The notes under the pieces: generated by a model
Database searches by the model: none
Told to the model about the DNA's origin: nothing
What the model saw: the letters and a program-made list of their open reading frames with translations, nothing else
Made by a program: the position numbers and the translations under genes
In this document: one piece after another, positions 1 through 30,580 of the stretch
Layout: the number at the start of each line of letters is the position of its first letter
Numbering within the stretch: the first letter of the stretch is position 1
Virus record (IMG/VR): IMGVR_UViG_3300020220_000221
Span: 1-30,580 of that record
Strand: one strand, 5' to 3'
Source: a virus
DNA: 30,580 nucleotides

Positions 1-25
1 ATGATTACTATACTATAATAAGATA

Positions 26-889
26 ATGGATTTAAAAAAAATAGCACAAGAAATACGAGATATCTTGTCTGAAAGACAAAAAGAGTTTCAGATAACTTTT
101 GAAGAAGAAAGTCACACATATACAATGTTAGATGAGAAGGGAAAATTGAGAAGTGATTTCCCATCAGTATCCAAAGTAATGAAATTGTTTTACGAGGAAT
201 TCCCAACTGAACAGGCGGCTTTTAACAAGGCCGGTTGGGATGTAGATGAAGCAAAAAGATTAATTGAAGAGTGGGCTGAAGCTGGTAGAAAATCTACTAA
301 CCTTGGATCTCGTTGTCACTTCTTCTTAGAAGATTATACATTAAAAGAGTTTGGTATTGAAAAAAAAGTTCGTCAACCAATTTTCGAATGTGACGCAGAA
401 CAACTTATCAAAAGTGATACGATGATTGTAACAGGTAAAAGATACATTGATCTTATTAAAGAAAGGGGTTGTGTCTTAATCGATACGGAGATGGTACTAG
501 GTCATCCTGAACTTGGGTACACTGGTCAACCCGACAAGGTTTGGTTGGTTGTAGGAACTAATGGTAAATTGGGTATTCTAATAACGGATTGGAAAACAAA
601 CAAACCAAAAAACTTTGCGGTTACCAAATACACTAAAAACATGAAAAAACCATTTCAAGATTTACCTGACAATGCTTTAGGTCACTACCAAACTCAATTA
701 CCTTTTTATGGTAAATTGTTACTCAAAATGTTAGAAGGAACTAAGTATGAAGATATACCACTTTTAGGTTGTATTGTGGTTTTACTAACCGAAGAGAAGG
801 AATTTCATGAGTACCGAGTTTCAAAGAAAACAATAAATACTATACTCGAAATGGACATGAAAGAATATTTGACTAAACTCAAAAAATAA
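26..889 (+). CDS. PD-(D/E)XK superfamily nuclease (RecB/Cas4-like)
   Basis: Probable Mg-dependent DNA nuclease of the PD-(D/E)XK fold, 287 residues. Motifs visible in order: a helix with GSRCHFFLEDY (about 94-104), resembling the His-containing first motif of RecB-like nucleases; E155 in DTEMVLGHPELGYTGQPD, with D170 as the first acidic ligand; ITDWKTNK with D188 and K190 as the D-x-K pair; and QTQLPFY (222-228) as the QxxxY helix. These are the expected catalytic elements in the expected order. No helicase domain is attached. It is the first complete gene in the window and is followed closely by small genes and then the gp47/gp46 pair, suggesting a role in recombination or DNA-end processing. 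The ATG at 26 has no Shine-Dalgarno site. Family membership is fairly secure; the exact substrate is not known. Confidence 0.75.
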   Translation: MDLKKIAQEIRDILSERQKEFQITFEEESHTYTMLDEKGKLRSDFPSVSKVMKLFYEEFPTEQAAFNKAGWDVDEAKRLIEEWAEAGRKSTNLGSRCHFFLEDYTLKEFGIEKKVRQPIFECDAEQLIKSDTMIVTGKRYIDLIKERGCVLIDTEMVLGHPELGYTGQPDKVWLVVGTNGKLGILITDWKTNKPKNFAVTKYTKNMKKPFQDLPDNALGHYQTQLPFYGKLLLKMLEGTKYEDIPLLGCIVVLLTEEKEFHEYRVSKKTINTILEMDMKEYLTKLKK

Positions 890-912
890 ACTATATTTAA
901 AATAAAAAAATT

Positions 913-1131
913 ATGGATGATGAAATTTTGAGACCCAAAATTGATTTACGTCAACAAGAAACAATAAAATGTGAAAAGTGTGACTCAAAATTTTTTAAAG
1001 AAATTACAATGATAAAAAAGGTCCCAAAGTTACTGACAGGAAGCCACGAAGATACAATCGTCCCGTTCCCAACCTACATGTGTAATGAATGTGGTCATGT
1101 AAATAAAGATTTTGAACTATTTATTGATTAA
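913..1131 (+). CDS. small zinc-ribbon protein
   Basis: A 72-residue protein with two CxxC knuckles, CEKC near residue 20 and CNEC near residue 57, spaced as in a zinc ribbon. The second knuckle continues as CNECGHVNK, a common ending for transcription-factor-like ribbons. No other domain is visible. It lies 23 nt after the nuclease gene and 2 nt before the next small gene, so it is probably cotranscribed with both. Zinc binding is inferred from the cysteine spacing; the partner (DNA, RNA or protein) cannot be told from sequence. Confidence 0.7.
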   Translation: MDDEILRPKIDLRQQETIKCEKCDSKFFKEITMIKKVPKLLTGSHEDTIVPFPTYMCNECGHVNKDFELFID

Positions 1132-1133
1132 TT

Positions 1134-1280
1134 ATGGAATTGGGAAAAATGAGAATAAGCGAGGCATATCCACACCTTAAAACAGTGGCTTTGGCTTATG
1201 GATTAAGATTAAACAGAGCGAAAGAATTTAAATTTGCAAAAGTTGTTTTAGCAAACCTTTATTGTAGAGAATTATGTTAA
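1134..1280 (+). CDS. very small hypothetical protein
   Basis: An open frame of 48 residues beginning MELGKMRISEAYPHLKTVAL and ending in REL-Cys. It fills the gap between two other genes: its ATG is 2 nt after the preceding stop, and its stop overlaps the next start (ATG at 1274, TAA at 1278-1280), the tight packing expected of a real phage gene. The product looks helical and basic, with hydrophobic residues every three to four positions. It matches no family I recognise. An internal ATG at codon 6 is an alternative start. Confidence 0.55.
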   Translation: MELGKMRISEAYPHLKTVALAYGLRLNRAKEFKFAKVVLANLYCRELC

Positions 1281-1528
1281 GTTATAAAGAATTTTATATT
1301 TGGTTAGAAGGGTACCTATATGGTAAACTAGAAAATAAACACATTGATATAACACCTATAGTTGAAAAAATGGGTGAAGTAAAAGAAGAGCAAAAGATTG
1401 GCATTTCAGAACCTTACAGAATTCCTATTCCAATAAATCCATTTCCAACAAATCCAGTACCAAGTGACAACCCCTTTTATAAACCTTATGAAGTATATTG
1501 CGGAGATAAAACACAGTTAAATGATTAA
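1274..1528 (+). CDS. hypothetical protein with proline-rich C-terminal half
   Basis: An 84-residue protein in two parts. Residues 1-40 look helical (YKEFYIWLEGYLYGKLEN), and residues 50-75 are rich in Pro, Ile, Asn and Phe (PYRIPIPINPFPTNPVPSDN), which suggests an extended linker or binding peptide. Its start overlaps the stop of the 48-residue gene by 7 nt, and its stop overlaps the start of the gp47-like gene at 1521 by 8 nt, so translation of all three is probably coupled. I do not recognise a family. Confidence 0.6.
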   Translation: MLSYKEFYIWLEGYLYGKLENKHIDITPIVEKMGEVKEEQKIGISEPYRIPIPINPFPTNPVPSDNPFYKPYEVYCGDKTQLND

Positions 1529-2300
1529 AAAACTCGTACACTTTTCTGATTTGCATATCAGATTATTCAAAGACCATGACCTTTATAAGTTGATACTCGA
1601 AAATGCAATAAATCAATGGAGAGAATTACAACCTGATAGGATTGTTTTTACTGGTGATTTAGTTCACTCTAAAAATCAAATGACCCCTGAACTTATTGAA
1701 ATGGTTAGTTGGATTTTAACTGAATGTTCTTCTATTGAAAAAACAATTATTATACCTGGAAACCACGACTTTTTGGTAAATAATACTGAAAGATTAGACG
1801 CACTTACACCAATTATAAATTCACTTAATAATAAAAATATTTTTTATTACAAAGATAGAGGGGTTTATGAGGATGAGAATATAAGTTGGTGTGTATATTC
1901 ACAATACCAAGGAAATATACCACCTGATTTAAATGTTGCAACAGGAATTAAAATAGGTTTATTTCACGGACCAATTCAAGGAATGAAAACAGATCTTGGA
2001 TTTGATTTTGGTGAGGAAGCATATGATGTTGAAAAGTTTGACGGACTTGAAACCGTATTATGTGGAGACATTCACAAAAGACAGGAGTTTAAATTCAAGA
2101 CAGGAAAGGGATATATGATCGGATCACCAATTCAACAGAATATTGGTGAAAGCGTTGAAAGACACGGATATGGAATTTATGATGTTAAAACGAAAGAATA
2201 TTCATATATTGATCTACCAAATCCAAAACCATTTTTGAAGTTCTCCATAAAATCGTTTGAAGATATTGAGAATGGAACCGAAAAACTCCAAAATATTTAA
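1521..2300 (+). CDS. gp47-like recombination nuclease subunit (SbcD/Mre11 family)
   Basis: Calcineurin-like metallophosphoesterase, 259 residues, matching the nuclease subunit of the T4 gp46/gp47 and SbcCD/Mre11-Rad50 complexes. Metal-binding motifs are intact: FSDLHIR (D10, H12), FTGDLVHS (D46), IPGNHDF (N81, H82), LFHGPIQ, and CGDIHKR. GSPIQQNIGE and HGYGIYD near the end are typical of this subfamily. With its partner it would trim double-strand breaks and feed recombination-dependent replication. T4 gp47 is about 339 residues, so the C-terminal capping and partner-binding part is short here, ending about 30 residues after HGYGIYD. The last 29 nt overlap the next gene. The gp46-like partner is about 1.5 kb downstream. 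Confidence 0.88.
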   Translation: MIKKLVHFSDLHIRLFKDHDLYKLILENAINQWRELQPDRIVFTGDLVHSKNQMTPELIEMVSWILTECSSIEKTIIIPGNHDFLVNNTERLDALTPIINSLNNKNIFYYKDRGVYEDENISWCVYSQYQGNIPPDLNVATGIKIGLFHGPIQGMKTDLGFDFGEEAYDVEKFDGLETVLCGDIHKRQEFKFKTGKGYMIGSPIQQNIGESVERHGYGIYDVKTKEYSYIDLPNPKPFLKFSIKSFEDIENGTEKLQNI

Positions 2301-3024
2301 AAAGGAAACAATGCAGGCGGTGTATGCATTTTGTGAATCTGAAGGTATAAAGGACACTGATCATTTTATGTATCTGTGTTTCAAACAGGGGTTTGATATT
2401 AAGAGATATGGTCTTTTGGGAAATACACTTAATGAAGGTGAAAAACACTTAAAAACAAGTGAGGAACCAGAAAAATGGGTGGAAAAGGAAGTAATCGTTG
2501 AAAAACGGGTGGAAATTCCTGTTGAAGTGATAAAAGAAGTAGAAAAGATTGTTGAAGTTCCAGTTGAAATAATTAAAGAAGTTGTAATTGAAAAAGAAGT
2601 AGTTAAAGAAATACCTGTTGAAAAAGTTGTCACAAAAATAGAATATATTAGTGACAAAACAACAGAAAATGAACTCGGAGGAATAATTTCTGAGTTAGAA
2701 GAAAAAATTTTCTATTTAAGTTCGGAATTAGAATCAGAGAGGAAAATATTTTTCACTAAAATAGAAGAAATGGAAATTATTTTCCAAAAAGAAATGTCTA
2801 AAAAAAATGAAGAATTAAATGAAGCTAGACAAACTTTAGACATTCCAAAAGGAAATGAGAAGACAAAACTTTTAGAAGAAACCCTTTTCAAGTTAAGAAA
2901 AGAACTTTCCGAAAAAATAAAAATAATAGATGAGTTAGAAAAACAAAAAAACAACACAACAATAAACATGGAACCCAAAGGGGCTGTTTTCCTGAAAGGT
3001 TCTAATTTAACACAAAAAATTTAA
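2272..3024 (+). CDS. coiled-coil protein with V/E/K/P repeat segment
   Basis: A 250-residue protein with three visible parts. Residues 1-65 look globular, with YAFCESEGIKDTDHFMYLCF. Residues 70-120 are an imperfect repeat of Val, Glu, Lys and Pro (units such as EIPVEVIKEVEKI). Residues 135-230 are a charged coiled coil. The ATG at 2272 is preferred over an upstream TTG. This leaves a 29-nt overlap with the gp47-like gene, which is long for this genome. The repeat composition is almost identical to that at the C-terminus of the membrane protein at 9075-10172. Function unknown. Position between the gp47 and gp46 genes could suggest a link to that complex, but virion or scaffold roles are equally possible. 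Confidence 0.65.
   Translation: MEPKNSKIFKKETMQAVYAFCESEGIKDTDHFMYLCFKQGFDIKRYGLLGNTLNEGEKHLKTSEEPEKWVEKEVIVEKRVEIPVEVIKEVEKIVEVPVEIIKEVVIEKEVVKEIPVEKVVTKIEYISDKTTENELGGIISELEEKIFYLSSELESERKIFFTKIEEMEIIFQKEMSKKNEELNEARQTLDIPKGNEKTKLLEETLFKLRKELSEKIKIIDELEKQKNNTTINMEPKGAVFLKGSNLTQKI
2479..2631 (+). repeat. protein-level V/E/K/P repeat (degenerate)
   Basis: Imperfect coding repeat of about 51 residues made of blocks such as VEIPVEVIKEV, VEVPVEIIKEV and VKEIPVEKVV. It is the same type of repeat as the 36-nt repeat at 9999-10106 in an unrelated gene. Confidence 0.7.
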
Positions 3025-3028
3025 AAAA

Positions 3029-3376
3029 ATGGAAATATTAATGTGGATTATCGCGGCTTACGGAATGACTAACATTTTGGTTTATGGATCAATCTTTAAT
3101 GGATTGAGAAATTCGATACATAAAAATGCACAACCAAATGTTGGGTGGGTTCTTTTTAGACCTGTGTTTTCGTTTGTGTCTAGTTTAATACAATGTGTAT
3201 TATGTACATCAACATGGGTAGGTTTTTTATTATCATTAACACTTTTTGCTCCATGGCACGAAACGATTGGACTTAATAAATATTTTTCTATATTCTTCGA
3301 TGGAATGTTAGCGGCAGGTGCGGTATGGGCAATCAATAGTATAGTTGAGTGGTTCGAAGAAAATAGACCAAAATGA
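3029..3376 (+). CDS. small membrane protein with CxxC-W motif
   Basis: A 115-residue protein with three likely membrane segments: about residues 3-20, 42-75 (broken by CVLCTSTWVG) and 88-105. A CxxC followed by a Trp-Val-Gly inside a hydrophobic segment is reminiscent of DUF1360-type phage and bacterial membrane proteins; that resemblance is from memory and tentative. The start is 4 nt after the previous stop, and the stop shares ATGA with the next small gene at 3373. The role is unknown. Confidence 0.6.
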   Translation: MEILMWIIAAYGMTNILVYGSIFNGLRNSIHKNAQPNVGWVLFRPVFSFVSSLIQCVLCTSTWVGFLLSLTLFAPWHETIGLNKYFSIFFDGMLAAGAVWAINSIVEWFEENRPK

Positions 3377-3525
3377 AAAAAGTAAAGTTTGTATATTTGG
3401 ATACAATCCAAGAATCAATTATTTTTTATGATGATTTATTCTTGGGTGGAAAAAAAGTTGTACAAATTTTTGAAAATGGCATTACTGGTTATACCTCAAT
3501 TAAACTTGTAAAAATTATAAAATAA
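3373..3525 (+). CDS. very small hypothetical protein
   Basis: A 50-residue open frame, MKKVKFVYLDTIQ... ending TSIKLVKIIK, that starts in the ATGA overlap with the stop of the membrane-protein gene. Alternating hydrophobic and polar residues (VKFVYLD, VVQIFENG, GYTSIKLVKII) suggest a small beta-rich fold. Coding potential is supported by the 4-nt overlap and by the next gene starting 5 nt later. No family recognised. Confidence 0.55.
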   Translation: MKKVKFVYLDTIQESIIFYDDLFLGGKKVVQIFENGITGYTSIKLVKIIK

Positions 3526-3530
3526 ATAAA

Positions 3531-3842
3531 ATGGGAAAAAAAGAAAAAGAACACAGGAAAAAAGTTGCGGCAAGAAATGAAAAAATAAAACAAAAAAAAT
3601 CTGCAATGCAAAAAGCATTTGATTTATTGTTAAAAACTCAAATGGATAAAATGATCGAGGAAAATAATTTGAATGTGGAAATGTCGGGCAATAACTTAAA
3701 CTTCGAAGTTGTTGAGGAAAAAACCTTTGACCATGCATTATCGTTCCAACCAAATCCTGAAAAGTCAAAATTAATAGAAAATTTATTTGTGGATAATGTA
3801 GAACATACCGTTGAAGACGAAAAAGAATCGCCAGAAAAATAA
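3531..3842 (+). CDS. charged hypothetical protein
   Basis: A 103-residue protein. The first 35 residues are strongly basic and Lys-rich (GKKEKEHRKKVAARNEKIK), likely a helix or nucleic-acid contact. The remainder is acidic and partly disordered, ending in EDEKESPEK. It sits 3 nt before the gp46-like gene and is probably in the same transcript. No family recognised. The AT-rich basic start could be a biased-composition artefact, but the clean spacing to both neighbours supports a real gene. Confidence 0.55.
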   Translation: MGKKEKEHRKKVAARNEKIKQKKSAMQKAFDLLLKTQMDKMIEENNLNVEMSGNNLNFEVVEEKTFDHALSFQPNPEKSKLIENLFVDNVEHTVEDEKESPEK

Positions 3843-3845
3843 AAA

Positions 3846-6218
3846 ATGGATTTATTTAATCCACCAAAATTATTTAATTATAATATTATGATAAAAGATT
3901 TGGACTTTTCTTCATATGAAAATCCTACTATACAAGTTGTTTGGGAAGATTTGACAGAAAATTTTACACAAGATAAAATTAAAAGTGTAAAACATTACTT
4001 CTCCAAAAAATACAATACCACAAATGTTAATGTTTTAACTAAGGCTAAAACGGTACAAACTGATGAAATGCAATCTATTGATGTTTCTGTAAATATAAGT
4101 GATGCAAATTACCAATCGGATTTATTAAAAAATTTCATTGAATCAAAAGGATACAAAGATAAAACCGATGACATTTTGGGGATTAACAGAATGGTTGAAA
4201 ACAAAATGAATGGAGATGAAGACAATCAAACTCAATTCAAGAAGTGGTATATTAGAAACATCGAGTTTTCAAACTTTTTATCATATGGTGAAAATCAGAA
4301 GTTAGATTTTGATAAATTAAATGGTATTGTGGTGGTAGAGTCAGATCCACCTAACTTCGGTGGAAAGACAGTACTAACGGTGGACCTTTTGATGTTCTTA
4401 TTCTTCAATGAAACAACAAAAACAACAAAGGCGGAAGAAATATTCAATAGATTTTCAAACAAAGACAAAGTTCATGTAAAAGGTGAAATCACAATCGATG
4501 GTGAAGATTATGTGATTGTTAGAAATATTGAAAGAAAAATGTCAAAAAAAGGTGAATGGAATGTTAAAACCGAATTGGACTTTTTTAAAAAACTATCTGA
4601 CGGAACGTTACTAAATTTTACTGGAGAACAAAGAAGAGAAACCGAAGCGTTCATCAAAACTTCAATCGGAACCAAAGAAGATTTTTTAATGACTATTCTT
4701 ACAACAGGATCAAACCTTGAAGAATTATTAGAGTCAAAACCAACCGCTCGAGGTCAGGTTCTATCAAGATTTATGGGTCTTGAATTCTTGAAGAAAAAAG
4801 AAGAGGTTGCTAAAGAAATCTACGGAGAGTTTTCAAAACAGAAGTTATCAAACATATACTCATCTGAACAATTGAAAGATGATATTACAACTAATGAAGA
4901 ATCGATTGGGACAATCACAACTCAAATTGGGGAAAGTCAAAAAGAATTAACAAATGTTGAGGACGCAATTACGAAAGGTAAAAACTATCGTGATGACATG
5001 TTAAAAAAGAAACACACAAACATTGATCAAGAAATTAGTAGATTAAACCCGACCAATACTCAAGAAGAAATCAACACGATTGATTTTGAAAAGAAAGGTT
5101 ACATTTCTAAAATCAACGAACTAAAGGTAGTTGAACCAAGTGAGTTTTATCATGAGGACAAACACGATGAGGTTAAAGAACAATATAATGAGGTCTACAA
5201 AGAGATTGTTCAGATTGATACCGAAATCACATCAATCAACAAATTAAAGTCCGAGGTTGAAGGTGGAATCAAGTGTGAGCACTGTGGTATTGAGTTAATT
5301 AATGCAACAATTACAAATGCTAAAATTGCGGAACTTGATGGACTTATTGTGCAAAAAACCACAAAAACGACACTTATTCAGGATTTATCCCGCAAAGAAC
5401 AGAGTTTTGTTCAGTTGAAAAAAGAGTTTGACGAGTATGAAAAAAATAAACTTGTTAAAGAAAAGTATGAGATATCAGTTGAAAGTTGTGATTTGAAAAT
5501 AATCGCTTTAAAAGACAAACTTAAAAGGTGGGAAGAAATTCAAGACAAAATCCAAGAGAATCAAAAAATTGATGGTCAGTTAATGAAAGCGGACCTAAGA
5601 TTAGAGGAATTAGAAAGAGAGAAAACAAAAATAAATTCAGTTATATCAGGTAACAAAGTTTCAATTTCATCGTTAAATGAAAAGATTGAAAACAATAAAA
5701 AGATGATTGTTAAAATCAAGGAAGAAGAAGAAAAAGAAAAAATTTATAAGATTTTTTTAGAAGCATACGGTAAAAATGGAGTTTCAAAAATTATTATGAA
5801 AACCATGATGCCATTGATCAACTCAGAACTTCAAAGATTGATGGAGGACTCTTGTTATTTCAAATTAGAAATAAAAATTAATGATAAAAATGAAGTTGAA
5901 TTTTTGATGATTGATAATAGCACTGGTATTGAAAAACTTATGACAAGTGGGTCAGGTTATGAAAAAACTATTGCATCCTTAGCTTTAAGATCCGTATTAA
6001 CAAAGATATGTACCTTACCAAAACCAAACCTTGTCGTCATGGATGAGGTATTTGGTAAGATCTCAAATGAAAATTTAGAAATGGTTTCTGAATTTTTTAT
6101 CAAGATCAAAGATTACTTCGAAAAAGTTTTTGTAATTTCACACAATCCTTTGATAAACAATTGGTCCGATAACGTAGTAAAAATAAAAAAAGAAAACAAC
6201 ATATCTAAAGTACAATAA
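3846..6218 (+). CDS. gp46-like recombination ATPase subunit (SbcC/Rad50 family)
   Basis: ATPase partner of the gp47-like nuclease, 790 residues. From about residue 133 it follows the Rad50/SbcC plan: IRNIEFSNFLSYGEN, a P-loop ending FGGKT (171-175), a long coiled coil (about 320-640) with a zinc hook CEHC (C477, C480), an ABC signature SGSGYEKT (701-708), Walker B LVVMDEV (729-735) and a switch His in VISHNP (H766). Two oddities stand out. The Walker A first Gly is replaced (SDPPNFGGKT instead of GxxGxGKS/T), and an extra N-terminal region of about 130 residues of unknown fold precedes the ATPase core. T4 gp46 is about 560 residues. Expected role: bridging and opening DNA ends for recombination-dependent replication. 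Confidence 0.9.
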   Translation: MDLFNPPKLFNYNIMIKDLDFSSYENPTIQVVWEDLTENFTQDKIKSVKHYFSKKYNTTNVNVLTKAKTVQTDEMQSIDVSVNISDANYQSDLLKNFIESKGYKDKTDDILGINRMVENKMNGDEDNQTQFKKWYIRNIEFSNFLSYGENQKLDFDKLNGIVVVESDPPNFGGKTVLTVDLLMFLFFNETTKTTKAEEIFNRFSNKDKVHVKGEITIDGEDYVIVRNIERKMSKKGEWNVKTELDFFKKLSDGTLLNFTGEQRRETEAFIKTSIGTKEDFLMTILTTGSNLEELLESKPTARGQVLSRFMGLEFLKKKEEVAKEIYGEFSKQKLSNIYSSEQLKDDITTNEESIGTITTQIGESQKELTNVEDAITKGKNYRDDMLKKKHTNIDQEISRLNPTNTQEEINTIDFEKKGYISKINELKVVEPSEFYHEDKHDEVKEQYNEVYKEIVQIDTEITSINKLKSEVEGGIKCEHCGIELINATITNAKIAELDGLIVQKTTKTTLIQDLSRKEQSFVQLKKEFDEYEKNKLVKEKYEISVESCDLKIIALKDKLKRWEEIQDKIQENQKIDGQLMKADLRLEELEREKTKINSVISGNKVSISSLNEKIENNKKMIVKIKEEEEKEKIYKIFLEAYGKNGVSKIIMKTMMPLINSELQRLMEDSCYFKLEIKINDKNEVEFLMIDNSTGIEKLMTSGSGYEKTIASLALRSVLTKICTLPKPNLVVMDEVFGKISNENLEMVSEFFIKIKDYFEKVFVISHNPLINNWSDNVVKIKKENNISKVQ

Positions 6219-6689
6219 ATGGATAGATTAGAAAATATAACAAATTCAGAACTTATATTGGAACTCAATAAAAGAGGTCTATTAACTTCCTCTGAGTACA
6301 ACTCAGAGTTTGTTGAAAATCCCACAGAAGATATAAAAGTCATTGTCTCAAAAGGGGTTATAAAAGAAAGTTTAGTTTGTAGGGAATGTAAAGAAGAAAA
6401 AACAACAGATAATTTTAGTTTCTACCAAGCAAGAGTTGATAAAAATGGATATCTTATGAGATCAAACGCTCTTTGTGTTGATTGTAAAAATATTCTGAAT
6501 AAAGAAAGACAATTTGCGTTCAAAAACTCAGATTTAACGGTAAAACCTGAACCTGGTACTGTCTGTCCTAAATGCTCGAGACCATGGTCTAACAATTGGC
6601 ATAAACATCATGAAGGTGATAAATTTATTGATTGGTGGTGTGGTGAATGCAACATGAGACACGCAGACCAAAGAAACAAAAATATTTAA
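6219..6689 (+). CDS. four-CxxC zinc protein, possible endonuclease VII/HNH-like nuclease
   Basis: A 156-residue protein with four CxxC pairs: CREC (54-57), CVDC (85-88), CPKC (117-120) and CGEC (142-145). The last 40 residues, CPKC - WHKHHEG - WWCGECNMRH, resemble the zinc-bound His-Me finger of T4 endonuclease VII, where a CxxC, a His-rich strand and a second CxxCN occur in the same order. Residues 5-25 (ITNSELILELNKRGLLTSSE) look like a small SAP-like helix pair. It directly abuts the gp46-like gene. A Holliday-junction or branch-resolving nuclease would fit this neighbourhood, but the catalytic His/Asn set is not conclusively identifiable. It could be a non-catalytic zinc protein. Confidence 0.5.
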   Translation: MDRLENITNSELILELNKRGLLTSSEYNSEFVENPTEDIKVIVSKGVIKESLVCRECKEEKTTDNFSFYQARVDKNGYLMRSNALCVDCKNILNKERQFAFKNSDLTVKPEPGTVCPKCSRPWSNNWHKHHEGDKFIDWWCGECNMRHADQRNKNI

Positions 6690-6693
6690 CATT

Positions 6694-7482
6694 ATGCAAA
6701 ATAAAATAATTTGTGGCGATTGTTTAGATGAATTAAAAAAATTTGAAGACAATACATTCGACTTAACTGTTTTTTCACCACCATATGATGGTCTTAGGGA
6801 TTACAATGGTTATACTTTAAATTTAAGTGATGTTGGAAAAGAACTATATAGAGTGACAAAAGAAGGAGGTATAGTTGTAATGGTGATTCAAGATCAAACA
6901 ATTGACGGTCATAAATCATTGACATCATTTAAAACAATAATTGATTGGTGTGATAATGTTGGATTTGGACTTTTTGAATGTAACATTTATAAAAAACAAG
7001 GAAAAGATGGTGCTTGGTTTACAAAAAGATTCAGAGTCGATCATGAATACATTCCCATTTTTGTGAAAGGAAAAAGACCAAATTATTTTAATAAAGAAAT
7101 GGTTAAAATTCCATCGAAACACGGCGGAAAAATTTTGACTGGAGGCGCAAATAGAGAAAAAGATGGAACAACTAAAAAATCTCAAAAATTTGAAATAAAT
7201 GAATCCAAGTGTCCCGGTACTATATGGGATTATTCAAATGGAGGGGATAAAAATAAAATAAAAAGACAACACCCCGCAACTTTCCCAGATAAAATACCTT
7301 ATGACTTTATTCAAGTTTTTACAAAAGAAGGTGATTTAGTTTTGGATCCAATGTGTGGTTCAGGATCTACTTGTTTGGCCGCAAAAATATTAAATCGAAG
7401 TTACGTTGGTATAGATATTAGTCAGGATTATTGTACTATATCCGAAACAAGAATTAATAATTTAGAAACAAGTTTAAAATAA
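6694..7482 (+). CDS. DNA methyltransferase, beta class (N4-cytosine or N6-adenine)
   Basis: AdoMet-dependent DNA methyltransferase of 262 residues. The catalytic motif IV is SPPY (28-31) close to the N-terminus. The AdoMet-binding motif lies at the C-terminus as LDPMCGSGSTCLAA followed by SYVGIDIS, so the order is circularly permuted as in the beta class (N6_N4_Mtase family). SPPY is most common in N4-cytosine enzymes, whereas DPPY is usual for adenine; this is a tendency, not proof. No restriction endonuclease gene is adjacent, so it is best read as a solitary phage modification enzyme protecting phage DNA. A second, Dam-like methylase lies at 18701-19540. Confidence 0.85.
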   Translation: MQNKIICGDCLDELKKFEDNTFDLTVFSPPYDGLRDYNGYTLNLSDVGKELYRVTKEGGIVVMVIQDQTIDGHKSLTSFKTIIDWCDNVGFGLFECNIYKKQGKDGAWFTKRFRVDHEYIPIFVKGKRPNYFNKEMVKIPSKHGGKILTGGANREKDGTTKKSQKFEINESKCPGTIWDYSNGGDKNKIKRQHPATFPDKIPYDFIQVFTKEGDLVLDPMCGSGSTCLAAKILNRSYVGIDISQDYCTISETRINNLETSLK

Positions 7483-7483
7483 T

Positions 7484-7514
7484 TTTCTGTATTTAAAAAA
7501 AAATAGTATATTTG
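7484..7514 (+). promoter_or_regulatory. putative Bacteroidota-type promoter (-7 TATATTTG)
   Basis: TATATTTG at 7507-7514 fits the Bacteroidota -7 consensus TANNTTTG and lies 21 nt before the ATG at 7536. A weak -33-like TTTTCTG sits 17 nt upstream, with an A-tract between. The layout closely resembles the site at 21791-21821. Confidence 0.5.
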
Positions 7515-7535
7515 TAAAACAATTAAAAAACATAC

Positions 7536-8066
7536 ATGAATTACTTACTTTTTGTTTACTACGATAACACAGTTGAAAACTCAGAAATAACCACAAATAA
7601 AATAGCAAGTCAAATTGCCGAACAAATGACCTCTAAAGAGGCAAAGTTTATGTTTGGAGATAAACACGCGATATTTCATTTTGCTTCGGGAATGGTTATT
7701 GATGAAATGGCAGGATGGATTGACATAATTCATGATGAGCTAGATTGCTTTCAATACTTCTTAATACCAAAACCAAGAAATTCATCATCAAATATGTCAC
7801 AAGACAACCTTGATCATTTGTTATCGTTAAAGAAAACTAAACCAACCAAAAACAAACCAACACCACCATTAATTAAGTGGGACTTCAAACCAACACAGGA
7901 AGGTAAAAGTTTTATGGATCTTGCCGATATTATGGTAAATTTAAAAAGACCTGAGATTTGTAACATGACTCTTGACGAATTACTTGATAAAATTGGTCAA
8001 AAAGGTATGGAATCTCTTACTGACTTGGAGAAAAAAAAGTTAGACGAATATTCAAAATCACTATAA
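7536..8066 (+). CDS. hypothetical protein upstream of sigma factor
   Basis: A 176-residue protein. Residues 1-80 look like a compact alpha/beta domain (MNYLLFVYYD..., FMFGDKHAIFHFAS, DCFQYFLIPK). Residues 85-120 are a Lys/Pro/Thr-rich linker. The last 32 residues, with LDELLDKIGQKGMESLTDLE, match a short helical tail (LDKI..KG..SLT..E...L) that is common on Bacteroidota proteins such as rhomboid proteases (the DUF6576-type tail, from memory). It follows a host-type promoter and is 10 nt upstream of the sigma-factor gene, so the two probably share an early transcript. Function unknown. Confidence 0.65.
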   Translation: MNYLLFVYYDNTVENSEITTNKIASQIAEQMTSKEAKFMFGDKHAIFHFASGMVIDEMAGWIDIIHDELDCFQYFLIPKPRNSSSNMSQDNLDHLLSLKKTKPTKNKPTPPLIKWDFKPTQEGKSFMDLADIMVNLKRPEICNMTLDELLDKIGQKGMESLTDLEKKKLDEYSKSL

Positions 8067-8076
8067 ATATAACTAA

Positions 8077-8877
8077 ATGAAAGACAAAACATTAGGGCCA
8101 CACATTAATCAAGACGAGATACAATTTTATTTAAGAGATATAAGAAAAATAAAAGTCATGACTCCTGAGAGGGAAAAAGAACTGGCAAAACTTATGAAGT
8201 CAGATTCCTTATCTCAAAGAGAAAGATCAACTATAGAGGAAGAGTTGTTGACAGGTAATCTCAGATTTGTCATTACTGTTGCAAAACAATATCAAAATCA
8301 AGGATTAGATTTTCCCGATTTAATTGCCGAAGGTAACTTAGGACTTATGAAGGCAATCAAAAATTTTGATTGGAATAAAGATTTAAGATTTATATCCTAC
8401 GCAGTATGGTGGGTTAAGCAGTCAATTATCCAATCGTTAAACGATAATTCAAGAACCATACGTCTACCTGTAAACGTAGTACAAGATTTACAGAGAGCAA
8501 AAAAAGAAGTAGAAAATAGTGGAAAAAAATTAGATGACAAGTTTAGTACATTACCATCAATCGTTGATTTAGATATGACAATAAGTGAGGATGGAGATAC
8601 TTTAGTTGATTTAATTGCAAATCAAGATGCTGAAGCTCCTGATGCGGCATTTAACACAAAAGATATACTTAAAGATAAATTGATGAGTTTATTGGATGTT
8701 TTAGATGAAAGAGAAAAAATTATTGTTGGTGATTATTTTGGTCTCACAGGAACCCCAAGAACCTTAGAAGATATTGGAACTGATTTTGGTTTAACAAAGG
8801 AACGAGTTAGACAAATCAAAGAAAAAGCCCTACGTCGTTTGAGAAATGACTCTTCAGAATTATTTGATTATTTATAG
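8077..8877 (+). CDS. RNA polymerase sigma-70 family factor (RpoD-like)
   Basis: A 266-residue sigma factor resembling the short primary sigma of Bacteroidota (about 287 residues, no region 1.1). Region 1.2 is at about 12-43. Region 2 is at about 57-128, with NLRFVITVAKQYQNQGLDFP and FISYAVWWVKQSI, the core-binding and -10-melting helices. Region 4 is at about 206-257, with the helix-turn-helix TLEDIGTDFGLTKERVRQIK. Region 3, between RTIRLP and LVDLIAN, is shortened by roughly 20 residues compared with the host protein as I remember it, so the HTH of sigma domain 3 is likely missing. It would bind host core RNA polymerase and redirect it to phage promoters. It lies 10 nt after the preceding gene and is followed by a structured RNA region and terminator. 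Confidence 0.92.
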   Translation: MKDKTLGPHINQDEIQFYLRDIRKIKVMTPEREKELAKLMKSDSLSQRERSTIEEELLTGNLRFVITVAKQYQNQGLDFPDLIAEGNLGLMKAIKNFDWNKDLRFISYAVWWVKQSIIQSLNDNSRTIRLPVNVVQDLQRAKKEVENSGKKLDDKFSTLPSIVDLDMTISEDGDTLVDLIANQDAEAPDAAFNTKDILKDKLMSLLDVLDEREKIIVGDYFGLTGTPRTLEDIGTDFGLTKERVRQIKEKALRRLRNDSSELFDYL

Positions 8878-8979
8878 TCGGGTTGAACCGAGATTACCCT
8901 TACAACTCGGCAGAAGGTGCCTGAAGTCACCAAGGTGCAATTCCTCAATTCTATCCAAATGGTAGAATGAAACTACACT
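8878..8979 (+). ncRNA. candidate structured RNA (3' UTR or small RNA) with predicted pseudoknot
   Basis: About 100 non-coding nt between the sigma-factor stop and the terminator, visibly more GC-rich than its surroundings. An H-type pseudoknot can be drawn: GGGT (8880-8883) with ACCC (8896-8899), and CCGAG (8888-8892) with CTCGG (8906-8910). An alternative hairpin pairs TCGG with CCGA around GTTGAA. Further hairpins: GGTG (8916-8919) with CACC (8928-8931), and ATTCTA (8948-8953) with TAGAAT (8963-8968), extended by CC/GG across a one-base bulge. GGTGC occurs twice. It matches no family I can name; pistol ribozyme, tRNA and hammerhead were considered and rejected. It could be a processed small RNA, a 3' UTR stability element or a riboswitch-like element. 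Confidence 0.5.
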
Positions 8980-9012
8980 CCCCCACCGGTACCAGTGGGG
9001 GTTTTTGTTTTT
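8980..9012 (+). terminator. strong intrinsic terminator
   Basis: Stem CCCCCAC (8980-8986) pairs with GTGGGGG (8995-9001) around an 8-nt loop, followed by TTTTTGTTTTT. It is the most GC-rich element in the window and ends the sigma-factor and structured-RNA transcript. Confidence 0.92.
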
Positions 9013-9016
9013 ATAA

Positions 9017-9040
9017 AAATTAAAAAGTCACTTTTAATTT
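9017..9040. repeat. AT-rich inverted repeat upstream of the membrane protein gene
   Basis: AAATTAAAA and TTTTAATTT flank AAGTCAC-like centre bases, giving a near-perfect inverted repeat 35 nt before the ATG at 9075. It may be an operator or part of a promoter. In AT-rich DNA chance palindromes are common, so confidence is low. Confidence 0.3.
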
Positions 9041-9074
9041 ATTTATTTTAATATTTATCAATAAAAGAAATCAA

Positions 9075-10172
9075 ATGAATAAAAAATTTTTACCATGGTT
9101 TTTACTTTTTTGTGCAATAGGACTTTCGAGTACAGCCGCTTATTATAGTGTAATTGGATTGTCTATTATTTTTTCTGCAGTTGCAATCCCTGTCATAATT
9201 ATGGGGTCTTTTTTGGAAATATCTAAAATTGCAATTGCAACATACCTACATGATAAATGGAAAGAAACATATGGAATTTTAAGAATATATTTAACAATTG
9301 CATTAGTAACCCTTTCAGTTCTTACATCAATTGGAATTTATGGACTCCTTTCAACTGGTTTTCAAAAAAACATTGCAGGTTTGGAAATTAATAATAAAAA
9401 AATTGAAAACATAGAAGTTAAAAAAACAAGATTTGAAGAAATCAAAGGAGAATATCAAAAAGAAAAAACAACACTAGATAAAGATATCACAAACCTAAGA
9501 AATGCACTCTCAACAAATACAACTACTCAAACAGTTGATAGAACAACAGGACAAGTTGTGACCAGAGCAAACGGGGGCAACCGAAAAGCATTCGAATCTC
9601 AATTGAAGGTCGCACAAACTAATAGAGACACATTGTCTAAAAAAATTGAAAATATTAATGATAGTATTACTAAGTTAGACCTGTTAGTTTTGGATTTAAC
9701 TTCACAAGAAATAGAATCAGGGGAATTGGGTGCCATCAAATACCTTAGTGAAATTACAGGATGGAACGTAAAAAAAACAGCAAATTTCTTTATATTAACT
9801 TTGATATTTGTTTTTGATCCTTTAGCAATAGCGTTAGTCATTTCAACCAATCAAGCATTTAAAAATTTCATAAGAAAAGAAGAAGATGAGGTAGAACCAA
9901 TTTATGATGAAGTCGAAGTTCCTGAAAGTTACTTCTACCCCATTAAATCAAAAGTTACTACACAAGTTGAGCCTGAGGTAATTGAAAAAATTGTAGAGGT
10001 ACCTGTAGAAAAAATTGTAGAAGTAATCAAAGAAGTACCTGTAGATAGAATTGTAGAAGTAATTAAAGAAGTGCCTGTAGAAATTATCAAAGAAGTTGAA
10101 AAAGAAAAACAACCAATTGAACAAGAAACAGATATTGAGCAAAATAAAAAAAAGTTAATATATAAAAAATGA
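9075..10172 (+). CDS. multi-pass membrane protein with central coiled coil and repeat tail
   Basis: A 365-residue protein. Three hydrophobic segments lie near residues 6-26, 29-50 and 72-95, followed by a coiled-coil domain at about 100-215. A fourth membrane segment (NFFILTLIFVFDPLAIALVI) is near 235-255. The acidic C-terminal tail ends in the V/E/K/P repeat (VPVEKIVEVIKE units). I recall proteins of this layout in many T4-like and marine myophages, where they are annotated only as membrane or coiled-coil proteins. It opens the lysis region: its stop overlaps the amidase start in ATGA. A holin-like or envelope-associated role is possible but unproven. It follows the strong terminator, so it needs its own promoter in 9013-9074. 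Confidence 0.75.
   Translation: MNKKFLPWFLLFCAIGLSSTAAYYSVIGLSIIFSAVAIPVIIMGSFLEISKIAIATYLHDKWKETYGILRIYLTIALVTLSVLTSIGIYGLLSTGFQKNIAGLEINNKKIENIEVKKTRFEEIKGEYQKEKTTLDKDITNLRNALSTNTTTQTVDRTTGQVVTRANGGNRKAFESQLKVAQTNRDTLSKKIENINDSITKLDLLVLDLTSQEIESGELGAIKYLSEITGWNVKKTANFFILTLIFVFDPLAIALVISTNQAFKNFIRKEEDEVEPIYDEVEVPESYFYPIKSKVTTQVEPEVIEKIVEVPVEKIVEVIKEVPVDRIVEVIKEVPVEIIKEVEKEKQPIEQETDIEQNKKKLIYKK
9999..10106 (+). repeat. three tandem 36-nt coding repeats
   Basis: Units at 9999-10034, 10035-10070 and 10071-10106 encode VPVEKIVEVIKE, VPVDRIVEVIKE and VPVEIIKEVEKE. The first two differ at only a few bases, which suggests recent duplication or slippage. Confidence 0.85.
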
Positions 10173-10765
10173 GTTTTGAGTTAATCAAGTTCGGTAATTT
10201 TTTTTCTCAAGGTATATCCAAATCAAAAAACAAAATAATATTGATGCATTCCTCGAGGAACGCCGACCAATACTTGGCATCATTAAAACTCAGAAATAAC
10301 GGAAAATATGAAAAAGTCCCAAATTACTTCATTTCTAAAGAAGGAAAAGTATTACAACTTTTAGAAGATGAAAAATATTCAAACTTAACTTGTAATAATC
10401 AAATAAATAAAAATTCAATTTTTGTTTGTTTAGAAAATTTGGGTTGGTTAAAAAAAGAACCATTAAAAGATGGACACATTAATTGGATTGGAAGTATTTA
10501 TAAACAAAGGGCACTTCAGAGAACGTGGAGAGAATATTTTTTGTGGGAACCTTATCAAGAAATACAAATTGAAATGGTTAGTGAGTTGTGTAATAAACTT
10601 TTTGAATTAATGCCAATAGAAAAAAAGTTTGTGGGACATAACACAAAAATTAATGGTGTAGAAAAGATGGGGGGTATCTTCAATAGAAGTAATATTCATG
10701 AAGATTATACCGATCTGAGTCCGGCTTTCGACTTTGAATTACTAAATGAAAAATTAAAATTATGA
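10169..10765 (+). CDS. N-acetylmuramoyl-L-alanine amidase (endolysin, Amidase_2/PGRP-like)
   Basis: A 198-residue protein of the zinc amidase_2/PGRP (T7 lysozyme-like) type, which cuts the bond between muramic acid and the peptide stem. Supporting segments: IILMHSSRN (first zinc-ligand His), the strand VPNYFISKEGKVLQLLEDEK, which in this fold is the YH-x-I-DG-x-I-x-Q core, SIFVCLENLGW corresponding to the NxxSIGIEleN strand, a VGHNTK strand, and IHEDYTDLSPAFDFE at the end, equivalent to K-x-DPGP-x-FPW. Some canonical zinc and catalytic positions are altered (TDLSP instead of DPGP). No signal peptide or cell-wall-binding domain is seen, so export would need a holin. Its start and stop each overlap a neighbour by 4 nt. 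Confidence 0.75.
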   Translation: MSFELIKFGNFFSQGISKSKNKIILMHSSRNADQYLASLKLRNNGKYEKVPNYFISKEGKVLQLLEDEKYSNLTCNNQINKNSIFVCLENLGWLKKEPLKDGHINWIGSIYKQRALQRTWREYFLWEPYQEIQIEMVSELCNKLFELMPIEKKFVGHNTKINGVEKMGGIFNRSNIHEDYTDLSPAFDFELLNEKLKL

Positions 10766-11340
10766 ATAGATATTACGAAATTAAATCATTACTTGAGGCA
10801 TCAAAAAAGATGTTAGGTACAAATGTAATAAATGAAAAAAATCAAATTCTTGATAAGTATTACACTAAATTATTGATCGAAGATGATAGTCAAAATTTTG
10901 AAGTTGCAAATCAAGATGAAGAGAATCCTGAAGTTGACAAAGAAACTCGAAAAACAGAAAAAAGTAAAACATATAGAATTACAGGGGGATTAGTTTCTAT
11001 ATACTCTCAGGACAAAAAAAATACAGAATTAACTACCGAGGACAAAAAAGCTTTTCAAGAAAGTATGGATGAATTTGTTGCTGAAGTAACTGAATTGGTT
11101 GATTTCAATAAAATGAATATATACCAACATAATGTTGAATGGTCAGGTAAAATAACTGAATATGACGTTGATTTTTTTATAAGTATTGGGGAAAACAATG
11201 GTGTATACATCAACGGCAACATGATGAAATTAGATGAAGAGTTTGTAGAATTAGTTACAAAATTGAGAGGGTACTTTGAAAAGTTCAAGACAAGATGGAG
11301 TAAAGTATTGGCTATAAGAAAAAAAGCAGTAAATAAATGA
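10762..11340 (+). CDS. hypothetical protein in lysis/structural region
   Basis: A 192-residue soluble protein. The first 40 residues (RYYEIKSLLEASKKMLGT) resemble the short helical leader seen on other probable virion proteins of this phage type. Residues 45-70 are acidic and likely disordered. Residues 75-185 appear to be a globular alpha/beta domain (TYRITGGLVSIYS, NVEWSGKITEYDVDFFIS, NGVYINGNMMKLDEEF). It overlaps both the amidase and the spanin-like gene by 4 nt, so expression with the lysis genes is likely. No family recognised. Confidence 0.6.
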   Translation: MNRYYEIKSLLEASKKMLGTNVINEKNQILDKYYTKLLIEDDSQNFEVANQDEENPEVDKETRKTEKSKTYRITGGLVSIYSQDKKNTELTTEDKKAFQESMDEFVAEVTELVDFNKMNIYQHNVEWSGKITEYDVDFFISIGENNGVYINGNMMKLDEEFVELVTKLRGYFEKFKTRWSKVLAIRKKAVNK

Positions 11341-11690
11341 AAGAATTTATCTTAAAAAATTGGAAAGATTTGTTGCTTATTGTTTTGACAATAATGTTGA
11401 CAATAATATTGATAAAACTTTTTAGACCGATTGAAGATAGATCTGAATTATTGAAATATAAGTTAGAAAAGTTAGACGAAAATATTGACCAACTAAAAAA
11501 AATACAAAATCAGTTAAACGATTCTTTATCAAACTATAAAAAAGACATAAAAAAAATTGATCAAAACATATCCAAAATCAGAGTAGAAAAAACAATCATC
11601 AACAATTATTACGAACAAAAAAAAGACATAATAGAAGGTATGGGTAAAAAAGAAATTGACAGTGCCTTTAAACAAAGATATAAATACTAA
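11337..11690 (+). CDS. i-spanin-like protein (one N-terminal membrane helix plus coiled coil)
   Basis: A 117-residue protein with a single N-terminal membrane segment (about residues 10-28, LLLIVLTIMLTIILIKLF) followed by a long charged coiled coil (35-95). This is the layout of inner-membrane spanins such as Rz, which link to an outer-membrane partner and fuse the membranes in the last step of lysis. Gene position, one gene after an amidase and directly before a signal-peptide-bearing coiled-coil protein, supports this. There is no sequence motif that proves spanin function; a small tail-associated membrane protein is the alternative. Confidence 0.55.
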   Translation: MKEFILKNWKDLLLIVLTIMLTIILIKLFRPIEDRSELLKYKLEKLDENIDQLKKIQNQLNDSLSNYKKDIKKIDQNISKIRVEKTIINNYYEQKKDIIEGMGKKEIDSAFKQRYKY

Positions 11691-11693
11691 AAA

Positions 11694-12113
11694 ATGAAAA
11701 GAATTTTTTTAATCGCCTTCATACTACTATCTACGAATGTATTTTCTCAAAATACTTTGAATAAACAAGATACGTCTGTAATTTGTTTACCAATTCAAGT
11801 CGGAAAACAAATACTAATTGATTTGAATGAATTAGATCGATTAAAAGAACAAACATTATTAGATCAACAAGAACTTAAAGAATTAGAAAAAAAAATAATT
11901 AAACAAGATGGTTTGATAAACATATTAGAGTTGAAAGATCAAAATAACGAAGTTATAATCAAAAATACGGAAGAAAAAGTTAATCTTTTGGAATCTGAAA
12001 ATAAAGATTTGAAAAAAGACATAAAAAAATTAAAAACAAAAAATGTAATTGTTGAAATTGTTTCAGGGTCTTTAGTAAGTGCATTAACATATTTATTAGT
12101 TTTAAAACAATGA
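11694..12113 (+). CDS. exported coiled-coil protein with C-terminal membrane helix (possible spanin partner)
   Basis: A 139-residue protein. Residues 1-19 form a clear signal peptide ending FSQ, a cleavage context frequent in Bacteroidota. There is no lipobox cysteine. Residues 30-115 form a coiled coil and residues 120-137 (VSGSLVSALTYLLVL) a membrane helix at the very C-terminus. A unimolecular spanin has a lipoprotein signal and a C-terminal membrane helix, so this protein has the same topology except for the lipid anchor. Together with the upstream i-spanin-like gene it may form the membrane-disrupting part of the lysis module. Its ATG is 3 nt after the previous stop and its stop overlaps the next gene by 4 nt. 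Confidence 0.6.
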   Translation: MKRIFLIAFILLSTNVFSQNTLNKQDTSVICLPIQVGKQILIDLNELDRLKEQTLLDQQELKELEKKIIKQDGLINILELKDQNNEVIIKNTEEKVNLLESENKDLKKDIKKLKTKNVIVEIVSGSLVSALTYLLVLKQ

Positions 12114-12952
12114 TCCCAAAACCAGATTTCAAAAGTTCTATGAATAAATCATTTTCTCAAATTTCGGCAGATTTGAGAGACAGCGACAGTAGCGGGGCAA
12201 ATGTATTAGACGCAATGAATTTTAAAAACTTGATAAATGCAGAACTCAAAGAAACTGACAAATCAAGAAAAAAAAATTTCACAGATTTTTTGAATAGTGA
12301 AGAAGATTTACAACATATAAAAAAAATAATCAGCACTGGTAAAAAAACCTCAAGTTGGCAAAAAAGAAAAGAAATCAAAAAGTATTTGAAAGATATTAAC
12401 GATATAGATGACTTTTTAAAAAGTTATCAAACTCATTTAACAAGTAAAAAAGAAGAAACGAAAGAAGCGACCGCCTCGGGATCTGCAGGACAATATTCAT
12501 CTTTATTTTCGGGTGAAATGAAAGAAACTGAAAAAACAAACAATAAGAATGTTAAAAAAATTCCTGAAAAAAAATCAAAAGAACATTCACAAGATGATGG
12601 GGAGAGTTATACGAAAACAAAAAAAGTAGAAACAAAAGAAGCCACATCATCAGCTTCCTCAGGACAATATTCCACTAACAAAGTTTGGGCGAAATCTATG
12701 AATAAAAAAGATTTTAGGGGATATTCAAAAACTCAATTACCTGGTGGAAAATTTGTAAGAGTTAAGAAAAAATGCAAAAAATTTCCTTATTGTAATCAAG
12801 GAGATATTAATGCACTTTCATTATTTGAAAATAAAAGTTTACAAAAAGTAATACAAAAAATAAGTAGTGAAAGAAATATACACGAAGATATAATTTATCA
12901 AGTAATTCTTGATGAATTGAATAAAACAAATATCAATAATATTTATAAATAA
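12110..12952 (+). CDS. probable virion-associated protein with duplicated ETKEAT-GQYS motif
   Basis: A 280-residue basic protein. A 15-residue motif occurs twice, ETKEATASGSAGQYS at 116-130 and ETKEATSSASSGQYS at 174-188, with 12 of 15 positions identical. Each copy sits in a Ser/Thr/Lys-rich linker. A conserved-looking block follows: TQLPGGKFVRVKKKCKKFPY, with two Cys around it, then CNQGDINAL and a helical end. I recall similar EAT-Ser-Gly-Tyr segments in structural proteins of large marine and freshwater phages; this is memory, not a search. It follows the lysis genes with 4-nt overlap. Function not established. Confidence 0.6.
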   Translation: MIPKPDFKSSMNKSFSQISADLRDSDSSGANVLDAMNFKNLINAELKETDKSRKKNFTDFLNSEEDLQHIKKIISTGKKTSSWQKRKEIKKYLKDINDIDDFLKSYQTHLTSKKEETKEATASGSAGQYSSLFSGEMKETEKTNNKNVKKIPEKKSKEHSQDDGESYTKTKKVETKEATSSASSGQYSTNKVWAKSMNKKDFRGYSKTQLPGGKFVRVKKKCKKFPYCNQGDINALSLFENKSLQKVIQKISSERNIHEDIIYQVILDELNKTNINNIYK

Positions 12953-12959
12953 AAATATA

Positions 12960-14258
12960 ATGGAAAATTTATACAACATAGAAAAACAAGTTTCTAAAAA
13001 TTTGAAAAAAATTGTCAAAGAAAAAGATGACACTTTAAAATTGTCTAAAAATCGAAAATTTGATTATGTAGAAGACAAAGAGATTTGTGACGAATGTGGT
13101 GGTTATAAAAGTGGTGAAATGGTTGAAGGATTGATGTGTGAGTGTGGTGGTATGAGAGAAAATCAAGTTTATGAAAGGTACTCTAAAGGTCAAAAATACA
13201 TTGCAAGACAAGCAGAACCGCACGATAAAATAGATGCGGAAGATTTCAAAGTTTTGAGATCTAAAAAAAAGAAAGAGATGAAAGAATACGATGATTATTT
13301 GTTAGATATCCCAAGTGACTTAAATATGGATGATAAATCGAACGCCCCATCACCTGACAATTATTATGGAAATGATGAATTTGAAGAGTTAAAAATAGAC
13401 GATAACATGCCGGCATACAAAACAAAATGGAAATATGATATGGAAGAATCAGAATGTGTTGAGTGCGGTTACATGGAAGAAGGAGAAACTGAGGAAGGAA
13501 ATAAATTTACTTATGAATTAGAATTGGCAAGAGATAAAGGTAAAAAAGAATTTTCTGTTGACGGTAAAAAATATCCTGTAAAAGAATCATATCAATTCAC
13601 TGAAAATGAAATGGTTAATTTTATAGAAAGAATTGTAGAAGAAGAAAAAAAATTCAGAGCCGGTAAAGAACCAAAAGGTTACAGAGAATATGATAAAGCC
13701 CATAGACAAGATAAAAAACAAAACAACGAGTACATTGAAAGTGTTGTCAAAAAAATGAAAGATTATCTCAAAACAGGATCTAAAGGTAAATTTTCATTCG
13801 ACCCCAAAATATTTCCGGCAGGAAATGGTGAGTTAGCTGAAATGGATAAAATGGCATACACCCCATCTGATGCGGTTGGTGAATATATCGAAAACTTCAC
13901 AGCGGCGGCGTTGGAAAACATTGATTACGACACTTTTGAACCAAACAAAGAATGGGTTGACGATAATATTGTAGGGTCTTCAAGAACCGGTAATAATCCA
14001 GATTGGGCAAATGCAGTAGAAACACCTACAAACAAAAAAAGAAAAGAAATCAAAGACAAAAATCTTTGGAGAAAAACTGAGTTAAAGGCCTACAATAAAG
14101 CACCACAACCTGTGTATAAAGAAACTGCAGGAAATAGTAAAGATGGGTCATCAAATATAATGAAAGCTTTGGAAAGTCATAACAGAGAAGATAAAAAGTT
14201 GACAGAGGAATTTTCTAGAATGAAAAACTTGATTGGGTACTCTTCAAAAACTCAATAA
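12960..14258 (+). CDS. large acidic protein with cysteine knuckles, probable virion or assembly protein
   Basis: A 432-residue, strongly charged protein. Cys motifs: CDEC (43-46) with CEC (60-62), which could hold one zinc, and a lone CVEC (166-169). Around 211-230 there is a helix YQFTENEMVNFIERIVEEEK that resembles the LTE-x-x-L-x-x-L-I-x-x-I motif at the start of the protein at 26702. The C-terminal 35 residues (ALESHNREDKKLTEEFSRMK) form a helical tail. Much of the rest is low-complexity and likely flexible. It is followed by an independent gene and a terminator, ending the lysis/structural block. No family recognised; scaffold or internal virion protein is the most plausible guess. Confidence 0.6.
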   Translation: MENLYNIEKQVSKNLKKIVKEKDDTLKLSKNRKFDYVEDKEICDECGGYKSGEMVEGLMCECGGMRENQVYERYSKGQKYIARQAEPHDKIDAEDFKVLRSKKKKEMKEYDDYLLDIPSDLNMDDKSNAPSPDNYYGNDEFEELKIDDNMPAYKTKWKYDMEESECVECGYMEEGETEEGNKFTYELELARDKGKKEFSVDGKKYPVKESYQFTENEMVNFIERIVEEEKKFRAGKEPKGYREYDKAHRQDKKQNNEYIESVVKKMKDYLKTGSKGKFSFDPKIFPAGNGELAEMDKMAYTPSDAVGEYIENFTAAALENIDYDTFEPNKEWVDDNIVGSSRTGNNPDWANAVETPTNKKRKEIKDKNLWRKTELKAYNKAPQPVYKETAGNSKDGSSNIMKALESHNREDKKLTEEFSRMKNLIGYSSKTQ

Positions 14259-14298
14259 TTTACTTTTATAATCTTATTAATAGTTTTTCATGTAAGTC

Positions 14299-14769
14299 AT
14301 GGAAAATAACTTTTACGAATATATTGCAAGACCACTTTCTAAAGAAGAAATTGATATTTTAATAAAAAGAAATAATATAATACCAGAAAAGATGGAGTTA
14401 TATTATGATTTCTGTTTTTCTTTATACAATCTAATACTAGAAACTTTTTTAGGTAACACATCTTCAGTCAATGAAACAAAAGTCGAAATGAATGAGTCCG
14501 ACATGGTAAATCATTTTAATTGGTGTTGGCAAAAAACAATCAACAATTTTGAGAAAGAAGGCATCAATTTTAATATTGATGGGGACCATAAATTTTATTT
14601 CAAGGATTTTTTCCTTGAAATTTTTTATTTGCAAAAAAATGATAAAATTAAAAGTGCGATAGACATTTTTTTTGAAGACATTTTCGGTAAAGACAAAAAA
14701 TACACTCAATCAGACATGGACATAATGTTGAATATTTACAACTACTTAGATAGAAATTTAATCATATAG
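14299..14769 (+). CDS. hypothetical helical protein
   Basis: A 156-residue protein rich in aromatic residues, Asn and Asp. Predicted mostly helical (IDILIKRNN, FCFSLYNLILETF, MVNHFNWCWQKTINNFEKEG, YFKDFFLEIFYLQK). No cofactor-binding or catalytic motif is visible. It starts 40 nt after the preceding stop and its TAG lies in the 5' arm of the terminator at 14768-14789, so it is the last gene of its transcript. No family recognised. Confidence 0.6.
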   Translation: MENNFYEYIARPLSKEEIDILIKRNNIIPEKMELYYDFCFSLYNLILETFLGNTSSVNETKVEMNESDMVNHFNWCWQKTINNFEKEGINFNIDGDHKFYFKDFFLEIFYLQKNDKIKSAIDIFFEDIFGKDKKYTQSDMDIMLNIYNYLDRNLII

Positions 14770-14789
14770 TGTTTACAAAAACACTTTTT
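14768..14789 (+). terminator. intrinsic terminator
   Basis: AGTGTTT (14768-14774) pairs perfectly with AAACACT (14779-14785) around ACAA, followed by a short T-run. The stem includes the stop codon of the preceding gene. Confidence 0.8.
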
Positions 14790-14799
14790 AAGAATAAAT

Positions 14800-14807
14800 T
14801 ATAAATA
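14800..14807 (+). promoter_or_regulatory. possible promoter element TATAAATA
   Basis: TATAAATA, identical to the T4 late-promoter core, lies 10 nt after a terminator and 25 nt before the histone-like gene. A promoter is needed here because the upstream transcript ends. The 8-mer is common by chance in such AT-rich DNA, so this is only position-supported. Confidence 0.35.
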
Positions 14808-14832
14808 ATAAACGATTTTAAAAAAACAAAAA

Positions 14833-15009
14833 ATGAATACGTTAGAACAAATCAAAACACTTACCGAACAACTTAACAGTGATACTACAAAGTTTTTTAA
14901 TGGTAACAAAAGTGCTGGTACAAGAGCAAGAAAATCGGCACAAGAACTAAAGGCATTATTACAATTATTAAGAACTGAAATTTTGAATCATAAAAAAACA
15001 GACCAATGA
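14833..15009 (+). CDS. histone H1-like (Hc1-type) DNA-binding protein
   Basis: A 58-residue protein whose middle, FFNGNKSAGTRARKSAQELK, matches the core of the short histone H1-like proteins of Bacteroidota (Hc1 family), in which an N-terminal helix is followed by K-A-A-G-T-R-A-R-K-A-A-Q-E. Host versions usually continue into a Lys/Ala-rich tail that is nearly absent here, so this is a core-only version. It would bind or bend DNA, either compacting phage DNA or interfering with the host nucleoid. It stands alone after a terminator with a possible promoter, and its TGA overlaps the ATG of the next small membrane gene. Start chosen at the only ATG in the right position. Confidence 0.7.
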   Translation: MNTLEQIKTLTEQLNSDTTKFFNGNKSAGTRARKSAQELKALLQLLRTEILNHKKTDQ

Positions 15010-15194
15010 TCAAATTAGAAACTTTTTTATTTTTCATTTTTGTATTTTCTTGTTTATCTCTGATAAACATAGTTGTAAAATTTATAGTCAACTTGTTACA
15101 ACCTAAACCTGATAAAATTAAACTTACAAGACAGGAACTATTTTTTTATGGTTTTACTCTTAGTTATATATTGACATACTTAATAAAAAATTAA
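15006..15194 (+). CDS. small two-helix membrane protein
   Basis: A 62-residue protein with two predicted membrane segments: about residues 6-30 (FLFFIFVFSCLSLINIVVKF) and 45-60 (LFFYGFTLSYILTYLI), separated by a basic loop KPDKIKLTRQE. Size and topology would allow a holin role, but it is not next to the amidase. It overlaps the histone-like gene by 4 nt and is followed by the next gene after 2 nt. No family recognised. Confidence 0.6.
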   Translation: MIKLETFLFFIFVFSCLSLINIVVKFIVNLLQPKPDKIKLTRQELFFYGFTLSYILTYLIKN

Positions 15195-15196
15195 TA

Positions 15197-15601
15197 ATGA
15201 GTTTATTCAACGAATTTAACATTTTGTTTCCGTATTTGAACTCGGTCCGAAAATTAGAGAATTATCTATCTTTTGACGTGGAATTTCCAAAAAAATGGAA
15301 AATACCTAAAAGGTTTGTTAATGAAGAACAAATAGTAGAAAGAACAGAGTCAGGTTCAGAATTCAGAAATTTTTCGTTTGTTTGCCCTTTTGTTGAAAAT
15401 GGTGTAGAAGAAACAATTAAAAATTTAAAAAGTATCATTTCATACAATAAAGAATTAGAAGAAAAAGAAAAATTGTTTAACTCAAAAGTACAAGAACTTA
15501 AAAATATTTTTGAAAAACAAAATTTAGAAAAATTACATAGCTTGAAATTTGAATTAATTAATAAAGAATTAACTTTTGATGATGGAGAAGAAACCAAATA
15601 G
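15197..15601 (+). CDS. hypothetical protein with C-terminal coiled coil
   Basis: A 134-residue protein. Residues 1-60 look globular (FNILFPYLNSVRKLENYLSF, EFPKKWKIPKRFV). Residues 75-125 form a charged coiled coil (ELEEKEKLFNSKVQELKNIF). The N-terminal part mentions a defined fold with conserved-looking aromatic and Pro residues, but I cannot assign it. The gene overlaps the next start by about 20 nt. Confidence 0.6.
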   Translation: MSLFNEFNILFPYLNSVRKLENYLSFDVEFPKKWKIPKRFVNEEQIVERTESGSEFRNFSFVCPFVENGVEETIKNLKSIISYNKELEEKEKLFNSKVQELKNIFEKQNLEKLHSLKFELINKELTFDDGEETK

Positions 15602-15785
15602 TAAGTTAGAAAAAGAAATTGATTGGTATTTGAATGAAATCGAAAAAGATAAAAAAGATCTTGAACTACAAAAAGAAAGTTTTATTGAAAACATAAAAAA
15701 ATTCAATAAAGAAGATCTATTACCAAAAAAACCACAAAAGTTAACAATATGGCAAAAAATAAGGAAGTCATTGATGGGATATTAG
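15579..15785 (+). CDS. small charged hypothetical protein
   Basis: A 68-residue helical protein, MMEKKPNSKLEKEIDWYLNE at the start, ending in a short amphipathic basic segment (KLTIWQKIRKSLMGY) that could touch a membrane. The ATG at 15579 (or 15582) is chosen over an upstream TTG. It overlaps the preceding gene by 23 nt and the next by 37 nt, so this cluster is unusually compressed. Confidence 0.5.
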   Translation: MMEKKPNSKLEKEIDWYLNEIEKDKKDLELQKESFIENIKKFNKEDLLPKKPQKLTIWQKIRKSLMGY

Positions 15786-16072
15786 AAAAACTTGCGTTGA
15801 TCTCCGAAGCTAGTCAAGATATATTTGAAGACGCAAAACCAACAATAATATACGAACTATCAGATGAGGACTATAAGGAGGTCCAAGACAATTTCAGAGA
15901 CGTTGATAAAAAATACAATAAGTTCAGAATAGAAATTTCAGGCGTAGATTTTATTATCATTAATTCAGAAAAAGTTGAAGATAAAAAAGTTGAAGAAGTT
16001 GAAGAAGTTACATTAATGACCAAAATAAAAAGATTATTTTCTAAAAGTAGTAAATCTCCTGTAAAGAATTGA
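15749..16072 (+). CDS. hypothetical protein, convergently overlapping a minus-strand gene
   Basis: A 107-residue acidic protein with a likely alpha/beta core (PTIIYELSDEDYKEV, KYNKFRIEISGVDFIIINSE), then a V/E/K-rich stretch and a basic tail (MTKIKRLFSKSSKSP). The start at 15749 is the first ATG and overlaps the upstream gene by 37 nt. Its 3' end overlaps the minus-strand gene at 16034-16666 by 39 nt, with no terminator visible between them. No family recognised. Confidence 0.55.
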   Translation: MAKNKEVIDGILEKLALISEASQDIFEDAKPTIIYELSDEDYKEVQDNFRDVDKKYNKFRIEISGVDFIIINSEKVEDKKVEEVEEVTLMTKIKRLFSKSSKSPVKN

Positions 16073-16666
16073 TTTATCAATTCCAAAAGAACTAAGTTGT
16101 TCGTACAATAATTTTTTCTGAACGGATGAAGTATCTGTAACAACGATACAATCCGTTCTTTTTTTGTCTATTAAAAAATTAGATAGACATTTCAAAAATC
16201 TTAAAGATTCATCACTTGTTTTGAAAGTAAACATAGAAAAGTTATTATCTTCTTGTACAAAAATTTTATTGTTTAAAACAAAAACTATCTTTATCACATT
16301 TGTTGATAAATAATTCTCATAAAAATATGTAAGATCTATTTTTTTATTTTTTTGATTATCGACAAATTTTTCTTCGATCGAAAACTTACTAATTTCTATC
16401 AGTTTATATTTGGAATCATCTAAATCCAATTTTATTTGTCTTCCATAGTCGTCTTTGAAAAAATAACTTGTAAAATCATTTTTGTTTTTAGTTATCAAAC
16501 CAATTTCAAAGTCACAAGAATTGTAACCATCAATTATCTTTTCGAAATATACCTCATTACTTTTTTTTAATTCTTCGAAAAAAACTTTAGCCTTTTCCTC
16601 TGTTTTAAATTTGTTGATTATTTTTTTCTTTTTTTTATTTTTGAAAAGTATTACCATGTAATTCAT
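16034..16666 (-). CDS. conserved phage protein of unknown function
   Basis: A 210-residue protein with an opening MNYMVILFKNKKKKKIINKF that looks like a small beta-alpha domain carrying a helix KTEEKAKVFFEELKK. Segments such as CDFEIGLITKN, FKDDYGRQIKLDLDD, RFLKCLSNFLIDKKRTDCIV and VTDTSSVQKKLLYEQL give the impression of a well-folded, conserved protein; I recall similar proteins in large Bacteroidota phages, all without known function. The start at 16666 is kept because the residues MNYMV fit the fold; an internal Met at 16657 is an alternative. It is divergent from dnaJ with only 29 nt between starts, so both promoters must be very compact. Confidence 0.65.
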   Translation of the reverse strand: MNYMVILFKNKKKKKIINKFKTEEKAKVFFEELKKSNEVYFEKIIDGYNSCDFEIGLITKNKNDFTSYFFKDDYGRQIKLDLDDSKYKLIEISKFSIEEKFVDNQKNKKIDLTYFYENYLSTNVIKIVFVLNNKIFVQEDNNFSMFTFKTSDESLRFLKCLSNFLIDKKRTDCIVVTDTSSVQKKLLYEQLSSFGIDKSILYRRFTTFRK

Positions 16667-16695
16667 GAATTAATTATAAAAAAATTTTTTTTTAA

Positions 16696-17613
16696 ATGAA
16701 CAACGAAAACTATTATAATATATTGGGAGTGAACGAAAACGTTTCACAGGATGAACTTAAAAAGGTTTATAGAAAACTTGCAAAAGAAAAACATCCAGAT
16801 GCGGGGGGAAATGAAGACGAGTTCAAGAAGATATCAGAAGCATATGATATTTTAGGGAACGAAGAAAAAAGGTCTGATTATGATAGAAGAAGAAAAAATC
16901 CATTTGGTGGATTTGGAGACATGGGGGATATTTTTTCAAGCATGTTCAATCAAAACAAACAAAGAAGATCCGTACCAATTACAAAACTTGATATGAATGT
17001 AGGAGTTTTGGAGTCATATAAAGGAGTGAAAAAACAAGTTTCTTATCAAAGAAAAAAAATGTGTGACCCTTGTCAAGGATCTGGTGGAAAAAAACAAACT
17101 TGTCAAACTTGTAAAGGAGAAGGTGTATTATGGAAAGAATTTGGTAGTGGGATGTTTGTTCAGATGGTGCAAACAGTTTGTAATGTGTGTAATGGTTTTG
17201 GTGAAAAAATAATCGAACCTTGTTTTGTGTGTAATGGAACAGGAAATATAGGGGAAATTAAACAAGTTGAAATAAAATTACCACACGGAGTTGATAATGG
17301 TCAATTTGTTAAATTAACAGGTATGGGTGATTTTGCTGATGGTACGTATGGGGATTTAATTGTTAGAGTTAATTTACAACCAGAAAGCAACTTTGACAAG
17401 TACGAAAACCATTTAGTTTATAATGCTTTTTTAAATTTGGATGATATCAAAAATGGAAATCTGAATGTTCCACATCCTGATGGTGAATTGAATGTTAAAC
17501 TCCCCAAAAAAATAGACACATCAATTCCTCTCAGAGTTAAATCCAAAGGATTTAAATACAACACAGTTGGAGATTTGATTATAAATCAATACTTAAGATT
17601 TGACAGAGATTAA
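16696..17613 (+). CDS. dnaJ: DnaJ-like co-chaperone (type I J-protein)
   Basis: A 305-residue J-protein. J domain at about 5-68, with YYNILGVNENVS and the catalytic HPD at 33-35, followed by a short Gly/Phe stretch (NPFGGFGDMGD). The zinc-finger region (about 118-180) has four CxxC pairs: CDPCQGSG, CQTCKGEG, CNVCNGFG and CFVCNGTG. A C-terminal substrate-binding domain starts at VEIKLPHGVDNGQFV. Bacterial DnaJ is about 375 residues; the last part with the dimerisation helix is shortened. It would recruit and stimulate the host DnaK for folding or remodelling of phage proteins. No DnaK is encoded in the window. Confidence 0.93.
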   Translation: MNNENYYNILGVNENVSQDELKKVYRKLAKEKHPDAGGNEDEFKKISEAYDILGNEEKRSDYDRRRKNPFGGFGDMGDIFSSMFNQNKQRRSVPITKLDMNVGVLESYKGVKKQVSYQRKKMCDPCQGSGGKKQTCQTCKGEGVLWKEFGSGMFVQMVQTVCNVCNGFGEKIIEPCFVCNGTGNIGEIKQVEIKLPHGVDNGQFVKLTGMGDFADGTYGDLIVRVNLQPESNFDKYENHLVYNAFLNLDDIKNGNLNVPHPDGELNVKLPKKIDTSIPLRVKSKGFKYNTVGDLIINQYLRFDRD

Positions 17614-17771
17614 AAAAGTGATTTAATATCTTTGATCATAGATATCAATCCATATATTGATAGAAAGGTCATTATTCCACCCAAAATAAAAACTAATCTT
17701 TGGGTAATTTTAACTTGTTTACTTTCCTTACAAGTTGGGCATTTAACTTCTGTTGCTTTTTTATTTTCCAT
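17610..17771 (-). CDS. small zinc-knuckle membrane protein
   Basis: A 53-residue minus-strand frame, MENKKATEVKCPTCKESKQV at the start, with one CPTC knuckle (residues 11-14) followed by a single membrane helix (about 27-46, LVFILGGIMTFLSIYGLISM). Its stop overlaps the stop of dnaJ by 4 nt (17610-17613), a convergent arrangement. The coherent Cys motif plus membrane helix argues that the frame is real. Function unknown. Confidence 0.6.
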   Translation of the reverse strand: MENKKATEVKCPTCKESKQVKITQRLVFILGGIMTFLSIYGLISMIKDIKSLF

Positions 17772-17866
17772 ACTTATAATTTAATTATCAATCAGTTGAA
17801 AATAAATATCAAAAACACTATTTATTTTTTGACGCACTTTTTTATGTTAATTGATATTTATAAAAT

Positions 17867-18034
17867 ATGGGTAAAATAGGAAGACCAAAAAAAAATGAAA
17901 AAAATAAAAAGGTAAAATACGGCATCAGTATTGATCGATTTTTATTTGATAAAATGAAAAATGAAGAAATAAGCATTTCTAAATTCATACAAAATTTAGT
18001 TAAGGAGTATTATGAAAAGAAAGAAATTCAATGA
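17867..18034 (+). CDS. ribbon-helix-helix (Arc/MetJ/CopG-type) DNA-binding protein
   Basis: A 55-residue protein. After a basic opening with GRPKKNEKNKK, the segment VKYGISIDRFLFDKMKNEEI followed by SISKFIQNLVKEYYE has the pattern of a ribbon-helix-helix repressor: a beta strand, helix A, a turn with S-x-S-x-F-I, and helix B. Such proteins bind operators as dimers. The gene overlaps the start of the LAGLIDADG endonuclease gene by 23 nt, so the two are translationally linked; it may control the endonuclease. Promoter not clear; TATAAAAT precedes the ATG by one base. Confidence 0.6.
   Translation: MGKIGRPKKNEKNKKVKYGISIDRFLFDKMKNEEISISKFIQNLVKEYYEKKEIQ
18002..18007 (+). promoter_or_regulatory. 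Shine-Dalgarno-like site of the homing endonuclease
   Basis: AAGGAG lies 4 nt before the ATG at 18012. Nearly all other genes in the window lack such a site, as expected for a Bacteroidota phage. It is inside the coding sequence of the ribbon-helix-helix gene (codons for Lys-Glu), so it might be coincidental. Confidence 0.4.
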
Positions 18035-18695
18035 AGATTACTTTGAAATAATAGATACGGCTGAAAAAGCGTATTTTCTTGGTTTTATTTTTGCGGATGG
18101 GTGTTTAATTGATAATCCAAAAGAATATAGATATAAATTAAATATTAAAATTAATAATAAAGATGAAAAAATACTTGAAAGGTTTATATCGTTATTAGAT
18201 AGTGATGTTGAAATATGGAGAAGTAAAAAAAGAGATATTTCTGAAGTTGGATTCTCTAGTAAAAAAATGATAAATGATTTAAAAAATATTGGAATACACC
18301 AAAATAAAACATACACAATTGAATACCCTGAAATTAATGAAAAACTCGAAAGACATTTTTTACGAGGATATTTTGATGGTGATGGGTGTATTAGAATTAA
18401 TGAAGATAAACGAGGTCAATATAAACGAGGAGACCTAAGAATTGTTGGTGGTTCAGTTAAGTTTATAAAAACTTTAAACGATAGGATGGGTAAACTGTTT
18501 GGGGTTAATGTTAATAAACTTTATGGGCCAAAAAATAAAGAATATAAATTTATTGGTTGGGCGGGTATGTCTGATATTGAAAAAATCTACAAAGGATTTT
18601 ATTCTGATACTGACTTGTTTTTGATTAGGAAAAAAATTATCTTTGATGAGGTTATAGGTATAATCAGAGAAAAATATAAATACAGAAAAAAATAA
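18012..18695 (+). CDS. LAGLIDADG homing endonuclease
   Basis: A 227-residue endonuclease with two LAGLIDADG dodecapeptide motifs: AYFLGFIFADGC (about 20-31), where FIFADG carries the catalytic Asp, and HFLRGYFDGDGCI near 113-126. A two-motif, monomeric architecture that makes a double-strand break at a long target and promotes copying of its own gene. It appears free-standing; no intron or intein splice features are seen. It overlaps the ribbon-helix-helix gene by 23 nt and ends 5 nt before the methylase frame that lacks an ATG, so its insertion site is probably at or near the start of that gene. Confidence 0.88.
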   Translation: MKRKKFNEDYFEIIDTAEKAYFLGFIFADGCLIDNPKEYRYKLNIKINNKDEKILERFISLLDSDVEIWRSKKRDISEVGFSSKKMINDLKNIGIHQNKTYTIEYPEINEKLERHFLRGYFDGDGCIRINEDKRGQYKRGDLRIVGGSVKFIKTLNDRMGKLFGVNVNKLYGPKNKEYKFIGWAGMSDIEKIYKGFYSDTDLFLIRKKIIFDEVIGIIREKYKYRKK

Positions 18696-18700
18696 AAATT

Positions 18701-19540
18701 TTGGTTTCGTACATTGGAGGTAAAAGTAAAATTGGAAAGTGGATTGTCCCTTTCTATGATAAAAATATGGAGGTTTATTTAGAGACCTTTGGCGGAATGT
18801 TTTGGTGTTTTTATAACATGGACCTAAATCAATTCCCAAACTTACAGAAAGTTGTTTATAACGACTTTAACCCACTTAATTACAATTTATTCAAGTGCGT
18901 TCAAAACCCAACAGAATTACTACGAGCAATCAACTCTATTGATTGTCAAAAACAGGGGGTTGATGTTACACCTGAACTATATCGTGAACAATTTGTAAGC
19001 TTTCAGGCTGAAATTTTTAATCAAGGTTTCAGCGTACAACCTGGCAATTATGAAGTGGCCGCAAAATACGTTTATATTCTAACACAAGTTTTTAGTGGGT
19101 CAAAACCTGAAACATCAAACTTCATTGATCTTAAAGGAAAATACAAATCAAAGTATCTTACGTTTAGAGACAAGTTATCTAAACCTGATTGGGTGGATCA
19201 TTTTTTAAAAATCACGGACGTTGAGAATATGGATTTTTCAGATGTAGTTCAAAAGTATGACTCACCATCAACATACATTTATTTGGATCCGCCTTATTGG
19301 AAAACTGAAAACTACTATTCAAACCACGACTTTGATAGACAAGATCATGAGAGGTTGGCAAACGTATTACACGGAGTCCAAGGTAAGTTTTCATTATCAT
19401 ATTATGATTTTGAACTACTTCACAAGTGGTTTCCTGAAGATCAATATACTTGGGTTAGAAAAGAATTTGCAAAGGCCGCGGCGGCCAAGAAGGGTGAGAA
19501 ACAAAACATGGGGGAAGAATTACTTATTATGAACTATTAA
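18701..19540 (+). CDS. Dam-like N6-adenine DNA methyltransferase (D12 class) with non-ATG start
   Basis: A 279-residue alpha-class adenine methyltransferase. Motif I-like YIGGKSKIGKWIVPFY lies at the N-terminus, ETFGGMFW resembles the F-x-G-G AdoMet loop, YNDFNP is the acidic motif, and YLDPPYWKTENYY carries catalytic DPPY. All motif positions fit D12 enzymes. The annotated start is TTG at 18701; reading upstream in frame gives only ATA, AAA, ATT before a stop at 18677, and no ATG. Family members normally have a few residues before Y-x-GGK, so the original start is either replaced by TTG or ATT, or was lost when the endonuclease gene was inserted. A GC-rich Ala-Lys patch occurs near 19474-19486. 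Confidence 0.88.
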   Translation: MVSYIGGKSKIGKWIVPFYDKNMEVYLETFGGMFWCFYNMDLNQFPNLQKVVYNDFNPLNYNLFKCVQNPTELLRAINSIDCQKQGVDVTPELYREQFVSFQAEIFNQGFSVQPGNYEVAAKYVYILTQVFSGSKPETSNFIDLKGKYKSKYLTFRDKLSKPDWVDHFLKITDVENMDFSDVVQKYDSPSTYIYLDPPYWKTENYYSNHDFDRQDHERLANVLHGVQGKFSLSYYDFELLHKWFPEDQYTWVRKEFAKAAAAKKGEKQNMGEELLIMNY

Positions 19541-19580
19541 TTTTTTTTTATAATCAAATATTTATTAAAAAAACAAATTC

Positions 19581-21479
19581 ATGGACTTAGTCAAAATATT
19601 GTCTACTGTGGTAGAAAAAAAATCTATTAGTACAAAACTTGTTATTAATGAGGCGTTGTCAAAAAAAGTAATTGAGAAACTTTTGAAAAAATTTAAAACG
19701 CAAACAAAAGATGACGATTCGGTTATTCTTAAAACAATCGAAGGTTTTAGTAAATTCAAAGATAGTTTACCAACTGGTAAGAGGGATATTACTCAATATG
19801 ATTATTTACCTTTAAAAAATATCGTTCTAACTAAAGAAACAAAAAAATTAGAAAAAGAATCATATCCAAAATACATAGAACAAAACAAAGGGGCTAATAA
19901 AAACGATGTAAAAAAAGCCCTAAAAAAATATTTTGAGTTGTATCCTTTGTTGGCTCCAAATCAAAGAAATTTAGACAAACTACCATACCTGAAATTAATT
20001 GAATTCTTACAACAAAAGTTTAATACAATTATTACTGCCGCGGCAACAAAAAAGTTCAAAGAAGAAGCACCTTCAATCACAAATGAACAATTAATTTATT
20101 ATATATCTGCTTACTTAGACAACTATAATAACTTACCTGAAACTACACCACCAATATTATTCATGACTTTTGAACAATTGGAACATGTAGTTGATGGTTT
20201 GGGTGGAATTTCTGACGACTTGAAAAAACCAAAACGTCAGTATGACGACATCGAAAGAATCTATGATCAAGACAACCTTTTGATATTTAAACCAAACGGA
20301 AAAGAACAATGTGTAAGATTGGCACATGGTAGAAGTTGGTGTATATCAAGAGAAGGAGGAAGTAATCTTTATTACAATTATAGATTAGATAAAAATTTAA
20401 CAATCTACTATGTTATAGATTTAGATAAACCATACGGTGATTTAGATTTTGCTAGTGTAATACTTGTTGATAAATACGGTAGAAAAAGAATTGCAGATGG
20501 AAAAAATATGGCAGGAGGATACTCTGGACATAACGTAGAAAGTTGGGACACAATAAGTAAAAAAGTTCCAAAAATTGCCGACAAAGAGAATTTATTTGTA
20601 CCTGACCCATTAACTGATAAAGAACAGGATCTATTTTACAAATATAGAAATGCATCAGTAAGTCAAGATGCGGTAAAAGAATTAGGAAGTGAAGACGCAG
20701 CAGAAATGTGGTTAGAATTAAGAAGTCCTGACCTCAGCAATTATCCAAACGGAAGTACTGTATATACAAATTTACCTGACGAACTTAAGAAAAAATATAT
20801 AAGTTTAGATTTAGGACTGACATCTGAAATGATTAAAAATTCTTCACCTGAGGTTTTAAAACTTTATGCGTCACGTCAATTAGAAAAGATACTTAGAAAG
20901 TCACTAAATGAATTGAAAAGCACTGATATTAGTTTCTTAAAAACACCAATTATGGCTCAACATAAGGAAGGTTTGAAAGAAAGATTTGCTAGTGAATTAA
21001 CTATGGGTGGTAATGACAAAGGATATATTTCTTTGGAATACCCTAACGATATAAGTTCCAAATTTGCCGCTTTGTATGGTTTTGATACTTTTTTCGATTC
21101 ATTACCAAATGATATTGAGTTTTTAACTTTGGAAAATAAATCAGGAGAACCTATGACGGAAAAAATACCTGAAAGTATCTCGAGATTCCAAAACCTAACC
21201 ACATTGGTTATTATAAATTTTATAGATGAATTACCAAACAACATTGGAGATTTGAAAAATTTAGGGTTTTTGAGTATTAATGATTGTCCGAATCTAAAAT
21301 CTTTTCCTGACTCTATTTCCAAACTCAGTTGTTTAGAGTATTTTTCACTTGAAGGATCAAATACTCAAAATTTAAAATTACCTGAAAGCGCAAAACCATA
21401 TATGAAACTTCATTCTGATTTTGTTGAGTTAGATTTTCCTGAGAATATGAGACAGCATTGCGAACCAATAAAATATTAG
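19581..21479 (+). CDS. large protein with WC-containing domain and leucine-rich repeats
   Basis: A 632-residue protein. Residues 1-190 are helical and charged. A domain at about 225-325 contains CVRLAHGRSWCISREGGSNL and then YYVIDLDKPYGDLDFASVIL; I recall this W-C-(T/I)-(S) domain from proteins of large phages, always without known function. Residues 395-600 hold leucine-rich repeats, clearest in IPESISRFQNLTTLVI, LPNNIGDLKNLGFLSI and FPDSISKLSCLEYFSL, spaced about 23 residues. Leucine-rich repeats usually bind proteins. No signal peptide or membrane helix. It may be a virion-associated or host-interaction factor. The preceding intergenic stretch is 40 nt. Confidence 0.65.
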   Translation: MDLVKILSTVVEKKSISTKLVINEALSKKVIEKLLKKFKTQTKDDDSVILKTIEGFSKFKDSLPTGKRDITQYDYLPLKNIVLTKETKKLEKESYPKYIEQNKGANKNDVKKALKKYFELYPLLAPNQRNLDKLPYLKLIEFLQQKFNTIITAAATKKFKEEAPSITNEQLIYYISAYLDNYNNLPETTPPILFMTFEQLEHVVDGLGGISDDLKKPKRQYDDIERIYDQDNLLIFKPNGKEQCVRLAHGRSWCISREGGSNLYYNYRLDKNLTIYYVIDLDKPYGDLDFASVILVDKYGRKRIADGKNMAGGYSGHNVESWDTISKKVPKIADKENLFVPDPLTDKEQDLFYKYRNASVSQDAVKELGSEDAAEMWLELRSPDLSNYPNGSTVYTNLPDELKKKYISLDLGLTSEMIKNSSPEVLKLYASRQLEKILRKSLNELKSTDISFLKTPIMAQHKEGLKERFASELTMGGNDKGYISLEYPNDISSKFAALYGFDTFFDSLPNDIEFLTLENKSGEPMTEKIPESISRFQNLTTLVIINFIDELPNNIGDLKNLGFLSINDCPNLKSFPDSISKLSCLEYFSLEGSNTQNLKLPESAKPYMKLHSDFVELDFPENMRQHCEPIKY

Positions 21480-21482
21480 AAT

Positions 21483-21779
21483 ATGAAAAACATAGATTGT
21501 GAGATCTACATAAGCCAACTAATTTCTTTCTTTGAAAACAACCCAAACGATTTAATAATTTTGATTGGGGACTTACAAAAAAAAGATTTCTACGATAAGT
21601 TAAAAGAGAGGTGTGAAAAAAATTCTGAAAATGGAGATGATTACATTTTAAGTCGACAACAGATTGTTGACATCATATTAGAATTAAAAATACCCGAACT
21701 TAATAATGTTGTAGACCCACAAAACCTTATTGATGGTGTGATACAAAAAACCAAATGGGGAGAAATTAATTTAAATTAA
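21483..21779 (+). CDS. hypothetical protein
   Basis: A 98-residue acidic, helical protein (MKNIDCEIYISQLISFFENN...), starting 3 nt after the leucine-rich-repeat protein and so probably cotranscribed. Segment DYILSRQQIVDIILELKIPE looks like a helix-turn-helix, but no binding motif is certain. It ends before the promoter region of the DUF932 gene. No family recognised. Confidence 0.55.
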   Translation: MKNIDCEIYISQLISFFENNPNDLIILIGDLQKKDFYDKLKERCEKNSENGDDYILSRQQIVDIILELKIPELNNVVDPQNLIDGVIQKTKWGEINLN

Positions 21780-21790
21780 ACTCAAAAAAA

Positions 21791-21821
21791 TTTTACAATT
21801 AAAAAAAAAGTTTTATCTTTG
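21791..21821 (+). promoter_or_regulatory. putative Bacteroidota-type promoter (-7 TATCTTTG)
   Basis: TATCTTTG at 21814-21821 fits TANNTTTG and ends 22 nt before the ATG at 21844. A TTTTAC stretch (21791-21796) sits in the -33 region and an A-tract fills the spacer, as at 7484-7514. Confidence 0.5.
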
Positions 21822-21843
21822 TATTCTAATAACAAAACAATAT

Positions 21844-22599
21844 ATGGAATACACATCAGAACTAATCAAAAAATTTGCCCCTTCGGCATTCGCAACTTCC
21901 CCATCTCCAAAAATGACAAACAAATATACCTTTGTTCCTACGGATCAGGTTATTGAGTTTTTTGATCGTGAAGGATGGAAAGTTTCATCAGTAAAACAAA
22001 CTGGTAAAGGTATACATGGTCTCCACGAGATCAAGTTTCGAAACAGTGAATTACCAAAAGTAGGAGACACTTTGGTTGAGGCCATAATACGTAATTCACA
22101 CAACGGCACATCGGCTTTCTCCATGAGTGCAGGACTTTTTCGTTTGGTATGTTCTAACGGACTTACAGTACCAACCGCAGTTGCTGAAAAATTTACAATG
22201 AGACACAATCATTTTGGTCTTGATGATGTTAAAGAGTTGGCTGACAATTTTTCAAAAAAACTACCTTTAATTGAAACATCAGTCGGAAGTATGATGGCTC
22301 GTGAGTTAAACACAGATGAAAAAATTGATTTTGTTCGCAAATCTGCACAAATCCGTTTTGGAGTTGAAAAAACTTTGAACGACTTGGAAATCATGAACTT
22401 GTTAACCCCGAACCGAAAAGACGATGAAGGAGACGACATGTGGAGAATCTTCAACGTAGTACAAGAAAAATTTGTAAGAGGAGGAGCACAGGTGATGAAC
22501 AACAAAGGACGAGTTGTCAAAATGAGAAAAATTGATAACATACTTTCTCAAAACACAATCAATACGAAACTTTGGCAATTAGCAGAAGAAATGATTTAA
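21844..22599 (+). CDS. DUF932 family protein
   Basis: A 251-residue protein of the DUF932 phage/plasmid family. Supporting segments are the central block EAIIRNSHNGTSAFSMSAGL followed by FRLVCSNGLTV, and the downstream helices with RHNHFGLDDVKELADNFSKK. Family members are about 250-350 residues, so this is full or near full length. Their role is unknown. Codon use looks a little more GC-balanced than that of its neighbours. It is a single-gene transcription unit, with a host-type promoter in front and a perfect terminator 5 nt behind, which suggests strong early expression. Confidence 0.8.
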   Translation: MEYTSELIKKFAPSAFATSPSPKMTNKYTFVPTDQVIEFFDREGWKVSSVKQTGKGIHGLHEIKFRNSELPKVGDTLVEAIIRNSHNGTSAFSMSAGLFRLVCSNGLTVPTAVAEKFTMRHNHFGLDDVKELADNFSKKLPLIETSVGSMMARELNTDEKIDFVRKSAQIRFGVEKTLNDLEIMNLLTPNRKDDEGDDMWRIFNVVQEKFVRGGAQVMNNKGRVVKMRKIDNILSQNTINTKLWQLAEEMI

Positions 22600-22604
22600 T
22601 TAAT

Positions 22605-22635
22605 AAAAAGTGGTGACTTTGTTACCACTTTTTTT
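22605..22635. terminator. intrinsic terminator (long symmetric stem)
   Basis: AAAAAGTGGTGAC (22605-22617) pairs with GTTACCACTTTTT (22621-22633) around a 3-nt loop, with one G-T pair, and ends in a 7-T run on the plus strand. The A-run at the other end would let it work on both strands. Confidence 0.85.
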
Positions 22636-22646
22636 ATATTGTAAGT

Positions 22647-22997
22647 ATGGAAGAAAAATTATTATTTAGTAAAGAATCAAATTTTTTGGATATTTTGGAA
22701 AAAACGCAAAATAAAATATATTGTTCTGTGTATCTTTCATCACAATATTCCTTAACTCCCGAATTACTGATGTCAAAAAACTATCAAGTCGAGTATTTAG
22801 ATTCTGTTGAGATTAATGGAAAAATATATCACAAACAGGGTATTTTCAAAAACAAATCCAATATTTATTTATATCTTGCTAAAAGCAAAGTTTCACTATC
22901 ATCTTATGAAATAAAAGTTTTTTATGAATCAGAAAAAATGAGTGAAGCTTTATTCTTCATTAAAAATTTAAATAAACTAAAAGAAAATGGAAATTAG
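22647..22997 (+). CDS. hypothetical protein
   Basis: A 116-residue alpha/beta protein (KIYCSVYLSSQYSLTPELLM, YQVEYLDSVEINGKIYHKQG, YEIKVFYESEKMSEALFFIK) without visible catalytic motifs. It begins 11 nt after a terminator and overlaps the thioredoxin gene by 11 nt, so it heads the thioredoxin-glutaredoxin transcript. No family recognised. Confidence 0.55.
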   Translation: MEEKLLFSKESNFLDILEKTQNKIYCSVYLSSQYSLTPELLMSKNYQVEYLDSVEINGKIYHKQGIFKNKSNIYLYLAKSKVSLSSYEIKVFYESEKMSEALFFIKNLNKLKENGN

Positions 22998-23301
22998 TAG
23001 TATCGATCTCAATGAAAAGATCAAAAACAATGAAAAATTAATCGTTGAATTTTGGGCTCCTTGGTGTGGTCCTTGTCAAATGATGAAACCAGTGTTTGAA
23101 GGAGTTGCATCAACCAACGAATCCAATGTACAAATGTATACGATGAATATCGATAATAACAGAGAAGTTGCAATGTCATTAGGCATAAGAAGCATCCCAA
23201 CTGTAAAAATGTTTAACATGGGTCAAATTGTTGAAACAAGAGTAGGAGTTTTAAATGAATCCCAAATAAAAGAACTTGTAACCGAATTAGTAAATGGATA
23301 A
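22987..23301 (+). CDS. thioredoxin
   Basis: A 104-residue thioredoxin. The active site is WCGPC in FWAPWCGPCQMMKPVFEG, with the cis-proline loop IRSIPTVKMF and the final strand plus helix QIVETRVGVLNESQIKEL. Length and motif set are those of classical thioredoxins. It would reduce protein disulfides or supply electrons to ribonucleotide reductase; a DNA polymerase processivity role, as in T7, cannot be excluded. It overlaps the upstream gene by 11 nt and the glutaredoxin gene by 8 nt, forming a redox pair. Confidence 0.95.
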   Translation: MEISSIDLNEKIKNNEKLIVEFWAPWCGPCQMMKPVFEGVASTNESNVQMYTMNIDNNREVAMSLGIRSIPTVKMFNMGQIVETRVGVLNESQIKELVTELVNG

Positions 23302-23587
23302 AATAGTAGTACTTTATACGATGAAATCTTGCCCATTTTGTCATATTTTAAAAGAAATGTTAGAAAAAGAAAATCTACCCTTCATCGATAGAGATATTGA
23401 CGAATATCCTGAAGAATATGATTTATTTACAAAGGCAACTGATAATGAATATGTACCTTCATTTATGACAATTGAATCACCCGAAACTTTCCCAATATCA
23501 AAATTATTTGCACCTGAAAGAGATTTTGACGAAATTACCGACGGATTACAAATAATAAAAGAATTTTATGAAAAATCCCCTCAATAA
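23294..23587 (+). CDS. glutaredoxin
   Basis: A 97-residue glutaredoxin. The active site is CPFC in YTMKSCPFCHILKEMLEKEN, followed by the strand FIDRDIDEYPE and the cis-Pro loop EYVPSFM. The CPFC pair is a variant of the usual CPYC. The tail (PISKLFAPERDFDEITDGLQ) is longer than usual. It probably acts with ribonucleotide reductase or as a general thiol reductant, next to the thioredoxin gene. Its stop is inside the loop of the terminator at 23571-23599. Confidence 0.85.
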   Translation: MDKIVVLYTMKSCPFCHILKEMLEKENLPFIDRDIDEYPEEYDLFTKATDNEYVPSFMTIESPETFPISKLFAPERDFDEITDGLQIIKEFYEKSPQ

Positions 23588-23599
23588 AAGGGGATTTTT
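23571..23599. terminator. bidirectional intrinsic terminator
   Basis: AAAAATCCCCT pairs perfectly with AGGGGATTTTT around a 7-nt loop. It ends the redox-pair transcript on the plus strand and, by symmetry, the minus-strand block beginning at 23603. Confidence 0.9.
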
Positions 23600-23602
23600 A
23601 AT

Positions 23603-24289
23603 TTAGAATATTATTACATCTTTTAATCTATCTTGAACCAAATAAGGTTTTTCAAAATTCTGAAACAATATGTCTTCGTAGAATTCAAAATTATCGAATC
23701 TTTTATTAAACTCAACCAAGTCGAAATCAAAAACATCAAGAATTAAATTTTTGATTACCTGTGTTTCGTAAATTGATTTACACCCAATTTCTAAATCATA
23801 TTCCTCATCCAAATTTTTCAAATGCATTGTTATTTCTTTGATACCTACTGTTGATGATATTTGATTTAGAATATAATGGTAGTAGTAATAAATTGATCTA
23901 CCACAATCTAAACTATAACCGAATGGAAATTCAGATCTGACCGATACAAAGTTTTCATAATTATTACTTTCAACATAAACATCTTTGTGTACTTGTAGTT
24001 TTATAAATTTTTTTTCTGAAATTTCTTGATCATATTTTATTACATCAACAATATTGAAAGTTTTGTTTTCATATATTGCCAAATGATCATCGAACCACTT
24101 AGAAAACTCATCTTGTATTTCAGTTAAATCTAAAATTGTTTTGGAAGTGGTTACACCATTAACTAAAAAAAAGGGGCCACAGTCGGTAACCTCAATTATA
24201 GTTTTTTCTTTTTTGTCGATTTTGGAAAGGATATAATCTGCAAATAAATTTACAGTTGTATTTTTTGTGTCTCTTATTAATTTTCTCAT
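23603..24289 (-). CDS. S-adenosylmethionine-synthetase-like protein (degenerate N-terminal part)
   Basis: A 228-residue protein. Residues 12-75 align by eye with the AdoMet synthetase N-terminal domain: NLFADYILSKIDKKEKTIIE against the H-P-D-K-x-A-D-Q-I helix and following strand, then GPFFLVNGVTTSKTILDL against MVLVGGEITTSAWVDIE. Later, FPFGYSLDCGRSIYYYYHY resembles the FGYATNETD...APITYAH block. However, the catalytic GHPDK is absent (TTVN in its place), and at 228 residues it lacks the remaining domains of the 380-residue enzyme. It may be a non-catalytic derivative or a distant subfamily. It is the last gene of the minus-strand block. Confidence 0.45.
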   Translation of the reverse strand: MRKLIRDTKNTTVNLFADYILSKIDKKEKTIIEVTDCGPFFLVNGVTTSKTILDLTEIQDEFSKWFDDHLAIYENKTFNIVDVIKYDQEISEKKFIKLQVHKDVYVESNNYENFVSVRSEFPFGYSLDCGRSIYYYYHYILNQISSTVGIKEITMHLKNLDEEYDLEIGCKSIYETQVIKNLILDVFDFDLVEFNKRFDNFEFYEDILFQNFEKPYLVQDRLKDVIIF

Positions 24290-24340
24290 TATTGATTTTT
24301 AAAAAAAATAATAAATTAAAAAAAAACTATAAACACTTTT

Positions 24341-25297
24341 TCAAATGTATTCTGATATATAATCATTTATTATGTTTTTGATATTCGAAGATGAAATTTC
24401 ATCATCTAACTCAAGTTGCTCAATGCATCCATGATAAGTCATCGCTCTAAGCATATCATCAGGCCCATAAGTGTCAAAAATATTGATTTTATAATTTGAG
24501 AAACATTCAAAAAAGTTTTTTAAAAAATTATTGAAATCAACAAATTTTAAATATCCCCCATTATATATTTTTGGATAAAATATCTCACTTAGTGAGCTTA
24601 AAACTGTTTTTTTCCAATTATCATATATGTTTTTTTTATAAGAAAAATTATATAAAGACAATAAATTTTTACGAAGACCCTCAAATGTATCTGTGTATAA
24701 AACGGACAAAAACAAATGGTCAGTTCTTAATATCTCATCAATATTATTTCTAATATTGAAAGTACCGTTTTCAAAATAATTTTCAACCGAACCTTGATTA
24801 AACTCAAAATCACCCAAATCTAAATTTATTGACCCAAAATTTTCTAAAATAAAATTTTTTAAATATCTTTTATTTTCTGACGTAAATTGTTTCAATATAT
24901 CATAGTAAAAATCAATTTCAGATTCAGAAACATAATCCAAGTTTTCCATTTTTTGAAATTTAGGGTAGTCATTTTCAGAAAAAAACGCGTCAAGGTTTCT
25001 AAAGTTGTAAAATTCAAAGTAGTATTTATCATCTACAACATTTACCATGGGAATTTTGGATAAAAAATAATTGGGACCAACTTCATCAAGTATTACTAAA
25101 CAAATCTCATTAAGTTTATATTCATCAATACCGAAAAAACAATGATCCCAAATCTGATCTAAATCCAACTTATGAACCATTTTTTTTGGTTTCAAATATT
25201 TGAAAACAAAATTTGTAGTTGATCCAAATATTCTTAAAACTAAATCTGCATCGGTACCTCCATTGTTAAATAAAGTTATTAATCGAGACGCATTCAT
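24341..25297 (-). CDS. hypothetical protein, paralogue of the next upstream gene
   Basis: A 318-residue acidic protein. Its first 50 residues (RLITLFNNGGTDADLVLRIF and then KLDLDQIWDH) and its end (YLKFVDFNNFLKNFFE, IINDYISEYI) align with those of the protein at 25300-26415, so the two arose by tandem duplication. A middle segment (LSKIPMVNVVDDKYYFEFYN) also corresponds to one in the paralogue. No signal peptide, membrane helix or enzyme motif is seen. It starts 2 nt after the stop of the paralogue. Confidence 0.6.
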   Translation of the reverse strand: MNASRLITLFNNGGTDADLVLRIFGSTTNFVFKYLKPKKMVHKLDLDQIWDHCFFGIDEYKLNEICLVILDEVGPNYFLSKIPMVNVVDDKYYFEFYNFRNLDAFFSENDYPKFQKMENLDYVSESEIDFYYDILKQFTSENKRYLKNFILENFGSINLDLGDFEFNQGSVENYFENGTFNIRNNIDEILRTDHLFLSVLYTDTFEGLRKNLLSLYNFSYKKNIYDNWKKTVLSSLSEIFYPKIYNGGYLKFVDFNNFLKNFFECFSNYKINIFDTYGPDDMLRAMTYHGCIEQLELDDEISSSNIKNIINDYISEYI

Positions 25298-25299
25298 AG

Positions 25300-26415
25300 T
25301 CAGATGAAATCGTAAAACAATTCGTTAATATTTTTTGTTGTTCTGCCCCAATCAGGATAGTCAGGAACTCTAAAATCAATACAATCAATATCATCGTCAT
25401 TATACATACCAACCCATAATTGAATAAACCCACCAAAATATTCTAAATGAGAATCATTCCAGTAACCACCTTTATTTTTTTCTAAAAAAGTATCAATTAT
25501 GCTTTGAAAATTTCTAATTTTAATGTAACTATCATATCTTGTTATTTTAGAACCGTCAGATCTAGTGACTTCTCTTGGGACTTCACTAATTCTTCCTTCA
25601 AAGTATTCGTCTAAACCACCATATACAAGATCATATAATTCATATTCATACGCACTATTTTCACTTTGCCAATATAAACTCCTTAAATTAGAACCTAACT
25701 CATCCAAATCATTTTTACATAACTCGTTAAAAGCATCTTCATCATTAACTAAACCATTCAAGTCTTCGGCTCTTATTCTAAAATAACCTTCAGTTCCTTG
25801 TTCTTCAGAAAGTTCAGAAAAAAAATCAGAGTCATAATCCTCTAAAGACAATTCTTTATCTCCGATTTCTTTAAAAATAATATCTTTAAGTGCTGTAATG
25901 TTTGCGTAATCTAATTCATAAACAACTTGATGTGGATGAACACTATTGTCATAATACCAATCATGACCTAAACCATCTTCACTTAAAATTATTTTTGCCA
26001 CACCCCTTGCACCTTCATCTCGTCTCCCACCACAAAAAAGAATTTCTAATTCTTCTCTATCTCTTAAATGAAGATAAAAACCGTCAGGTCTGATTTTTAC
26101 ATCAGTAATAAGATTATTTGTGATAAACACCATTGTGTCTTCATAGTTATTTTCTAAACCATAGAGTAAAAAATGATTTTTGAATTGGTCTGGCATGTCA
26201 TTATAATCCACGCCTGATAACATATTATTTTCTACAAAAAAAGAAAAAAGATTGTCATTATAAGAATCACCAGGTATTTGATCGATATCAATTTCTTGTA
26301 ATAAATTTTTACTTTTTATAAATTTCAAAAAACTTAAAATATTATTTCTAAAAATTTTACTTATAAAGCCCCAATCACCATTGTTGAAATATTCTATTAT
26401 AGTTTTAACAGTCAT
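25300..26415 (-). CDS. hypothetical acidic protein, paralogue of the next downstream gene
   Basis: A 371-residue acidic protein. N-terminal TIIEYFNNGDWGFISKIFRN and LLQEIDIDQI match the downstream paralogue, as do YIKIRNFQSIIDTFLE and INELFYDFI at the end. A central insertion of about 100 residues rich in Asp and Glu (LSLEDYDSDFFSELSEEQGT) is shared with neither end. No enzyme motif. The ATG at 26415 is close behind a terminator of the upstream small gene, so its promoter must overlap that hairpin region. Confidence 0.6.
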   Translation of the reverse strand: MTVKTIIEYFNNGDWGFISKIFRNNILSFLKFIKSKNLLQEIDIDQIPGDSYNDNLFSFFVENNMLSGVDYNDMPDQFKNHFLLYGLENNYEDTMVFITNNLITDVKIRPDGFYLHLRDREELEILFCGGRRDEGARGVAKIILSEDGLGHDWYYDNSVHPHQVVYELDYANITALKDIIFKEIGDKELSLEDYDSDFFSELSEEQGTEGYFRIRAEDLNGLVNDEDAFNELCKNDLDELGSNLRSLYWQSENSAYEYELYDLVYGGLDEYFEGRISEVPREVTRSDGSKITRYDSYIKIRNFQSIIDTFLEKNKGGYWNDSHLEYFGGFIQLWVGMYNDDDIDCIDFRVPDYPDWGRTTKNINELFYDFI

Positions 26416-26427
26416 ACTTATAAATAT

Positions 26428-26454
26428 AAAAAAAGGTGGAAAACAATTCCCACC
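26428..26454 (-). terminator. intrinsic terminator (minus strand)
   Basis: On the minus strand GGTGGGAA pairs with TTTCCACC (one G-T pair) around TTGT and is followed by seven Ts. It ends the tiny gene at 26483-26620 just 13 nt before the start of the next minus-strand gene. Confidence 0.75.
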
Positions 26455-26482
26455 TCAGTTAAGATCAATAAACCAACAACAA

Positions 26483-26620
26483 TTATTTGTTTTTATAATA
26501 TTTTTCAACAATCTTTTTGATATTTTCGTTAACAGTTTTTACTTTAGATTGTTGTTGAGTTTTAACTTCTTGTTGAGGTGTTTGAGCTTGATTGGCTTTA
26601 TTTTTACATCCGCATCCCAT
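26483..26620 (-). CDS. tiny Cys-rich start, helical protein (MGCGCK-type)
   Basis: A 45-residue frame, MGCGCKNKANQAQTPQQEVK at the start, then a Gln/Val/Lys-rich stretch and a C-terminal helix (NENIKKIVEKYY). The opening Gly-Cys-Gly-Cys is unusual and might bind a metal or be lipid-modified, but no lipobox or signal sequence precedes it. I recall similar tiny proteins from large Bacteroidota phages. A dedicated terminator follows 28 nt after the stop, which supports expression. Function unknown. Confidence 0.6.
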   Translation of the reverse strand: MGCGCKNKANQAQTPQQEVKTQQQSKVKTVNENIKKIVEKYYKNK

Positions 26621-26701
26621 GATTTATGTTTATATTGTTTATTTTATATATAATAAATATAACCTCAAATTTTATTTGTAAAGTATCAAATATTTATAAA
26701 T

Positions 26702-28336
26702 GTGAAAAAAATAGTACTTACTGAAAAAAATTTAATTAGTTTAATAAATTTAATAATTGAGAATGTCAATCAAGAAGATGAGCAAGACAGATTGGCTTGG
26801 TTTTATAATCAAGAAGTAATTGAGTTGTCATCAGAACAATTTTTGAATCTTTTAAAACGAGTCAATTACAACTACCAAGGATTAAAAAACATTGCTCAGT
26901 TCAAAAGTAAAAGATTTAAAATTACTGAAGGATTAAATTTAACAGGTCTCCCTATAAAAACTTTATATGATATAGAGGTTGATGGACCACTAATTTTGAA
27001 AAGATCTAAAATTGAAAAAATTTATAATGTTGTAGTTGGTGGTTCATTAGATATTTCTGACACAAAAATTTACGAAATTCCTCAAGTCCATACAAATAGA
27101 TTAATTTATCATGGTAGTACACTTGCCGAAATAGAAAGAAAAAGAAAATTACAAATCAAATTTGACGAACAAGAAGAAAGAAGAGAAGAAAATGAATGGG
27201 ATGAAGAAAATACTGATGAAGAATCTGAAATGGCACATGCCGTTTTTGAATTTGCCGTTAATAGTGGACATGTTGGTAAAATTGATACTGAAACAGTAAA
27301 AGAATTAAAACAAAATATAGAATCATTAGTTGAAAAACAAACTGAGTTAGACAAAAAACAAGATTCTTTAGACACAAACGACGATGAATGGAATTCAAAA
27401 TGGGATGAAATTCAAGAAAAAATTGATGAAATAGAAAATGAAATAGGAGATTTAGAATCCGAGTTAGATGATGAAACAACCGGTAAAGTTGATGTCTATA
27501 ATTTTTATCCTGAGGGTAGAAGTCATTATGATATGAAAGTTTATCTTTCTCTTGATAATGGATTTGAATATGCGGTGTCAACTTATAGTAACGCGATGTC
27601 ATCGTTAGAAGATTATTACCAAGAATGGGTTGACAACCCAACAGATTATCTTTCGCGTGAATTTCTTGAGGGTTATGTGGATGGTGATCAAGTTGCAGAA
27701 TATTTAGAAGATTCATTCAGAGATAGTGTCTACGATTCTCCTGAATCTTATGATGTGACCCGTTTTTTAAGTAAAGATCAAGAAACCGAAATATGGTTAC
27801 TTGAAATGGAAAAGTGGGTTTATGAAAATGAAGGATTAAAAGCCCCAATAATGTACCCAACAAAAGAAAAAGACGGAAAAGTTTTCGATTTTGAAGATTC
27901 AGAAGGTAACAGATTTCAATATGTAAACACAAGTACAAATCCAAATACTTCGAATTGGGTTTTATATAAAGAAGGTCAAGTTATACCTCCTCACCAAATA
28001 TATGATGATGAAAATACTGAAGAACACGATGAAGAACGTGAAAGTAGAATATCGGATATTGATTATGAAATAGAAGAAATTAAAGATAACCCAGATGGGG
28101 ATTTAGATGATGAATCTGTAGAATCTATTGTGGAAGATATGAAATATGACGCAGAAAGAAATCCAATGAGTTTTGTAAATGATTATGGATTAGATATTGT
28201 ATACTTCATAGATACAACACAAATTCTTAATGATTTAGTTGATGATTCATCATTTGAAGCTTTAGCATATTACGATGGAAATTACGATGAGTTCATTATT
28301 AATGGAACCGATTATGTGGTTTTTAGAATCGATTGA
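26702..28336 (+). CDS. large acidic protein with LTE-type leader and beta-repeat segment
   Basis: A 544-residue, very acidic protein starting from GTG at 26702; the only nearby ATG, at 26700, is out of frame and immediately followed by a stop. The first 21 residues (KKIVLTEKNLISLINLIIEN) form a leader that I recall on many structural proteins of large marine and freshwater phages. Residues 70-145 hold a short repeat of the form (G-x-L-x-(L/I)-x-x-(S/T)-x-I-x-x-(I/L)), as in LNLTGLPIKTLYDIEV, LILKRSKIEKIYNVVV and LDISDTKIYEIPQV. A coiled coil at about 190-260 is followed by an acidic domain. Likely virion or host-interaction protein; no catalytic motif. Confidence 0.6.
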   Translation: MKKIVLTEKNLISLINLIIENVNQEDEQDRLAWFYNQEVIELSSEQFLNLLKRVNYNYQGLKNIAQFKSKRFKITEGLNLTGLPIKTLYDIEVDGPLILKRSKIEKIYNVVVGGSLDISDTKIYEIPQVHTNRLIYHGSTLAEIERKRKLQIKFDEQEERREENEWDEENTDEESEMAHAVFEFAVNSGHVGKIDTETVKELKQNIESLVEKQTELDKKQDSLDTNDDEWNSKWDEIQEKIDEIENEIGDLESELDDETTGKVDVYNFYPEGRSHYDMKVYLSLDNGFEYAVSTYSNAMSSLEDYYQEWVDNPTDYLSREFLEGYVDGDQVAEYLEDSFRDSVYDSPESYDVTRFLSKDQETEIWLLEMEKWVYENEGLKAPIMYPTKEKDGKVFDFEDSEGNRFQYVNTSTNPNTSNWVLYKEGQVIPPHQIYDDENTEEHDEERESRISDIDYEIEEIKDNPDGDLDDESVESIVEDMKYDAERNPMSFVNDYGLDIVYFIDTTQILNDLVDDSSFEALAYYDGNYDEFIINGTDYVVFRID

Positions 28337-28375
28337 TGTTTACTCGAACAACAAAATGTCATATTATTTTAATTA

Positions 28376-29152
28376 ATGGCAAAAAAGAAAAAAATAGAGT
28401 TTCTTATGGATACCGATTGGATGTTTGAAAAACCAATTGATAGAGAACATAAAGAATATAAATTATTATCTTATTTTCAAAAAATGGGAGAAAAGTTAGA
28501 CAAACTAGAACTTTATCCAGGATTTATTGAATTGTCACTACACCTTATCAACTTACAAACTTTAATAAAAGATAGAAAGTTAATTTACACAAACAAAAGT
28601 TTTAATTCAATTGACGATGAATTATTGGTAAGAGATCTTAAATTAAGAGAAATACCACAAATGTCAGAACAAGAATACAAAGAATTCTTATCTATATTAA
28701 CTTATTCCACCCCCAGAGTTTTTGAGTATTTTAATATTGCTAAATCAGTTTGGACTGCAGTTTATGACTCAGTGGATTTGGTCCTCAAAAAAAATAAAAA
28801 AAACACAAATTCATCAAAAGGGTATTTTTATTTCACCAAAAAATCTGACAACAAAATTTTTGTATGGGAATATGAAATAAAACCCGCATCTAAAAAATCG
28901 CCTGAATTTAAAACAAACGTTACGTTGATTTACAACGATGATGTAAAAAATTTGACATTAGCCAAAATAATTTCTAACTTTTCTAATTGGGAAGATAAAA
29001 GAACATTACCAGTATTTCAAATGGACAGTAAAGGAGATTTTCCAATAGAAGAAACACTATTACCTTTATTTAAGAGAAGATTAATTTCTTTCATCAACCA
29101 CAATAAATTAAACACTGAGTTTCAAAGGTTGGTAGAAAAAAAAGAAGATTAG
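28376..29152 (+). CDS. conserved phage protein of unknown function
   Basis: A 258-residue protein opening MAKKKKIEFLMDTDWMFEKP, with a helical block at 40-70 (LDKLELYPGFIELSLHLINL) and a beta-rich C-terminal half (GYFYFTKKSDNKIFVWEYEI, NVTLIYNDD). The DTDW-x-F opening and EREHKEY segment give the look of a conserved family, which I remember only as hypothetical proteins in large Bacteroidota phages. It begins 39 nt after the preceding gene and is 3 nt upstream of the next, heading a transcript that reaches the glutamine synthetase gene. Confidence 0.65.
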   Translation: MAKKKKIEFLMDTDWMFEKPIDREHKEYKLLSYFQKMGEKLDKLELYPGFIELSLHLINLQTLIKDRKLIYTNKSFNSIDDELLVRDLKLREIPQMSEQEYKEFLSILTYSTPRVFEYFNIAKSVWTAVYDSVDLVLKKNKKNTNSSKGYFYFTKKSDNKIFVWEYEIKPASKKSPEFKTNVTLIYNDDVKNLTLAKIISNFSNWEDKRTLPVFQMDSKGDFPIEETLLPLFKRRLISFINHNKLNTEFQRLVEKKED

Positions 29153-29155
29153 AAA

Positions 29156-29338
29156 ATGGGATTCAACAAAAGGTTTCTAAAAAAAGAGAATATATTAAAA
29201 AACTTACACCACATTATGATCTATCTTGATGCTGATGCTATAATTTGTACTGACGAATTCTCAAAGAAAGTTTATCAAGAATTTCAAAATAATCCTAATG
29301 AAAAAGATATTATAGATTTTATAAATAAAACAAAATGA
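29156..29338 (+). CDS. small hypothetical protein
   Basis: A 60-residue protein (MGFNKRFLKKENILKNLHHI...) with two likely helices separated by a strand (MIYLDADAIICTDEFSKKVY). Its ATG is 3 nt after the preceding stop, and its TGA overlaps the next ATG by 4 nt. No family recognised. Confidence 0.55.
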   Translation: MGFNKRFLKKENILKNLHHIMIYLDADAIICTDEFSKKVYQEFQNNPNEKDIIDFINKTK

Positions 29339-29592
29339 AAAAAGAAACAACTATAGAAGTAAATTTAGGCGTGGGGTTAAATATGATTTTTCCATCACCC
29401 ACAAATATCATATTATCAAGTGATGAAAACATTGAAATTGAGTATGAAAATTATTTAAAATTTGTAAAAACACTTAAAGAACCTGATTACAATTATTTGG
29501 TGGAAGATATAAATAATAACACTTTAAGAGAAATGACACTTGATGAGTTCGTATTTACTCACTATCAAGATAATAATTTAAATATTGATTAA
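29335..29592 (+). CDS. small acidic hypothetical protein
   Basis: An 85-residue acidic protein, MKKETTIEVNLGVGLNMIFP at the start, a central segment IEIEYENYLKFVKTLKEP, and ending NLNID. It overlaps the preceding gene by 4 nt and is 2 nt before the glutamine synthetase gene, so the three are probably coupled. No family recognised. Confidence 0.55.
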   Translation: MKKETTIEVNLGVGLNMIFPSPTNIILSSDENIEIEYENYLKFVKTLKEPDYNYLVEDINNNTLREMTLDEFVFTHYQDNNLNID

Positions 29593-29594
29593 AA

Positions 29595-30580
29595 ATGAAA
29601 GTTAAATTGGAATACGTTTGGTTGGATGGATACAAACCTGAACCAAATTTGAGAAGCAAAGTAAAAATAGTTGAGTACGAAAAAGTTAAAAATGCATTTT
29701 TGGATGGAAAATTCCCCATATGGAATTTTGACGGATCATCGACTCTCCAAGCTGAAACAGGTAACTCAGATAGATTATTAAAACCTATAAGACATTATAT
29801 TTCAGATGTTACTTCCACTATTTATGTTTTATGTGAGGTATTAAATCCTGATGGAACTCCACACGAATCAAACAAAAGATCACAAATTAGTCAAGGATAT
29901 GAAGATCTTTGGTTTGGGTTCGAACAAGAATATTTCATTCGTGAAGAAATTAATGGAAACATATTGGGACACAAAAGAAATATTTTAAAAGGACAGGGTG
30001 AATATTATTGTGGTGTTGGACATAACGTGGTAGGTCGTTCATTTGTTGATGAACATTTAAACATGTGTTTGAATTATGGAATTGATATTACCGGTATAAA
30101 CGCGGAGGTTGCACTTGGTCAGTGGGAGTATCAAGTTTTCTCTCAAGGAAAACACAAAGGTGGAGATGATCTTTGGATGACAAGATACTTCTTACTTAAA
30201 ATTGCAGAAAAATACGGATACCATATCGAACTTCACCCAAAACCATTAACACACGGAGAGTGGAATGGATCAGGACTTCACACGAATTTTTCAACTGATA
30301 AAATGAGAAATGAAGGAAATGAAGAATATTTTATGGCTTTATTTAACGCATTTGAGGCTAGACATGATGATCACATCAAAGCATATGGATCTAACAATAA
30401 CCTTCGTTTAACTGGTCAATACGAAACTCAATCAATCGATAAGTTTAGTTGGGGTGTATCTGATCGTGGAGCGTCAATTCGTGTTCCTCAGGACACTGCT
30501 AAAGAATGGAAAGGTTATTTAGAGGATCGTAGACCAGGGTCCAACGCAGATCCATACAAAATCATTTGTGAGATAGTTAA
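29595..30580 (+). CDS. glutamine synthetase, type II (partial at the window end)
   Basis: An open frame of 328 codons running past the window edge; the family is about 335-340 residues, so nearly the whole enzyme is present. It converts glutamate, ammonia and ATP to glutamine. Motifs visible: WNFDGSST and TGNSDRLLKP, the ExE metal site in WFGFEQEYF, INAEVALGQWEYQVF, HPKPLTHGEWNGSGLHTNFS with the HxN nucleotide-site His, RLTGQYET, FSWGVSDRGASIRVP, and EDRRPGSNADPY. The pattern and length match the beta-grasp GSII of flavobacteria. One oddity: GSII normally reads RLTG-x-HET, and here the His is Tyr. It is an auxiliary metabolic gene, probably taken from a host, and ends a small operon. Confidence 0.92.
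   Translation, partial: MKVKLEYVWLDGYKPEPNLRSKVKIVEYEKVKNAFLDGKFPIWNFDGSSTLQAETGNSDRLLKPIRHYISDVTSTIYVLCEVLNPDGTPHESNKRSQISQGYEDLWFGFEQEYFIREEINGNILGHKRNILKGQGEYYCGVGHNVVGRSFVDEHLNMCLNYGIDITGINAEVALGQWEYQVFSQGKHKGGDDLWMTRYFLLKIAEKYGYHIELHPKPLTHGEWNGSGLHTNFSTDKMRNEGNEEYFMALFNAFEARHDDHIKAYGSNNNLRLTGQYETQSIDKFSWGVSDRGASIRVPQDTAKEWKGYLEDRRPGSNADPYKIICEIV

What the first reader, a model, noticed from the sequence alone, without database searches (positions are those of the whole stretch)
8878..9012. Structured RNA candidate between the sigma-factor gene and its terminator
About 100 nt with no open frame contains an H-type pseudoknot pairing (GGGT/ACCC with CCGAG/CTCGG), two further hairpins and a repeated GGTGC, then the strongest terminator in the window. 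The region is clearly more GC-rich than its surroundings, which in an AT-rich genome is a mark of selected RNA structure. It matches no family I could name. Downstream of a phage sigma factor it could be a processed 3' UTR small RNA, a regulator of sigma expression, or a decoy for host RNA polymerase.
Basis: partly seen in the sequence, partly recalled or inferred. Interest (0 to 1): 0.68.

Follow-up and report, generated by a model that had tools for sequence, protein, structure and literature searches.

The report
New pseudoknotted RNA of Bacteroidota phages

Summary
Window 8880-9001 holds a non-coding RNA: an H-type pseudoknot (GGGU/ACCC crossed with CCGAG/CUCGG), three hairpins and a terminator. 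Rfam 15 has no match. Pattern and profile searches found the element in 92 other IMG/VR contigs, all apparently large Bacteroidota-infecting phages, and found no real copy in about 85,000 prokaryote genomes, INPHARED or PLSDB.

On 55 distinct sequences, all three hairpins covary strongly. A pair that extends the first pseudoknot stem switches A-U/U-A at least 7 times. The core stays about 94% identical where the adjacent sigma gene is about 70% identical (about 50% at third codon positions).

The RNA is not tied to the sigma gene. It abuts the stop codon of sigma or of several unrelated genes, or it has its own Bacteroidota promoter. In seven contigs it lies at other loci, facing a convergent gene where read in full. 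It was single-copy wherever counted, and many close relatives lack it. This fits a trans-acting accessory RNA better than a cis-regulator of sigma.

The mechanism is unproven. My best guess is a protein-binding RNA used in host takeover or counter-defence. I class it as a new RNA family of a known general kind (phage-encoded structured sRNA).

The parts
8880..8883 (+). P1 5' strand of the pseudoknot (GGGU), pairs with 8896-8899
   Evidence: Invariant in 55 of 55 distinct sequences. The flanking pair (base before GGG with base after CCC) covaries A-U/U-A: 54 of 64 paired, 0 of 10,000 permutations as high, at least 7 switches on the sigma tree. The window itself lacks this extra pair (C and U).
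8888..8892 (+). P2 5' strand of the pseudoknot (CCGAG), pairs with 8906-8910
   Evidence: Invariant in 55 of 55. A scan that left these five bases and their partners free found no other letters.
8896..8899 (+). P1 3' strand (ACCC)
8906..8910 (+). P2 3' strand (CUCGG), followed by the conserved joining segment CRGAA (8911-8915)
8916..8931 (+). P3 hairpin with an 8-nt loop holding an invariant GA
   Evidence: Covariation in 4 of 5 pairs, with GC, AU and UA all used; 7-11 changes per inner pair on the sigma tree.
8933..8945 (+). P4 hairpin, short stem with a T-loop-like UGMAANY loop; replaced by other loops in L082, L096 and L120
   Evidence: A-U, G-U and G-C exchange at the outer pair, 18 changes on the sigma tree
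8948..8968 (+). P5 hairpin, followed by the conserved GAAA
   Evidence: 4 of 8 pairs have changes on both sides; 10-11 changes at the two best pairs
8980..9012 (+). Intrinsic terminator: stem 8980-9001 and T tract. Sequence is lineage-specific (different terminators in L082 and L096), so not part of the conserved core
8077..8877 (+). Upstream gene: sigma-70 family factor (regions 1.2, 2 and 4); its stop codon ends 2 nt before the RNA core
   Evidence: Pfam PF00140, PF04542, PF04545; phrog_351
9075..10172 (+). Downstream gene: coiled-coil membrane protein of unknown function (judged from its sequence), a syntenic marker 163-628 nt (970 nt in one case) after the start of the RNA in most phages
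   Evidence: tblastn synteny; no Pfam, PHROG or PADLOC match

Best explanation
This is a small, stand-alone, trans-acting structured RNA, roughly 120-160 nt, belonging to a family not yet listed in Rfam and encoded by large Bacteroidota-infecting phages. Shown here: the structure by covariation, the extreme conservation of the pseudoknot core, independent placement in the genome, a promoter of its own in many phages and a terminator of its own. Inferred: in phages such as this one it is made as the 3' end of the upstream gene's transcript, either by processing or by a promoter hidden in the coding end, much as 3'-UTR-derived bacterial sRNAs are; elsewhere it is a separate gene. Inferred with less certainty (about 0.35): the invariant pseudoknot core is a recognition surface for a protein, probably of the host, and the RNA sequesters or redirects that protein during infection as an accessory takeover or counter-defence factor.
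For: Covariation of P3, P4, P5 and the P1 closing pair. RNA core about 94% identical and whole RNA 82-84%, against 70-80% for the sigma gene and 50-58% at third codon positions (part of the core is fixed by the search pattern, but a scan on another part of the RNA recovered the same set plus only 3 close variants). Position: in 35 of 56 distinct contexts it starts -1 to 17 nt from the stop codon of an upstream gene (sigma or several unrelated genes) without a promoter box; in 16 a TAnnTTTG box lies 19-31 nt before it (about 0.03 expected per site). That box is the Flavobacterium sigma-A -7 element, placed at -12 to -5 (PMC9723704), so transcripts would start about 7-18 nt before the core. In L082, L088, L096, L120, L123, L151 and L163 it lies at another locus; where read in full, its terminator meets a convergent gene, so there is no gene in cis to control. 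Single copy in every large record where it was found; absent from near-300-kb relatives; at least 7 gains or losses on the sigma tree. G-U pairs are tolerated, which favours RNA over a DNA element.
Against: No transcript data were available, so expression is inferred from promoter and terminator. P1 inner pairs and P2 never vary, so covariation cannot confirm them pair by pair, and an alternative helix GGGUUG/CAACUC is possible (favoured by the pseudoknot-free fold); it is broken by the insertion in L234/L235 and by the C-A mismatch in L008/L010. No protein partner is known. Gene content separated RNA+ from RNA- phages no better than chance would (6 against 5 group-specific families). The protein-binding step is inference only.
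Confidence: 0.6

Rival explanations
1. It is a cis-acting 3' UTR element of the sigma gene (stability, termination or translational coupling).
For: In the window and about 20 other distinct contexts it starts 2-17 nt after the sigma stop codon and is followed by a terminator.
Against: It follows unrelated genes in other phages, has its own promoter in 16 contexts, is kilobases away from sigma in several phages, and is missing after sigma in many close relatives.
Confidence: 0.08
2. It is a riboswitch or other regulator of the downstream coiled-coil gene, with the terminator as expression platform.
For: The downstream gene has the same orientation in most phages.
Against: In the L082 and L096 types the next gene is convergent; other genes are inserted in between in many phages; no conserved anti-terminator partner for the terminator stem was seen; the terminator itself is swapped between lineages.
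Confidence: 0.05
3. It is a catalytic (self-cleaving) RNA that trims the 3' end of the upstream transcript and its own 5' end.
For: Pseudoknot plus many invariant unpaired A and G residues; tight abutment to stop codons of different genes, as expected if it needs to free itself from any upstream mRNA.
Against: No match to any known ribozyme family; copies with a promoter 19-31 nt upstream would not need a cut; no biochemical data.
Confidence: 0.12
4. It is an RNA mimic that neutralises a host RNA-protein defence, like the pseudo-ToxI of phage PhiTE against the type III toxin ToxN.
For: H-type pseudoknot; accessory, patchy distribution; a precedent for a phage pseudoknot RNA in this role exists (PMC3475682).
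Against: No tandem repeats, single copy, no Rfam antitoxin match, and no similar sequence in about 85,000 prokaryote genomes at the pattern level.
Confidence: 0.15
5. It is a DNA-level element (origin, packaging or recombination site) that happens to be palindromic.
For: Single copy, very conserved and GC-rich.
Against: G-U tolerance, same-strand promoter and terminator, and absence from many close relatives.
Confidence: 0.03

Closest known systems
3'-UTR-derived bacterial sRNAs (own-promoter and processed types)
   Same: Sits directly after a stop codon, ends at the intrinsic terminator of that transcript, and in other genomes has its own promoter.
   Different: The core is a conserved pseudoknot with many invariant bases and it changes its host gene; no base-pairing target or chaperone is known.
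Type III antitoxin RNA ToxI and phage PhiTE pseudo-ToxI (PMC3475682)
   Same: Small phage-borne RNA with an H-type pseudoknot, accessory to the phage.
   Different: No tandem repeats, no toxin gene, longer with three extra covarying hairpins, no Rfam match.
Pistol ribozyme (from my own knowledge)
   Same: A hairpin whose loop forms a pseudoknot with the strand that follows.
   Different: No enclosing P2 helix, no pistol core letters; Rfam search negative.
GOLLD and ROOL RNAs (PMC12286853, abstract only; phage association from my own knowledge)
   Same: Structured non-coding RNAs without a protein-coding role.
   Different: Those are large, ornate RNAs that form homo-oligomers; this one is about 100 nt before the terminator and unrelated in sequence.

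Membership tests
Any Rfam 15 family | Score above the family's gathering threshold | tested here: not met
   No hit in the window or in eight divergent or related loci; weak E-value matches are terminator or AT-rich chance
Type III toxin-antitoxin RNA | Tandem repeats of a short pseudoknot unit | tested here: not met
   No tandem or direct repeats
Type III toxin-antitoxin RNA | Toxin endoribonuclease gene directly downstream | tested here: not met
   Downstream gene has no Pfam, PHROG or PADLOC match; in other phages the next gene is convergent
Cis-regulatory leader or riboswitch | Lies in the 5' UTR of the gene it controls, in the same orientation, in all members | tested here: not met
   L082, L088, L096, L120 and L151 face convergent genes
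3'-UTR-derived sRNA | Location directly after a stop codon and shared terminator | tested here: met
   35 of 56 distinct contexts, -1 to 17 nt after the stop codon
3'-UTR-derived sRNA | Discrete processed or primary transcript | not testable with these tools
   Needs RNA-seq; promoter boxes support primary transcripts in 16 contexts
3'-UTR-derived sRNA | Regulates target mRNAs by base pairing | not tested
   No target search was made
Self-cleaving ribozyme | Cleaves itself at a fixed site | not testable with these tools
   Only the absence of known ribozyme families was tested

The most novel reading that the evidence does not exclude
A new catalytic or ligand-binding RNA class: the invariant pseudoknot with its conserved A/G-rich joints is an active site or binding pocket, used by jumbo phages either to release itself from any mRNA it follows or to sense or sequester a host factor.
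Probability: 0.2. Interest if true: 0.88.

Novelty: new variant of a known kind. Interest (0 to 1): 0.66.

Why it matters
It appears to be an undescribed RNA family in abundant lake phages that infect Bacteroidota, a host phylum with unusual promoters and translation initiation. A covariance model, alignment and contrasting RNA+ and RNA- phage pairs are now in hand, so its expression and partner can be tested directly in public metatranscriptomes or in the laboratory. The core changes far less than the neighbouring sigma gene, which implies strong selection on a function nobody has named.

Tried and rejected
Rfam with relaxed thresholds on the window and on divergent copies gave only chance matches. 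Five matches in bacterial genomes were chance, by spacing and by what follows, most apparently in coding sequence. A scan with the P2 helix letters free returned only known copies, and a final loose scan for insertion variants added only chance hits. L174, L176, L178 and L179 were rejected as chance. Searches of INPHARED and PLSDB found nothing real. Comparing gene content of four RNA+ and three RNA- large phage records found six RNA+-only families, but five RNA--only families by the same test, so no partner gene is claimed. A Shine-Dalgarno-like AGGUGA in P4 was considered and dropped, because it is absent from the window and from the divergent copies. A phage-promoter motif (ATATTTAT) upstream of some copies was seen but not established. 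A similarity of the T-loop hairpin to SAM-I and cobalamin riboswitch segments was recalled from memory and not supported by Rfam.

Full report
What is there. The window is a 30,580-base IMG/VR virus record. Its reading of the pseudoknot was exact: GGGU 8880-8883 pairs with ACCC 8896-8899, and CCGAG 8888-8892 with CUCGG 8906-8910. Behind it are three hairpins, P3 8916-8931, P4 8933-8945 and P5 8948-8968, and a terminator at 8980-9001. The 135-nt stretch is the GC peak of the window, 47% against 29%. Folding energy alone would not have convinced anyone (z = -2.2).

It is a family. In 80 related sigma loci the bases after the sigma stop fall into two sets: about half hold this element, the others hold unrelated sequence. 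Pattern scans of IMG/VR found it in 92 contigs besides the window: 87, three more, two more. A scan with the P2 letters left free gave nothing else, and a very loose last scan gave only chance matches, so the family has a sharp edge. It was not found in about 85,000 prokaryote genomes beyond five chance matches, nor in INPHARED or PLSDB. Rfam 15 has no family for it.

The structure is real. On 55 distinct sequences (A1), 95.3% of pair cells are standard pairs against 35-52% when the partners are slid by one to three columns, and 125 cells are changed on both sides against 40 in shuffles. P3, P4 and P5 all covary. The inner pseudoknot pairs never vary, which by itself proves nothing, but the pair flanking P1 (base before GGG, base after CCC) is A-U in 36 and U-A in 18 of 64 distinct sequences; no permutation of 10,000 matched that, and the sigma tree needs at least 7 switches. 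The RNA could have recombined relative to sigma, which would inflate that count. The most divergent copies, L234 and L235, carry AAGGG/CCCUU in P1 and an insertion in the third loop that breaks the competing helix GGGUUG/CAACUC. G-U pairs are used freely, which points to RNA rather than DNA.

The core is under unusual constraint. Between phages whose sigma proteins are 60-75% identical, the sigma genes are 70% identical (50% at third positions), while the first 40 columns of the RNA are 94% and the whole RNA 83% identical. The search pattern fixes part of the core, so the figure is somewhat inflated; but the scan, made on other parts of the RNA, returned the same set with only three near-identical core variants.

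It is an independent gene. In most phages it lies between sigma and the coiled-coil gene, but 7 to about 1,450 nt after sigma (2,905 in one case), with other genes inserted. Of 56 distinct upstream contexts, 35 place it -1 to 17 nt from the stop codon of an upstream gene, which is sigma or one of at least three unrelated genes, with no promoter box; 16 have a TAnnTTTG box 19-31 nt before it (chance expectation 0.03 per site). That is the -7 element of Flavobacterium sigma-A at -12 to -5 (PMC9723704), so transcripts would start about 7-18 nt before the core. In L082, L088, L096, L120, L123, L151 and L163 it is at other loci with its own promoter; in those read in full its terminator meets a convergent gene (part of that output was cut). 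In G027, G028, G031 and G032 the sigma gene is elsewhere in the same record. It was single-copy in the large records where it was found. These facts exclude a riboswitch of the downstream gene as a general role and make a sigma-specific cis role unlikely.

It is accessory. Near-300-kb relatives G001, G002 and G016 lack it, and on the tree of 80 sigma genes its presence needs at least 7 to 10 gains or losses; some apparent absences are in fragments. L049 and L055 against L051 and L057 show the interval between sigma and the coiled-coil gene as a hot spot: flanks 94-97% identical, contents exchanged. Five of seven large records carry ribosomal protein bS21, and size and tRNA numbers fit the Bacteroidetes-infecting lake phages of PMC9723584, so these are probably the same group of phages or close to it. 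A word search of that paper's main text found no mention of non-coding or intergenic RNA.

What it does. I commit to a trans-acting RNA made from the 3' end of an upstream transcript or from its own promoter, with the invariant pseudoknot as the functional surface. The most likely use is binding a host protein during infection (about 0.35). Rivals that stay open are self-cleavage (0.12) and mimicry of a host defence RNA as in PhiTE (0.15; PMC3475682). A search for co-occurring genes gave no partner.

Verdict. This is a new RNA family of a known broad kind, with strong evidence for existence and structure and weak evidence for mechanism.

Noticed in passing
L049:3790-3990, L055:2564-2760, also L051 and L057: A second candidate non-coding RNA directly after the same sigma gene in four contigs: Bacteroidota promoter (TTTTGG ... 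TATCTTTG) followed by about 130 nt conserved at 97% with no evident gene; found in only four IMG/VR contigs. No Rfam hit.
   Followed up: partly
L096:900-970 (minus strand) and the same place in L120 and L151: In these copies the RNA continues with a further conserved tail (GCGGAYAACCGATTAGWTCACAAGCTCAGACAA) before its terminator, so this subgroup makes a longer RNA of about 160 nt.
   Followed up: no
interval 8878-9074 and its equivalents: The interval between the sigma and coiled-coil genes is an accessory hot spot that gains and loses small genes and RNAs between phages with 94-97% identical flanks.
   Followed up: partly
G027 and G017 (loci L242-L256 and L316-L331): ARAGORN reports tmRNA-like genes in two of the large phage records beside up to 25 tRNAs; these could be false positives.
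   Followed up: no
9040-9074: Upstream of the coiled-coil gene an AATATTTATC-like motif recurs in related phages and may be a phage promoter element.
   Followed up: no
18012-18695: Endonuclease related to homing enzymes (phrog_4645), directly before a DNA adenine methyltransferase gene.
   Followed up: no
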